Of a stretch of DNA of 64,000 bases, positions 1 to 64,000 are shown one piece after another. Within the stretch, counting starts at the first letter, position 1. Every line of letters begins with the position of its first letter. Made by a program: the position numbers and the translations under genes. The notes beneath the pieces were generated by a model. The model was not told the DNA's origin and did no database searches. It worked only from the letters and a program-made list of their open reading frames with translations. The stretch spans positions 1-64,000 of the forward strand of contig JAUQQO010000018.1 in NCBI GenBank assembly GCA_030549795.1, written 5' to 3'. The stretch is from Pseudomonadota bacterium (GTDB taxonomy: Bacteria > Pseudomonadota > Alphaproteobacteria > Geminicoccales > Geminicoccaceae).

Positions 1-449
1 TTTCCGTAATGTTTGAAAGAGGTGCCGAGCGTGCCGTAGGAGAGTTCGGTCGGAGCCATCTCATGACATGCGTAGCAATTGCCTCCGACTTGGCGCTTGG
101 GATCGTCGCCCATCCGCAAGCCGTAGCCGTTGAGGGAAAGTGCTTCTCCCTTCTTCCAGTCGCCCAAAAAATTTCCGTCTGCGGGAAAGACGATGCTCGC
201 GCGCGCGAGCTCTTCGATGCGCGCGGCTACTTCGGGGGGCGGCTCGTTGCGGTATTCCGTGCACAGACGCTGTGTTTCGTCCTGATCGACGCGCGCGCGA
301 AGCTCCGGCGGCAGCTTGTCGTAGCGGAAGCCCTCGCGCACCACCTGTTCGCGCTTTTCGACCGAAATCTTAGGAAGCCCCGGGATCTCAGCGGCGATTG
401 CCGAGGCAGCCGAAAGCAGTACCGTAAGAAAGGCGAGCGACCGCAGCAT
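1..449 (-). CDS. soxX: SoxX-like monoheme cytochrome c, sulfur oxidation (partial, runs off window start)
   Basis: Reverse-strand reading from ATG at 449: MLRSLAFLTVLLSAASAIAAEIPGLPKISVEKREQVV...GNFLGDWKKGEALSLNGYGLRMGDDPKRQVGGNCYACHEM; signal peptide, CxxCH heme motif, next to soxA. Not in the ORF track because it is truncated. Confidence 0.8.
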   Translation of the reverse strand, partial: MLRSLAFLTVLLSAASAIAAEIPGLPKISVEKREQVVREGFRYDKLPPELRARVDQDETQRLCTEYRNEPPPEVAARIEELARASIVFPADGNFLGDWKKGEALSLNGYGLRMGDDPKRQVGGNCYACHEMAPTELSYGTLGTSFKHYG

Positions 450-461
450 GACCCCCTCCTT

Positions 462-1262
462 TCACCGCTTAATGCCCGGGACCTTGAGCTCGCCGCCTTC
501 GGCGTTCTTGGTGAGCCACATGATGAGGGCGACGCTGAGCTCAGACCCGTAGTCGAGATCGGGCATGCGCATCTGCCACAAACAGTCCCACATGCGATGC
601 TGCATGGTGCGCAGGGTCTCGTGTGAGACGCGGTAGGTAGGCCAGGTGGTCATGGCGCGCGCCGCATCCTCGTTGCGCGTCATATTGCCCAACTCTTGCA
701 GACGAATCCGCCTGCCGTCTTGGCTATGGCATGTGGAGCATGAAAAGTCAAAGTACGAGCTGCGCCGGTAGAAAACCGCCTCACCGAGCGCATAAGCCTC
801 TTTCTCTTTAGGATGCTCGAGAGGAATCTCAAATTTCATGCCAGATGATTTTTCAGCGACATAAGCGACCAACGCCTCCATATCGGACTGCCCGCCGCGT
901 TTGGAGAAGGCGTTCTTCTTGATGGTCGCTTCATCAAGGCCTTGCAAGTTCACCATGCACCACATCAACCGCGTTTCGAGGTCCATCACGCGGTCAGCAT
1001 CGGGGAAGTAGCGCGGCAGCCGAGCATAGGCTCCCTCGAGGACGCCGGGGCCGAGCCCGAGATCGCATTCCTCGAGCGATGCGTTTTTCGGTCCCCGCTT
1101 TTGATGCCAAAGAGCCTCTCCCCGATCGACGAAGAGATAACCAGGATTGGCGAAGGGATCGGCCAACAGACGACGATATTCTTCGACGGGATTTTCGGAC
1201 TGCGCAAGGGCCGCGCTGCCGAGAGCAACCATCCCCACCAGCGCAGCGCATAACCTCTTCAT
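462..1262 (-). CDS. soxA: SoxA, L-cysteine S-thiosulfotransferase diheme/monoheme cytochrome c subunit
   Basis: [69 protein letters not shown]...[21 protein letters not shown]; SoxA family features, CxxCH motif, adjacent soxX. Confidence 0.88.
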
Positions 1263-1422
1263 CTGACTTCGATCCTCCCTGTCCCCGGCGGGCACCAACT
1301 ACCCACACTCTTATATGAGCGCTTACTGTTGCGCCTTCGCGTTTGCAAGAGGGCGGATCTCCCTCTGCGCGCTGTGCCGCCGCTACCGCCTGCGCTTCGC
1401 TGCCGATCGCTGAGATGCGTGC

Positions 1423-4281
1423 TCAGGCTCGTTCGCGCCGTCGCGCCGGCTCCAGGCTCGGAAGGTGGCGCGCCAGGTACCGACCGGTATGGCTTTCTGG
1501 AACGTTCGCGACGAACTCGGGCGGGCCCTCGGCGACGATGCGGCCACCGCCTGAGCCACCCTCCGGGCCGAGATCGATGATCCAGTCCGCCGTCTTGATG
1601 ACGTCCAGATTGTGCTCGATGACGATCACCGTATTTCCCTGATCCACGAGAGCGTGGAGGACTTCCAGGAGCTTTCTAATGTCTTCGAAGTGAAGTCCGG
1701 TTGTCGGCTCGTCGAGGATGTAGACGGTGCGGCCGGTCGCGCGCCGCGACAGTTCCTTGGCCAATTTGACCCGTTGCGCTTCGCCGCCGCTCAAGGTGGT
1801 CGCCGGTTGGCCGAGTCGGATGTAGCCCAAACCGACCTTGTGCAGCGTTTCGAGCTTCTGGCGCACCGCCGGCACGGCTTCAAAGAATTCGCGAGCCGTA
1901 TCCACGGTCATGTCGAGAACGTCGGCGATCGAGGCCCCCTTCCACGTCACTTCTAGAGTTTCGCGGTTGAAGCGCTTTCCCTTGCAGACATCGCAGGTCA
2001 CAAAGACATCCGGCAAAAAGTGCATTTCGATCTTGATCACCCCGTCGCCCTGACAGGCTTCGCAGCGCCCGCCCTTGACGTTGAAGCTGAAACGTCCGGG
2101 CTTGTAGCCGCGCGCGCGGGCTTCCGGCAGCTCGGCGTACCAGTCGCGGATGGGGGTGAAGGCGCCGGTATAGGTGGCGGGATTGGAGCGCGGCGTGCGG
2201 CCGATCGGCGACTGGTCGATGTCCACCACCTTATCGACCAGATCGAGACCGTGGATCGCCCGCACCTCGCCGCCTTGGACGCGCGCGCCCATGAGCCGGC
2301 GGGCGAGAGCGGGATAGAGCGTATCGACGACCAGGGACGATTTCCCCGATCCCGACACCCCGGTGACGCAGACGAACAGGCCCAAGGGGAAGCGGGCGGT
2401 GATGTCTTGCAGATTGTTGGTCCGGCAACCCTCGAGTACGAGCCAGCGATCGGGAGCCGGCTCGCGCCGACGCGCGGGCACGGGGATCCAGCGCCGACCG
2501 GAGAGATACTGGCCGGTGAGGGAGGCCGGGCTGCGCATGATGTCTTCTGGTGTGCCCTGTGCCACGATCATGCCGCCGTGCACACCGGCTCCCGGCCCCA
2601 TATCGATCACGTGGTCGGCGCGTCGGATCGCGTCCTCGTCATGTTCGACCACGATCACCGTGTTGCCGAGGTCGCGCAGCCTTTCGAGCGTGGCGAGCAA
2701 CCGATCATTGTCGCGCTGGTGCAGTCCGATCGAGGGTTCGTCCAAGACGTAGAGAACACCGGTCAGCCCGCTGCCGATCTGCGAGGCCAAGCGGATGCGC
2801 TGGCTCTCGCCACCCGAAAGGGTCCCCGAATCTCGGGCCAGGGTGAGATAATCGAGCCCGACGTCCATAAGAAAGCGCAGGCGCTCGCGGATCTCTTTGA
2901 GAATGCGGCTTGCGATCTCCTGCTGTTTGGGCGAGAGCTTGGCTGGTAGCGCGGCGAACCACGCTGCCGCCTCGCGGATCGAGAGCTCGGCCGCTTCGCC
3001 GATGTGCCGGCCATCGATCTTCACGCACAGCGCTTCGGGCTTGAGCCTGTAGCCGCGACAGGCCGGACAGGGGCTCTGCGCCATGTAGCGCTCGAGCTCT
3101 TCGCGCATCCACGCCGAATCGGTCTCGCGCCAGCGGCGTTGGAGGTTGTTGAGCACGCCTTCGAAGGGCTTGTTGGTGCGGATGGCGCGCAGCCCGTCGT
3201 CGAAGGCGAGCGGAATCGGCTCCTCGCCAGAACCATACAGGATGACCTCGCGTACCCGCTTGGGCAGCCGCCGCCAGGGTGTCTTGGGATCAACACCAAA
3301 ATGACGGCAGATCGCGACCAAGGTCTGCGTGTAATAGGGTACGGTCTGGGAGGCCCAGGGTTCGACCGCACCATCCAGGATCGACTTGTCCGGATCGGGT
3401 ACCACGAGATCGGGATCGGCGCGCAGCAGCTTGCCGAGACCATCACAACTGGGACAGGCTCCAAAAGGATTGTTGAAGCTGAACAGCCGCGGTTCGATCT
3501 CCGGCAGCGTGAACCCCGACACCGGGCAGGCGAACTTGGCCGAGAGCACGGTTCGCTCACCCGTATCGGCGTTCTCGAGCACGGCGATCTGATCAGCGAG
3601 CTCGAGCGCCGTCTCCAGGCTGTCGGCCAAGCGATTGCCGAGGTCGGGACCGAGCACGAGGCGATCGACGACGACTTCGATGTCGTGCTTTTTCTTTTTG
3701 TCCAGTTGCGGTACGTCTTCGATATCGAATAAAGTTCCGTCGATCTTCACCCGTTCGAAACCCCGCCGTTGCAGCTCCTGCAGCTCTTTGCGGTACTCTC
3801 CTTTGCGGCCGCGCACGATCGGAGCGAGAAGATACAGCCGCGTGCCCTCGGGCATGGCGAGGATGCGGTCGACCATCTGCGAGACGGTCTGCGCTTCGAT
3901 CGGCAAACCCGTGGCGGGCGAATAGGGTACGCCGACGCGCGCCCATAACAGGCGCATATAGTCGTAGATCTCGGTGACCGTACCGACGGTCGAGCGCGGA
4001 TTCTTCGAAGTGGTCTTTTGCTCGATGGAGATCGCAGGGGAAAGCCCGGTTATCAAATCGACGTCGGGTTTCTCCATGAGCTCCAGAAACTGCCGGGCAT
4101 AGGCGGAGAGCGATTCGACATATCGGCGCTGGCCCTCGGCATAAATCGTATCGAAGGCGAGCGACGACTTGCCCGAACCGGAAAGCCCGGTGATCACCAC
4201 CAGTTTGTGGCGCGGAATGTCGACATCGATGCCCTTGAGATTGTGCTCGCGGGCACCACGGATGCGAATGAACTCGTCCAT
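1423..4281 (-). CDS. uvrA: Excinuclease ABC subunit UvrA
   Basis: [65 protein letters not shown]..., two ABC ATPase domains, zinc finger Cys motifs; ORF track start extended, likely start ATG at 4281. Confidence 0.98.
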
Positions 4282-4610
4282 CGATCGCCGAAGCATCGGA
4301 GGCGGCTCGGGGATCGGGCCGCCCTTCCTGTTCTTGGGGGCACGGGAGGGCCCGGACAAGGGGTGCGGCCGACGGGCTCGCGACCGCGGCATCGCCGCAA
4401 AGGACGCGCACCACGCGCGGAAGCTCTTAACCGGCCCGTAACCTCCCGCGGCTGCCGAACCGCGCCCCTTGTGACCGCCCCACCGATGGAATCGGATCGG
4501 CGCGCTCGAACCCTACTGGCGCCGCCGCGAGCAGGCGGGCGCATCCTGGCCGTCGCCGACGGGATGGGCTTTAATCGGGGGGCGCAAGGCGCGCTTGAAG
4601 GACAAGGACC

Positions 4611-5126
4611 ATGGCCGGCAGCGTCAACAAGGTGATCCTCGTGGGCAATCTCGGTCGCGATCCCGAGGTTCGCTACACCCAGAACAACCAGAAAGTCGTA
4701 CACTTGTCCATCGCGACCTCGGAGCGCTGGAGGGATCGCACGACCAATGAACTCAGAGAAAGAACGGAATGGCACAGGGTTGTGATCTTCAACGAGAATC
4801 TCGCCGAAATTGCTGAGCGTTACCTTACGAAAGGCCGCATGGTCTACATCGAAGGAAGCTTACAGACCCGGAAATGGACCGACCAATCGGGCCAGGAACG
4901 CTACACGACCGAGATCGTCCTTCCGCGTTACCGAGGTGAACTCGTGCTCCTCGGCGGCCGCGGCGAAGCACCGGCGGAAGCGGCCTTACCGGAAGAGCCC
5001 GACTTCGCCGACCTCGAAGAACCTGCACCGATGCGCACCGTCGCCCGCGCCGCTCCCGCCCGCGCCCAGGCTCCGGCGCGCAAGCCGTCGCTTGCCGAAG
5101 AGGTCGACGACGACATCCCGTTTTGA
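4611..5126 (+). CDS. ssb: Single-stranded DNA-binding protein
   Basis: [72 protein letters not shown]...DDDIPF C-terminal tip; divergent from uvrA. Confidence 0.98.
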
Positions 5127-5310
5127 GGGCGGCGCGTCTTGGCAGGACGCGCGCGCGAAAGGTAGATCCTCGAGTCAGAAAAAGAAAAAATCACGCGTCC
5201 GCACCACCTCAGCAGCGCCTGTTGTTCGCGCGATCAGCGCTGCACGATTGTCGATAAAGCCGGCTCTTCAGCAATAAAAAGCGAGCGCGAGGGGAGGCTG
5301 AATAGAGAGC

Positions 5311-7782
5311 ATGGCCGCAAAGCGCACGCCCTTTCTCATCGGCCTGTTCGTGATCTGCGCGAATGTGCTGGCGTTGCAGATCCTGCAGACCCGGATCCTT
5401 TCGGTCGTGACCCATTACCATTTGGCCTTTTTCGCCATCAGCATGGCGATGCTGGGCATGACGGCCGGCGCGCTCTGGGTCCATTTCCACCCCGACACCT
5501 TCGGTATCCACCACCTTTGGGTTCAGCTCACGCGCGCTGCGGTCGGCTTTGCGATCGCGACCGCTGCTTCGATCCTGCTGCTTGTCACCTCGGTGGTCGT
5601 GGTCCATCCCCTGAACCTCTTCCTAACCGGGCTTCTCTGGCTCAAGTTGCTCGCCATTTTGGCTCCGCCCTATGTGTTCGCGGGTATTGTGGTGTCGCTC
5701 GCGCTCACCCGCAGCCCGTGGCCGGTCGGACTGGTCTACGCCGTCGATCTCGCCGGCGCGGCGAGCGGCTGTCTGCTCGTTCTCCTGCTGCTCGAATGGC
5801 TCGATGCCCTCTCGGCGGTGCTGGTGAGTGCTGCTGCCGGGGCGGTGGCAGCAGCGCTCTTTCGTGCCGCTCGTCTCGGCGAAGCGGCGGGCGCCCGAGG
5901 GTGGCTCGAAGCGACGCCACCCGTACCGTTGGCCGGGGCCCTCCTCGCGGCTGCCCTTCTCAACGCCTGGCTGCACCCACAGGCGCTCGTACCCACCATC
6001 GTGCGCGGGCACGTCGAGTACCTCGGCCCGCACGACGTCGTCGTGTGGAACTCCTTCTCGCGTATCCTTGCGCAGGGAGGCGAGGTTCGCCCGGAGCCGG
6101 CGGTGATGTGGGCCGCTTCCGCTGCGATGCCGGACCGCCGCATCGAGCAGCGGTGGGTGAATATCGACGGCGAAGCGGCGACCGTCATGTACCGCTTTGA
6201 GGGTCGTGCCGAAGAGCTCGATTTCCTGCGTTACGATCTGGTCAATTTCGCCTATGCCATCCGCAACAGCGGCCGAGCCGCGGTGATCGGGGTCGGAGGC
6301 GGGCGCGATCTCCTTTCGGCCTGGGTGCACGGCTTTCGCGACATCACCGGAGTCGAGATTAACCCGGTTTTCGTGCAGCTGTTGCAAGAGCGATTCCGAA
6401 GCTTCAACCGCGTCGTCGATTTGCCCGGGGTGCGCCTCATCGTCGATGAAGCGCGAAGCTGGTTCGCGAGGACCGACGAGCAGTTCGATCTCATCCAGAT
6501 GAGCATGATCGATACCTGGGCGGCGACTGGTGCTGGAGCCTTCTCCTTGACCGAGAACGGCCTTTATACCATCGAAGGCTGGAAACGGTTCTTGGAGCGT
6601 CTTACGCCCTCGGGGATCTTCACGGTCTCGCGCTGGTACGACCCGGCCGACGTCAACGAGACGGGGCGTCTTGTGAGCCTCGCCAAGGCGACGCTCCTCG
6701 CGCTCGGTGTTCGCGCGCCCGAGCGGCACATCCTGCTCGCCGCCCACGATCGCATCGCAACGCTCATCCTCGCGCGCGAGCCGTTGGCGCCCGCCGACGT
6801 TGCCGCGCTGCATGCGCGCGCGGCGAGGTTGGGTTTCCGGGTCCTGGTCGCTCCCGACGTGCCGCCGGCCTCACCGGTGTTGGCCCACATCATGGGGGCG
6901 CCGGATCTCGAGGCGTTGCACAAGCTCGCCCGGGGTTTCCGCCTCGACCTGTCACCACCGACCGACGATCGACCTTTTTTCTTCAATCAACTGCGCATGT
7001 CGGACCCGGTCGCGATGGTGAATGCCATCCGGGCCTCGGGCACCGGCGTGATCAAAGGCAATCTTCGAGCGACGATCACACTCGCCTTGATCATTCTGCT
7101 CTCCTCATTGGTCGTATTCGTGACGATCATCGGCCCCGCGCTTCCGGCAGTGCGCCGTACCGAACCCGGTCTCGCAGTCTTGGGGACCCTCTATTTCTTG
7201 GGCATCGGCTTCGGTTTCATGTTGGTCGAGATGGCGCTTTTGCAACGGCTTTCGGTGTTCCTCGGCCATCCCGTTTACGGGCTCGCAGTCGGTCTTTTCG
7301 GGATCATCCTCGCTACCGGCTTCGGCGCCTTTCTTTCCGAGCGCGTTCGGCTCGAGCGTGGGGTTCAGCTGCTCGGCTGGGCGAGCATCCTCGCCCTTTT
7401 CCTCTTCGTTCTTCCTTTCTGGTTCGCGCGCGCCGCTTGGGCCTTCGAGAGCCAAGCACTGCCGGTGCGCGTGGGCCTGTGTCTGCTCGCGATCGGCCCG
7501 CCGGGGGTGCTCATGGGCTTCGCCTTTCCCAGCGGTATGCGGCTCGTGCAGGCGATCGACCCCGACCCGACGCCCTGGTTCTGGGCGGTCAACGGCGCAG
7601 CAGGCGTGTTAGGCGCCGGAGTCGCGGTGGCGATCGGGATCGAAGCCGGCATCGCGACCGCGTTCGCCCTCGCTGCCCTTTGCTATCTCGGCACCGGCGC
7701 GGTCGGCGCGGTTCTCGCCCGTCGCGCAGCGCGCGATCGCCAGGGCTCGGGCCTGCGCGCCGGCAGCGGGGCCACCGGTTGA
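5311..7782 (+). CDS. Polytopic membrane protein with spermidine synthase-like (SAM-dependent) central domain
   Basis: N- and C-terminal multi-TM segments flanking AAVIGVGGGRDLLSAWVHGFRDITGVEINPVFVQLL...DEARSWFARTDEQFDLIQMSMIDTWAATGAGAFSLTENGLYTIEGWKRFLERL. Confidence 0.8.
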   Translation: MAAKRTPFLIGLFVICANVLALQILQTRILSVVTHYHLAFFAISMAMLGMTAGALWVHFHPDTFGIHHLWVQLTRAAVGFAIATAASILLLVTSVVVVHPLNLFLTGLLWLKLLAILAPPYVFAGIVVSLALTRSPWPVGLVYAVDLAGAASGCLLVLLLLEWLDALSAVLVSAAAGAVAAALFRAARLGEAAGARGWLEATPPVPLAGALLAAALLNAWLHPQALVPTIVRGHVEYLGPHDVVVWNSFSRILAQGGEVRPEPAVMWAASAAMPDRRIEQRWVNIDGEAATVMYRFEGRAEELDFLRYDLVNFAYAIRNSGRAAVIGVGGGRDLLSAWVHGFRDITGVEINPVFVQLLQERFRSFNRVVDLPGVRLIVDEARSWFARTDEQFDLIQMSMIDTWAATGAGAFSLTENGLYTIEGWKRFLERLTPSGIFTVSRWYDPADVNETGRLVSLAKATLLALGVRAPERHILLAAHDRIATLILAREPLAPADVAALHARAARLGFRVLVAPDVPPASPVLAHIMGAPDLEALHKLARGFRLDLSPPTDDRPFFFNQLRMSDPVAMVNAIRASGTGVIKGNLRATITLALIILLSSLVVFVTIIGPALPAVRRTEPGLAVLGTLYFLGIGFGFMLVEMALLQRLSVFLGHPVYGLAVGLFGIILATGFGAFLSERVRLERGVQLLGWASILALFLFVLPFWFARAAWAFESQALPVRVGLCLLAIGPPGVLMGFAFPSGMRLVQAIDPDPTPWFWAVNGAAGVLGAGVAVAIGIEAGIATAFALAALCYLGTGAVGAVLARRAARDRQGSGLRAGSGATG

Positions 7783-7789
7783 AGAGGGA

Positions 7790-7990
7790 TCAGCGCTGCA
7801 ACAACCAGAAGATCAAGGAAAGCACCACGCTGATCAAAAGCGAGGTCATGAGCGGAAAATAGAAGGTGAAATTCTCCCGCTCGATCACGATATCGCCGGG
7901 CAAACGGCCGAGTCCGAGCTTGCCGAGCCAAGGCCACAGCAAGCCCAGCACGACGAGCACGAGGCCGAGGACGATCAAAAACCGCGCCAT
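7790..7990 (-). CDS. DUF2905-family small membrane protein
   Basis: MARFLIVLGLVLVVLGLLWPWLGKLGLGRLPGDIVIERENFTFYFPLMTSLLISVVLSLIFWLLQR; classic DUF2905 pattern. Confidence 0.85.
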   Translation of the reverse strand: MARFLIVLGLVLVVLGLLWPWLGKLGLGRLPGDIVIERENFTFYFPLMTSLLISVVLSLIFWLLQR

Positions 7991-8007
7991 TGCAGCGTGT
8001 CGACGGC

Positions 8008-8709
8008 TCAATGAATGTCCTCGGCCAGAGCCCAGGCGGCGGCGAGCTTGTCGACCGTGAAGTCGGGAGCGCGCGCTGCGGCGAGGATGGGCGCCTCGCG
8101 GCGCGCGCACAGCTCGATCGCCTCCGGCAGCCGCTCCGCTGCCTCGAACGGGATCACGACGGCACCGTGACGATCGGCGTGGACGAGATCGCCGTGGCGA
8201 ACGCTCATCCCGTGCACCTCGACGTCGACCGCGAAGGCTTCGATGTGGACCCAGGCATGGCTCGGAACGACCGAGCCAGCGAGGAGCTGGAATCCCGGTG
8301 CGAGCTGCGAAAGATCGCGCATCGAACCGTTGGTGACACAGCCAAGACAGCCGAGTCCCTTGTGGACCGCGGTGTTGACCTCGCCCCAAAACGCGCCGAA
8401 GCCGGGCGGGTCGTCGAGATCCTGGATGACCACCACGGTCGGAGCCTCGGGCGTGGCCGCGACATAACGATAATAATCGAGGCGGAGTTGCTTCATCGCC
8501 GCAGCCGAGCGCGACGTCGGCTCGCGCGCGCGAATCGTAGCGGTGCGCGCAAAGCCGACGATCGGCGCGAGCTCTGGATGCGCCACTACGAACGGGCGCG
8601 TGGTGAAGCCCTTCGCGCGTCGCTCGGGCACCACGAGCTCGAGGGCATTGCATATCGTAGGCGTATCCACGCGGCGCAGGCGAGCCAAGAGCTCCACAGT
8701 GATGGCCAT
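8008..8709 (-). CDS. RraA-family protein (4-hydroxy-4-methyl-2-oxoglutarate aldolase/oxaloacetate decarboxylase-like)
   Basis: MAITVELLARLRRVDTPTICNALELV...GAFWGEVNTAVHKGLGCLGCVTNGSMRDLSQLAPGFQLLAGSVVPSHAWVHIEAF. Confidence 0.85.
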   Translation of the reverse strand: MAITVELLARLRRVDTPTICNALELVVPERRAKGFTTRPFVVAHPELAPIVGFARTATIRAREPTSRSAAAMKQLRLDYYRYVAATPEAPTVVVIQDLDDPPGFGAFWGEVNTAVHKGLGCLGCVTNGSMRDLSQLAPGFQLLAGSVVPSHAWVHIEAFAVDVEVHGMSVRHGDLVHADRHGAVVIPFEAAERLPEAIELCARREAPILAAARAPDFTVDKLAAAWALAEDIH

Positions 8710-8727
8710 GGTTCTCCTCCCGGCGGT

Positions 8728-9816
8728 TCAGCCGAGGATCGCATCGATCTCCGAAGACGACAGTCCGACGGCGCGCGCCGCATCGAGGATCGCCTCCCAG
8801 GTCTGCGGCGAGAGCGGAATGCCATGAGCCCGTCGCTCCGCTGCCGTCATGCGTTCCTTATCGCCCGGCACCAGCACGCCGGCTTTAGGATCGATCGGTG
8901 CGGCGGAGCGGATCCAAGCGAGAAACCGGCGCACCTCGGAAAGGAAGGATCCGCGCTCCTGCGCGAGTGCTTCGGGGGCGATGTACAAGGACAGCATGCC
9001 GTTGTGGAACGGTCCGTCCGGATCGGCATTGATCCCGGAGCCGGTAAGAGCACCCGCCAACAGCTCGCAGGCTAGGGCGAGGCCACTGCCCTTGTGCTCG
9101 CCGAACGCGCGCATCGCTCCCGGACCTTTGCGCGGATCGGGGTAAGCGCCTTCTTGCGCTGGTCCATACAGGACCCGCGTGTCACCGGTGAGCCGACCGT
9201 CGGGACCGACGAGCGCATCGGGGGGGATCGGCTGGCCGCCTTGATGCGCCACAAGACATTTGCCCTCGGCCACGAGAGAGGTCGCGAAATCGAGCACGAA
9301 GGGGCGATCGTCGCCGGTTGGCACGCCGATGCAAATAGGATTGGTGGAAAAACGACGTTCGCGCGCGCCAAAGGGAGCCACGAGCAGGGAATTATAGGCG
9401 TTGACGAAGTGGAGCGAAACAAGCCCCTCTTCGATCGCGAGTTCGGCAAAATCACCGATCCGACCGAGATGGCCACTGCGGCGCAGCGCGATGAGCGCAA
9501 GACCCTGGTCTTTGGCTTTGCGACAGCCGAGTGCGCAGGCTTCGGGCCCGATGGTTTGACCAAACCCGTGATGTCCCTCGACCACCGCGAGCACGGGCGT
9601 TTCCAACACGATCTCGGCATGCCGTCCGGGGTACACGCGACCCTCGCGCAGCCAAGCGAGATAGCGCGGAACGCGGATCACGCCGTGGCTGTCGTGCCCG
9701 GTGAGATTGGCTTTGACGAGATAATGGGCGATTCGGCTCGCTTCGTCCTCGGGGCAGCCCGCCCGCAGAAAGGTCTTCGCGACGAGCCGTTCAAGCGGTT
9801 CCACGGCGACCCGCAT
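8728..9816 (-). CDS. Ldh/YlbC-family malate/L-lactate dehydrogenase-like oxidoreductase
   Basis: HDSHGVIRVPRYLAWLREGRV...VDGHHGFGQTIGPEACALGCRKAKDQGLALIALRRSGHLGRIGDFAELAIEEGLVSLHFVN. Confidence 0.88.
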   Translation of the reverse strand: MRVAVEPLERLVAKTFLRAGCPEDEASRIAHYLVKANLTGHDSHGVIRVPRYLAWLREGRVYPGRHAEIVLETPVLAVVEGHHGFGQTIGPEACALGCRKAKDQGLALIALRRSGHLGRIGDFAELAIEEGLVSLHFVNAYNSLLVAPFGARERRFSTNPICIGVPTGDDRPFVLDFATSLVAEGKCLVAHQGGQPIPPDALVGPDGRLTGDTRVLYGPAQEGAYPDPRKGPGAMRAFGEHKGSGLALACELLAGALTGSGINADPDGPFHNGMLSLYIAPEALAQERGSFLSEVRRFLAWIRSAAPIDPKAGVLVPGDKERMTAAERRAHGIPLSPQTWEAILDAARAVGLSSSEIDAILG

Positions 9817-10087
9817 GCTCGCTCTCCTGCCGGCGATGTGCCCCTATGCCTGCGATAGCCGGCACAGAGAGCGCGGTCAAAGCGCGGCCGTGCCGATGCC
9901 GCTTGCACCGCACGCGCATCCCTTCTTCCCGGCTCCGTGCGAACCCGTCATCGATGCGAACGCGACGAATGCCCTATCACCAGAGTCCGTACAAGCTTTT
10001 ACGAATTCTTCACCGTTATGCTGCACGCTCGCGCGGCGTACAGCGCGTGTGTTTCGCTCTGCATACTTAAAAGTGCGGAGGTGGTGC

Positions 10088-11257
10088 GTGCCCGAGCTGC
10101 AAGAGGAGGCCCTTTTGCCCTTGAGCACAAACCGTTCTGCGCTGCGCGCACCCGCAAATCGCGCTCCCGAACTCGCGGTGATCGTGCCGACATTCAACGA
10201 ACGCACCAATATTGGTGAGCTCTTGAGAAGGCTCTGTGCCGTGCTCGAAGGCGTGGCCTTCGAGATCGTCGTGGTCGACGACGACTCGCCCGATGGGACC
10301 GCTGAGTTGGTGCGGGAGCTCGCCGCACAAGATCCGCGCCTGCGGTGTCTTGTACGCATCGGGCGTCGCGGCCTCGCTTCGGCCTGCATCGAGGGCATGC
10401 TGTCGTCGTCGGCGCCGTACCTCGCGGTGATCGACGCCGACCTGCAACACGACGAGCGCCTTCTTCTGCAGATGCTTGAAATCCTGCGCTCCGGACAGGC
10501 CGACCTCGTGGTCGCCAGCCGCTATCTCGAAGGTCCCGAGGTTGCCGGCTGGGCGGAAGAGCGGCGGTTGTTGAGCCGCGTGGGGACCGTTCTCGCGCGC
10601 ATGTGGCCGCGCCTGCGCACGCTTCATGACCCGCTGAGCGGCTTCTTCGCCATCACCCGCACCGCCTTTGAGGCTACGGCGCGGCGGTTGTCGGGCCTCG
10701 GTTTTAAGCTTCTGCTCGACATCCTGCTCTCAGCGCCGGTCCCACTGCGCATCAAAGAGCTCCCCTATCGCTTTTCGCCGCGGCAATGGGGCGCCTCGAA
10801 ACTGGATGCCCGCGTCGCGGTCGAATTCGTCTTGCTGCTCATCGACAAGATCTTGGGCGGGCGGATCCCGCCCCGCTTCGTTCTCTTCGCGGCCGTGGGG
10901 GGACTGGGTGTCCTCGTGCATCTCGGCACGCTCGTCATCCTGCACGAATATCTCGCTGTTGCCTTCCTGCGAGCCCATACGCTTGCCACGTTCGTAGCGA
11001 TGACCTGCAACTTCGCTGTGAATAACGCGCTCACTTATCGAGATCGACGGCTGCGCGGCGTCGCTTGGTTGCGCGGCTGGCTCAGTTTTCTTTTCATCTG
11101 CTCACTTGGAGCGTTGGCCAACGTCGGCATCGCAGCCGTCGTCTTCGCTCGCGGGGAGTCTTGGCCCGTCGCCGCGCTCGCAGGAATCCTCGTAGGCGCC
11201 GTATGGAACTATGCCGTGACCTCCGTCTTTACCTGGGGTGATCGTTCAACGCCATGA
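10088..11257 (+). CDS. GT2 glycosyltransferase (dolichol-phosphate mannosyltransferase-like) fused to GtrA-type membrane domain
   Basis: ELAVIVPTFNERTNIGELLRRL...IVVVDDDSPDGTAELV...VIDADLQHDE; C-terminal four-TM GtrA-like domain FVLFAAVGGLGVLVHLGTLV...FAVNNALTYRDRR. GTG start assumed at 10088. Confidence 0.85.
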   Translation: MPELQEEALLPLSTNRSALRAPANRAPELAVIVPTFNERTNIGELLRRLCAVLEGVAFEIVVVDDDSPDGTAELVRELAAQDPRLRCLVRIGRRGLASACIEGMLSSSAPYLAVIDADLQHDERLLLQMLEILRSGQADLVVASRYLEGPEVAGWAEERRLLSRVGTVLARMWPRLRTLHDPLSGFFAITRTAFEATARRLSGLGFKLLLDILLSAPVPLRIKELPYRFSPRQWGASKLDARVAVEFVLLLIDKILGGRIPPRFVLFAAVGGLGVLVHLGTLVILHEYLAVAFLRAHTLATFVAMTCNFAVNNALTYRDRRLRGVAWLRGWLSFLFICSLGALANVGIAAVVFARGESWPVAALAGILVGAVWNYAVTSVFTWGDRSTP

Positions 11258-12921
11258 GCGACGCGGTGGCCCGAAGGCCGCGCGATCTTCGCCTTCTGGC
11301 TCGGCCGCACAATGAGCTTCTCATCCTCGCGGGCATTCTTCTCTTGGCCGGGATCCTGCGCTTTGCCGAGCTCGGCCGCGAGCCTTTGTGGTTGGATGAA
11401 GCCTTTTCGTGGCGATGGGCGCATCTGCCGCTTAGCGAACTGTGGGGTGCCGCGGCGCGGCAGGAGACCAACCCGCCGCTCTGGTTCACGGTCCAGCGGG
11501 CGGCGATTCTCCTTTTGGGCGATCACGAAGCGGCATTGCGCGCGCCCTCAGCACTATTCGGTATCGCGGCGGTGCCCCTCGTCTGGATGATCGCCCGCAC
11601 CATCGCTGGCCCCCAGGCGGCAGCGCTCGCGGCTCTTCTGCTCGCGGTGGCACCATTAGAGATCGCCTACGCGCAAGAAGCGCGCGGCTACACGCTTCTC
11701 GTCGTCTCCGCTTTACTCGTGGTCTTGGGGACGCTCGTCTTCGTCAAGACACGCCTCATTCGAGTAGACGGTAATAACTCTTTTCATATCGAGGCTGTTG
11801 CGAGGAGAACATCGAATCTCGCACTCGCGATGTACCTCATCGGTGGCGTGATCGCACTCTACACCCATAATACAGGCGCGTTCATCATAATGCTCGCTAA
11901 TCTCGGTGTTTTGTTGTGTTGGGTTGTTGGGCGCCCGCTCGATCTTCGCCCTCTCTTGCCCTGGGTGCTCGCCAACCTCCTGCTCGCGATCGTCTTTTTG
12001 CCCTGGTTGCCCGTCCTCCTCGAGCAGGCGGCCTTTGCCACCAACGTGGCGTGGATCCGCCAACCTTCGCTTGCTCGTGCTGTTTTCGAGACGGTCCGGC
12101 TCTACGGTCCGCACTTCGTGTTGGAGGATTGGAAGTTTGGGCGAGCTGCGCTCGCGCTGCCGCTCGGTGTCGCCATGGTGGTGGCGCTCCGTGCGCCGAG
12201 CCGCCGGTTCGCGGTGTTCCTCCTCGCGCTGTTCGCAGCCGGGCTGCCGGCGCTGGTTTGGCTCACAGGGCTGTTGATCCGTCCGCTCTGGATCGAGCGC
12301 GTGCTTCTGTGGTCGCATGCGGTCGGCCTCGTCCTCGCCGCGATCGGTATTGTGTCGCTCGGATCGCGTCCGGCGCGGGCGACCCTCGCCGGCCTCATCG
12401 TCCTTATCGCACTGGTTGATCTCGTGGCATGGTACGGTCGCCCGCAAAAAGTTTCGTGGTCCGAGGCGATCGCGGTGGCGGCGAGAGAGCAGGGCCAAAA
12501 CGATCTCTTCCTCCTCGTCCCGCACTTCTACCACTGGCCATTCGCCTATTACGCCCGCCGCGCCGGGCTTCCGCAGGCCGATGTCGCTCTGATCACCGGC
12601 GCGCCCCCACCTCCCGACGCCCCCGTAATTTCGACCATCGACCGGTCGGTGCGCTTCGCCGCTCCGGCCGAGCTCCCCGCGCTGCTCGAGGGCGCAGACG
12701 GCGCCTGGCTCTTCACCTATAAGCGCCGCGGACAAGATCCGGGCGGCGCCCTCTCCACGCTTACGCAGCTCGGCAGTCTCGAGCGACGCGGCATCTGGAC
12801 GGGCTCTTGGGACACAGGTGAGCTCGAGCTCTTTCGCTTCACGCGCGCGCACACCCTCCCCGCGCATGCGCGCGAACGCGCAGACCCCGCCTGTGTGCAG
12901 CGGCAGTCGCGCGCGTGTTGA
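11254..12921 (+). CDS. GT39/ArnT-like membrane glycosyltransferase
   Basis: ILLLAGILRFAELGREPLWLDEAFSWRWAHLPLSELWGAAARQETNPPLWF...LEIAYAQEARGYTLL; multi-TM; overlaps upstream GT2 stop. Confidence 0.82.
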   Translation: MSDAVARRPRDLRLLARPHNELLILAGILLLAGILRFAELGREPLWLDEAFSWRWAHLPLSELWGAAARQETNPPLWFTVQRAAILLLGDHEAALRAPSALFGIAAVPLVWMIARTIAGPQAAALAALLLAVAPLEIAYAQEARGYTLLVVSALLVVLGTLVFVKTRLIRVDGNNSFHIEAVARRTSNLALAMYLIGGVIALYTHNTGAFIIMLANLGVLLCWVVGRPLDLRPLLPWVLANLLLAIVFLPWLPVLLEQAAFATNVAWIRQPSLARAVFETVRLYGPHFVLEDWKFGRAALALPLGVAMVVALRAPSRRFAVFLLALFAAGLPALVWLTGLLIRPLWIERVLLWSHAVGLVLAAIGIVSLGSRPARATLAGLIVLIALVDLVAWYGRPQKVSWSEAIAVAAREQGQNDLFLLVPHFYHWPFAYYARRAGLPQADVALITGAPPPPDAPVISTIDRSVRFAAPAELPALLEGADGAWLFTYKRRGQDPGGALSTLTQLGSLERRGIWTGSWDTGELELFRFTRAHTLPAHARERADPACVQRQSRAC

Positions 12922-13171
12922 AGGTGGGCACCGCCATGACGCCTCGCACAAGCGGCGGGGTCTGCGATAGCTTCGCAACGCTGCGCGCCGCTTTCCGGTT
13001 ACCCGAAGGGTTCGGGGCGAGCGCGCGATGATCGGGTACGCGATGAGCGCAATACGAAGCCTTTTTCGTGCGAAGCTCGAGAGTTGAGGAAAATCGCGGT
13101 CAACGGGCTCGTCGGCGTTTGGGGTTGCGCGCGCCCGCGCCGCGCCCGCCGCGATTGCAACTCGAAAAAGG

Positions 13172-13245
13172 CGCGCCCGGCAGGACTCGAACCTGCGACC
13201 CTCCGCTTAGAAGGCGGATGCTCTATCCGGCTGAGCTACGGGCGC
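13172..13245 (-). tRNA. tRNA-Arg (anticodon TCT)
   Basis: Reverse complement folds as GCGCCCG TA GCTC-AGCCGGATA-GAGC A TCCGC-CTTCTAA-GCGGA GGGTC GCAGG-TTCGAGT-CCTGC CGGGCGC G (74 nt); no encoded CCA; followed by T-run. Confidence 0.96.
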
Positions 13246-13512
13246 CCGCTCGCTTCCTATCAAAGCCGCTTCCTCGCGTCGATCACAGCCGCACGACGAG
13301 CGAAACAGTTTTTGTGCACGTCCTGTGCTCCGGTTCTCGCGCGGCCGTGGCCGAGCGGGCGAGGGGCGTTTTTCTCCTGCTTCGCCTCTGCGCCTCGCCC
13401 TTCGCGCTGAGCTCCCGACGCGTTGGGCTCGTGTCCGGTTTGCCTCGGCGCGCAGGCTTTCGTGCGCGTGTCTTAAAAAAGCAGGGTCGGCAGCTTAGGT
13501 TCGCCGTGCCGC

Positions 13513-13800
13513 CTAAGTTCTCCGGATGAAGTTCTCGGCGTAGGATTTCGGTTTGACGATTGGTCGATGCGGCTCATCGACCGTGTAGGCGAGCCCATGC
13601 CGCTCGCAGAAGGCGATCGCGGCTTCCCGGCTGGGGAAGAACAGCCGCACTTGTTGACTGGTATCGTCCGATCCCACCCAGCCGACGAGCCGATCCGGTA
13701 GTTTCGGCGAGCGCGGTTCGAACTCGACAACCCACTTCTTGGTCTTGAAGCGACCCGAAGAGACCGCGGTTTTCGCAGGCTGGTAGATGCGTGCTTCCAT
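13513..13800 (-). CDS. ETC complex I subunit (NDUFS4/18 kDa accessory subunit-like)
   Basis: MEARIYQPAKTAVSSGRFKTKKWVVEFEPRSPKLPDRLVGWVGSDDTSQQVRLFFPSREAAIAFCERHGLAYTVDEPHRPIVKPKSYAENF. Confidence 0.92.
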   Translation of the reverse strand: MEARIYQPAKTAVSSGRFKTKKWVVEFEPRSPKLPDRLVGWVGSDDTSQQVRLFFPSREAAIAFCERHGLAYTVDEPHRPIVKPKSYAENFIRRT

Positions 13801-13865
13801 CGCGATCCTCCGTGATCCTTACGGGCGCTCGCGGACGCCGCAGCTAGCGATCCCCACGCTGTCTT

Positions 13866-14489
13866 TCAAGGCGCGAGCACACCGCTGATCTGAGGTCGCC
13901 ATTGGGCTTTCAACCGCTCCCGGTTGAGCTCCAACCACAGAAGAGGAATGACACCGGTGCTCGCGGTGATCATCCCGGCGCGCAGGCGCGCGAAGGCTTC
14001 TTCGGTTGCAAGGAGATGGGTGCGGATGTCCTCGTGCTCGCTTGGCGCGCCGAACAGACCACCTTGTTCCGGAAGCTGCACTTCGGCGATGAAGACAGTA
14101 ACGCGCTCGGTTGTTCCTCCCGGGCTCGAGCGATAGACCAGTGCCGGCTCGAGCCGCTGCGCCGTAAGACCGCACTCTTCGTGCAGTTCTCGTCGCGCGC
14201 AGGCTTCCGGGCTCTCTCCTGGCTCGAGGAGGCCTGCCGGCGCTTCGAGAAGCCAGCCGCTCTCTCCGGCACCGTAAGCGCCCGCGCGGAACTGCTCGAC
14301 CAAGAGCACGCGCTCGGCATCCGGGTCCCATGGCAGCACGGCGACAGCATCGCGCTGCACGAGCACTTCGCGTCGCAAGCGCGGTGACCAGCTGCCGTCG
14401 AAGCGCCGATGACGCAGTTCGAGCAGGTCGAACTTGTAGAAACCGTCGTGCAGCCGCGTGCGGGCGAGGATCTCCACTTCCGGTTCCAT
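13866..14489 (-). CDS. NUDIX hydrolase, ADP-ribose pyrophosphatase-like
   Basis: Nudix box GLLEPGESPEACARRELHEECGL; N-terminal region typical of NudF. Confidence 0.88.
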   Translation of the reverse strand: MEPEVEILARTRLHDGFYKFDLLELRHRRFDGSWSPRLRREVLVQRDAVAVLPWDPDAERVLLVEQFRAGAYGAGESGWLLEAPAGLLEPGESPEACARRELHEECGLTAQRLEPALVYRSSPGGTTERVTVFIAEVQLPEQGGLFGAPSEHEDIRTHLLATEEAFARLRAGMITASTGVIPLLWLELNRERLKAQWRPQISGVLAP

Positions 14490-14511
14490 CGCGCCTGCGC
14501 CTAAGCTGGCT

Positions 14512-14754
14512 TCAGCTGAATGCCTTGAAGGTGATTAGCGTGAAGGTATCCTTCACACCCTCGAGTGTTTGCACTTTGCTCGTGACGAAACGGCCGACGT
14601 CGGTATCGCTCGGAAGGTGGAATTTCATAAGCAGATCGTATTGCCCCGAGATGGAATAGACTTCCGAGACTTCTTCTATGGTTTGCACAGCGGCATCGGC
14701 GACTTCATAGGCGCGGCCGAGCTCGCATTTCACGAGGACGAATATAGTCTGCAT
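14512..14754 (-). CDS. Stand-alone Lrp/AsnC ligand-binding (RAM) domain protein
   Basis: MQTIFVLVKCELGRAYEVADAAVQTIEEVSEVYSISGQYDLLMKFHLPSDTDVGRFVTSKVQTLEGVKDTFTLITFKAF; no HTH. Confidence 0.9.
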   Translation of the reverse strand: MQTIFVLVKCELGRAYEVADAAVQTIEEVSEVYSISGQYDLLMKFHLPSDTDVGRFVTSKVQTLEGVKDTFTLITFKAFS

Positions 14755-16166
14755 CAGGAGGCCTTACGCATGGGAAGCGGAGCGGGATTGGCGAGGAAGC
14801 GGGGGACGTGACCACCGAAGGCGATCACCGGCGCCTCGCGCTGCGGAACGGGCGTGGTTACGCGGCTGCGCGGGCTGCGCGTGCCGGCTGGCTCGCGCAC
14901 CGGGCGGGCTGCGGCTTTCGTTGCGGCGGAGGCCGCCGCGCGCCGCCGCCGACCCGTTACCGCTTCGGCTGCGCGCACGGGCTCGCGCACCGCTTGAGCC
15001 GCATCAGCGTCAACCTTTCGATCGCTCGCGCCGATCTGCAAGGCCAGTCGTGGGATCTGCCGCTTGGTGAGCTTTTCGATGGCGGCGAGGAACCGCTGCT
15101 CCTCGGGCGTCGCGAGCGTGAAGGCGCGCCCGCGCCGACCGGCCCGGCCGGTCCGGCCGATGCGGTGGACATAGTCTTCCGGGTTCATCGGCACGTCGAA
15201 ATTGATCACCACCGGCATGTCGGTGATGTCGAGGCCGCGGGCGGCGACATCGGTGGCGACCAGGAAGTCGATCTCACCGGCCGTGAACTGATCGAGCGTC
15301 GCCTGGCGTTGCGTCTGCTCGAGATCTCCGTGCAGATCGCGCGCTCTAAGACCGGCTCGCTGCAGATGGCGCATCACCGAGCCGACATCACGCTTGCGAT
15401 TGCAGAATACGATGGCCTTGGGGATGTTTTCTTTGTTGATCAATTCGATAAGAACGTCTTTTTTGCGATCGCTCGTGACTTCCACGACGACGTCGTCGAC
15501 GGTTTCCGCGGTCGTCGCCGGACGGGCGACCTGCACTTCGACCGGATTGTTGAGGAACCGGTCGGCGAGGCGCCGCACTTCGGGTGGCATCGTCGCCGAG
15601 AACAGCAAGGTCTGCCGTCGGCCGAGGATGAGCGAGATGATCCGCTCGACATCGGGCAGAAAGCCCATGTCGAACATGCGATCGGCTTCGTCGATCACCA
15701 AGATCTCGATGCCGCCGAGCAGGATTTTCCCTCGCTCGTACCAATCGAGCAATCGGCCGGGCGTGGCGATGAGGACGTCGACCCCCTTATCGAGCAGCCG
15801 CTCCTGGGCGCCCATACCGACGCCGCCGATCAACAGCGCCATCGAGAGATGCAGATATTTGCCATAGATCTCGAAATTGCGGGCGGTTTGCGTGGCGAGC
15901 TCGCGCGTAGGCGACAAGATCAACGAGCGCGGCATGCGCGCCCGACCACGCCCCGAAGACAAAATCTGCAGCATCGGCAACACGAAGGAAGCCGTCTTGC
16001 CGGTTCCCGTCTGTGCGATGCCGATAAGGTCTTTACGCGCGAGGATCTCGGGAATGGCGCGCGCCTGAATGGGCGTGGGCTCGACGTAGCCGGCCTCTTT
16101 GATCGCCCGTAAGATCTCTTCGCGCAGACCGAGGTCTTCGAAACGGGTCGAATACACGTGGTTCAA
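14754..16166 (-). CDS. DEAD-box RNA helicase, RhlE-like
   Basis: Q-motif PTPIQ, AQTGTGKT, PTRELA, DEAD (VIDEADRMFDMGF), SAT, HRIGRTGRAG motifs. Confidence 0.95.
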   Translation of the reverse strand: MNHVYSTRFEDLGLREEILRAIKEAGYVEPTPIQARAIPEILARKDLIGIAQTGTGKTASFVLPMLQILSSGRGRARMPRSLILSPTRELATQTARNFEIYGKYLHLSMALLIGGVGMGAQERLLDKGVDVLIATPGRLLDWYERGKILLGGIEILVIDEADRMFDMGFLPDVERIISLILGRRQTLLFSATMPPEVRRLADRFLNNPVEVQVARPATTAETVDDVVVEVTSDRKKDVLIELINKENIPKAIVFCNRKRDVGSVMRHLQRAGLRARDLHGDLEQTQRQATLDQFTAGEIDFLVATDVAARGLDITDMPVVINFDVPMNPEDYVHRIGRTGRAGRRGRAFTLATPEEQRFLAAIEKLTKRQIPRLALQIGASDRKVDADAAQAVREPVRAAEAVTGRRRRAAASAATKAAARPVREPAGTRSPRSRVTTPVPQREAPVIAFGGHVPRFLANPAPLPMRKAS

Positions 16167-16290
16167 AGGATGGTTGATCCGTCTGTGCGATACGGTACCT
16201 GCTTTTAGGTAGTCGCGCCGGCGGACATGTCAACGCGCGCGCCGACCCCTTGACGTCGCAACAGTGAGGACGTGTCTTGGGGAGCGATCG

Positions 16291-16866
16291 ATGGAGCTGT
16301 CGATGACCGCACGTCTTGTCCGCCAGGATTGCCTGGTTCTCCTCATCGATCTGCAAGAACGATTGGTACCCGTAATCGAGGGCAATAGCCGCATCGTCGC
16401 GCGCTGTCGGCTGCTCGCGGCGGCAGCGCGGGCACTTGCGGTGCCGCTTTTGGTCTCCGAGCAATATCCGCAGGGCCTGGGTCCTACGGTGGCGGCACTG
16501 CAGCGCGAACTCGGCGATGCGCCGCGCTTTGCCAAGATGGATTTCTCTTGCGCCGCGGTGCCGGCGATCGTCGATGCCGTTCGCGCGCGCGGTCGCCGCA
16601 CGCTCGTGCTCGCCGGGGTCGAGGCGCATGTGTGCGTCCTTCAGACTGCTTTGGGTTTCCGCGAACTCGGCTTCTCGGTGGCCTTGGTCGCCGATGCCAC
16701 CGGCTCGCGCCGCGAGGAGAGCCGTGCGCTCGCGCTCGAGCGGGCGCGCGCGGCGGGCTGCGCGCTGGTCGATACCGAGATGGTTCTCTTCGAGTGGCTC
16801 GAACGCGCAGGAACGCCCGAGTTCAAGCTGCTCGCGCCTTGGATCCGCGAGGGCGCGCCGCCATGA
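16291..16866 (+). CDS. Isochorismatase/cysteine hydrolase family protein (YcaC-like)
   Basis: VLLIDLQERLVPVI...LVSEQYPQGLGPTV...KMDFSC...LVLAGVEAHVCVLQTALGFRE. Confidence 0.9.
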   Translation: MELSMTARLVRQDCLVLLIDLQERLVPVIEGNSRIVARCRLLAAAARALAVPLLVSEQYPQGLGPTVAALQRELGDAPRFAKMDFSCAAVPAIVDAVRARGRRTLVLAGVEAHVCVLQTALGFRELGFSVALVADATGSRREESRALALERARAAGCALVDTEMVLFEWLERAGTPEFKLLAPWIREGAPP

Positions 16867-17549
16867 GCGAGCCGCTCGTCCTCGTGCCGGGCCTGTTGTG
16901 CGATGCCCGGTTGTTCGCGGCGCAGATGCCGGCCCTGACCGCCCGGACCTCGGTGCGGATCGCCGAAACGCGGCTCGATGACAGCATCGAAGCCATGGCG
17001 CAGCGGCTGCTCGCTAACGCCCCCGAGCGCTTCGCCCTCGCCGGTCTTTCGATGGGCGGCTATGTATGCTTCGAGGTTCTGCGTCAGGCCCCCGCGCGGG
17101 TCACGCGCCTTGCCCTGATCGCCACCCAGGCGCGGCCGGATAGTCCCGAGGCTGCCGCGCGCCGGCGCGAGCTCTTGGCCCTGGCAGAACGCGGGGAGCT
17201 GGCCGAGATCATTTCCCGGCTTCTGCCGCTGTTCGTGCATCCGGAGCATCTGCCGCGGCTTGCCGAACTCGTCACCGCCATGGCCACAGCCGTCGGCAAG
17301 GAGGCCTTCGTGCGCCAGCAACGGGCGATCATGGCGCGCGCGGACAGCCGTCCACTGCTCGGCCGCATCGCCTGTCCCACTCTTGTCCTGTGCGGTCGCC
17401 AAGACCAGTTGACGCCTCTGGCCGTCCACGAAGAGATGGCCGCTGCGATCCCGGAAGCGACGCTCGTCGTTCTCCCGCGCTGCGGTCATCTCGCGCCGCT
17501 CGAGCGGCCGGAAGCGGTCACCGCTCAGCTCCTCACCTGGCTCGGGTGA
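16863..17549 (+). CDS. Alpha/beta hydrolase
   Basis: MSEPLVLVPGLLCDARLFAAQM...FALAGLSMGGYVCFEVL...PTLVLCGRQDQLTPL...RCGHLAPLERPE; ATGA overlap with upstream gene. Confidence 0.88.
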   Translation: MSEPLVLVPGLLCDARLFAAQMPALTARTSVRIAETRLDDSIEAMAQRLLANAPERFALAGLSMGGYVCFEVLRQAPARVTRLALIATQARPDSPEAAARRRELLALAERGELAEIISRLLPLFVHPEHLPRLAELVTAMATAVGKEAFVRQQRAIMARADSRPLLGRIACPTLVLCGRQDQLTPLAVHEEMAAAIPEATLVVLPRCGHLAPLERPEAVTAQLLTWLG

Positions 17550-17619
17550 GCGCCGATCCCAGGCGCGGTCCACGCCGAGCCGAGCAACGGTACAGCGACG
17601 AGCCTAAAGGAACGAGAGC

Positions 17620-19029
17620 ATGGCCGATCTCGATGCGATCCTCGCGCGGATCCGCTCGGAAGGGATCAAAATGGTCGACCTGCGCTTTACCGACCTCGGT
17701 GGGCGCTGGCGCCATACGACCATCGATGCCGAAAGCGTCGACCGCGAGATCCTCGAGCACGGTCTTATGATCGACGGCTCGGGCGTGCCGGGCTGGCGCG
17801 AGGTGAGCGAAGCGGACCTTTTGGTTCGCCCCGATCTCGATGCGCTGTTTGTCGATCCCTTCGCCGCCCAACCCACGCTCGTGATCCTCTGCGATGCCGC
17901 GGATCCCGCAGCGGGGATCGGCTACGAGCGCGATCCACGCTCGGTGGCGGCGCGCGCCGAGGCCTGGCTCAAGCGGCACCCGCTTGCCGACCGCGTCACG
18001 GTCGGCGTGGATGTGAGCTATTTTTTGTTCGATGACGTGCGCATCGAAACCGGCCCCGGCGGTGTGGCCTATCGCTTGTCCGGAAGCGAGACCCGAAGCG
18101 CCGGTGGACAGTCCTTCCATCCCGGCAATCCCGGCCATCGACCGCATCCGGGTGCGACCCAGCTGGCACTTCCTCCCGCTGACCACCTCGCCGATATCCG
18201 CGCCGAGATCGCGTCCATCCTCGCCTCGTTGGGCTTCGCGCGCATCCAGCACGACCACGGGGCAGGGGCCGGCCAGTGCCGCACGAGCTTCGCTGCCGGC
18301 GGGCTCGTCGAGACCGCCGACCGGCTGCAAATGTTCAAATACGTCTGTCATCAAGTCGCCGCATCCTACGGCAAGTCCGCGACCTTCATGGCCAAGCCCT
18401 TGGTCGAGGAGCCGGGGTCGGGCCTCGGCATCCACCAAGCGCTCTGGCGCGGCGAACGGCCGGTCTTCGCGGGCCAGGGTTACGCCGACCTCTCGCCCCT
18501 GTGCCTTTCCTTCATCGCCGGGATCATCCGCCACGGACGCGCGCTCAACGCCTTTACCAATCCCACCGTCAACAGCTACCGGCGGCTGCGACCGGGCAGC
18601 GACGAACCCACCCTGTTGACCTATGCGGCGCACAACCGCTCGGCGGCGATCCGCATCCCATACGCCTCGCGCCCCGAGCGCAAGCGCATCGAGGTCCGCT
18701 TCCCCGACCCCGCTGCCAATCCCTATCTCGCCTTCACGGCTATCCTCATGGCCGGCCTCGACGGCATCGAGCGCAGGCTCGAGCCGGGCGACGCCATGGA
18801 CCGCAACGTCTACGATCTACGCCCGGAAGAGATCCAGGATCTACCCACAGTCGCGCGCTCGCTCGAAGAGGCGCTGCAGGCTCTTGAGGAGGATCACGAC
18901 TTCTTGCTCGTGGGCGATGTCATGTCGGTCGACCTCATCGAGGCCTATATCGCCCTCAAGCGTCGGGAGATCGAGCTCGTCGAAGCCACACCACACCCCT
19001 TGGAGGTACAGCTCTACTACGGGATTTAG
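17620..19029 (+). CDS. GlnA-like protein (glutamine synthetase fold; probable metal-site-degenerate paralogue)
   Basis: Aligns end to end with GSI: VDLRFTDLGG, IDGSGVPGW, YERDPRS, FKYVCHQVAASYGKSATFMAKP, NRSAAIRIP, KRIEVRFPDPAANPYLAF, NVYDLRPEE, but lacks most metal-ligand residues (see findings). Confidence 0.88.
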   Translation: MADLDAILARIRSEGIKMVDLRFTDLGGRWRHTTIDAESVDREILEHGLMIDGSGVPGWREVSEADLLVRPDLDALFVDPFAAQPTLVILCDAADPAAGIGYERDPRSVAARAEAWLKRHPLADRVTVGVDVSYFLFDDVRIETGPGGVAYRLSGSETRSAGGQSFHPGNPGHRPHPGATQLALPPADHLADIRAEIASILASLGFARIQHDHGAGAGQCRTSFAAGGLVETADRLQMFKYVCHQVAASYGKSATFMAKPLVEEPGSGLGIHQALWRGERPVFAGQGYADLSPLCLSFIAGIIRHGRALNAFTNPTVNSYRRLRPGSDEPTLLTYAAHNRSAAIRIPYASRPERKRIEVRFPDPAANPYLAFTAILMAGLDGIERRLEPGDAMDRNVYDLRPEEIQDLPTVARSLEEALQALEEDHDFLLVGDVMSVDLIEAYIALKRREIELVEATPHPLEVQLYYGI

Positions 19030-19049
19030 GCGGCGCACGGCGCCGCTTT

Positions 19050-19445
19050 TCACTCTGGTGGCACGGGACGAGGGCGTCGCTCCTCGTCCACGGCGACCAT
19101 GGTAAAACGCCCTTCGGTGACCTTGACGTCCTCGCCGGTGGCACCCCGCCGTGCCCAGGCCTCGACGTGGACGGTGAGAGAGGTGCGCCCGACGCGCACC
19201 ACCTCAGCATAGCAGCTCACGAGGTCGCCAACGAAGACCGGCGCGTGGAAAGCCATCGCGTCGAGCGCGGCGGTGACGACCCGACCGCGGGCACGCTCGT
19301 GGGCGACAATGCCGGCGGCGATGTCCATTTGGGCCAACAGCCAACCGCCGAAGATGTCGCCCGAGGGATTGGTATCCTTGGGCATAGCGAGCGTGCGCAC
19401 CGCGGGCGCACGGGCGGGCGGGCTTTCGTGCTCGGATGCGCTCAC
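19050..19445 (-). CDS. Acyl-CoA thioesterase, hotdog fold (YciA-like)
   Basis: AMPKDTNPSGDIFGGWLLAQMDIAAGIVAHERARGRVVTAALDAMAFHAPVFVGDLVSCYAEV; GTG start at 19445. Confidence 0.92.
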   Translation of the reverse strand: MSASEHESPPARAPAVRTLAMPKDTNPSGDIFGGWLLAQMDIAAGIVAHERARGRVVTAALDAMAFHAPVFVGDLVSCYAEVVRVGRTSLTVHVEAWARRGATGEDVKVTEGRFTMVAVDEERRPRPVPPE

Positions 19446-21145
19446 AGGCCAACCTCGATGTGCACCAGCGCCTGGCGACGCTCTTCGCGCACGACGCGCA
19501 ACGCTTCGGCGAGGGCCTCGGGAAGCTCCCGCCCGTCGCGTACGCGCCGACCATAGCCGCCGCAGGCTCGGCACGCGGCGGCGTGATCCGGGCGGGGTTC
19601 GAGCGAGGTCCAAGGCAGGCTGTTGGCCCGCGCGGCCTCACCTCGCGGATAGACGGCGAGCGTCGATTTGCGCACCGCGTTCCACATCCCATTGTCGAGG
19701 ACGAGTGTGAGCACGGGAAGCTCGTACGCCGCGGCGATCTGATGGCAGGCGAGAGGATTGGCGAAGAGGTAGGAGCCGTCGCCGACCGCGGCTATCACAA
19801 GGCGCGCGCGATCGGCAAGCTTTGCTCCCAGCGCCGCCGGAAGCGCCCACCCGAGCCCGCCCGCCATGGCGTGGCCGAACCAGCTGCCGGGCCGATCGCG
19901 CTGCATGACCGCGGGATCGACGCCGAGCTCGGTGAACACCACGCCCTCCTGTCCGATCGCCTCGGCAAGGCACAGGCTCACCCAGCCGGCCGACATCGGA
20001 CAGCCGCTGCCGGCGCGCGCCTGCGCGCGGGCGTTTTCGCGCCAACCGCCTGCCGCTTCCGTCCACTGCGCGCGGTCTTCGCTGCGTGGTGCGGCACCTT
20101 TGTCCTGAAGCACAGTGACCGCCTGCGCGAGGGCGGTGAGGATCGCGCGCGTGTCGCCGGCGAGCGCGTGCTGGACCGGGAAACCCCACATCGGGACGCG
20201 GCGCCACAAGGGATCGGGGCCGATGGCGACCACGGGGCACCCGGGAGAGGGGCTCGCTCGTGCTGGGATCCAGGGCACGAGCGCATCCACGATCACGATC
20301 GCATCGGCCTGTTCGATGAGGGGATGGGGATCGAAGCCGGCGTGCAGGGGATGACTCGCCGGGAAGGAGATGCGGATCGGCCAGTGCTCGACCACGCGCG
20401 CTTGAAGGGCTTCGGCGAGCCGCACGAGCGCAGCCATCCCGGCGGGATCGCCGCCACTGCGCTGGGCGATGAGCAGTGGGCGGCGGGCGCGCACGAGGAT
20501 CTCCGCCACTTCCGCGATGGCCTCGGGCTCGGGCTGGCTCGGGGCGGCGGGGCGTTGGCGCGGCGGGCTCGGCCAAGGGCCCGCGAAGGACGCGCACAGC
20601 ACCTCGCGTGGCAGGCTCAGATAAACGGGGCCGGCGGGAGGGCTCAGAGCAAGGGCGAGGGCGCGGTCCACGAGTTCGCCGATCTGTTCGGGAAAGCGCA
20701 GTTCATAGTCCCACTTGACGAGCTCGCGCACCATGCCGCCCTGATCGCGCATCTCTTGCCCCCAGTGGATGGGCAGATCGCGCGCGCCGAGCCGGCCGCG
20801 CTCGAGGATGGGGGTGCGCCCGGATATGACGAGCATGGGAATGTCGTCCGAGGCGGCGTTGATCAGCCCCATCACCGCATTGGCAAGACCCACATTCGTG
20901 TGCAGGCCTACCGCAAGCGGCCGCCCGCTCACCAGGAAGTACCCGTGCGCCATCGCCACGGCACAGGTCTCGTGCGCGATCGCAAGCGGCTCCGGCACCG
21001 CCGCGCCGAGCCCGCGCAGGCGCACAAAGCCCTCGATGAGGGGGGCGAAGTCGGTACCGGCATTCGCCAGGAAATAGCGAACGCCATGCTCGGCTAAGCG
21101 CAGGAGCAGGGCTTCGGCAGCGGTCTTCGGGCAGAGCGCGACCAT
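19442..21145 (-). CDS. Thiamine pyrophosphate-dependent enzyme (acetolactate synthase/benzoylformate decarboxylase-like)
   Basis: TAAEALLLRLAEHGVRYFLANAGTDFAPLIEGF...NVGLANAVMGLINAASDDIPMLVISGRTP...AAVGDGSYLFANPLACHQIAAAYELPVLTLVLDNGMWN. Confidence 0.88.
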   Translation of the reverse strand: MVALCPKTAAEALLLRLAEHGVRYFLANAGTDFAPLIEGFVRLRGLGAAVPEPLAIAHETCAVAMAHGYFLVSGRPLAVGLHTNVGLANAVMGLINAASDDIPMLVISGRTPILERGRLGARDLPIHWGQEMRDQGGMVRELVKWDYELRFPEQIGELVDRALALALSPPAGPVYLSLPREVLCASFAGPWPSPPRQRPAAPSQPEPEAIAEVAEILVRARRPLLIAQRSGGDPAGMAALVRLAEALQARVVEHWPIRISFPASHPLHAGFDPHPLIEQADAIVIVDALVPWIPARASPSPGCPVVAIGPDPLWRRVPMWGFPVQHALAGDTRAILTALAQAVTVLQDKGAAPRSEDRAQWTEAAGGWRENARAQARAGSGCPMSAGWVSLCLAEAIGQEGVVFTELGVDPAVMQRDRPGSWFGHAMAGGLGWALPAALGAKLADRARLVIAAVGDGSYLFANPLACHQIAAAYELPVLTLVLDNGMWNAVRKSTLAVYPRGEAARANSLPWTSLEPRPDHAAACRACGGYGRRVRDGRELPEALAEALRVVREERRQALVHIEVGL

Positions 21146-21972
21146 CGCTCCTCCATCGCGCGCAAGGCGCTTTCGCTCTTGACCCGAGTTGGCAGGCAAA
21201 TCAACGCCACGATCGAAAATTAGACCCCTCATTTCGCCATAGCCGACTGTTTTGCGCAGCGGGCGACGCTTGCTGCGCGCAACTGTTCATCCTCGAGAGC
21301 CGGGGCGCTTTGCAGATGTTGCGAGGGCTCGCACAAGGAACGGCTGTGGCACGGTCGACGATCGGACCGGCGCGCACACCGCCGCCTCATTCATGGCGCC
21401 GAAAAGCTGCCACGACCCGATTGGCGGCCGCGCGCGACCCCGCGAAGGGCCTGGATCTTTTCCGCGTTCTCACGGTCGAGCCTGAGCGCGCAGGGCAAGG
21501 CCGTTTGCATCGAAAATCGGTTAACGTCGCGCACAACCGGAGGCGCTCGCGTGCCCGAATTCACCCTTTTTTAACCTTTCGAGCGGCGTTCCGTGCTGTT
21601 GCGGTCTCATCCGGCGACGTCGCGGGGAGCAAAACTCATGATCCGGCCCATCGCGCCTTTTCGGGTGAACATCGGCAACGCGTTGCGCGGCGCGGCTTCG
21701 GTGGGCGCGTTCACGGTACTTTTGGTAGGAACGTCGCCAACAGGACTTAGCGCGCGCGTGCGCGGCCTTAGGGCTCGCGCTGCGCCATGAAGGGTTCTTC
21801 TAGCCGCGTGGCGGGAGCAAAGATACGGGTCTGGCCGGTTCGCGCGGGCAGAGAACCAACTGCGATCGGAAGCGGTTCGGTTTGCCCCACCGAAAAGGCG
21901 CCATCCGGCGTCGCTTGTCCAACCCACAAGCTTTCGCGCCCAGCCCATCTTAGAGGTTCTGTTTGGCTTTTT

Positions 21973-22197
21973 ATGAGGTGGGCGCTTCCTGTCTATCTCT
22001 TCAGCTCAATGTTATTGGTGTTCATGATTTATCTTGTTTGGGCTGAGCGGCAACAGGGCCAGTCCGTTCTTTTAATCGAGGCCTTATTCGTTTGGCTCGC
22101 CCTCTTCGTTCCGCCTCTTATCCTATGCGAATGTGCTCTGGCCCTGGTGCGTCGCCTGCTCGGCTTGTTGAGACTTCGGCTGTGGGCAAAGCCTTGA
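21973..22197 (+). CDS. Small predicted membrane protein
   Basis: MRWALPVYLFSSMLLVFMIYLVWAERQQGQSVLLIEALFVWLALFVPPLILCECALALVRRLLG; two hydrophobic segments; lies in a visibly more AT-rich patch. Confidence 0.45.
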   Translation: MRWALPVYLFSSMLLVFMIYLVWAERQQGQSVLLIEALFVWLALFVPPLILCECALALVRRLLGLLRLRLWAKP

Positions 22198-22257
22198 CGC
22201 GCGAAGGCCGATCGCGCATCGCCAGACTCGCGTGCGTGTGCCCCCGGGAACAGCTCT

Positions 22258-22998
22258 GTGGACGGCTTGCGAGCGAGTCGGAGATTCTACGCCACCGACC
22301 TTTCGCCCTGTCCGTACCGGACGGGGCGACTCGAGCGTCGGCTGGTCACCCTGCTCGAACCGAACGGCGAAGCCGACGCGCTCGATCGTTTGACGATCGC
22401 CGGCTTTCGCCGCAGCCGACGCTTCCTCTACCGCCCCGTCTGCCCCGACTGCCGCGCCTGCGTGCCGGTTCGCATCGTGGTCGATGACTTCGTTCCGTCG
22501 CGAACCTTCAGAAAAGTTCTGAAGCGGAACCGGGACTTGAGCGTGCAGGAATGTCCACCGCGCGCGACCCGCGAACAGTATGCGCTCTTCCGCCGCTACG
22601 TGACCCATCGTCACGGCGATGGCCGCATGGCCGAGATGCGATGGCGCGACTATGTGGAAATGATCGAGGAGAGCACGAGCCTCACCCGCTTGCTCGAGGT
22701 TCGCGACCGCGACGGCAGCTTGATCGGTGCAAGCCTCACGGATTACGTCGCGAGCGGTCTTTCCGGCGTCTACAAATTTTTCGAGCCGACGACACCGGAG
22801 CGATCGCTCGGCACGTTCATCATCCTCTGGCACGTCCAGCGCGCGCGCGAGCTGGGTCTTCCCTACGTCTATCTCGGTTATTGGATCGCCGACTGTCGCA
22901 AGATGGCCTACAAGCGCCGGTTTATGCCGCTGGAGGCGCTCGAGGGCGGTATGTGGGTCCGCGTTCCTGAAGTTCCGGACGAAGCTCGCGAGATCTAG
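22258..22998 (+). CDS. bpt: Aspartate/glutamate leucyltransferase / arginyltransferase (Bpt/Ate family, N-end rule)
   Basis: FYATDLSPCPYRTGRLERRLVTLLE...RRSRRFLYRPVCPDCRACVPVRIVVDDF...SLGTFIILWHVQRARELGLPYVYLGYWIADCRKMAYKRRF. Confidence 0.9.
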   Translation: MDGLRASRRFYATDLSPCPYRTGRLERRLVTLLEPNGEADALDRLTIAGFRRSRRFLYRPVCPDCRACVPVRIVVDDFVPSRTFRKVLKRNRDLSVQECPPRATREQYALFRRYVTHRHGDGRMAEMRWRDYVEMIEESTSLTRLLEVRDRDGSLIGASLTDYVASGLSGVYKFFEPTTPERSLGTFIILWHVQRARELGLPYVYLGYWIADCRKMAYKRRFMPLEALEGGMWVRVPEVPDEAREI

Positions 22999-23085
22999 GC
23001 TCTTGCGGGTTATCATAGGATCGTGTACCTAGATCCCAGCGAGGCCGAGGCGCCTCCTTCGCCATCTGCTCCCGGAAGACCGCCC

Positions 23086-23424
23086 ATGGACCAACCCCAG
23101 TTCCACGAAGGCCTGCTCCTGCGCACGCGCGACGACACGCTCTTCTTCGTTCCGCTGATCGACCTTCTCGCCCGCTACCGTCTGCCCGACGACCAACAGC
23201 GCGGCACCCCGACGGGTGACGCGGTCCTCGAGATCCTGGATCGCAGCGCACCCCTTCGCGGCATTAAGAACGCCTTCTTAGGGGATCGAATGGTGATCCT
23301 CGAACCGGATCCCACCTCCCCGAGCGGCGGTAAACAGCGCTTCGCCGTCGAGCTCCTTACAGCCGCAGAGCCCGAGGTGCCGAGCGGCGGCAAGCAACGC
23401 TTCGCTGCCGAACCGGGCGATTGA
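23086..23424 (+). CDS. Candidate RiPP precursor peptide with two C-terminal PSGGKQRFA repeats
   Basis: 112 aa from ATG 23086 with upstream GGAAG: MDQPQFHEGLLLRTRDDTLFFVPLIDLLARYRLPDDQQ...DRMVILEPDPTSPSGGKQRFAVELLTAAEPEVPSGGKQRFAAEPGD; directly upstream of YcaO and TfuA genes. Alternative GTG start 23023. Confidence 0.75.
   Translation: MDQPQFHEGLLLRTRDDTLFFVPLIDLLARYRLPDDQQRGTPTGDAVLEILDRSAPLRGIKNAFLGDRMVILEPDPTSPSGGKQRFAVELLTAAEPEVPSGGKQRFAAEPGD
23320..23412 (+). repeat. Two protein-level direct repeats PSGGKQRFA(V/A)E at exact 60-nt spacing inside the candidate precursor
   Basis: Copy 1 ccgagcggcggtaaacagcgcttcgccgtcgag (23320-23352); copy 2 ccgagcggcggcaagcaacgcttcgctgccgaa (23380-23412). 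Confidence 0.97.
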
Positions 23425-23470
23425 CGCACCAACGCCCGCACGCACCGCCAATCCCGCGCGCGCCAACACC

Positions 23471-24676
23471 TTGCCCTGGCTTCCCAACGGGCCGCTGTTG
23501 CCCTCTGGCTCGGCCGAGGCGCTCTGGCGCTGTCTGCGCCCGCGCCTTGGCCTTTTCGGCATCACTCGCGTCGCCGACATCACCGGCCTCGACCATTTGG
23601 GAATACCCGTAGCGGTAGCCGTAAGGCCCAACGCCCGCGCGCTCTCGGTAAGCCAGGGCAAGGGCCTGGCTAAGGCGCAGGCCTTCGTAGGCGCGGCGCT
23701 GGAGAGCATCGAAACCTGGCACGCTGAAGTACCGGCGCTTGCGACGATCACCGCGACCCCACGTCGGGCTGCGGGCGATCCGAGCTTTCTTAAGCTCTCT
23801 CGCCTCACGCTGCATCGCGGCAGCCGTTTGCGGCCCGAGCTCGCGATCCCTTGGTTTCCCGCTCGCGACCTCATCTCCGGACGGGAGCTCTGGGTGCCGG
23901 CCGAACTGGTCGAGCTCGATTCGACCCGCTTGGACCAAGAAGGCCGGGGGTGCTTTCCGTTGAGCTCAACCGGGCTCGCAAGCGGCCGCACGCCCGCTGA
24001 GGCCACCCTGCACGCCCTTTTCGAGCTCATCGAGCGCGACGGCCTGACGCTCTTCCGCTTCCGCGATCCCCCCGAAAAAGCCAAGCGCCGCATCGATCTC
24101 GCGCGCGTGCGCGACCCTGTGGCGCGCGCTCTGCTCGATCGATTGGATGAAGCCGGCATGTTGGTCGGCGCCTGGGACGCGACGAGCGATCTCGGTGTTC
24201 CGACCATCTTCTGTCACCTCATGCCCGAGCGCCCGCGCGGCCACGACGGGCCCGGCTGGGAACTGGGGAGCGCCGCCCGCGCCTGTCCTGTCGCTGCTCT
24301 TTGTGCCGCTTTGCTCGAGGCGGTGCAGGCAAGGCTCACCCAGATCGCCGGCGTCCGCGACGACATCGGCCGCCAACGCTACGAGCCGCCGCCCGCTTTT
24401 CGCCTCGAGTACCAGCGCGCGCTTTTGAAAGCGCGCGGAGGGTACGAGCTGCCGCCACCCGCCTGGTCGCCCGCCCTTCCGGCTGAGACCCAGATCGAGC
24501 TCTTGCTCGCGCGTTTTGCTCGGCACGGTCTCGATCAGGTCGCCTTGGTCGATCTCGCACGCCCCGAGATCGGCATTCCCGTCGTCAAGGCTGTCGTTCC
24601 GGGCCTCGAGGACGGTCTCGATATGATCGGGTGGCGGCCCGGTCCGCGCGCGCGTGCCCTTGGAGCACGCCTATGA
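23471..24676 (+). CDS. YcaO-domain protein (TfuA-associated type)
   Basis: RVADITGLDHLGIPVAVAVRPNARALSVSQGKGLAKAQAFVGAALESIETWHAE...GLASGRTPAEATLHALFELIERDGL...ACPVAALCAALLEAVQARLTQIAGVRDD; TTG start assumed, true start uncertain. Confidence 0.93.
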   Translation: MPWLPNGPLLPSGSAEALWRCLRPRLGLFGITRVADITGLDHLGIPVAVAVRPNARALSVSQGKGLAKAQAFVGAALESIETWHAEVPALATITATPRRAAGDPSFLKLSRLTLHRGSRLRPELAIPWFPARDLISGRELWVPAELVELDSTRLDQEGRGCFPLSSTGLASGRTPAEATLHALFELIERDGLTLFRFRDPPEKAKRRIDLARVRDPVARALLDRLDEAGMLVGAWDATSDLGVPTIFCHLMPERPRGHDGPGWELGSAARACPVAALCAALLEAVQARLTQIAGVRDDIGRQRYEPPPAFRLEYQRALLKARGGYELPPPAWSPALPAETQIELLLARFARHGLDQVALVDLARPEIGIPVVKAVVPGLEDGLDMIGWRPGPRARALGARL

Positions 24677-26586
24677 GCATCGTCCTGTTCGTCGGCCCGA
24701 GCTTTCCCGCCCTCCATCGCCTTGCGCTTCCCGGCATCACCGTCCGACCACCAGCCGCTCAAGGCGATCTCTTGCGCGCTGTGGGCGACGGCGCGCGCGC
24801 GATCGGTCTCATCGACGGCGTCTTCGGCCACGAGCCCGCGGTTTGGCACAAGGAAATCCTCTTCGCGCTCGAGCGCGGTGTGCGGGTGCTGGGCGCCGCG
24901 AGCATGGGGGCACTGCGCGCAGCCGAGCTCTACCGGTTCGGAATGGAGGGCGTGGGCACCATCTTCGCTGCCTACCGCGACGGTCTTCTCGACGCCGACG
25001 ACGAAGTCGCCCTCGTTCACGGGCCGGCCGAGCTCGGCTGGCCGGCCTTGAGCGAGCCCATGGTCAATCTGCGCGCGACGCTCGCCCGACTCGAGCGGCG
25101 CGGCCTGCTCTCGCGCGCCGAGGCCGCGCAGGTGGCCGAGGCGCTCGCTACCCGCTTTTACCCCGAGCGCACGCGCGCGACTTTCGAATCCGTGCTGGCT
25201 GCCGTCGTCGGCGGCACGCGCGCCTCATCCCTGATCGAGTGGTCGCGCCGGCTGTTCGTCGATGCCAAGCGCATCGATGCCGCGCGCCTGCTCAAGCGCC
25301 TGCGAACCTCCCCGACCGCGCAAAGCCGGGTGGCTGCGCGGCGGATTGCGGTCCAACGCAGCGCTCCGTTGCGGGCCTTGTTGCGCGAACTCGATGCCAC
25401 GTCCCGCACGATCGCGCACAAGCCGCCGTCTTTGCCGGCGCTCAGGCCAGAATTGCCGCGCGCGTTGAGGCCGTGGGCGGTCTTCGGCTTGTTCGCCGCC
25501 GACAACGATCTCGCCCGCGCGCTCATCGAGGACCTCGAAGAGCTCCAAAACGCGCAGCTTCTAAACCGACTTCATGTGGTCGGCGAGATCGATTCACCCG
25601 ATTGCAGGCTTCGGGGCCGATTCTTTCTCCTTCCGGCGGATCCCTCAAAGGGGAGCCGCAAGCCTCGCCTGGTGATCGAAGGCGCTGGGCCGCGTAACAC
25701 CGGAGATCCACAACTGCTCGTCGAGTTTCTCAGTTGGGCCCTGCCGCGCTTTCCGGCCTGCCGGCGCGCCCTCTTGCTGTGGGGGCACGGTGCGGGGCTC
25801 AACTTGGCGATCGATGAGGGAGCGCGCGATGCGCTCTCGATTCCCGAGCTCCTTGAGGCGCTCGCGGCCGGGCTCGCGGCGCACGCGCCTATCGATCTCG
25901 TGATCTTCGATGCCTGTCTTATGGGCATGCTCGAGCTCGTGGGCGATCTCGCTCCGTTTGCGCACCATCTCGTTGCCTCGAGCGAAGTGGTGCCGGCCTG
26001 CGGCCTGCCGTACCATCGCGTGCTCGAGGCCTTCGCGCACCGCTCTTCACCCCGAGATGTCGGCTGCGCTCTGATCGAGGCGTTCATCGCGGAGATGGCG
26101 GTGCGCGGTGAGCGCCATGCCCGCATGCTTTTGGCCCGAACCGACCGCGCGGCACCCGCCCTCGAAGCCCTAAGCCTGGTGGGAAGGCGTTTAAAAGACT
26201 TGTTGCCGCGGGAACGCGACGCCGTCTTGGCGGCACGTCTGCTCGCCCGTGCGCCGCGAGCTCACGATCTGGTCGACGCCGGTGATCTGCTCGCGCGGCT
26301 TGCGCGGATGATCCCCGACGCGCAGCTCGGGGAGCTCGTCGGCAGGGCGCAGGAAGCGATCGCCGAGTGCGTTCTCGAAGTCCGTGCCGTGGAGCCCACC
26401 GCCTCGGTTTTGCCGAACGGGCTCACCTTGTGGTTCCCCGCCCAAGTCGGAACCTTTCGACTTTCCCGAAGCGAGTACGCGGTCCGGCCGTCGATCCGCG
26501 GACCGGGAGCCGGATGGCTCGCGTTTCTCGACGCCCTGCACGGCTGTGATCGCCATCAACGCACGAGCCTAGCCGCAATGGCATAA
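24673..26586 (+). CDS. TfuA domain - C11 peptidase (clostripain/caspase-like) fusion
   Basis: N-term: MSIVLFVGPSFPALHRLALPGITVRPPAAQGDLLRAVGDGARAIGLIDGVFGHEPAVWHKEILFALERGVRVLGAASMGALRAAEL...DEVALVHGPAELGWPALSEPMVNLRATL (TfuA). C-term (~25464 onward): LRPWAVFGLFAADNDL...RALLLWGHGAGLN...IDLVIFDACLMGMLELVGDLAPFAHHLVASSEVVPACGLPYH (C11; His372, Cys415). Confidence 0.9.
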   Translation: MSIVLFVGPSFPALHRLALPGITVRPPAAQGDLLRAVGDGARAIGLIDGVFGHEPAVWHKEILFALERGVRVLGAASMGALRAAELYRFGMEGVGTIFAAYRDGLLDADDEVALVHGPAELGWPALSEPMVNLRATLARLERRGLLSRAEAAQVAEALATRFYPERTRATFESVLAAVVGGTRASSLIEWSRRLFVDAKRIDAARLLKRLRTSPTAQSRVAARRIAVQRSAPLRALLRELDATSRTIAHKPPSLPALRPELPRALRPWAVFGLFAADNDLARALIEDLEELQNAQLLNRLHVVGEIDSPDCRLRGRFFLLPADPSKGSRKPRLVIEGAGPRNTGDPQLLVEFLSWALPRFPACRRALLLWGHGAGLNLAIDEGARDALSIPELLEALAAGLAAHAPIDLVIFDACLMGMLELVGDLAPFAHHLVASSEVVPACGLPYHRVLEAFAHRSSPRDVGCALIEAFIAEMAVRGERHARMLLARTDRAAPALEALSLVGRRLKDLLPRERDAVLAARLLARAPRAHDLVDAGDLLARLARMIPDAQLGELVGRAQEAIAECVLEVRAVEPTASVLPNGLTLWFPAQVGTFRLSRSEYAVRPSIRGPGAGWLAFLDALHGCDRHQRTSLAAMA

Positions 26587-26622
26587 AAACGTGCCTCCCA
26601 AAAGAACCCCCAATCCCCCTCG

Positions 26623-26650
26623 AAGGCCGGGTCGTCCCGGCCTTTCTCTT
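26623..26650 (+). terminator. Rho-independent terminator after the TfuA-C11 gene
   Basis: AAGGCCGGG-TCGT-CCCGGCCTT stem-loop followed by TCTCTT. Confidence 0.8.
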
Positions 26651-26741
26651 TGTGGCGAGCGCACACCCACAAGCCGTCTGCCCGGATGCCTTCCCCAATG
26701 CGGACGTGATAAGGGCTCAAGCGCGAGCGGGGAGTGCATCG

Positions 26742-28286
26742 ATGAACGCAGCCGAAAGCGTGGTCCGCACCGCCGAAGCGGCCGGGGTGGAGGTCTGCTT
26801 TGCCAATCCCGGCACGACGGAGATGCCTCTCGTCCTCGCCCTCGACCGTACGACCCGGATCCGCACCGTCTTGGGCCTGCACGAGGCGATCTGTACGGGT
26901 GCCGCCGATGGCTACGGCCGGGTCAAGGGCACACCGGCGCTCACCCTGCTCCACCTCGGGCCCGGACTCGCCAATGGTCTTGCCAATCTGCACAACGCCC
27001 GCCGCGCCCGCACCCCCTGCGTCAATCTCATAGGCGAGCACGCGACGTGGCACCGCGATGCCGATGCGCCGCTCAGCATGGACATCGAGGCGCTCGCCCG
27101 CACGGTCGCGCGCTGGACGGCCCGCGCGGTCCACGCGCGCGAGGCGGCTCGGCTTACCGCCCAAGCGATCGCGCAGGCATGCGCCGGCCGTGGCGGCATC
27201 AGCACCCTCGTGCTCCCGCACGATCTCTTATGCGAGGAGGTGGGCGATGCGATCGCGACGGTTCCGCCACCCGAGCCGCCGCTGCCGCCCGATCCGGGTG
27301 CGGTGGCAGCAGCCGCCGAGCTGTTGCGTGGTGCTGCACCCAGTGCGCTCTTCCTCGGTGGCCCTGCGCTGTGGGGCGAAGGTCTGCGTTTGGCCGGGCG
27401 GATCGCGCGCGCCACCGGTGCCACCCTCATCTGCGAGACCGGCTTTGCGCGCTTGGCCACCGGCGCAGGCCGGCCGCCGGTGCACCGTCTTCCCTATTTC
27501 CCCGAGCAGGCACAAGCGCTGCTCGACCGTTTCGGCCACATCATCGGTTGCGGCGCGAAGCGGCCGGTCTCGTTCTTCGGCTGGCCCGGCAAGCCCTCCC
27601 GCTATCTCGAAGATCGCGAGGGCGTGGTCTGGCTGGCAGGTGAAAACGAAGACGCGGTCGGCGCGCTGCGCGAGCTAGCCGACATGTTGGGCGCCCACGA
27701 GGACCATCCGGGCAGCGACTACGATCCACCCGCTCTGCCGAGCGGGTCGCTCGACGGCGCCAAGCTCGCCGCTGTGCTCGTCCACCACCTGCCCGAACAG
27801 GCGATCGTGGTGCCGACTGCGGTTACCAACGCGTTTCCTTTCTCGGCGATCGCCGAGCGGGCGCGCCCGCACGAGCAACTCGCGCTCACCGGCGGCGCGA
27901 TCGGTGAGGGGCCGGCGCTTGCGATCGGAGCGGCACTCGCCGCGCCGGACCGAAAGGTCGTCAATCTCGAGGCCGACGGCAGCGGAGCCTACGCGCTCCA
28001 GGCCCTTTGGACGCAGGCGCGCGAACGGCTCGATATCGTGACGATCGTCTGTGCCAACCGCGCCTACCGCATTCTGCAGCTCGAGCTCGAACGCCAGGGG
28101 CTGAGCGGCGGAAGCGCAACCCGCGCCCTAACGAGCCTCGAGGATCCGCCGATCGACTGGGTGACCGTCGCCCGCGGCCTCGGTGTGCCGGGCGTGCGGG
28201 TCGAGGACGCCGAAGGCTTAGGGCGCGCGCTCACCCGTGCCTTCGCCGAGCCTGGGCCGTTTCTCATCGAAGCCCGGCTCCCTTGA
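26742..28286 (+). CDS. Thiamine pyrophosphate-dependent enzyme (acetolactate synthase large subunit-like)
   Basis: MNAAESVVRTAEAAGVEVCFANPGTTEMPLVLALDRT...GLHEAICTGAADGYGRVKGTPALTLLHLGPGLANGLANLHNARRARTPCVNLIGEHATWH...EADGSGAYALQALWTQARERLDIVTIV. Confidence 0.9.
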   Translation: MNAAESVVRTAEAAGVEVCFANPGTTEMPLVLALDRTTRIRTVLGLHEAICTGAADGYGRVKGTPALTLLHLGPGLANGLANLHNARRARTPCVNLIGEHATWHRDADAPLSMDIEALARTVARWTARAVHAREAARLTAQAIAQACAGRGGISTLVLPHDLLCEEVGDAIATVPPPEPPLPPDPGAVAAAAELLRGAAPSALFLGGPALWGEGLRLAGRIARATGATLICETGFARLATGAGRPPVHRLPYFPEQAQALLDRFGHIIGCGAKRPVSFFGWPGKPSRYLEDREGVVWLAGENEDAVGALRELADMLGAHEDHPGSDYDPPALPSGSLDGAKLAAVLVHHLPEQAIVVPTAVTNAFPFSAIAERARPHEQLALTGGAIGEGPALAIGAALAAPDRKVVNLEADGSGAYALQALWTQARERLDIVTIVCANRAYRILQLELERQGLSGGSATRALTSLEDPPIDWVTVARGLGVPGVRVEDAEGLGRALTRAFAEPGPFLIEARLP

Positions 28287-28429
28287 ACCGCGAGCCGCTT
28301 GACCCGGCGCGACCCGTCTTCTGATCCACCGCTTGAGCGGCGCGCTCGCGCGATTGCAAGCCGAAACGCGCTCGGCCCTTGAGGAAGCCCCATCCGAAAG
28401 AAAGGATTTCCCAGCTCTCTTCGCGGGGT

Positions 28430-29389
28430 TCAGGCGCTCGGGGCAAGGCAGCGCAGAAGATCGGCCGCGAGGTTGCTCAACAGACTGCGGTAGGCGTCGG
28501 GGCCGGGGTGCAGCGGCGGCGCTCCGACCGGATCGAGCGTGCCCGCCCGTGCTCCGGTGCCTTCCGCGACGCTTTGGACGAGGGGCGAAGGGAACTGAGG
28601 CTCGGCGAAAACGCACACCGCACCCCGCTCTCGGATCGTCTTGCGCAACTGCGCAAGGCGCTTCGCCGAGGGCGGTCGTTCGGGTGACACGGTAATCGAG
28701 CCCGCGGCACCGAGGCCGTAGCGCTTCTCGAAATATTGGTAGGCGTCGTGGAACACCACGAAGGGCTTGTCCTTGACCGAAGCGAGCTTGTGCGCGAGCT
28801 CGCGATCCAGAGCCTCGATTCGCGCGATTTCTTCTTGCGCATTCGCCCGGTAGCGGTCGGCGCGCGAGGGATCGCGTTCGGCAAGCGCTTCCGCTAAAGC
28901 GCGCAGGATCACGATTCCGTTGGTGGGGTCGAGCCAGAGATGGCCGTCGATCGCCTGCGCGTGAGCGTGCTTGCTGTCGCGGCCGTGGTGGTGGCCGTGC
29001 GCGTGGTCATGTTCGTCCCACACACCACCTTTGCGGACCGAATATAAGGTCACCCCTGGAAGCTTGGCCGCTTCGACGATCCGCGCCTTGCGGGCCAGGT
29101 TGCGAAGCGGCTTATCGAGAAAGGTTTCGAGTGCGTCTCCCACCCAGACGATGATGTCCGCCCCTTCGAGCCGTTTGGCGTCGGAAGGGCGGAGCTGGAA
29201 GCCGTGCGGCGAGCTTCCCGGGGGCACGAGCAGGCTTGGTTCGCCGACCTCGCGCATCACCGCAGCGGCAAGGGCGTGCAGTGGTACGATCGAGGCTACC
29301 ACTTGCGGCGGTTCGGCCGCGCGGGCGGTAGCCAGCGCAAGGAGCAGGGCAGGGAGCGCGAGCGACAGGTGACACAGGGCGCGCCGCAT
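28430..29389 (-). CDS. znuA: Zinc ABC transporter substrate-binding protein
   Basis: Signal peptide; SIVPLHALAAAVMREVGEPSLLVPPGSSPHGFQLRPSDAKRLEGADIIVWVG; His-rich loop DEHDHAHGHHHGRDSKHAHAQ; HLWLDPTN. Confidence 0.95.
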   Translation of the reverse strand: MRRALCHLSLALPALLLALATARAAEPPQVVASIVPLHALAAAVMREVGEPSLLVPPGSSPHGFQLRPSDAKRLEGADIIVWVGDALETFLDKPLRNLARKARIVEAAKLPGVTLYSVRKGGVWDEHDHAHGHHHGRDSKHAHAQAIDGHLWLDPTNGIVILRALAEALAERDPSRADRYRANAQEEIARIEALDRELAHKLASVKDKPFVVFHDAYQYFEKRYGLGAAGSITVSPERPPSAKRLAQLRKTIRERGAVCVFAEPQFPSPLVQSVAEGTGARAGTLDPVGAPPLHPGPDAYRSLLSNLAADLLRCLAPSA

Positions 29390-29416
29390 GGCAGGGTACT
29401 CCGCGAGCCGTCGCAA

Positions 29417-29431
29417 CGTTATAGGATAACG
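29417..29431. promoter_or_regulatory. Putative Zur operator between divergent znuA and znuC
   Basis: Perfect inverted repeat CGTTAT-AGG-ATAACG in the znuA/znuCB intergenic region; zur is encoded downstream. Confidence 0.75.
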
Positions 29432-29433
29432 CC

Positions 29434-30222
29434 ATGTTGGCGCAAGCCATCTCCCGCGCGCCGGTCGCAGCCGAGGCCCCACCTCGGGTTCTGGTCGAGC
29501 TCGCCAAAGTCTCGGTCGAGCGCGAGGGAAAGCCCATTCTCGAAGAGGTCGATCTGGTCGTTCGCGAAGGCGAGTTGGTAACGCTCATCGGTCCCAACGG
29601 CGCTGGCAAGACCACGCTCGTCAAAGTCGCTCTCGGTCTTGTACCGCCGACTTCTGGTAAGGTGGCGATACAGCCTGGCATTCGTATCGGCTATGCTCCC
29701 CAACACCTGCCGATCGAGCGAACAATTCCGATCGACGCGTTGGGGTTCCTCGCACTCGCCGGGAAGCGTCCGCGCGAAGACTTGCTCGGCGTGCTCGCCG
29801 AGGTCGGCCTTAAGGGCAGCGAGGATCGGCAACTCCAGGCGCTCTCGGGAGGTGAGCTGCGCCGTCTTCTCCTGGCCCGGGCGTTGTTGCGACGTCCCGA
29901 GCTCCTCGTGCTCGATGAACCCTTAAGCGGGGTCGATCTCAACGGGCAGTTCGAACTCTACGAACTGATCGCCGCGATCCGGTCGCGATACCGCTGCGCC
30001 GTGCTGCTCGTGAGCCATGATCTGCACATCGTGATGGCGGCCACCGACCGGGTCGTGTGCTTGGACCGATGCGTGCGCTGCACCGGCTCTCCCGAAGCCG
30101 TCGCCCGCGATCCGCGCTTTGCGGGGCTGTTCGGCGACCGCTTCGGTCGCCTTGTGGCGCTTTACGCGCATCGCCACCGCGTAGCGGAGAAGCCAGCGGC
30201 GCCGGTGAGGACCGAGCCGTGA
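29434..30222 (+). CDS. znuC: Zinc ABC transporter ATP-binding protein
   Basis: Walker A IGPNGAGKTTLVKVALGL, signature LSGGELRRLLLARALL, Walker B LLVLDEPLSGVD. Confidence 0.95.
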   Translation: MLAQAISRAPVAAEAPPRVLVELAKVSVEREGKPILEEVDLVVREGELVTLIGPNGAGKTTLVKVALGLVPPTSGKVAIQPGIRIGYAPQHLPIERTIPIDALGFLALAGKRPREDLLGVLAEVGLKGSEDRQLQALSGGELRRLLLARALLRRPELLVLDEPLSGVDLNGQFELYELIAAIRSRYRCAVLLVSHDLHIVMAATDRVVCLDRCVRCTGSPEAVARDPRFAGLFGDRFGRLVALYAHRHRVAEKPAAPVRTEP

Positions 30223-31016
30223 TCGAAGGCTTCCTTCTGCGCGCCTTTCTCGCCGGTCTCGGCGTTGCGTTGCTTGCCGGGCCGCTCGGCGCGTTCGTGG
30301 TGTGGCGACGGCTCGCCATCTTCGGCGAGGCGCTCGCCCATTCCGCCCTTTTGGGGGTGATCCTCGCTCTTCTCCTCGAGCTCGATCCGACCATCGGCCT
30401 TGTTGTGTTCGCCGGCTTGCTCGTCACTGTGCTTTGGGTGCTCGAAGAACAACGTCTGTTGCCCACCGATACGATCTTGAGCACGCTCGCGCACGGCGCC
30501 CTCGCCCTCGGTCTCGTTCTTTTGAGTCTCTTCGATTGGATTCGGCTCGACCTCATGGGCTATCTCTTTGGAGATATCCTTGCGGTGAGCACTCGTGATC
30601 TTTTCTTGCTTGCGGTATTGGTGGCGATTTCAGCTGTCGTGCTCTTCAAAAATTGGTGCGCGCTTGTGTCGATGACGATCGAGCCCGATCTCGCGCGCGT
30701 CGAAGGCGTACCGGTGCGCGCGCTGCGCTTGCTCTTGGACCTGTTGATCGCCGGTGCGATCGCTCTCGGCATGAAACTCGTGGGCCTTCTTCTTATCGTC
30801 TCGCTTCTGGTCGTACCTGCTGCAGCTGCCCGTCCTTGGACCAAGACGCCCGAACAAATGGCGCTTATGGCCTCCGCTTTGGCCGGCTTGGCGACGATCG
30901 TGGGCCTTTCGCTCTCGATCGCTGCCGACGTTCCTTCCGGTCCAGCGATCGTGGTGACGGCGGTTGCGCTCTTCGCCTTCTCCCACGGCGCCGAACGCGC
31001 GCGAAAGCGGCGCTGA
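30219..31016 (+). CDS. znuB: Zinc ABC transporter permease
   Basis: Multi-TM ABC-3 family: LAGPLGAFVVWRRLAIFGEALAHSALLGV...LFGDILAVSTRDL; overlaps znuC stop (GTGA). Confidence 0.94.
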   Translation: MIEGFLLRAFLAGLGVALLAGPLGAFVVWRRLAIFGEALAHSALLGVILALLLELDPTIGLVVFAGLLVTVLWVLEEQRLLPTDTILSTLAHGALALGLVLLSLFDWIRLDLMGYLFGDILAVSTRDLFLLAVLVAISAVVLFKNWCALVSMTIEPDLARVEGVPVRALRLLLDLLIAGAIALGMKLVGLLLIVSLLVVPAAAARPWTKTPEQMALMASALAGLATIVGLSLSIAADVPSGPAIVVTAVALFAFSHGAERARKRR

Positions 31017-31083
31017 GCCGAGCCTGGGCTGGCCGCCAGCAACGGTGCCTGCTAATTTGCCTGCACGAAGTTGGAGCCGGCTT

Positions 31084-31593
31084 TTGACGCGCGAGCTCGA
31101 AGACCCGTTTCCGGCTGCCGACCACGACCACGCGCAATGCGTCGCTGACGCCCTTGATCGTGCAGCCGCCGTATGCGCCGCCCGAGGCGTCAAGCTCACC
31201 CGCCTAAGGCGCCGAGTGCTCGAGATCGTGCTCGACCAGCATGCGCCCATAGGCGCTTATGCGATCCTCGAGCGCCTCGCGCGCGAGCGCGGCCGCGTCG
31301 CACCTCCCACCGTTTACCGCGCGCTCGATTTCCTCGTCGCCCAGGGGCTCGTGCATCGGCTCGATACCAAGAACGCCTTCGTCGCCTGCGCCCGCGCCGA
31401 CGGACCGCATCCCGCCTGTTTTCTCATCTGCCGCGAATGCGGTGCGGTCGCCGAGGTCGCCGATCCCGAACTCGATGCCGCGATCGCCGCGGTCTCGAGG
31501 CGTACCGGTTTTGCGGTCGCACGGCGCATCGTCGAGCTCGAAGGCACTTGCGCCCGTTGCGCAGCCGCCCATGCGGCGCAGGAGGCGGCGTGA
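31084..31593 (+). CDS. zur: Fur-family transcriptional repressor, Zur
   Basis: LTRLRRRVLEIVLDQHAPIGAYAILERLARERGRVAPPTVYRALDFLVAQGLVHRLDTKNAFVAC...HPACFLICRECGAVAEV...CARC; adjacent to znuCB. TTG start assumed. Confidence 0.92.
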   Translation: MTRELEDPFPAADHDHAQCVADALDRAAAVCAARGVKLTRLRRRVLEIVLDQHAPIGAYAILERLARERGRVAPPTVYRALDFLVAQGLVHRLDTKNAFVACARADGPHPACFLICRECGAVAEVADPELDAAIAAVSRRTGFAVARRIVELEGTCARCAAAHAAQEAA

Positions 31594-31719
31594 GCCCGAA
31601 GGCCGCGCCGGATGGTTGCGGTACCGCGCGATCACGGCAAGCGGCCGGCTCGGCCTTTTCGCCCACAGCCATCGAGCCCGCAACCCGCGTGCGGTCCCAC
31701 TACGGCTAGGCTCGCTTCC

Positions 31720-32292
31720 ATGACCGCGCGGCGGATCGTCGTCGGCATCAGCGGAGCCTCGGGAGTGGTGTTGGGCGTCCGCCTGCTCGAGCTTCTACGC
31801 GAGCTCGACGTCGAAACCCATCTCGTGATGACCCGCGCGGCCATGCTCACGATCGCCCATGAGCTCGATCGCTCGCTTGAGAGCGTGAAGGCGATGGCCT
31901 CGGTGGTCTATCCGATCAACGACGTCGGGGCGGCGATCGCCTCGGGCTCGTTCAAGACCGAGGGGATGATCGTCGCTCCCTGTTCGATGCGGACCTTGGC
32001 GGCGATCGCCAGCGGAGTGACAGACACGCTTTTAAGCCGCGCTGCCGATGTCGTCCTCAAGGAACGGCGCCGGCTCGTGTTGTTGCCGCGCGAGACGCCG
32101 CTGCATCTCGGGCACCTGCGCAACATGGTCGCGGTCACCGAGATGGGGGCGATCGTCATGCCGCCGGTGCCCGCCTTTTATGCCGGCGTCGCCTCGCTCG
32201 AAGCGATGATCGACCAAATCCTCGGCCGCGCGCTCGATCTCTTCGGTCTTGAGTGTCCGCGCGTGGTGCGCTGGCGCGGCGGGCGGCCGTAG
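31720..32292 (+). CDS. ubiX: Flavin prenyltransferase UbiX
   Basis: RRIVVGISGASGVVLGVRLLELL...SGSFKTEGMIVAPCSMRTLAAIASGVTDTLLSRAADVVLKERRRLVLLPRETPLHLGHLRNM. Confidence 0.96.
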   Translation: MTARRIVVGISGASGVVLGVRLLELLRELDVETHLVMTRAAMLTIAHELDRSLESVKAMASVVYPINDVGAAIASGSFKTEGMIVAPCSMRTLAAIASGVTDTLLSRAADVVLKERRRLVLLPRETPLHLGHLRNMVAVTEMGAIVMPPVPAFYAGVASLEAMIDQILGRALDLFGLECPRVVRWRGGRP

Positions 32293-32406
32293 CAGGGAAG
32301 CGACTTTCCTCGCTCGCTCGAATGCCCTGGGATTGACGAAGGACGCGCCCGCGCAGCAATGCGAGGACGCCTCGGTCGCGACGTTCCCCACTTTGGAGAG
32401 AAGTGC

Positions 32407-34014
32407 ATGCCTCGGGCCCGCTCGACCCGTCGTCGTCTGTTGGCGTCCGGTCTTCGGCTCGCTGCGGCCTTGAGCCTCGCACCGGCCTTCGCGCGCGCTC
32501 AAGATCCGGCGTTGCGCTTGGGGGCGCCGAAACCGTTCTCCTTCGATTGGCTGATCGAGCATGCCCGCTCCCGCGCCGAGCGCGAGTATGTCCCGCCGCC
32601 GCGCCCGGCACCCGAGATCGTCCATGCCATCGACTACGACGCCCACGGCAAGCTCAGGACCCGACCCGAATATGCGCTTTGGGGCCGCTCGGGTGGTGTC
32701 TACCCGATCGCCTATGTGCACATGGGGCGGTTCTTTCCCAAGACCGTGCGCCTGCACGTGATCGAGGGAACACAAGCGCGCGAGATCCTTTACGACCGCC
32801 GCTACTTCACGGTTCCCGACGACCACGTCGCCGCCAAGCTACCACCCGATGCCTCGGCCTTTGCCGGCTTTTGGATCCACGAGAGCCGCCGGGCCGGCAG
32901 CTGGTGGAAGCGCGAGCCCTGGGTCACCTTCGCCGGCGCGTCCTATTTCCGCGCGGTGGGCGAACTCGGCCAGGTGGGGCTATCGGCGCGCGGCATCGCC
33001 GTCAACGTCGCCCATCCCCAAGGTCTTCCCGAAGAATTCCCGGACTTCACCCATTTCTGGTTCGAGCCCTGTGCGCGCGAGGGCGATCCCCAGATCGTCT
33101 ACGCGCTTTTGGACGGTCCGAGCATCGTCGGTGCCTATCGCTTCGCCATGCAACGCACCCGCGCGGTGATCATGGACATCGACTGTCACCTGTTCTTGCG
33201 CCGCGATATCGATCGTCTTGGGATCGCACCGCTCACGAGTATGTTCTGGTTTGCGGAGTATCCGGCACGCGATCGCTTCGACTGGCGGCCGGAAGTGCAC
33301 GATTCCGACACGCTCGTGATCTGGAACGGTGCCGGCGAACGTCTGGTGCGTCCGCTCAACAACCCCCCGCGCACCATCGCCTCGAGTTTTCTCGATGAGA
33401 ACCCCAAGGGCTACGGGCTCGCCCAACGCGACCGCAACTACGACCACTATCTCGATGGGGTGAGCTATCACTTGCGTCCCACCGCCTGGGTCGAACCGAA
33501 AGGGGCGTGGGGCAAGGGAGTGGTCCAGCTGATCGAAATCCCCACCGACGACGAGATCCACGACAACATCGTCGCCTATTGGCTATCCGAGCGTCCAGCG
33601 CGCGCGGGCGATGCGCTTTCCTATTCCTACAGGCTCCATTGGGTCGAATTCGATCCGTTCTTCCCCATCGCCGATTTCGCACGCGTGGTCGCCACGCGGT
33701 TAAGCCGCGGCGGCATCCCCGGGCAGCCGCGCCCGCCGGGAGTGGTCAAGTTCTGGATCGAGTTCGACGGTGGCGTTCTGGGCACCATCCCCTGGGGCGT
33801 GCGGCCGGAGGTGGTCGTGTGGGCCTCGCGTGGTGAAGTCTCGATGCGCCGTTCCGAGCCGGTCTGGTTCACGCCTCGGTGGTTCGGCACCTTCGATCTC
33901 ACGATCGAGGGCCGCGACCCGATCGAGCTGCGCGCCTATCTCGCCCTCGACGGCAAGCCGATCAGCGAGACCTGGCTGTTCCAGCTCCACCCGGAGCTCT
34001 TGCCGCCCCTTTAG
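32407..34014 (+). CDS. Glucan biosynthesis protein, OpgD/MdoG family
   Basis: Twin-arginine leader STRRRLLASG; FSFDWLIEHARSRAEREYVPPP...RTRPEYALWG...GASYFRAVGELGQVGLSARGIAVN...PEEFPDFTHFWFE. Confidence 0.93.
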   Translation: MPRARSTRRRLLASGLRLAAALSLAPAFARAQDPALRLGAPKPFSFDWLIEHARSRAEREYVPPPRPAPEIVHAIDYDAHGKLRTRPEYALWGRSGGVYPIAYVHMGRFFPKTVRLHVIEGTQAREILYDRRYFTVPDDHVAAKLPPDASAFAGFWIHESRRAGSWWKREPWVTFAGASYFRAVGELGQVGLSARGIAVNVAHPQGLPEEFPDFTHFWFEPCAREGDPQIVYALLDGPSIVGAYRFAMQRTRAVIMDIDCHLFLRRDIDRLGIAPLTSMFWFAEYPARDRFDWRPEVHDSDTLVIWNGAGERLVRPLNNPPRTIASSFLDENPKGYGLAQRDRNYDHYLDGVSYHLRPTAWVEPKGAWGKGVVQLIEIPTDDEIHDNIVAYWLSERPARAGDALSYSYRLHWVEFDPFFPIADFARVVATRLSRGGIPGQPRPPGVVKFWIEFDGGVLGTIPWGVRPEVVVWASRGEVSMRRSEPVWFTPRWFGTFDLTIEGRDPIELRAYLALDGKPISETWLFQLHPELLPPL

Positions 34015-34031
34015 ACGGCAGAGGCGGCGTT

Positions 34032-35657
34032 TCACTTCTTGAGGATCGAGCCCAAGATCCCGCGCACGATCGCAGTGCCGAGCTGACGGCCGATCTGGCT
34101 TGAGACCGAGCGCGCGAGCGTCTTCGCAGCCGCTTCACCGAGACGCTGGCGCCGTCCGCTGCCCCCAGTGAGCACGTCGCGCAGGATCCCGCCCATTCCT
34201 TGCGACGGCGAAGGCTGGGTGAGGATCCGCCGTCCAGCCGGTTTTGGCTGCTCCGCTCGGGTGCGCGGAAGTCGCGCCGCTCCACCGGCTGGAGCGGTCC
34301 CCCACGGACTTCCGGTCCTAACCGGCGCCGACCCTGTCTCCCAGGGTGTGTGCGGTGCTGTGTGGGCAAGGGGTGTGGTGGCGCGGCCTTGGAGGATCTC
34401 GTAAGCCGATTCGCGGTCTATCGGTTCTTCATATTTGCCGGCGAGCGGGCTCATGGCGATGATCTCGGCGCGCTCTTCCGCGGTGAGCGGGCCGATGCGC
34501 GAGCGCGGCGGGCAGATCTGAACCCGCTGAACGACGCTCGGCACGCCGCCGGGCTCTAAGACCGACACGAGCGCCTCCCCGACCCCGAGCTGGGTAATCA
34601 CCTCAGCAGTTCGAAACTTCGGATTGGGCCGGAAGGTTTCCGCTGCTGCCTTAACCGCCTTCTGTTCGATCGGCGTGAAGGCACGCAGCGCGTGCTGGAT
34701 GCGGTTGCCGAGTTGCCCGAGGACAGTGGGCGGGATGTCGAGCGGATTCTGGGTCACGAAGAAGATGCCGACACCCTTGGAGCGGATCAGGCGCACCACT
34801 TGTTCGATCTTCTCGATCAGAGCCTTGGGCGCGTCGCGGAACAGAAGATGCGCCTCGTCGAAGAAGAAGACGAGCTTGGGCTTCTCCTGATCCCCGACTT
34901 CGGGCAATTCCTCGAACAGTTCGGCGAGCAACCAGAGAAGGAAAGTAGCGTACAGCCTCGGGCTGTGGATGAGCTCATCAGCGACGAGGACATTGACGGC
35001 ACCGCGGCCATCCGGTGTCGTGAGCAGAAAGTCATCGAGTTCGAGAGCAGGCTCGCCGAAGAACCGATCGCCGCCCTGCTGCTCGAGCATCAACAAGCGC
35101 CGTTGAATGGTCCCAATGGTCGCTTTCGACACGTTGCCATAGGTCGTGGTAACGAGCTCGGCCTGCTCGGCAAGGAACTGCAGAATGGCAGTCAAGTCTT
35201 TAAAATCGAGCAAAAGCAGGCCTTCATCGTCGGCCAGCTTGAAGGCGATGTTGAGAACACCTTCTTGCGTCTCGTTGAGCTCGAGCAAGCGGGCGAGGAG
35301 GAGCGGGCCCATCTCGGCGACCGTGGTGCGGACGGGATGACCCTTGGTGCCGAGGACATCCCAGAAAATGACCGGAGAGGCCTCGTAGGCGAAGTCGTCA
35401 ATGCCGCAAGCGCGGGCGCGGTTCTCGATCTTGGGATTGGGCGTGCCCGGAGCGGCGATTCCGGAGAGATCGCCTTTGATGTCGGCGCAGAACACCGGCA
35501 CGCCGGCGCGCGACAGTCCCTCTGCCAAGACTTGAAGGGTGATCGTCTTGCCGGTTCCCGTCGCTCCCGCGATGAGACCATGCCGGTTGGCAAGAGCGAG
35601 ATGCAGCCGCACCGGCGTCTCACCCTTGCCGATGAGGATCGTTTTGCTATCCGTCAT
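34032..35657 (-). CDS. DUF853/HerA-like P-loop ATPase (YjgR family)
   Basis: MTDSKTILIGKGETPVRLHLALANRHGLIAGATGTGKTITLQVLAEGLSRAGVPVFCADIKGDLSGIAAPG...FFFDEAHLLF. Confidence 0.93.
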   Translation of the reverse strand: MTDSKTILIGKGETPVRLHLALANRHGLIAGATGTGKTITLQVLAEGLSRAGVPVFCADIKGDLSGIAAPGTPNPKIENRARACGIDDFAYEASPVIFWDVLGTKGHPVRTTVAEMGPLLLARLLELNETQEGVLNIAFKLADDEGLLLLDFKDLTAILQFLAEQAELVTTTYGNVSKATIGTIQRRLLMLEQQGGDRFFGEPALELDDFLLTTPDGRGAVNVLVADELIHSPRLYATFLLWLLAELFEELPEVGDQEKPKLVFFFDEAHLLFRDAPKALIEKIEQVVRLIRSKGVGIFFVTQNPLDIPPTVLGQLGNRIQHALRAFTPIEQKAVKAAAETFRPNPKFRTAEVITQLGVGEALVSVLEPGGVPSVVQRVQICPPRSRIGPLTAEERAEIIAMSPLAGKYEEPIDRESAYEILQGRATTPLAHTAPHTPWETGSAPVRTGSPWGTAPAGGAARLPRTRAEQPKPAGRRILTQPSPSQGMGGILRDVLTGGSGRRQRLGEAAAKTLARSVSSQIGRQLGTAIVRGILGSILKK

Positions 35658-35706
35658 AGGACCGTTCCTTCCCTGCGCCCGAGCCGATATAGATCGCAAC
35701 CGGGCG

Positions 35707-36597
35707 ATGTGCGAAAGGATCCTGGCGATGACGGGTTCGGATCCCGTCCGGGAGCACCGGATCCGGCTCGCCGACGGGCGCCGCTTGGTGTGCGCCGAAT
35801 ACGGGCGGCCCGAGGATCCGCCGACGCTCTATCTGCATGGCTTTCTCGGCAGTCGTCTTGAGCCTCGGATCGCCGGCAACCTGCCGCTGCGCATCCTGGC
35901 TCCCGATCGTCCCGGCTATGGCGCGTCCGATCCGATGCCGGTGCACAGCCTCGCCCGCTTCGGCGAGGACATGGGCGTCCTCCTCGACGCCCTGGGGATC
36001 GCGGAGGTGGCCGTGGTCGGTGTGTCGGCGGGCGGGCCCTATGCCCTTGCCGCCGCCGCGGTGCTTTCAAACCGCGTACGCTGCCTTACGCTCGTGGCTG
36101 CGGTGGCCAACAAGAAGACCCTCAAACGGGGCGGTGGCGCTGCCCGACTCCTACCCCTCGCCCGCCGTCACGGCCGTTTGGCATTGGGGCTTGCGCCCCT
36201 GATCCTGCGCAACTTGCGGCGCCACGGGTTGGATGTTTGGGTGGTTCGCCTGATGCTCGCTCGAGAGCGGGCCTATTTCCGGCCGGAGATCGACACGCAC
36301 AGACTCGAGGAGCTCATTCTTATGTCCTTGCGGGAAGGCACCCGGCGGGGGATCGCGGGAGCCGCAGCCGATCTCGAGAACCTCACCCGCAAGTGGGATG
36401 TGCACCCGCACCAGGTGCGCTGCCCTGCGCTCGTCTTACACGGCGATCGCGATCGGGTGGTGCCGGTTGCGCATGCGCTCTGGTACGCGCAGCGCCTGCA
36501 CGACGCCCGTCTCGAGATCGTCCGCGACGCCGGGCACATCTCGCTCGCCGTCAACGAAGCCATCCGCATCGCGGAGTTTATCGTGCGCGGTGCTTGA
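35707..36597 (+). CDS. Alpha/beta hydrolase
   Basis: PTLYLHGFLGSRLEPRIA...RILAPDRPGYGASDPMP...VVGVSAGGPYALAAAAVL...DRDRVVPV...DAGHISL. Confidence 0.9.
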   Translation: MCERILAMTGSDPVREHRIRLADGRRLVCAEYGRPEDPPTLYLHGFLGSRLEPRIAGNLPLRILAPDRPGYGASDPMPVHSLARFGEDMGVLLDALGIAEVAVVGVSAGGPYALAAAAVLSNRVRCLTLVAAVANKKTLKRGGGAARLLPLARRHGRLALGLAPLILRNLRRHGLDVWVVRLMLARERAYFRPEIDTHRLEELILMSLREGTRRGIAGAAADLENLTRKWDVHPHQVRCPALVLHGDRDRVVPVAHALWYAQRLHDARLEIVRDAGHISLAVNEAIRIAEFIVRGA

Positions 36598-36656
36598 CGT
36601 CGCGCGAAGCGAATGGGTTTGTCGACGCCTGGTCGCAGGGCGAGACAGGAGGAACC

Positions 36657-37595
36657 ATGCCCGAACTCGATCCGGCGATGGCCGAAATTTTGGCCATGCT
36701 GCAGCGGCGCGCGCTTCCGCCCTACGAGACCATGACGCCGGCGCTCGCGCGCGCCGAATGCGAGGTGCGCAACGCGTTCTGGAATGCCGATGCGCCGCAG
36801 TTGCCGGAGATCGAGGATGTGACCATCGAAGGGCCGCGCGGTCCGCTCCTGTTGCGGCTGTATGTGCCCGAAGGTGCTCCCACGCCCTCTGGCGCCATCG
36901 TCTATGTTCACGGCGGCGGTTGGGTCCTCGGTTCTCTCGACACCCACGACCATGTCTGCAGGAGGCTCGCGCGCGCAGCACGGGTGCGGGTGGTAAGCGT
37001 ATCTTATGGGCTCGCTCCCGAACATCCCTTTCCGCAAGGCCTGTCCGATGTCGTCCACACCCTGCGCTGGCTCTTCGAGCACGGTGCGAGCGAGGACATC
37101 GACACGAACGCGATTGCCTTGGCCGGCGATTCGGCCGGCGCCAATCTCGCCCTTGCGGCTTGTCTGCGCCTGCGCGATCTCGGTGAGCCGCTGCCGCGCG
37201 CAGCCGCGCTCATCTACGGATGTTATGCGCCAGATCTTGAGAGCCCGTCGCATCTCGCCTTCGGAGACGGGCGTTATTTCTTGTCCACCGCCACCATGCG
37301 GTGGTTCTGGGATCACTATGTCCCTGATCCTGCCGAGCGCGACGATCCACTCGTTTCCCCGCTCTTTGGGGACTTGCGCGGCCTGCCGCCTCTTTATGTG
37401 AGCGCTGCCGAGTTCGACCCGCTTCGGGACGATTCTGAACGCCTCGCGCGGCGGTTGCTCGAGGCCCGGGTCGATTTCGATTGGCGCTTATGGCGCGGCG
37501 TGACCCACGGCTGTTTCCAGATGAGCCGGATGCTGCCGCGCGCCGATCGCTTCATCGCCGAGGTGGCGGCTTTTCTCGTCCGCAACCTCAGCTGA
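36657..37595 (+). CDS. HSL-family alpha/beta hydrolase (acetyl esterase-like)
   Basis: IVYVHGGGWVLGSLDTHDHVCRRLARAARVRVVSVSYGLAPEHPFPQGL...LAGDSAGANLALAACL. Confidence 0.93.
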   Translation: MPELDPAMAEILAMLQRRALPPYETMTPALARAECEVRNAFWNADAPQLPEIEDVTIEGPRGPLLLRLYVPEGAPTPSGAIVYVHGGGWVLGSLDTHDHVCRRLARAARVRVVSVSYGLAPEHPFPQGLSDVVHTLRWLFEHGASEDIDTNAIALAGDSAGANLALAACLRLRDLGEPLPRAAALIYGCYAPDLESPSHLAFGDGRYFLSTATMRWFWDHYVPDPAERDDPLVSPLFGDLRGLPPLYVSAAEFDPLRDDSERLARRLLEARVDFDWRLWRGVTHGCFQMSRMLPRADRFIAEVAAFLVRNLS

Positions 37596-37602
37596 GACGC
37601 GA

Positions 37603-37887
37603 TCAACAGCCCTGTGGCTCGCGTGCCGGGGCGCATTCCCGAAACACGAAGGGTTCGAGCGCGTTTGTGCGTGAAGCGTCAAAGACGCGCCCGTCCTCGC
37701 AGTGAACCTTGGCGAACACGATCTGCCGACCGTCCACCGTCCGTTCCACGACCTGGCTCAGATAGGCCACGGTGCAGCCGTGCGCCGCGCGGATCTCGGC
37801 GATGAGGTCCTCCTGCCATGCCGCGCGCGCTGGCGCGCTGAGGAAAAGGAGGATCAGCGCGACCGAGGCGAGCAGGCGTCGTGTCAT
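37603..37887 (-). CDS. Small secreted protein of unknown function
   Basis: Signal peptide MTRRLLASVALILLFLSAPARA then AWQEDLIAEIRAAHGCTVAYLSQVVERTVDGRQIVFAKVHCEDGRVFDASR...REC. Confidence 0.7.
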   Translation of the reverse strand: MTRRLLASVALILLFLSAPARAAWQEDLIAEIRAAHGCTVAYLSQVVERTVDGRQIVFAKVHCEDGRVFDASRTNALEPFVFRECAPAREPQGC

Positions 37888-38160
37888 GGCGATCGCCTTC
37901 CTTTACCTGGGGTTCGAGGATCCTCGGCCGCATCCGCGGCCAAAGGTCACCGCCGCGATGCTGCCGAAGTGGATCGTACCGCGCTCTCCATAAGACCACG
38001 GCGCGGCGGCTCTGTCCAACCACCGTGGTCGCTCGGCGCAACGCGTGCGGTCGCCTTCGGGGGCCGAACGGCCGGTTGATGGCCGAGCGTCGCACGGCGC
38101 GGCGGTTGGCAGTGCCGCCGGGCTGGGCTAGCTCGTCGAACGTCAACGACGAGGTCTGCG

Positions 38161-39033
38161 ATGCCGACCACCGTCCGCCCACGCCGTAGCGCTCTTTACG
38201 TACCTGGCTCGAACAAGCGCGCGCTCGAGAAGGCGAAGGAGCTCGCAGCCGATGTGCTCCTCCTCGACCTCGAAGACGCGGTAGCGCCCGAGGCCAAAGA
38301 GAGCGCCCGCGCCAATGTCCTTGCTATTTTGGGGGAAAAGGCAGCCTTCGGCGAGCGCGAATTGGTCGTGCGCGCAAACGGCCTCGACACCCCCTGGGGC
38401 CATGCCGATCTGTGCGCACTCGCCACCGCAGGCGCCGATGCCCTTCTGTTGCCCAAGATCGAGAGCCGCGATGCAGTCGACCGGGTGCTTGCCGTGCTCG
38501 CCTCGGCCGGTGCACCTAAGAGCCTTCCGCTTTGGTGCATGATCGAGACGCCGCGCGGGGTGCTGCGCGCAGCCGAGATCGCCGACCACCCCCGCGTGGC
38601 CTGTCTCGTCGTGGGCACCTCCGATCTCGCCAAGGATCTGCACGCGCAGCACACCCGGGATCGGATCCCGCTTTTGACCGCGCTCGAGCTCTGCGTGCTC
38701 GCGGCTCGCGCTGCCGGCATCGCGGTGCTCGACGGCGTCCATCTCGACCTCGCCGATGAGGAGGGGTTCTTGGCTGCGTGCCGTCAGGGCCGCGCGCTCG
38801 GCTTCGATGGCAAGACGCTCATCCACCCCAAGCAGATCGCGCCTGCGAACGCCGCTTTCGGCCCGAGCGAGGCCGAAATCGCGCAGGCCCGGCGCATCGT
38901 CGAAGCCTTCGAAGCGGCCCGCGCATCGGGGGCAGGCGTAGCGGTGGTGGACGGTCGACTGGTCGAACACTTACACGTTCAAGAAGCGCGCCGCCTGCTT
39001 GAGCTCGCCGACGCGATCGCCCGCCGCGGTTGA
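38161..39033 (+). CDS. HpcH/HpaI aldolase/citrate lyase family protein (malyl-CoA lyase/thioesterase-like)
   Basis: RRSALYVPGSNKRALEKAKELAADVLLLDLEDAVAPEAKESAR...MIETPRGVLRAAEIA...GTSDLAKDL...GFDGKTLIHPKQI; followed by mesaconyl-CoA hydratase-like gene. Confidence 0.92.
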   Translation: MPTTVRPRRSALYVPGSNKRALEKAKELAADVLLLDLEDAVAPEAKESARANVLAILGEKAAFGERELVVRANGLDTPWGHADLCALATAGADALLLPKIESRDAVDRVLAVLASAGAPKSLPLWCMIETPRGVLRAAEIADHPRVACLVVGTSDLAKDLHAQHTRDRIPLLTALELCVLAARAAGIAVLDGVHLDLADEEGFLAACRQGRALGFDGKTLIHPKQIAPANAAFGPSEAEIAQARRIVEAFEAARASGAGVAVVDGRLVEHLHVQEARRLLELADAIARRG

Positions 39034-39363
39034 GGAAAAGCTCGGCTCTGCCCGACGATCGAGCCCGTGGCTGCAAGGGCCGAAACGCGCGGGTGCGATG
39101 CGCGGGTCATGCGAGCGCGCGCGTCGGGGCGAGCGCGAAAACCGCCCCGATCGGCTGCGATCTTGAGGGAAGGTAAGGCAGCGGGCCTGGCCAGCTTTGG
39201 GTGCACCCGCGCGGTCTTGCGAGCTCAAGACTTGCTTGGCCAAGGAACGATCCGCACGCGGTGTTCCGGTCATCGAGCTTTCCAGCCGTGCTCGAGGCGG
39301 CTCGGTCCTTCAAGCACGGCAGTCGAATTGAGGACGTTCACGCGCTCATCGCGGAGCACGGTC

Positions 39364-40440
39364 ATGGATAAGAGCAACAAAGGCAATTTCTTCGAGGACA
39401 TGGAGCCCGGGCGCGTCTTCGTCCACGCCGGGCCGCGGACGGTGACTTCTGCCGATTCCACTCTATACCTTGCCTTGACGGGATCCCGCTATGCCCTCTA
39501 CGCAGCCGAACCGTTGGCTCGCGCGTGGGGACTGCCGACCGTCCCTCTCGACGAGCTGCTCGTCTTTCACCTGATCTTCGGCCAGTCGGTCCCCGATCTC
39601 TCGATCAATGCGGTCGCCAACCTCGGTTATGCCGACGGTCGTTTCCTCGCGCCGGTGTTTGCCGGCGACACGCTTTTCGCCCGCTCCACAGTCCTCGGCC
39701 GGCGCGAGACCTCCTCGCGCAAAACTGGGATCGTTTGGGTTCGCACCGAGGGGTACAAGAGCGACGGTACCCCAGTCCTCTCCTATGTGCGCTGGGTGCT
39801 CGTAAACAAGCGCGATCCCGCCAGTCTCGCCCCCGAGCCCATGGTCCCCGAACTGCCAGCCGTCGTCGCCCCCGAGCGGCTCGTAGTGCCGCGGGATTTC
39901 GCGCCGCGCGCGGTCGACCCGGCGACCACCGGGGGGCCTTGGTTCTTCGAGGACTATCAGGTGGGCGAGCGGATCGACCACGTCGACGGCATGGGGGTCA
40001 TGGAAAGCGAGCACCGGCTCGCCACGCGGCTGTATCGCAACATCGCCCGTGTGCACTTCAACGATCACGTCGAGCGCCAGGGGCGGCTCGGTGCCGTGAT
40101 CGTCTATGGTGGTGTGGTGATCTCGATCGCCCGCGCGCTCGCCTTCCACGGCCTTGCGAACGCCTACCCGATCCTCGCCATCAACGCCGGCACGCATGTC
40201 AATCCGTGCCGGGCCGGCGATACGATCTACGCTTGGTCGGAAGTCCTCGACAAAGCCGAACTGCACGACCGCACCGATGTCGGCGCTCTGCGCTTGCGCT
40301 TGGTTGCGCTTAAGAACCGTCCGGCTGCGGATTTCCCGCTCAAAGACGCAAGCGGCGCCTATCTGCCCGAAGTGCTCCTCGATTTCGATTATTGGGCACT
40401 CATCCCCCGGCGTGCGGTTGCCACCTCGGCGCACTCTTAA
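39364..40440 (+). CDS. MaoC-family mesaconyl-CoA (beta-methylmalyl-CoA) hydratase-like protein
   Basis: MDKSNKGNFFEDMEPGRVFVHAGPRTVTSADSTLYLALTGSRYALY...double hotdog; GWFFEDYQVGERIDH-like second domain. Confidence 0.85.
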   Translation: MDKSNKGNFFEDMEPGRVFVHAGPRTVTSADSTLYLALTGSRYALYAAEPLARAWGLPTVPLDELLVFHLIFGQSVPDLSINAVANLGYADGRFLAPVFAGDTLFARSTVLGRRETSSRKTGIVWVRTEGYKSDGTPVLSYVRWVLVNKRDPASLAPEPMVPELPAVVAPERLVVPRDFAPRAVDPATTGGPWFFEDYQVGERIDHVDGMGVMESEHRLATRLYRNIARVHFNDHVERQGRLGAVIVYGGVVISIARALAFHGLANAYPILAINAGTHVNPCRAGDTIYAWSEVLDKAELHDRTDVGALRLRLVALKNRPAADFPLKDASGAYLPEVLLDFDYWALIPRRAVATSAHS

Positions 40441-40551
40441 ATTCCAAGAGCGCGCCGCGAGTGGGGTAGGCCCCGAAGGGTGTGGAAGAAAAAGGGTTCG
40501 TTAACCGGCCTGTGGTAGAGCGTGCGGGGACCAGCCGGGAGCCGCCCGACC

Positions 40552-41703
40552 GTGCGCGAACTCACTGCGATCTCCGGGATTGCCGGAGCGGCTGCGCCCG
40601 GGCCCGAAGGCTTCGGTTCGCAGCCTTTGCCGCGCCCTGCCCCTGTGCATGCCGCGAGCGCGGTCGGCTCGCTCGCTTCCGCAGCAGCCCCGGCGACGCC
40701 GGCGGTGCACGTGAACATCGCCGGGCTCACGCTTGAGGCGGTGGTCTGGCCGCGCGGCGAGCTGAATAGCGCAGCGGAAGCGCCCAACGTGCTGCGCGGC
40801 ATGGTTTCGGTGGTCCCGGTAACCGGCCCGACCGATGCTCTTGCGGAAGCTGCGTCTGGTCTTTGGGCCACGGGCGCGGGGCGGACGGTTAAGGCGCCGA
40901 GCCAGGCTGGGATCGAAGCGGGTTCGACAAGTGGGACGGGTGGGCGCGCTGCGGCTAGTGTCGCGATGGTCGTCGGGCATCTGGGATCGGGCGCACTTCT
41001 CCTTGAAAGCGACGGCCAGTTGATCGTCCTGCGCGGCGGCAGTCCGCAGCTGCCCGAAGGGGCCCGAGTGCTCCTTACCTGGCTCGCGCAACCCGAACCC
41101 GTGCAGGAACCGATGCCCGAGCCTCGCGCAGTTGCCGCCGCAGCCACGGGCGCCGCGTCGGCGGTTGGCGGCCCTGCCGGCACCGCCGCGCATCTCGGCG
41201 AGGTGGTGCGGGAGAGCGCTCAAGCCGCACCCGAGGAAGCGGTGTTGCGCCAAGCGGACACGAGCGCCCGAGCGGGCGGCCGAGCGCCGGTCGAGGAGCG
41301 AGATCCTGCCTTGCGCGCCGGCGCAGCGGCGGGGACGGCGACGGCACCGGCTCCGCAAACGGTTCCCATTGAGCCTGTGGCTCAGTCCTTCACCACGGCG
41401 CTCATACGCCTTGCGGTTCTGTTCGGCTTCTCTCGCGAGCTCGAAGAACAGAGCGAAGGTCGCGCGCGCGACCGGCGCGCCGACGCGGAAGAAGGCCGGG
41501 GCGTCATCGAGCTCGACTTCCCCGCCCTCGGTCGCGTTCGCCTCGAGATTGCCTGGTCGCCGCGCTCCATCGACCTGCGCCTAAGTGGCTCGCCTCTGCT
41601 CGCCGAGCTGGATCGAGAGGATATCGTGCGCGCCTTTACAGAAGGGCTCGCTCTTGTAGGCGGTCGCGGGCGAATCCTCGTTTGCGCGCACCGATCGGGC
41701 TAA
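40552..41703 (+). CDS. Ala/Pro-rich protein with C-terminal FliK-like domain (tentative)
   Basis: Low-complexity Ala/Gly/Pro-rich middle; C-term VIELDFPALGRVRLEIAWSPRSIDLRLSGSPLLAELDREDIVRAFTEGLALVGGRGRILV recalls the hook-length-control C-terminal pattern. Start codon uncertain (ORF track start 40522). Confidence 0.5.
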   Translation: MRELTAISGIAGAAAPGPEGFGSQPLPRPAPVHAASAVGSLASAAAPATPAVHVNIAGLTLEAVVWPRGELNSAAEAPNVLRGMVSVVPVTGPTDALAEAASGLWATGAGRTVKAPSQAGIEAGSTSGTGGRAAASVAMVVGHLGSGALLLESDGQLIVLRGGSPQLPEGARVLLTWLAQPEPVQEPMPEPRAVAAAATGAASAVGGPAGTAAHLGEVVRESAQAAPEEAVLRQADTSARAGGRAPVEERDPALRAGAAAGTATAPAPQTVPIEPVAQSFTTALIRLAVLFGFSRELEEQSEGRARDRRADAEEGRGVIELDFPALGRVRLEIAWSPRSIDLRLSGSPLLAELDREDIVRAFTEGLALVGGRGRILVCAHRSG

Positions 41704-41821
41704 CGGGCGCTGCCGCTGGGCGGAAAAGCCGCAGGCCGCATGGACAGGGTGGGTGGCGCCCTGCTAAGTCGCTGCTAGTTCCATGATGCGCTGCAGCGAG
41801 CCCGGCACGGGAGGAGGACAT

Positions 41822-42205
41822 ATGACGCGACGGGACCGTCCGCTCTCCCCGCACCTGCAGATCTATCGGTGGCATTTCACCATGGCCCTCTCGATCGCGC
41901 ATCGGTTTTCCGGTGTCGCGCTCGTCGTCGGGCTTTTCTTCGTGAGTTGGTGGCTTACGGCGCTCGCCCGCGGCCCCGAGGCCTTCGCCTTCGTGCAGGC
42001 CTTCGCGCAGAGCTGGCTCGGGATCCTCGTCCTGTTCGGTTGGACCTTCGCCTTGTTCTATCATCTCGGCAACGGGATCCGGCATCTGATCTGGGATCTC
42101 GGCTTTGGTCTTGAGAAAGACGAGGCCTTCCGATCCGGTGTTGCGGTTGTGGCTTTTGCGGTGGTCGCGACGCTTTTGGTCTGGATCGCGGTGGGGGCTC
42201 TTTGA
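41822..42205 (+). CDS. sdhC: Succinate dehydrogenase cytochrome b556 subunit
   Basis: RPLSPHLQIYRWHFTMALSIAHRFSGVAL...FYHLGNGIRHLIWDLGFGLE. Confidence 0.96.
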   Translation: MTRRDRPLSPHLQIYRWHFTMALSIAHRFSGVALVVGLFFVSWWLTALARGPEAFAFVQAFAQSWLGILVLFGWTFALFYHLGNGIRHLIWDLGFGLEKDEAFRSGVAVVAFAVVATLLVWIAVGAL

Positions 42206-42603
42206 AGGAACGCGCCATGATCGCCACGGGAAGAACCGGGATTGCCCGGCTCAAGGCGCAAGGCTCAGCTAAGAGCGGGGCGGAACACTGGTGGCGGCAA
42301 CGCCTGACCGCGCTTGCCAACGTTCCTCTCGTCATCTGGTTCGTCGTCTCCTTCGTATCCTTAGGCGGAGCGAGCTACACGGAAGCGCGCGCGTGGCTGG
42401 GCAGTCTCACAAATGCCACCTTGATGGTGCTGTTGATCGTCTCGGTGTTCTGGCATGCCCGATTGGGTATCCAGGTGATCATCGAGGACTATGTCCACGG
42501 CCGCGCTCTCAAATTGGCCGCGCTTGTGCTCTTGGACTTCGCGACCGTGGCGCTCGCTACAGCGTCTATCGTTGCGATCCTGACAGTTTCGATTGGGGGT
42601 TGA
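42202..42603 (+). CDS. sdhD: Succinate dehydrogenase membrane anchor subunit
   Basis: [23 protein letters not shown]...[26 protein letters not shown] overlap area with sdhC. Confidence 0.95.
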
Positions 42604-42607
42604 GGCG

Positions 42608-44398
42608 ATGAGTCGCGCCTATCCCATCACCGACCACTACTTCGACTGCATCGTAGTTGGCGCCGGTGGTTCGGGTCTGCGCGCCGCGGTGGGCATGGTC
42701 GAAGCGGGCCTTAAGGTCGCCTGCATCACCAAGGTCTATCCGACGCGCTCGCACACGGTGGCGGCCCAGGGCGGGATCAACGCCGCGCTCGGCAACATGA
42801 ACGAGGACGACTGGCGCTTTCACATGTACGACACCGTCAAGGGGTCGGACTGGCTGGGCGACCAGGACGCCATCGAATATATGACCAAGAACGCCCCGGC
42901 TGCGGTCTACGAACTCGAACATTACGGGGTCCCGTTTTCGCGCACACCCGATGGGCGCATTTATCAACGCGCCTTCGGCGGTCAGTCCGTGCACTATGGC
43001 AAGGGGCAAGCCTATCGTACCTGTGCCGCCGCCGATCGCACGGGACATGCGCTCCTGCACACGCTCTTCCAGCAAGCGCTCAAGAATAAGGTTCGGTTCT
43101 TCAACGAGTACTTCGCCCTCGATTTGCTCATGGACGAGGACGGCTCCTGTGCCGGTGTCATCGCCATGCGGATCGAGGACGGCTCGATCCACCGCTTCGC
43201 GGCACATCTGACCTGTCTGGCGACGGGCGGGTACGGCCGCGTGTATTTCTCCTGCACGAGCGCCCACATCTGCACCGGGGACGGTAACGCCATGGTGCTG
43301 CGCGCCGGGCTGCCGTTGCAGGACATGGAGTTCGTCCAGTTCCACCCCTCCGGGATCTACGGGGCCGGCTGTCTGATCACCGAGGGAGCGCGGGGCGAGG
43401 GGGGCTATCTCACCAACGCCCTGGGGGAGCGCTTTATGGAGCGCTATGCGCCTACGGCGAAGGACTTGGCCTCACGCGACGTCGTGGCGCGGGCGATGAC
43501 CATCGAGATCAACGAAGGTCGTGGCTGCGGGCCGAACAAAGACTACATCGAGCTACACCTCGAGCATCTCGATCCCAAGATCATCAAAGAACGCCTACCC
43601 GGGATCGCCGAAACAGCCAAGATCTTTGCCGGTGTGGACGTAACGCGAGAGCCGATTCCGGTTGTGCCGACCTGTCATTACAACATGGGCGGCATTCCGA
43701 CCAACTGGCGCACCGAGGTCATCTGTCCGAAGAACGGCGATCCCGATGCCGTAGTGCCGGGTCTGCTCGCCGTCGGCGAGGCGGCTTGCGCCTCCGTGCA
43801 CGGCGCCAACCGGCTGGGCGGAAACTCGCTCACCGACCTCATCGTCTTCGGCCGCGCCGCGGCGCAGCGCGCTGCTGAACTCGTACGTCCCAACAGCCCG
43901 CCGCGGCTCTTGCCCAAGAACGCGGGCGAAGCGGCGCTCGAGCGGCTGGATCGCATCCGCCACGCCAACGGCAGCACGAGCGTGGGCGTCCTACGCACGG
44001 CGATGCAGCGGACGATGCAACGGCACGCGGCGGTGTTCCGCGAGGCGCGCAGTCTCGAGGAAGGTTGCCGCAAGCTCGAAGAACTGGCCGCGAGCCTGCA
44101 AGATCTCAAAGTAACAGACCGCTCGCTCGTGTGGAATACAGACGTCATCGAGGCGCTCGAACTGCACAACCTGATGCTGCAGGCGATCGCCACCATGCAT
44201 TCAGCGGCCTTCCGCACGGAGAGCCGCGGTGCGCACGCGCGCGAAGATTATCCGCAGCGCGACGACGTCAACTGGCTCAAGCACACGCTGTGCTGGGTCG
44301 ACGAACGCTATCGGCCGCGCCTGGACACGCGCCCGGTGCACCTGTTCACCTTAAGTAACGAGGTCGAGCCGGTGCCGCCTTCGGCGCGTGTGTACTGA
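42608..44398 (+). CDS. sdhA: Succinate dehydrogenase flavoprotein subunit
   Basis: [54 protein letters not shown]...[23 protein letters not shown]. Confidence 0.98.
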
Positions 44399-44425
44399 TC
44401 GGGTGGCGGCGAAGAGGGAAGCTCC

Positions 44426-45205
44426 ATGGTCGAGTTCGCTTTACCGCGTAACAGCCGGGTGGAGCCGGGTCGCCGGCACGAGCCCGCAACTCCACCGAAG
44501 CGACCGCGGGAGTTCAAGATCTACCGCTGGTCTCCCGAGGACGGGCGCAATCCGCGTCTCGACACCTATGTGGTCGATCTCGACGGTTGCGGCCCGATGG
44601 TGCTCGACGCGCTCATCAAGATCAAAAGCGAGATCGACAGCACCTTGACGTTCCGGCGCTCCTGCCGAGAGGGGATCTGCGGCAGCTGCGCGATGAACAT
44701 CAACGGTCGCAATACGCTCGCCTGTATCAAGGCGATTGAAGATATTGATGGGCCGGTGGTGATCTATCCTCTCCCGCATATGAACGTCATAAGAGATCTT
44801 GTCGTCGATCTCGAAAACTTCTGGGCCCAGTACGAGTCGGTCGAACCCTGGCTCAAGACCTCCACGCCACCGCCGACGCGAGAGCGGCGGCAGAGCCCGG
44901 AAGACCGGGCCCGGCTGGACGGTCTTTACGAGTGCATCCTCTGTGCCTGCTGCTCGACCAGCTGTCCGAGCTACTGGTGGAACGGCGACCGCTATCTCGG
45001 CCCCGCGGCGCTTCTCCAGGCCTACCGATGGATCGCGGATTCGCGGGATGAGGCGACCAACGAGCGCTTGGAGGCACTCGAAGACCCCTTCAAGCTCTAC
45101 CGCTGCCACACGATCCTCAACTGTACGAACAGCTGCCCCAAGGGGCTCAATCCCGCCCGCGCGATCGCCGAGATTAAGAAACTTATAGTAGAAAAACGTT
45201 TGTGA
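44426..45205 (+). CDS. sdhB: Succinate dehydrogenase iron-sulfur subunit
   Basis: [25 protein letters not shown]...[19 protein letters not shown]...[21 protein letters not shown]. Confidence 0.98.
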
Positions 45206-45303
45206 GGTTCGCGGAATCTTGGGCTTGCCTGTGCGGCTCACTTAGTGTTAATCGATCTTTCACAAAGAGGCGTAAGCCCGCACACGCAGGTCCGATCTGA
45301 GAG

Positions 45304-45331
45304 AGGAGGCTGAGCCTCCTTTCTTTTTTTT
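45304..45331. terminator. Bidirectional-looking intrinsic terminator between convergent sdhB and olsA
   Basis: AGGAGGC-TGA-GCCTCCT hairpin followed by TTCTTTTTTTT. Confidence 0.82.
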
Positions 45332-46146
45332 CACACCAAAGCGGGCTCAGGAACCCGAAGCGGCGCCGATCCCCGATGCGCATGCGCGAGCCCCGCACGA
45401 AGGGTCGCACGCAATTGGGCGCCGAGCCGCTTGCGGCTGGTCACCGACCAGGAGAGGACGGGCTCGCCGAACCAAAGCACCACCTCGACCCCCGGGAGCT
45501 GAAGCACGCGCCAAAGGTGCGGCAGCAACGTCGCATCCCCGCACCAGGCGTAGAGTTCGGCATTGTGCGCGTCGATGGGCGGGCCACGGCGCAGACGCCT
45601 GTAGGCGAGAACGACCGGTTGGACCGCGATCGGCCGGTCCACCACATTCGGCTCTGCGACCGACAGAAGCGACGTCTTGAGCGGTAGGACGTCCAAACCG
45701 GGCGAACTCGTGCCCTCGGCGAAGAGGACGAAGGATTCAGTGCGTGCGAGGCGCGCGGCGAGCGCATCGCGCTGGCGTTTCGCCTCCCGCCAATGGCGTC
45801 GCACGAATAGGGTTCCGCTCTTGCGCGCGAGCCAGCCGAAGAACGGCCAATCGGCGATCTCGGTCTTAGCGATGAAGGCCGCATCGCACAGCGCGCCCAG
45901 GATCGGTATGTCGAGATAGGAGACGTGATTGGGTACGAAGAGCGCGGGCTCAACAGCTGTGGGGCGGCCGCGCACCTCAAGGTGGACGCCGAGGAGGAGC
46001 AGGACCCCCTTGCACCACCACCGCCGAAGGAACCGCCGCGGCCATCGCCCGAGCGGAGTGCTCGCCACCCAAGCGGGGAGGAGAACCGCGGTCAGGATCA
46101 CAAAGCCGATAAGCCGGGCGAGCGCCCGCAGCCACGAGGCGCTCAT
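45331..46146 (-). CDS. olsA: 1-acylglycerol-3-phosphate/lyso-ornithine lipid O-acyltransferase
   Basis: PlsC motifs VPNHVSYLDIPIL (NHxxxxD), LFAEGTSSPG; overlaps olsB-like gene. Confidence 0.82.
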   Translation of the reverse strand: MSASWLRALARLIGFVILTAVLLPAWVASTPLGRWPRRFLRRWWCKGVLLLLGVHLEVRGRPTAVEPALFVPNHVSYLDIPILGALCDAAFIAKTEIADWPFFGWLARKSGTLFVRRHWREAKRQRDALAARLARTESFVLFAEGTSSPGLDVLPLKTSLLSVAEPNVVDRPIAVQPVVLAYRRLRRGPPIDAHNAELYAWCGDATLLPHLWRVLQLPGVEVVLWFGEPVLSWSVTSRKRLGAQLRATLRAGLAHAHRGSAPLRVPEPALV

Positions 46147-46967
46147 ACGACCTCATCAACCACCCGCTCGCCGAGCCGATCGCCGAAGTGCCGGCGGTAG
46201 TTCGCCGCGATCCGCTCCGTAGGAAGCACGATGCAAACGTCGATCGTGTTGAAGACCTCGTCTAAAACCGCCCCCTCGCCGACCATCGCGCCCAAGCGAA
46301 GATAGCCCTTGATGAGCGGCGGCAGGGCGCGGAACGCGGCGCGCGCATCGAAGCCCTCTTGCGCGAAGGGCTCGTGCGCCACCCGGCGGGCAGCGAGCGC
46401 GACCGGCCGCAGCTCGAGCGGGGCGAGATGGTTCTCGTGCAGCCAGCGGATCTGCGGGGCGACGGCTGCGATGTCGGTTCCCGGCAGGCTCGCGCAGCCG
46501 ATCATCACCGAGATCTGGTGTTCGTCGAGGTAGCGCGCAATCGCGCGCCACAGGAGCTGCATGACCGCACCGGTGCGGTGTTCGGCGTCGACGCAGGATC
46601 GCCCGAGCTCCAAGATCTCGCCGCAGGCGCGCGCTCGCGCGGATCGCGAAAGCAGCGGGCGGAGATCATATTCGGCCTGCGAGTAGAACCCAACGGTCCG
46701 CAACGCGACGCTCTCGCGCAGCAATCGGTAACAGCCGACCACTTTCGGCCGCAGCGGCGTCGAGCGGGAACGATCGATCACCACGAGATGATCAGCATAT
46801 TCGTCGAAATGGTCGACGTCCCGGCGCCTTTTGCGCGTCAACGGGTCGGCAATCGCCCCCTGTTCCTCGAAGAACACCCGGTACCGCAGCTCCTGAGCCG
46901 CACGGACTTCGCGCTCGTCGACAGCCAGGCGAGCCTCGAGATCCTTAAAGCGCACCGAAATGCTCAT
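46143..46967 (-). CDS. olsB: L-ornithine N-alpha-acyltransferase-like GNAT (ornithine lipid biosynthesis)
   Basis: LEARLAVDEREVRAAQELRYRVFFEEQGA...RRRDVDHFDEYADHLVVID...VGCYRLLRESVA...LELGRSCVDAEHRTGAVMQLLWRAIARYL; adjacent PlsC-type olsA. Confidence 0.88.
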   Translation of the reverse strand: MSISVRFKDLEARLAVDEREVRAAQELRYRVFFEEQGAIADPLTRKRRRDVDHFDEYADHLVVIDRSRSTPLRPKVVGCYRLLRESVALRTVGFYSQAEYDLRPLLSRSARARACGEILELGRSCVDAEHRTGAVMQLLWRAIARYLDEHQISVMIGCASLPGTDIAAVAPQIRWLHENHLAPLELRPVALAARRVAHEPFAQEGFDARAAFRALPPLIKGYLRLGAMVGEGAVLDEVFNTIDVCIVLPTERIAANYRRHFGDRLGERVVDEVV

Positions 46968-47284
46968 GCGGTCCTCCAGACCCCCGCCCGTCCGTCGTCA
47001 CGCGAGAGCTTGGCGATCCGCGATGGCGAAGCCGCGACCGCTCGATGACGAACCGGGAACAGCGGCGCGAGCTGTTGCGGCGCAAAAGCACTCTTGTTGG
47101 TTCGCTGCGCGCAGGGACCAAACCTTGAGGCGGCCACGAGCCGGATGCGGAACCGCTCAAGCTGCCGCGGCACGCCGGGTGCAGAGCGGATCCATTGCCC
47201 TTTTCCGGCGCGCGATCCTCGTTGACCGCGGCTACACTCCTTGTTCTTCTGCTTTCACGGGACGTCTTTCAGGGAGTGCCCGCA

Positions 47285-47806
47285 GTGGGTCCGGAAATCG
47301 CCGGTGTGCGCGAGCTCGTGGTCCGGCGCGCCCAGATGACCGACGCTGCCACCCTCGCGCGGATCCAGGTCGACAGCTGGCGCGAGAGCTATGCGGGTAT
47401 CCTCCCCGACAGCTATCTCGAAGGCCTTTCTTATTCCGGTCACGAGCGTCTTTGGCGTCGCGCGCTCGCGGAACCGAGTGCGACCTTCCTCGCGCTTCTC
47501 AACGGACGGGCGATCGGACTCGCAAGCGGTGGGCGTTGCCGGTCCCACCGCGGTTTTTCCGGCGAACTCTACCTCCTTTACGTGCTGCGTGCCGCTCAGG
47601 GGCAGGGGATCGGCCGCGCGCTCTTTGATGCGGTCCACTATGCGCTCGCGGTGGCGGGCTTGCCGGACATGCTCGTGTGGGTGCTCGCCGCCAATCGTCG
47701 AGCGCGCGGCTTTTATGAGCATCTCGGACTCGTGCCGATCGGCCGCTCGACCTCCTTCATCGGCGGCATGCGCTTGGACGAGATCGCCTACGGCTGGCGC
47801 GATTGA
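47285..47806 (+). CDS. GNAT-family N-acetyltransferase
   Basis: VRRAQMTDAATLARIQVDSWRESYAGILPDSYL...ELYLLYVLRAAQGQGIGRALFDAVHYAL...VLAANRRARGFYEHLG. Confidence 0.88.
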   Translation: MGPEIAGVRELVVRRAQMTDAATLARIQVDSWRESYAGILPDSYLEGLSYSGHERLWRRALAEPSATFLALLNGRAIGLASGGRCRSHRGFSGELYLLYVLRAAQGQGIGRALFDAVHYALAVAGLPDMLVWVLAANRRARGFYEHLGLVPIGRSTSFIGGMRLDEIAYGWRD

Positions 47807-47830
47807 GGGGCGCGAGGCGACCCGCGACCG

Positions 47831-49627
47831 TCAGGCGGCGCGCACCCGCACATAGGAGCCGGGGGCGTCCTCGAGCACGGGAAGGCCGCCGTCGCCCGGG
47901 CGGCGCGCCGGCACCATCGGTCCGGAGCGCGCCACCATCCATTCCGCCCAGTCGTTCCACCACGACCCCTTGTGTTGGACAGCGCCGGCAAGCCAGGCTT
48001 CGGGATCGGGCGGCAGCTCCTCGTTGGTCCAATAGCCGTATTTGCTCGATGCTGGCGGGTTGATGATGCCCGCGATGTGCCCCGAGCCCGCGAGCACGAA
48101 CCGCTTTTCGCCCTGGTAGAGCTGAGTAGCGGCATAAGTAGATTTCCAGGGCGCGATGTGGTCCTCCCGTGTCGATACGATGTACACGGGAATGTCGATC
48201 TTGCGCAGGTCAATCGGTACTCCAGCAAGACAAATCCCGCCCGGCTCGACCAGTTTGTTCTCGTAGTAGAACTTTCGGAGATAAAAACTGTGCATCGCCG
48301 CCGGCATGCGGGTGCTATCCGAATTCCAGTACAAGAGATCGAACGGGAACGGATCCTTGCCCAGCAAATAATTATTGACGACGAAGGACCAGATGAGATC
48401 GTTGGCGCGTAGCAGATTGAACGTCGTGGCCATCTCCGAGCCTTCGAGATAGCCGCGCTTGGCCATCAGTTCCTCGAGTGCGGCCAGTTGCTCTTCGTCG
48501 ATGAACACGCCGAGCTCACCCGGTTCTTTGAAATCGACGAGTGTAGTGAAGAAGGTGGCGGCACCGATCCGGTCGTCGCCCTTGGCTTTCATCCAGGCCA
48601 AGGTGGTGGCGAGCAAGGTCCCACCCAGACAATAGCCGATGGCGTTGCTCTGTTTTTCGCCGGTTGCCTTTTCGATCGCCTCGAGCGCGGCGAGGGGGCC
48701 TTCGAGCATGTAGTTCTCGAAGCTCTTGTGCGCGAGCCGCTCGTCGGGGTTGACCCAGGAAATGACGAAGGTCGTGAAACCCCGGTCGACGCAGAACTTG
48801 ATAAAGCTATTCTGCGGCTGCAAATCGAGTATATAATATTTGTTGATCCACGGCGGAATGATGAGTAGCGGCTTCTTGTAAACTTCGGGAGTTGCGGGTT
48901 CGTACTGGATGAGCTGGGCCAGATCATTCTGGTAGATGACTTTGCCCGGCGTGGTGGCGATGTTGCGGCCGACCTCGAACGCGTTATAGTCGGTCATCTT
49001 GATCGCGAGACGACCTTTGCCGCGCTCGAGGTCTTCCAACATGTTTTTCAGGCCGCGCAGCAGGTTCTCGCCGCGTGTCTCGAGCGTCGCCTTGAGCACC
49101 TCGGGGTTGGTGAGGACGAAGTTGGTAGGGGCAAGCGCGTCGACGAATTGCCGGGTGTAGAATTCGACTTTCTGCCGCGTCTTAGGGTCAAGCCCCTCGG
49201 CTTCGCTCACCGTTTGCAACAAAAAGCGCGATGCCAAAAGATACGACTGTTTGACGAAGTCGAACAAAATATTCTCTGACCATGCGGGATCCTTGAAGCG
49301 GCGATCTCCGCGGTCGGGCACAATCACCGGCTCGGCCTCTTCGCCCAGCATGCGCTGGGTGGTCGTCTGCCACAGCCGCAGGTAATCCTGCCACAGCGCG
49401 AACTGGGCGCGGAACAGATCCATAGGCCGGGTCATCAGATCCTGAAGCAGCTCGAGGAAGGCAGTGCCAATCGACCCGACGCCGAAAGGCGCCGCGGGCT
49501 GGTCAGCCAGATGCTGGCGCTGCAGGAACTCTTCGACCAGCGCCCGACTCTTGGCCGCGATCTCGCTCATGATGCGGACGATCTCTTCGGGCTGCGCCCC
49601 GTACCCGGCTTCGGATTGCTCTGCCAT
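47831..49627 (-). CDS. phaC: Class I poly(3-hydroxyalkanoate) synthase
   Basis: QSYLLASRFLL...KPLLIIPPWINKYYILDLQPQNSFIKFCVDRGFTTFVISWVNP...IGYCLGGTLLATTLA (lipase-like box GYCLGG)...SGHIAGIINPP. Confidence 0.97.
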   Translation of the reverse strand: MAEQSEAGYGAQPEEIVRIMSEIAAKSRALVEEFLQRQHLADQPAAPFGVGSIGTAFLELLQDLMTRPMDLFRAQFALWQDYLRLWQTTTQRMLGEEAEPVIVPDRGDRRFKDPAWSENILFDFVKQSYLLASRFLLQTVSEAEGLDPKTRQKVEFYTRQFVDALAPTNFVLTNPEVLKATLETRGENLLRGLKNMLEDLERGKGRLAIKMTDYNAFEVGRNIATTPGKVIYQNDLAQLIQYEPATPEVYKKPLLIIPPWINKYYILDLQPQNSFIKFCVDRGFTTFVISWVNPDERLAHKSFENYMLEGPLAALEAIEKATGEKQSNAIGYCLGGTLLATTLAWMKAKGDDRIGAATFFTTLVDFKEPGELGVFIDEEQLAALEELMAKRGYLEGSEMATTFNLLRANDLIWSFVVNNYLLGKDPFPFDLLYWNSDSTRMPAAMHSFYLRKFYYENKLVEPGGICLAGVPIDLRKIDIPVYIVSTREDHIAPWKSTYAATQLYQGEKRFVLAGSGHIAGIINPPASSKYGYWTNEELPPDPEAWLAGAVQHKGSWWNDWAEWMVARSGPMVPARRPGDGGLPVLEDAPGSYVRVRAA

Positions 49628-49788
49628 CAGACGATCCCCTAAGATCGGCGCCGACACGCGGCCCGGCGGAGAGAACCGTGACACCGCGCAGGCGAGCCGA
49701 GGGTGCGATACCCGCGCGAGAGGTAGACGAACGCAGCGCCGACGCCAACCACTGCGCGGCGTCGGAGCACGGCACGACGGACTTGTCG

Positions 49789-50916
49789 ATGCCGCACAGG
49801 CGCCTTCGGCTCGCCCCTGTTGTGCGGTTCAGCTGTTGCGCCGGCTTCGTGTTGCTCGCCGCATGCGCCGCGACACCGGGATCGCCCTCGCTTCACGATG
49901 TGCCGGCGCGGCCGCGGATGGGTTACACGGTCGAGCAACGCCGCGCGATCGCCAACGCCCTGCTCGCCGACCGCGAACAGGCCCTCTGGGAGGGCGAACA
50001 GCTGCGCTTTCGCACCGGCAAGAGCGCCCTGCCGCCGCCTCCGCAGCCGCGCGAACCGACACCCTTGCCGCCGCTTGCCCAAGCGCCAACCGCGATCCGC
50101 CCGCCCGCCAATCTCGAGTCGGCGATCGTCGCCGAACGGATGGGGCTCGAGACCGACGACGGCAGCTTAAACGCTTTCTTGCGCCAGCTCGTGCGCCGCC
50201 AGCCGGCAACGGTGCAAGCACAAGAGAACGCTTCTGCGCGAACGGATGTCGCGACTGCGGGCACAGAATCGGGCGACCCTCTGGCCACAGCTGCCGCGCG
50301 CGCAGACCTGCCCCTTGCGTTGCCGCGCGGGGAAGCAGAGCGCGCGCAGGCGCGGCCGGTGAACCAGCCGCAGCCGACAGCTGAGCAGCCGAACCAGCCG
50401 AGCGCCCTCGACCGCTTTCTCGACTATCTCGGCGGAGCCTTGGCGGTCGGCCGCGCTGACCCAGCCGGTGAGCCCGCGCCCGCAGCGAGTGAAGAGTCCG
50501 GCTCGAGCCGACCAGCCATCAATGCCGGGGCGCCGTCGGTCGGGACCGAGAGCCAAACTTCGGCCCGCGAGCTGGAGCGTGCCGGGCGCGAGAAGACCGC
50601 GCTGGCTTCGACACCCGCGCGCGCTTCGGCGCAATCGGCCAGCCGGGAGCCACCGCTTGTGAGCATCCTCTTTCCCGCCGGGGTCGCGACCCCACCGCCC
50701 GAAGCTATGCAGACCCTGCGCCGCGCCTTGGAAGATGCGCGCCTTGCGCAGGGCGCGATCGAAGTCATCGGTCAGGGAAAAAGTCCAGCTCTCGCACTCG
50801 AGCGGGCGCGAACGGTCGCTCAGTTGCTCATCGAAGTCGGTGCGCCCGCCGAACGGATACGCCTGCGCGCTGCCGGGCCGGGCGACCGCGTCGAACTGCG
50901 CTTGAGCAGCCGCTGA
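49789..50916 (+). CDS. Lipoprotein with Ala/Pro-rich linker and C-terminal OmpA-like domain
   Basis: Lipobox FVLLAACAA; C-term SILFPAGVATPPPEAMQTLRRALEDARLAQGAIEVIGQGKSPALALERARTVAQLLIEVGAPAERIRLRAAG. Confidence 0.7.
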   Translation: MPHRRLRLAPVVRFSCCAGFVLLAACAATPGSPSLHDVPARPRMGYTVEQRRAIANALLADREQALWEGEQLRFRTGKSALPPPPQPREPTPLPPLAQAPTAIRPPANLESAIVAERMGLETDDGSLNAFLRQLVRRQPATVQAQENASARTDVATAGTESGDPLATAAARADLPLALPRGEAERAQARPVNQPQPTAEQPNQPSALDRFLDYLGGALAVGRADPAGEPAPAASEESGSSRPAINAGAPSVGTESQTSARELERAGREKTALASTPARASAQSASREPPLVSILFPAGVATPPPEAMQTLRRALEDARLAQGAIEVIGQGKSPALALERARTVAQLLIEVGAPAERIRLRAAGPGDRVELRLSSR

Positions 50917-50943
50917 AACGCGCGCCCAGCCGAGCGCTTCGGC

Positions 50944-51789
50944 TCAGTCGGCGACGCACAACTGCTCTTGGACGCCGAGCCCCTCGATCCCCAAGCGCAT
51001 CCGATCTCCCGGTTTCAAGAACACAGGTTCGGGCTTGATCCCCATGCCTACCCCCGGCGGGGTTCCGGTCGAGATCAGATCGCCCGGGTAGAGCGTGAAG
51101 AACTGGGAGAGATAGTGGACCAAGAACCGCACGCCATAGACCATGGTGCGCGTGTTTCCGTCCTGGTACCGGCGGCCGTTAACCTCGCACCACAGATGGA
51201 GGTTTTGAGGATCGGGCACCTCGTCGGCGGTCACCAACCAGGGGCCGATGGGTCCGAAGGTGTCACAGGATTTGCCCTTGGTCCAGGTACCGTGGCGATT
51301 GATCTGAAAGTCGCGCTCGGAGACGTCGTTGACCACGCAATAGCCGCAAACATAATCCATCGCTTCCTCGAGCGGGATATATTTGCCGGTCTTGCCGATC
51401 ACGACGCCCAGCTCGACCTCCCAGTCGGTTTTGGTTGAGCCGCGCGGAATGCGCACGTCGTCGTAAGGGCCCGAGATCGCGCTGTTGGCCTTGAGGAAGA
51501 GAACAGGCTCGGGCGGCACTTTCGCGCCCGTTTCGGCGGCATGGTCGGAATAGTTGAGCCCGATGCACATGAACTTCCCGACACCCCCCACACAGGGGCC
51601 GATGCGCGGCTGACCGGGGACGAGCGGCAGCGTGGTGGGATCGAGCGCGCGCAGCCGCGCGAGCCCTTCGGGTGTCAGCGTCTGTCCACCGATGTCCGGA
51701 ACCACCCCGGAAAGATCGCGGATACGGCCCTCGGCATCGAGCATGCCGGGCTTCTCTTCTCCCTTGGGACCCCACCGCAAGAGCTTCAT
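50944..51789 (-). CDS. Fumarylacetoacetate hydrolase family protein (ureidoglycolate lyase-like)
   Basis: MKLLRWGPKGEEKPGMLDAEGRIRDLSGV...CIGLNYSDHAAETG...EVELGVVIGKTGKYI...CGYCVVNDVSERDFQ...GDLISTGTPPGVGMG. Confidence 0.95.
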   Translation of the reverse strand: MKLLRWGPKGEEKPGMLDAEGRIRDLSGVVPDIGGQTLTPEGLARLRALDPTTLPLVPGQPRIGPCVGGVGKFMCIGLNYSDHAAETGAKVPPEPVLFLKANSAISGPYDDVRIPRGSTKTDWEVELGVVIGKTGKYIPLEEAMDYVCGYCVVNDVSERDFQINRHGTWTKGKSCDTFGPIGPWLVTADEVPDPQNLHLWCEVNGRRYQDGNTRTMVYGVRFLVHYLSQFFTLYPGDLISTGTPPGVGMGIKPEPVFLKPGDRMRLGIEGLGVQEQLCVAD

Positions 51790-52154
51790 CGCGCAAGATC
51801 TCCGCTCGCCGTCACGGTCTTGTGGAAGCACGCAGCTTTTCCTTCGACAACCCCAGCGGGCGGAGATCTCACCCGCGCCGCGCGAAAATGCGGGCAAGCC
51901 CAACACTTTACCGCCGCACGCCTGAGAAGAGAAAAGAGGAGTGGCTAATCGGGCCCCGGCACGGTTGGTTCTGCCGCGCAACGGCTCAGCGCAACGGGGG
52001 GCGCACCGCGGCGGCTGCGCAACATCCCGCAGGTGACCGTGCGAAGAGCGACCTTCGCGATCGATCGGATGGTTTGCTCGCCGGGCCAACGCGCTTGATC
52101 GTTGGCATAAATCTGCCAGTCTCGGTGGTGTCGAGCCAGCCGTTCGGAATCGCG

Positions 52155-52502
52155 ATGCGCTCCTTTCCTTGGGGTCGGTCTGCCGTTTTTGCTCTTCTTT
52201 GGGGCTTCTCGCTGTCGGGCGGTCGTGCTTTGGCGGCTCCCGATCCGGTGCAGTTGCAACAGGTCGTCGAGCCGAACCGGGCAGGCGGGGTGCTGTTGCA
52301 GATCGACCGCAACCGGATCGCCACGGTGGTGGTCGACAAGACCGCCGGTCAGGAGCACGTCGTCTCGATCACCATGGACCGCGATCAAAAGCCGCGCTTC
52401 GTGCTGCGCTGTGTTGACTTGGCCGCAGCGAGGCTCGTGCTCGAGGCCTTGCGGGTCGACGGTCCGCCGAGCCTCGACCTCACCGGCCGTTGCCGGTTCT
52501 AA
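52155..52502 (+). CDS. Small secreted protein of unknown function
   Basis: Signal peptide MRSFPWGRSAVFALLWGFSLSGGRALA then APDPVQLQQVVEPNRAGGVLLQIDRNRIATVVVDKTAGQEHVVSITMDRDQKPRFVLRCVDLAAARLVLEAL. Confidence 0.55.
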   Translation: MRSFPWGRSAVFALLWGFSLSGGRALAAPDPVQLQQVVEPNRAGGVLLQIDRNRIATVVVDKTAGQEHVVSITMDRDQKPRFVLRCVDLAAARLVLEALRVDGPPSLDLTGRCRF

Positions 52503-52685
52503 CTCGGCACTGTTGCGACAGCTGCGGGATCGGCGTTATTCGTCACTCTTCAGTGTGATGTCGCGCGAGGCCATATAGAGGGCGCGTTCCTCTCGATCAC
52601 GAGCGACGGCCGCACCGAGTTGGTCGGCTGGCTTCGGCTTACTATGCGATGAGGGGCGACGTCGGGGGAAACCTCGGACCAGAGC

Positions 52686-54203
52686 ATGCTCGAGCTTCGA
52701 ACGACCCGACGCGCGCTTGTGGGGTTGGCGGTTGCTCCCTGGATGACTCGTGCCGTCCGCGCAGCGGAAGCGGCGCAGGCGGCGCCGTTCTCCTTCGAGC
52801 GCTTGATCGAGCGCACGCGCGAGCTCGCCCTTCGACCCTACCAGCCGCCGCGCGAGGTGCCCGAGTGGCAGACGGCGCTTTCCGCGGACGCGTGGCGGAA
52901 GCTCAGGCTCAAGCCGGAATGGTTGATCTGGGCGGATTCGCCCGGCTATCGCGTGCGTCCGTACCCGTGCGGTTGGGTCTATCGTCATCCCGTTCAGCTC
53001 TTTCTCGTTGAAGACGGTGTCGCCCGACCGCGCCTTGCCACCCCCGAGCAGTTCGAACTCGGCGAGCTCGCCGCCCGCGCGACTCCCGGCGAGGATCTCG
53101 GTGTCGCGGGCTTTACGGTCTTGTTCCCGCTCACCGTGGCGGATCAGTTCGAACCCTTGCTGACTTTTCTCGGCGCCAGCTACTTCCGCGCCATCGGTCG
53201 CGGCACCAACCCCGGCGCGGGCGCGCGCGGGCTCACCTTGGATACCGGGCTCGGCCGGCCGGAAGAGTTTCCGGCGTTTCGCGAGTTCTACCTCGTGCGG
53301 CCGCAGCAACCCTTCGATCCCTTGACGCTTTATGCCTTGCTCGACAGTCCGCGCGTCGCCGGCGCCTATCGCTTCGAAGTGGTCGTGCGCGAGCAGACTC
53401 GCATCGATGTCGACGTCAACCTGTTCTTCCGCGCTCCCGTCGAGCAGGTCGGCGTCGCGCCGTTGAGCGCGATGTTCCAGTTCGGTCCCCATGATCGGGC
53501 GGGTGTGGACGATGTCCGACCCGCCGTTCACGACGTCGAGGGGCTGGCGATGTGGACCGCTGCGGGCGAGCTCCTCTGGCGGCCGGTGGCCAACCCGAGC
53601 GAACTGCGCCTTTCCGTGCTCGTCGACGAGAACCCGCGCGGCTTCGGCTTGTTCCAGCGCAGCCGCGATTTCCGCGCCTTCGAAGACCTCGACGGGCGCT
53701 TCGAGACGAAGCCCAACTTGTGGGTCGTGCCCCGCGGTACCTGGGGCAAGGGCTCTGTGCGCCTCATCGAAGTGCCGAGCCAAGACGAGCGGCGCGACAA
53801 CATCGTCGCCTTTTGGACACCGGCGAGCCCGGTCGTCGCCGGGCAGGAGCTGCGCTTTGCCTATGCGCTGATCTGGTCCTTGGCCCCCCCGATCGAGCTC
53901 TCGGTGGGGCGCACGCGGGTGACCCGCATCGGTGCGGTGCCCGGGAGTGCGGCGCGCAGGATCATAATCGAGTTCGAACGACCCGCCGGAGCTCCCTCGG
54001 CGTCCGAAATCACGGCGCGCGTCGGAGTTGCGAACGGAAGACTGGGGCCCGTTTCGGTGCGCGACCATCCGCTCGTGCCGGCTTGGCGCGTGAGCTTCGA
54101 TGTCGAGCCGACGGGTGCCGGACCGGTCGAAATGCGCTGTCTTCTCCTCGCAGGCGAACGGCCGGTCAGCGAGACCTGGATCTATCGCCTCGATAAGACG
54201 TGA
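52686..54203 (+). CDS. opgG: Glucan biosynthesis protein G
   Basis: FSFERLIERTRELALRPYQPPREVPEWQTALSADAWRKLRLKPEWLIWAD...GASYFRAIGRGTNPGAGARGLTLDTG; directly upstream of opgH. Confidence 0.93.
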   Translation: MLELRTTRRALVGLAVAPWMTRAVRAAEAAQAAPFSFERLIERTRELALRPYQPPREVPEWQTALSADAWRKLRLKPEWLIWADSPGYRVRPYPCGWVYRHPVQLFLVEDGVARPRLATPEQFELGELAARATPGEDLGVAGFTVLFPLTVADQFEPLLTFLGASYFRAIGRGTNPGAGARGLTLDTGLGRPEEFPAFREFYLVRPQQPFDPLTLYALLDSPRVAGAYRFEVVVREQTRIDVDVNLFFRAPVEQVGVAPLSAMFQFGPHDRAGVDDVRPAVHDVEGLAMWTAAGELLWRPVANPSELRLSVLVDENPRGFGLFQRSRDFRAFEDLDGRFETKPNLWVVPRGTWGKGSVRLIEVPSQDERRDNIVAFWTPASPVVAGQELRFAYALIWSLAPPIELSVGRTRVTRIGAVPGSAARRIIIEFERPAGAPSASEITARVGVANGRLGPVSVRDHPLVPAWRVSFDVEPTGAGPVEMRCLLLAGERPVSETWIYRLDKT

Positions 54204-54236
54204 GGGACGCCTAGAAAGTCCGCGAGGAAGATTACC

Positions 54237-56777
54237 ATGTCGTCCGCCACCTCGGATCAGCTCGGCTCCCTCGAGGCGCGCTGGGCGGAGCGCTGGCGCG
54301 TGGCGGTGGAGCGCGCGAGCGCCTATCTCGAAGCCGCCGGACTCGAGCGGGCGGAAGCCGAGGCGACCGCGGCCGAGCTGGTCGCTCCGCTCGCCGCTTC
54401 CCAGCGCCCGGAGAGCGAGGCCGAAGCGATCCGGCTCGCACTCGACGAGGCGCAGCGCGCGCTCGCCCGCGCTCCGCTCGTAACAAGCGAAGGTCGCCTC
54501 GCGCCCTCAAGCGCGCCCGGTGCGATCCGACGCCAATCCCTGGCACCGGCGCTCAGGTGGCGGCGCGGGCGCTGGCTGCCGCGCCCGGTCCTCATCCCCC
54601 GCGAGACCCGCGAGGGTGCGAGCCGCGCCGCGCGTGGCCGTGTGCTGCGCCCGCTCATCGATCCGATCGCCCGTCGCAGGCGCGCGACCTTCTTCGTCCT
54701 GATTGCCACCACCACCGTGTGGGGGATCTGGACCCTTGCCCAGATCCTGGGCGTCAACGGCTTATCAGCGGTCGATCTCGCCCATCTTGCCGTCTTTTCG
54801 TTGCTGATCCTGTGGCTCGCGCAGTCGTTTTGGACGCTCGCGGCGGGCTTCGTGGTGCTCTTCTTGCGCTGGCTGCGCCGCACCCCGCAGCCCGCGCGAC
54901 TTCCCGATCCGAACGACGCCGCCGGACGGGTGGCGATCGTCATGCCGATCTACAATGAAGACACCGAGCGCGTGTTCAATGGTCTTCTCGCCATGTGGCA
55001 GGACCTGCGGCGCGCGGCTCCCGATGATCGGCGCTGTGATCTCTTCGTTCTCTCCGATACCACCGATCCGGACATCTGGCTGGCCGAGATCGAGGCCTGG
55101 CGGCGGCTGCGCCAGCTCGTCGGTGACACCGACCGCATCTTCTATCGCCGCCGCGACCGCAACGTCGGCCGCAAGACCGGCAACATCGAGGATTTCCTCA
55201 CCCGTTTCGGCGCCAACTACGCCTACATGGTCGTTTTGGACGCCGACAGTCTCATGACCGGCGCCTCGATTCTCGAGCTCATCCGCCGGATGGACGAGAA
55301 CCCGAGTGTCGGGCTCATTCAAGCACCGCCCAAGCTCGTGCGCGGCAAGACGCTGTTCGCGCGCATCCTGCAGACGGCCGGTGAACTCTACGGGCCGCTT
55401 TCGGCAACCGGGCTCGCCTATTGGGCGCGCGGCGAGGGTAACTATTGGGGCCACAATGCGATCATTCGCATCCGGCCGTTCATGGAGCTGTGCGGTCTGC
55501 CGGCCCTTCCCGGTCGCGCGCCTCTGGGTGGCCCGATTTTGAGCCACGATTTCGTCGAAGCTGCGCTCATGCGCCGCGGCGGCTGGCAGGTGTGGATCGC
55601 CGACGATCTCGGCGGCTCCTACGAAGAGCCGCCGCCCACCGTTGAAGATTTCGCGGTGCGCGATCGCCGCTGGTGCCAGGGGAACTTGCAGCACGCGCGC
55701 ATCCTCATCGCTCGCCATTTGCACTGGGTGAGCCGCCTGCACCTCGGCATCGGGATCATGTCGTACATCACGTCCCCCTTGTGGGCTCTGTTCTTGCTGT
55801 TGTCCGCCTTGCAGGCGTGGGAGCTCACGCAGCGCGAACCCATCTACTTCGCCGAGGGCTGGCCCTTTCCCATCCTTCCCGTCTCGGTGGCCGACGAAGC
55901 CCTTCTCCTGCTCACCGTCACGCTCGGACTTCTGTTCGTTCCCAAGATCTTGGGGCTCATCTTGGCGCTCATCGACACCCCGCGGCGGCGGGCGCTCGGC
56001 GGAGCGGCGCGGTTGGTGGTAAGCGCGCTTCTCGAGACGCTCTACTCGGCCCTTTTGGCGCCGGTGATGATGGTGCTACACAGCTGGTTCGTCCTGTCCA
56101 TCCTCTCCGGCGCCTCGATCGAGTGGAAGCCGCAGCGGCGCAGCGCGAGCGGCAGCGGTTTCGGGATCGCAGCGCGCGCCTTCTTCTGGCCGACCGTGAT
56201 CGGGTTCGCCGCTGCCATCGGCGCTTGGATCGCCACGCCGCTTCTCTTCTGGTGGCTGTTGCCGGTCACCGCGGGTCTTGTGCTCGCGATCCCGCTCGCG
56301 CTTTTGGGGGCGAGCGAGCGCTTGGGCGAGGCGGCCGCGCGCGCGCGTCTGCTCATCGTCACCGAGGACAGTGAACCGCCCGAGGTCATCAAGGCCCTCG
56401 ATGCTCGCCGGTTCTTCCCCGTGCAGGAGCCGCCCATCGCGCGGTTTGTGCGCACGGTCATGGAGCCGCACGCGCACAGCCTGCATCTTCGTTTGGTGCG
56501 CGCCTTCCGCACTCGCCCGCCCTTGCCGCCCAAAGAGCGTAGGCTGCTCGAGCGCAAGGCGGTCCATCTTGGGCCCGAATATCTCGAGGCGAACGAACGC
56601 CGCGCGATCCTTGAGGATCCTGAACTGCTCGAACGGCTGCACGTCGAGGCGTGGGTGCATTGGCCCGAGCAACAGCCCGAGCTCTTGAGCTTCCTGCGCC
56701 GCGATCGGATGCGCGAGGGGGCGGAGCCGTCGCGGCCTCCGCAAGAGCCTGGGCGCGGCGTCGGCGTGGCCGCGTGA
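54237..56777 (+). CDS. opgH: Glucans biosynthesis glucosyltransferase H
   Basis: RVAIVMPIYNEDTERVFNGLLAMWQDL...VLDADSLMTGASILELIRRMDENPSVGLIQ...NYWGHNAIIRIRPFMELCGLP...LSHDFVEAALMRRGGW...RRWCQGNLQH. Confidence 0.96.
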   Translation: MSSATSDQLGSLEARWAERWRVAVERASAYLEAAGLERAEAEATAAELVAPLAASQRPESEAEAIRLALDEAQRALARAPLVTSEGRLAPSSAPGAIRRQSLAPALRWRRGRWLPRPVLIPRETREGASRAARGRVLRPLIDPIARRRRATFFVLIATTTVWGIWTLAQILGVNGLSAVDLAHLAVFSLLILWLAQSFWTLAAGFVVLFLRWLRRTPQPARLPDPNDAAGRVAIVMPIYNEDTERVFNGLLAMWQDLRRAAPDDRRCDLFVLSDTTDPDIWLAEIEAWRRLRQLVGDTDRIFYRRRDRNVGRKTGNIEDFLTRFGANYAYMVVLDADSLMTGASILELIRRMDENPSVGLIQAPPKLVRGKTLFARILQTAGELYGPLSATGLAYWARGEGNYWGHNAIIRIRPFMELCGLPALPGRAPLGGPILSHDFVEAALMRRGGWQVWIADDLGGSYEEPPPTVEDFAVRDRRWCQGNLQHARILIARHLHWVSRLHLGIGIMSYITSPLWALFLLLSALQAWELTQREPIYFAEGWPFPILPVSVADEALLLLTVTLGLLFVPKILGLILALIDTPRRRALGGAARLVVSALLETLYSALLAPVMMVLHSWFVLSILSGASIEWKPQRRSASGSGFGIAARAFFWPTVIGFAAAIGAWIATPLLFWWLLPVTAGLVLAIPLALLGASERLGEAAARARLLIVTEDSEPPEVIKALDARRFFPVQEPPIARFVRTVMEPHAHSLHLRLVRAFRTRPPLPPKERRLLERKAVHLGPEYLEANERRAILEDPELLERLHVEAWVHWPEQQPELLSFLRRDRMREGAEPSRPPQEPGRGVGVAA

Positions 56778-56781
56778 GGCG

Positions 56782-58587
56782 TCAGCCGGAAGCCGCCGAA
56801 GCGATAGGCTCCGCTTCGCGTTCGAAGAACAGTTGCGTGCGCACGAGCTCGGCGAAGACCCCACCCTTGCGCATGAGCTCGTCGTAGGTGCCCTGTTCGA
56901 CGAGCCGTCCGCGATCGAGGACCAAGACGAGATCGACGTCGCGGATCGTCGAGAGGCGATGGGCGATGATCAGCACCGTGCGACCCTGCATCACGGTCGC
57001 AAGCGCGCTCTGCAGCTGCGCTTCGGTGCGCGCATCGAGCGCGCTCGTCGCCTCGTCCATCAGCAGGATCGGTGGGTCTTTAAGAAGTGCGCGGGCAATG
57101 GCCAGCCGCTGGCGTTCGCCGCCCGAAAGCCGCGCGCCGCTCTCGCCCAGGACAGTCTCGTAGCCCTCGGGTAGGGCGGCGATGAACTCCTGCGCCTGGG
57201 CGAGGCGGGCGGCGGCTTCGAGTTCTGCATCGCGCGCATCCGGCTTGCCGATCCGTAAATTCTCGGCGATCGAGCGCTGGAATAGTGAGCTGTGCTGGAA
57301 CACGACACCGATGTTCCGGCGCAAGGAGGCGAGCGTCACGTCGCGGATGTCGATGCCGTCGATGGTGATGCGACCCGCATCGGGATCGTAAAGGCGCAAG
57401 ATGAGCGCGAGCATCGTGCTCTTTCCGGCGCCCGAGCGCCCGACGATCGCCACTTTCGCTCCCGCTGGAATGCGCACCGAGACATCGAACAGTGCCGGTC
57501 GTCCTTCCCGGTAGGCGAAGGTGACGCCCTCGAAGACGATCTCGCCGCGCACCCGCGGCAGTTCGATCGCATTCGCCCGCTCGACCACCGTGCTCGCGGT
57601 ATCGAGGACAGCGAAGAATTCGGCGAGAGCCGGCCTTTGGAAGAACAGCGCGCGCACAAACCCGAGCACCGATTCCAAACGAGCAATGAGCAGGGTAGCA
57701 AAACCCATAAAGGTCACGATCTCGCCCACGCTCGCTAATCCGAGACTGACGAGAAAGGCGCCGAGGGCGAAGATCGACAACGTCGCCACCGTCGAGGCGG
57801 CGCGGGTGAGCACGGTTAACAGCGCCCACCAGCCGAGCACCGGGAACTGAGCCGCCAACAGCCGGTCGGCGACTTCGCGCAGCGCCCGCACTTCCGCGCC
57901 CAACCGCACGAAACTCTGGATCAACACCACGTTGCCGAGCGCATCCCCGGCGCGCTGAGCGAGATCGGAGTGGTAACGTTCGACCTCCCACTGCAGGCTG
58001 TGGGTGCGATGGATCACGGCGCCTGTCACGAGCGCGAACAGCGTCACAAGAGCGATCAGGAGCAAAGCCAAGCGCCAGTTGAGAAAAATGGTAAGCGGCA
58101 TCAGCACGAATAGAGCTATGAAATTCGCGAAGTGCTCGCGGAAAAAGCCCAGCCAGACGGCGAAAAGATGGTCGGTGCCGGTGAGCATGATCTTCAACAG
58201 ACGCGCTGAGTGGGTCGCGTCGTGAAAAGCAGGCGGCAGCTGCAGCACATGTTCGAAGAAATCTGAGAGCGCTGCCAGGCGCCGGCGATGCGCCAGGCGG
58301 TCGGCCTGCCAGGCGACCAGCATGGAAAGGCCGATGCCGCTCAGCCCGGCTGCCGCCCACACCACGAGCAGCGTCGCGGTCGATGAGCCGGAGCTGGCAC
58401 CTGCGGATCCCGTCAACAGATCCACCACGCGACCAAAGAGGATCGGCTCGACATAACCCAGCGCCGCCGCGAACAGATTGGCCATGAGAAGCGCCACCAC
58501 CAGCCTTCGCTCGGGGCGCAACAAGCCGACCACCCGCCGATAGAGCGGGAACAAGCCCGGAGTCTTCGCAACCTCGCGGTCAATCAA
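56782..58587 (-). CDS. ABC exporter, NdvA/ChvA-like (cyclic beta-glucan exporter family)
   Basis: Fused TMD-NBD; GRSGAGKSTMLALILRLYDPDAGRITIDGIDIRDVTLASLRRNIGVVFQHSSLFQRSIAENLRIGKPDA, LSGGERQRLAIARALLKDPPILLMDEATSALD. Confidence 0.88.
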   Translation of the reverse strand: MIDREVAKTPGLFPLYRRVVGLLRPERRLVVALLMANLFAAALGYVEPILFGRVVDLLTGSAGASSGSSTATLLVVWAAAGLSGIGLSMLVAWQADRLAHRRRLAALSDFFEHVLQLPPAFHDATHSARLLKIMLTGTDHLFAVWLGFFREHFANFIALFVLMPLTIFLNWRLALLLIALVTLFALVTGAVIHRTHSLQWEVERYHSDLAQRAGDALGNVVLIQSFVRLGAEVRALREVADRLLAAQFPVLGWWALLTVLTRAASTVATLSIFALGAFLVSLGLASVGEIVTFMGFATLLIARLESVLGFVRALFFQRPALAEFFAVLDTASTVVERANAIELPRVRGEIVFEGVTFAYREGRPALFDVSVRIPAGAKVAIVGRSGAGKSTMLALILRLYDPDAGRITIDGIDIRDVTLASLRRNIGVVFQHSSLFQRSIAENLRIGKPDARDAELEAAARLAQAQEFIAALPEGYETVLGESGARLSGGERQRLAIARALLKDPPILLMDEATSALDARTEAQLQSALATVMQGRTVLIIAHRLSTIRDVDLVLVLDRGRLVEQGTYDELMRKGGVFAELVRTQLFFEREAEPIASAASG

Positions 58588-59220
58588 CGCGTCTCGACGC
58601 TCCCAGCTGTGCTCAGCGCGAGAGCTAGCCGTGAAGCCGCCGTCTGCCCAGGGCGTGCGTCAGGCGAACAGCCGAGGGCTTCCCCGGCTCGGCTCGTTTT
58701 GGTGCACCTTTGTGGTTCGATGCGACCTCGGGCTCTACGAACCGAGCCCCGGGCAGCTGCGAGAGCGGGTAGGACGGGCGGTTCCGCCCCATGCCGGCAC
58801 AGCGCGCGATGGACGCCGGGCCCGCGCCGTCTGCCATCGAGCCGTCCACACGCTGCCCGGAAAACCGCGTTGCGCGAGCCGGCACCGGCAACCTTTTTTC
58901 GATCATCATCGCTCACCAATGGCGAAAGAGGCGTCGTCGCACGCCAAGAGCAAAAAATCACAGCCGATGCTTTGCAAAAGACCGAATGCCCGCGTTAGCT
59001 CAGATGCGCAACGATCGCCGAGCTTGCGTTCGCCGAGCAACCGTGTGCGATGCTTCTTTTTCTTCTTTGACCTATCGGTCTTCTCGCGCAAGAGCGAGCA
59101 CAGCGCTCATGGCCAAAGCGGGCTTGTGCATGCAGCTTTTTTTGGGACGCAAAGGACACCCTCGACCCTGTGGGCGAGCGGTGATTTGCGGCGTTTACGC
59201 CGAGTGCGGAAAAGCGCTTG

Positions 59221-61092
59221 TTAACGCCCGCGCATTCGGGTGAGCTCTTCTGCCGGGCTGCGGTCGAGTTCGGCCTGCGCGGCCAAGCGCACCGGTGTGT
59301 TGGCCTCGCCGTAGCGGTCGTAGCCGCCCCGGCGCTCGAGCAATTCGAAGAAAAAGCCGTTCATCGAGCGTGTGTAGAGGTGGAGGAACTCGCCGTGCCC
59401 GATGCGGTCGTAGAGCACGCCGGCCGAGCGCAGATCTTCGATGAACGCGGGCTCGAGCCCGAAGCGCGCTTCGAGGTCTACATAGTAGTTTTCCGGTATC
59501 GGTAATTTGAGCTCGTTTGGAATCTGCCGGGCAGCGGCCAACAGATCGCGACAGGCGATCGCCACATGTTGCGCCCCGGCTCCGGCGGTGCGGGCGAGGA
59601 ACCGGCCGGCTCCCGAGGTCTGCGAGGGCGAGCTGTTGAGCACGATGCGCACTGCGCCGTCGGTGGATTTGAGCGCGCGGCTTACGATCGGCCCGCGCGG
59701 ATCGACGAGATCGGTGCGGTGCTCGGGCTCGAGACCCAAGAGCGCGCGGTAGAAGAGCACCCAACTCGCGAGCTCAGCGGGCGGGACAACCTGTGCGAGA
59801 TGGTCGACTTTAGTCAGACCGATATCCGGCGCGCCCGAAGGATCGGGATCGGGTACGAAGTCGATTTCGTGGAAGGTCGCGCCGGGTCGCGGTGGATCGA
59901 GGAAGAACAAGAGGCTGCCGGCTACCCCGCGGACTGCCGGTATGATGAGCTCGCCGGCGCCTACCGGCGACACGAACGGTGTCGCGCCAAGTGCTTCGGC
60001 GCGCTGCTTGGCCTTTTGCGCGCTGTCGGTCTCGATCGCAATGGCGGCCACCGAAAGACCGTGAAGGAGCTGAAAGGCGTGCGGAAAGCCTTCGTCTTCG
60101 AGGTTTAAGACGATGGCGACGTCGCCTGCGCGGTAGAGCTCGACGTTTTTGGAACGGTGACGATGGGTGCGCAGGAGCCCGAGGGCCCGCAAACTGTCGC
60201 GGAACGCTTGCGCGCGCTCGGACGCTTCGACGAACTCGACAAAGCCCACTCCACGAGCGTGCGGTCGCGCCGGCAAGGACGGGCGACCGAGCCGCTCCTC
60301 GAGGAACAAAAAGGAGCGCATACCGTCGACCGCCGCCTGGCGCGCCGAGGTCGAGCGGAAGTCATCCGAGAAAATCTCGTGGCTCAGCCAACCGTCCCAT
60401 CCAATCGCAAAGAGTTCGCGCAACACCGATTCGACGTCGAGCTCGCCCTGCCCTGGAAAACACCGATAATGGCGGCTCCAGAACAAGGGATCCATGGTGA
60501 TCGCGGGTGCATCCGCGGTCTGTACGAGGAAGATTTTATCAGGAGAAACCTCGCGCAGCGGCGCAAGCGGCGATCGCTTGATGAGCATGTGAAAGGTGTC
60601 GAGCACGAGCCCGAGCGCCGGATGGTCGGCGCGCCGGACGAGGTCCCAGGCTTGGCGCCAGTCGTTGACATGGCGGCCCCAAGCGAGCGCCTCGTAGCCG
60701 ACGCGTGCGCCCCGTGCTGCCACGCGCTCGGCGATCAGCCGCAAGTCTTCGGCCAAACGGTCCGGGTCACCGACCGTATCGGGGCGGGTTTGCGAGCAGA
60801 CGAGCAGCAGATGTGTGTCGAGCCGCGCGAGCAGATCGAGCTTGCGCTCCAAGCGGTCGAGCATGCGGCTGCGCTCCTCGGCGCTCAGCCCCTCGGCGTC
60901 GCGGAAGGGTTGCAGGGCCACGATCGCAAGGCCGAGATCACGCGCGCGGGCTGCGACCTCTTCGGGTTTTCCCGGGAAGTAGGTGAGATCGGCCTCGAAC
61001 AGCTCGATCCCTTCAAAGCCCACCGAAGCTGCCGCTTCCAGCTTTTCGAGCAGACTTCCAGCCATCGAAACGGTGGCGATCGCGCGTCGCAT
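59221..61092 (-). CDS. Bifunctional sugar phosphate isomerase/epimerase - 4-hydroxyphenylpyruvate dioxygenase-like protein (3-dehydroshikimate dehydratase, QuiC type)
   Basis: N-term TIM barrel MRRAIATVSMAGSLLEKLEAAASVGFEGIELFEADL...; C-term VOC/HPPD: GLTKVDHLAQVVPPAELASWVLFYRALLGLEP...GAQHVAIACRDLLAAARQI...NGFFFELLERRGGYDRYGEANTPVRLAAQ. Confidence 0.92.
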   Translation of the reverse strand: MRRAIATVSMAGSLLEKLEAAASVGFEGIELFEADLTYFPGKPEEVAARARDLGLAIVALQPFRDAEGLSAEERSRMLDRLERKLDLLARLDTHLLLVCSQTRPDTVGDPDRLAEDLRLIAERVAARGARVGYEALAWGRHVNDWRQAWDLVRRADHPALGLVLDTFHMLIKRSPLAPLREVSPDKIFLVQTADAPAITMDPLFWSRHYRCFPGQGELDVESVLRELFAIGWDGWLSHEIFSDDFRSTSARQAAVDGMRSFLFLEERLGRPSLPARPHARGVGFVEFVEASERAQAFRDSLRALGLLRTHRHRSKNVELYRAGDVAIVLNLEDEGFPHAFQLLHGLSVAAIAIETDSAQKAKQRAEALGATPFVSPVGAGELIIPAVRGVAGSLLFFLDPPRPGATFHEIDFVPDPDPSGAPDIGLTKVDHLAQVVPPAELASWVLFYRALLGLEPEHRTDLVDPRGPIVSRALKSTDGAVRIVLNSSPSQTSGAGRFLARTAGAGAQHVAIACRDLLAAARQIPNELKLPIPENYYVDLEARFGLEPAFIEDLRSAGVLYDRIGHGEFLHLYTRSMNGFFFELLERRGGYDRYGEANTPVRLAAQAELDRSPAEELTRMRGR

Positions 61093-61188
61093 CGAACGGC
61101 TCCCGAAGCGACCGCGCCGCAGGTGAGGCGCGGTGTCGAAACAGGCCCTACACGAGAAGGTCTTAAGCGGCCAACGCTCGGCTCAGAG

Positions 61189-62652
61189 TCAGAGTGAGGA
61201 TTGCCGCGGTTCTGCCGGCAGCGGTTGCGGGCAAGCGCTCGCAAAAGCGTAACCGGCCCGCAACACGAGGGCATCGGCATATTTGGGGCCGACGATCTGC
61301 AGCCCCACCGGTAACCCCTCGCGCGTGAAGCCACAGGGGACCGTAAGCGCGGGTTGTTGGCCGAGATTGAAGGGCCAGGTCAAAGGCGTCCACTCCGTCC
61401 AGCGGCGATAGGGTCCGCCCGGGGGCACCTCGTGGCCGGCCGCAAAGGCCGCGATCGGCACGGTCGGGGTGAGAAGAAGATCGAACTCGGCGAAGAGGGC
61501 CTCGATGCGCGCAGCGAATGCCGCCCGCTCGAGATGCAGGCGGTGCAGCGCGAAGGCGTCGATCCGAGCTCCCTCCTCGGCGATCGCCCGCAAACCCGGA
61601 TCGAGGAGATGGTGACGCTCGGCGGGGATCTGGGCGACGAGATAAGCGGCGGCGGAAAACCACAGCCCTTCGAAGATCGACCGCGCATCGACAACGCCCG
61701 GGTCGCGCTCGATCACCCGCGCGCCGAGATCACGCACGACATCGAGCGCCTGTGCGAATACCGCCGCCACTTCGGGGTCGACCTTGGCATAGCCGAGGTC
61801 AAAGCTGGCGAGCACGGTTCGGCCTCTGATCCCGCCGGCGAGGCCGATGCGATAGTCCAGCTCTTGAGGCGGCAGCGCCGTCCAGTCGCGCCGGTCGGGT
61901 CGGGCAAGGACGTTGAGCATCAGCGCCGCGTCCTCGACCGTGCGTGTCATCGGGCCGACGTGCGCGAGGGTCCCGAACGGCGAGGGGGGCCAAAGCGGTA
62001 CGCGGCCGAAGGTCGGTTTCAAGCCGACGATCCCCGTAAACGCCGCCGGGATGCGGATCGAGCCGCCACCGTCGGAGCCCTGGTGCAGGGCCCCCATGCC
62101 GAGCGCGGCGGCGACCGCTGCTCCACCCGAAGAACCGCCCGCTGTGCGGGAGAGGTCCCAAGGGTTGCGGGCGATCTGGCCGAGCGGATTGTCGGTGACA
62201 CCCTTCCAGCCGAACTCGGGGGTGGTGGTCTTGCCCAAGAGCACCGCCCCGGCCTCCCGCAGGCGGGCGACAGCGGGAGCATCCTCGCTGTCGGGAGCGG
62301 CTCCTTCGGTGGTGCGGCTGCCGCGGCGGGTGACCGAACCGCGCTGGAGCGTGAGATCCTTCACCGTTGCCGGAACGCCGTCGAGCGGCCCCATGGGACA
62401 GCCGCGCTGCCAGCGTTCTTCTGACGCGCGGGCGCTTGCGAGCGCTCCTTCCTCGTCGACCCAGGCGAAGGCGCCCACCTGGGGATCGAAGCGGTGGATG
62501 CGCGCAAGACAGGCTTGGGTGACCTCAACAGGGGAAAGCGTTCGGCGTCGAAACGCGCAGAGCAGTTCGCAGGCGGACCAGAGTGCAGGATCGCTCAAAG
62601 GCAAGGGACTGGGCTCCAGGCTGTGCTCGTCGCCAGCGCCCAACGGTAGCAC
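61189..62652 (-). CDS. Amidase signature family protein
   Basis: GPLDGVPATVKDLTLQRG (cis-Lys), RTAGGSSGGAAVAAALGMGALHQGSDGGGSIRIPAAFTGIVGLKPTFGRVP (Ser-Ser). Confidence 0.95.
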   Translation of the reverse strand: MLPLGAGDEHSLEPSPLPLSDPALWSACELLCAFRRRTLSPVEVTQACLARIHRFDPQVGAFAWVDEEGALASARASEERWQRGCPMGPLDGVPATVKDLTLQRGSVTRRGSRTTEGAAPDSEDAPAVARLREAGAVLLGKTTTPEFGWKGVTDNPLGQIARNPWDLSRTAGGSSGGAAVAAALGMGALHQGSDGGGSIRIPAAFTGIVGLKPTFGRVPLWPPSPFGTLAHVGPMTRTVEDAALMLNVLARPDRRDWTALPPQELDYRIGLAGGIRGRTVLASFDLGYAKVDPEVAAVFAQALDVVRDLGARVIERDPGVVDARSIFEGLWFSAAAYLVAQIPAERHHLLDPGLRAIAEEGARIDAFALHRLHLERAAFAARIEALFAEFDLLLTPTVPIAAFAAGHEVPPGGPYRRWTEWTPLTWPFNLGQQPALTVPCGFTREGLPVGLQIVGPKYADALVLRAGYAFASACPQPLPAEPRQSSL

Positions 62653-62774
62653 CTGAGGCCGAGAAGGAGGTCAGGCGCTGCGGGCACGCGACGGCGTTAA
62701 CGATAGCGCAAGGAAAAGATGGTGAAATGGGGCGAGGGCCGGATCGGCCGGCCCGTGCGATCGGAGTGGCTCCG

Positions 62775-63092
62775 ATGGCCCAAATCCTCGCTTGGATGGC
62801 GCTTTGCACTTTCTTCCTCGGCGCGCAGGCAGCGGCTCAACCCGCCGCGCCGTTCGCCCGCATCCTCTGCCACGACTACAAGGAAATCGCCCGCGAGCTC
62901 AAAAGCCGCTACGAAGAGGTCCCGGTCTCACTCGGGTTGCAAAGCAACGGCCATCTCGTGCAAGTCTTCGCTTCGCCGAGAACGGGTAGCTGGACGATCC
63001 TAAGCGTAGCTCCCGACGGCACCGGCTGCGTGCTCGCAGCCGGCCAGAGGTGGGAGATCTTGCCCATACCCTCGATCGACCCACCTGCCTGA
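62775..63092 (+). CDS. Small secreted protein of unknown function
   Basis: Signal peptide MAQILAWMALCTFFLGAQAAAQ; PFARILCHDYKEIARELKSRYEEVPVSLGLQSNGHLVQVFASPRTGSWTILSVAPDGTGCVLAAGQRWE. Confidence 0.7.
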   Translation: MAQILAWMALCTFFLGAQAAAQPAAPFARILCHDYKEIARELKSRYEEVPVSLGLQSNGHLVQVFASPRTGSWTILSVAPDGTGCVLAAGQRWEILPIPSIDPPA

Positions 63093-63576
63093 GGGGTGAT
63101 ATTGAAGCCGCGCTGCGATCTTCCCGTTGCGCGTGAAAACGCCCGTGCCGCGGCCACAAGCCTGGGCAGGCCGGGAACCACTGACCACAAGCGCGCCCGC
63201 CAGCAAGCGCGCGGGGCATGATGATGGATGATTGGGCGGCACCGGCTCGTGCCGGGCCCGAACCGAGGTCCCACAACCGCGCGAAGAATGTCCGCCCTTG
63301 CGCGCCATCCCTCGCGTGTCTGGTTTATTGCTCTCGACGGCTGCCGGCGGGCGGTCGCGCCTTCTGTGAGCGTCGCGCAAAAGCGCCTTTCCCCAAGCCT
63401 CTGAGCCGAAGCTGGAACACGCCGAGTCCCTTAGCGAGCGCCCCATCTTCCCTTTGCCGCCGCGCGAGGGCTAAGAAGTTTTGGCGTCGGGGAATGCGCG
63501 AAAAACGCCTGTGCGGGACGCGCGCCGCCGCTAGCGAAGGCGCGAACAGCCGCACACGGAGGCTGGACGAGGCGCG

Positions 63577-64000
63577 ATGCCGCTTCCTGTATTGCCCAGC
63601 GTCTATTCGCTCGTCGTGACGGGATCCGATCCCTTCGCGCGGGCCAAGGCGCAGGCATGCGAACGGGTCGAGGACGGGCTGCTCGTCCTCGCCGACCGCG
63701 CCGATCGCCTCCTGCTCGCACTTCTTCTTGAACCCGATCGACCCCGCAGCTCGAGCCTGCTCGTGTTCTATGCCCACGCCAATGCCGTGGGGGATGCGCT
63801 GGCCGCACTCCTGCCGCCGCTTCTGCCCGTGACCTTCGGCTGGCCGGCATCCGTGCTCGTCGACGGTGCGAATGTCGGCCGGCTGCGCCTTGCGATCGCC
63901 GATTGCGGCGGGAGCGAGGTTCCCCCCTGGCTCGTGCTCGGGATCGAGCTCGAGCTCGCCGGTGGCCCCGGGGAGCCGGGCGAGCGTCCAGAGCAAGCTG
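63577..64000 (+). CDS. Biotin/lipoate-protein ligase-like protein (partial, runs off window end)
   Basis: Frame open to window edge: MPLPVLPSVYSLVVTGSDPFARAKAQACERVEDGLLVLADRADRLLLALLLEPDRPRSSSLLVFYAHANAVGDALAALLPPLLPVTFGWPASVLVDGANVGRLRLAIADCGG. Confidence 0.6.
   Translation, partial: MPLPVLPSVYSLVVTGSDPFARAKAQACERVEDGLLVLADRADRLLLALLLEPDRPRSSSLLVFYAHANAVGDALAALLPPLLPVTFGWPASVLVDGANVGRLRLAIADCGGSEVPPWLVLGIELELAGGPGEPGERPEQA

Follow-up and report, generated by a model that had tools for sequence, protein, structure and literature searches.

A Repeat-Bearing Precursor, a YcaO Enzyme and a TfuA–C11 Protease Fusion in a Candidate Multi-Core RiPP Locus of Geminicoccaceae

Introduction

Thioamidated RiPPs are already known, and the best-studied repeat-bearing relatives of the system described here, the thiovarsolins, are encoded by a protease-free cluster. 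In these peptides, whose short core is repeated, a thioamide precedes Arg, and endogenous peptidases are presumed to act (PMC6511847). TfuA is an accepted marker of thioamidation (PMC8120280), and the sulfur route described for such YcaO enzymes involves a thiocarboxylated ThiS-type carrier and TfuA (PMC13063428). Among the C11 peptidases, Asp177 of PmC11 is the main specificity residue, and the enzyme prefers a basic P1 residue (PMC4850288). Lanthipeptide clusters were noted in one 2026 paper to contain a gene for a C11 peptidase, and a 2023 review on RiPP leader proteases named no C11 enzyme. A fusion of TfuA with a protease is apparently unreported. In a search of mainly open-access literature, TfuA and clostripain were not named together in any paper, so an earlier description is possible. 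The DNA analysed here is a stretch of 64,000 nucleotides (the window), whose relatives are Geminicoccaceae of the Alphaproteobacteria.

Results and Discussion

Organization of the Locus

The locus was composed of three co-directional genes (Table 1), namely, a precursor gene (gene 1), a YcaO gene (gene 2) and a TfuA–C11 protease fusion gene (gene 3). All three open reading frames were found where the original prediction had placed them. The precursor gene ran from an ATG at 23086 to a TGA at 23422-23424. The predicted gap of 46 nt between genes 1 and 2 was reproduced when TTG 23471, the first common start codon, was taken as the YcaO start; it rests on this assumed start, and an in-frame ATT at 23420 is an alternative. 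The 4-nt overlap of genes 2 and 3 was exact (ATGA). The operon was also said to be closed by an intrinsic terminator. A GC-rich stem of 10 pairs with a T-rich tail was indeed present, but the region was not enriched in such elements (two found vs 4.3 expected in shuffles); hence, a terminator of the operon is no more than plausible. No transporter lay in the operon, as predicted, and an Rfam search gave no match within it. The genome had one YcaO gene.

Table 1. Positions of the operon features and of the gene upstream within the window
Feature	Coordinates	Strand	Remarks
Arginyl-tRNA-protein transferase (context)	22258..22998	+	87 nt upstream of operon
Precursor protein	23086..23424	+	112 aa; leader ~residues 1-75, repeat tail ~76-112
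Repeat 1, PSGGKQRFA	23320..23346	+	residues 79-87
Repeat 2, PSGGKQRFA	23380..23406	+	residues 99-107; 20 residues after repeat 1
YcaO enzyme	23471..24676	+	TTG start assumed; PF02624 3e-65
TfuA–C11 protease fusion	24673..26586	+	637 aa; PF07812 + PF03415; Foldseek to TfuA 6xp8 + C11 peptidases
TfuA domain	24679..25305	+	NF033432 1e-53, residues 2-210; 6xp8
C11 (clostripain-family) domain	25459..26550	+	aligned with solved C11 peptidases
Terminator-like stem-loop, T-rich tail	26622..26645	+	not above shuffle expectation

Synteny around the operon was common to the members of the genus, and only two genes, some kilobases downstream, were shared with the Geminicoccus locus. The arginyltransferase was considered as a pathway member and rejected; it adjoined the operon in this genus only, and searches of the Geminicoccus loci did not recover it. 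The operon was immediately followed by a TPP-dependent acetolactate-synthase-like gene (26652-28286) and then by zinc uptake genes (ZnuA, ABC ATPase and ABC-3 permease) and a FUR-family regulator (28430-32286). Both the FUR gene and the flavoprotein gene that comes next were also present near the Geminicoccus locus.

Precursor Gene and Repeat Motif

A lack of homologous loci that retain the small ORF and its motif would have refuted the original prediction. The outcome favoured the prediction: the ORF and its GGK..F repeats, together with YcaO and the TfuA–C11 fusion, were found in 9/9 genomes of two genera. In whole-genome searches, every genome of the window's genus (six) and of the Geminicoccus-type genus (three) contained the precursor, which was absent from a further 23 genomes of the order that all belonged to one family. 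A precursor-profile scan of named species genomes (GTDB) gave seven loci, five of which were metagenome-assembled (four titled Geminicoccaceae and one uncultured Alphaproteobacteria), with Geminicoccus harenae and G. flavidas as the remaining two. The dN/dS of the window gene against its genus was about 0.14-0.30, indicating that the ORF is under purifying selection at the protein level; judged by this and by its conservation, gene 1 is a real gene.

The two repeat copies in the window had identical peptides and differed at four synonymous bases. The 22 repeat units in nine species fitted [D/E]P..P.[G/A]GK[Q/D][R/K]F, with single units deviating at some positions; the Lys, the Gly before it and the Phe were invariant. 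This conservation in nine species argues against a chance repeat. The spacing was 20 residues in the window's genus and 19 in Geminicoccus, and two members of the genus carried two units per precursor, the other four carrying three. Two further matches of the motif elsewhere in the genome were at the same level as a reversed-pattern control and were discarded.

The first ~75 residues of the precursor formed a conserved leader domain. The gene 1 product had no match in Pfam, NCBIfam or PHROGs, so the leader family appears unclassified in these libraries. Its structure model was of low confidence (mean pLDDT 53), and a fold search with the model gave no significant match; hence, leader recognition is hypothetical. 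Two small ORFs in other loci were also observed. The first, at L040:3095-3427 (-) in another Geminicoccaceae genome (MAKVTGLLIRTADGATYFI...), lay beside a YcaO gene, was weakly leader-like (E 4e-4) and adjoined an ORF resembling a subtilisin-type protease. The second, at L116:10722-10946 (-) upstream of a YcaO gene (MTKKYEHGITIKWGAELYYVPMEAW...), had a similar LYYVP motif, which may be a leader element common to YcaO/TfuA loci.

Distribution and Origin of the Fusion

The TfuA–C11 fusion was found in the same nine genomes as the precursor. The match was full-length in 5/6 genomes of the genus and 3/3 Geminicoccus-type genomes; in the sixth genus genome, it lay close to the end of a contig and began at residue 296. 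Two samples that overlapped, one of 387 Alphaproteobacteria genomes and one of 399 Pseudomonadota genomes, were also searched. In these, TfuA itself was scattered, no full-length TfuA–C11 was found outside the window's genus, and the leader profile matched only this genus; such searches score few candidates per genome, so an absence in them is no proof. The Geminicoccus fusions are known from the search of relatives, not from these samples. Moreover, no C11 gene was found near TfuA in 26 wider TfuA neighbourhoods. In the TfuA tree, the eight fusion domains formed one clade (96/94) and the Skermanella TfuA branched elsewhere. Hence, judging from this phylogeny, the fusion probably arose once.

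Proposed Pathway

The locus fairly probably encodes a multi-core RiPP pathway that combines YcaO/TfuA thioamidation with repeat cutting by a tethered C11 domain. The RiPP part of this reading is supported by the co-occurrence of precursor and fusion together with purifying selection on the precursor, and by the 22 units with their invariant G/K/F, regular spacing and copy number of two or three in close relatives. Gene order, domain content, conservation, the motif, the catalytic residues and, in this genus, the restriction of Lys/Arg to the motif are observations, from which we infer the chemistry, the residue modified, the cleavage site, the order of steps and the fate of the product as follows. 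The leader domain would guide YcaO and TfuA to the gene 1 tail, which would comprise two core units (three in four relatives), each with G-K-x-[R/K]-F. YcaO would use ATP, with the sulfur donor supplied through TfuA, and would probably introduce a backbone thioamide either at the invariant Gly that precedes Lys or directly beside it. The TfuA-tethered C11 domain would then cut after the motif Lys or Arg, releasing short peptides.

On a plasmid of Skermanella sp. TT6, a leader relative, YcaO and TfuA lie together with a C11 gene that is separate from, and adjacent to, TfuA, which argues for the proposed pathway. The lack of GGK repeats in that relative and the Lys/Arg outside the motif in the Geminicoccus precursor tails argue against it. 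That the locus represents a distinct class of thioamidated RiPP, with the protease tethered to TfuA so that one enzyme complex carries out sulfur insertion and core release, guided by a leader family absent from the searched libraries, is a tentative proposal. If the pathway is as proposed, modification and cleavage would be contained in three genes, which would make reconstitution easy and provide a defined Lys/Arg cutting step. A new leader/core family would be available for study, and a C11 protease would be tied to YcaO chemistry.

The C11 Protease Domain

The C11 half of the fusion (Pfam Peptidase_C11 PF03415, 6e-25) resembled clostripain and the C11 peptidases of Bacteroides/Parabacteroides by sequence and predicted fold (matches 9cip, 6mzo, 6n9j and 3uws). 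The His/Cys catalytic dyad and the S1 Asp that define a C11 peptidase were all present. With residues counted from 24676, these were H371 (codon 25786-25788), C414 (25915-25917) and D412 (25909-25911), the Asp sitting two residues before the catalytic Cys and being equivalent to Asp177 of PmC11, and they were invariant in eight fusions. Furthermore, all Lys/Arg after residue 70 fell inside the motif in 6/6 precursors of the genus. This confinement of Lys/Arg gives indirect support to cleavage after Lys/Arg and, with the invariant residues, suggests that the C11 domain cuts the repeats.

The domain could also cut the fusion itself, since C11 enzymes are often self-processing. The fusion model was of moderate confidence (mean pLDDT 75) and contained a disordered, low-confidence linker between the domains (residues ~214-261), within which self-cleavage is possible. 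This linker, the autoprocessing of C11 enzymes at Lys/Arg and the lack of an own protease in the thiovarsolin cluster are consistent with a C11 domain that is no maturation protease. It would instead free or activate TfuA by self-cleavage, or degrade unmodified precursor, and release of the product would be left to cellular peptidases, a route proposed for thiovarsolins. We consider this explanation unlikely, though deserving of some weight. The catalytic residues are kept in both genera, Lys/Arg are restricted to the motif in this genus, and a separate C11 gene is retained beside TfuA in Skermanella, all of which favour the cutting of repeats.

A stand-alone C11 protein encoded elsewhere in the genome (L057:7936-9570 (-), contig C44 of G000; no adjacent YcaO) was rejected as a partner. 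Its ~180-aa N-terminal region was different, and no precursor-like ORF lay beside it. Relatives of this protein were present in other genomes of the genus.

YcaO and TfuA

The best curated match of YcaO was TIGR03266 (McrA-glycine thioamidation YcaO, 1e-50, below the equivalog cut-off), and its closest solved structure was MJ1094 (PDB 6pe3). The TfuA domain (PF07812, 2e-45) had NF033432 as its best curated match, also below the equivalog cut-off, and was closest in structure to the Methanosarcina TfuA 6xp8. Among the flanking genes examined, none was recognised as an E1-like cyclodehydratase partner. Thioamidation is therefore the favoured chemistry. The features by which thioamidated RiPPs of the YcaO–TfuA type are assigned, a conserved leader and core precursor adjoining YcaO and adjacent YcaO and TfuA genes, were found here.

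YcaO enzymes also form azolines and amidines. An amidine-containing product has been reported (PMC8442711), and a RiPP pathway in which YcaO makes an azoline or amidine, with TfuA as a mere activator, may be envisaged. We judge it improbable because TfuA marks thioamidation (PMC8120280), the thioglycine type is the one nearest to this YcaO, and no Cys/Ser/Thr is invariant in the repeat unit. An azol(in)e RiPP (TOMM) is assigned by Cys/Ser/Thr in the core and an E1-like/ocin-ThiF partner. Here, the repeat lacked an invariant Cys/Ser/Thr, the flanking genes examined included no such partner, and the match to the SagD model was below cut-off. Very improbable is a cellular protein target such as McrA or uL16, with gene 1 accessory or regulatory: the resemblance to the McrA pair would fit it, as would retention across the genus in a syntenic setting, which recalls a housekeeping trait, but a repeated motif of variable copy number lies directly upstream of YcaO, gene 1 accompanies YcaO and TfuA–C11 in all nine genomes, and a leader relative occurs on the Skermanella plasmid.

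Comparison With Known Systems

The thiovarsolin cluster (varA/varY/varT) is alike in its repeat precursor with YcaO and TfuA genes and in the basic residue that follows the thioamide in the core (Ala-Pro-Arg; PMC6511847). It differs in having no specific protease, whereas the protease here is fused to TfuA, and in its additional heme oxygenase-like, ATP-grasp, amidinotransferase and MFS transporter genes. Moreover, the core here was GGK[QD][RK]F, not the APR/GPR repeat core of thiovarsolins. The parallel between the two systems is suggestive only. The YcaO/TfuA pair for McrA thioglycine belongs to the closest curated families (both matched below cut-off), and glycine is a plausible target in the present system. 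However, the McrA pair acts on an archaeal metabolic enzyme and has neither a precursor peptide nor a protease.

Clostripain and PmC11 share the His/Cys dyad and S1 Asp with the fusion, but none of the solved members is joined to TfuA, whereas the C11 domain here follows an N-terminal TfuA domain. In the fused TfuA-YcaO genes of Burkholderia thailandensis (PMC8120280), TfuA is likewise joined to another pathway enzyme, the partner being YcaO instead of a protease. On the Skermanella plasmid pTT6-1, a gene whose 258-aa product contains two leader-like domains precedes YcaO, TfuA and C11, so that the gene order matches that seen here. In contrast to the present locus, TfuA and C11 are encoded by two genes that overlap, the duplicated leader domain is without GGK repeats, and the plasmid TfuA falls outside the fusion clade.
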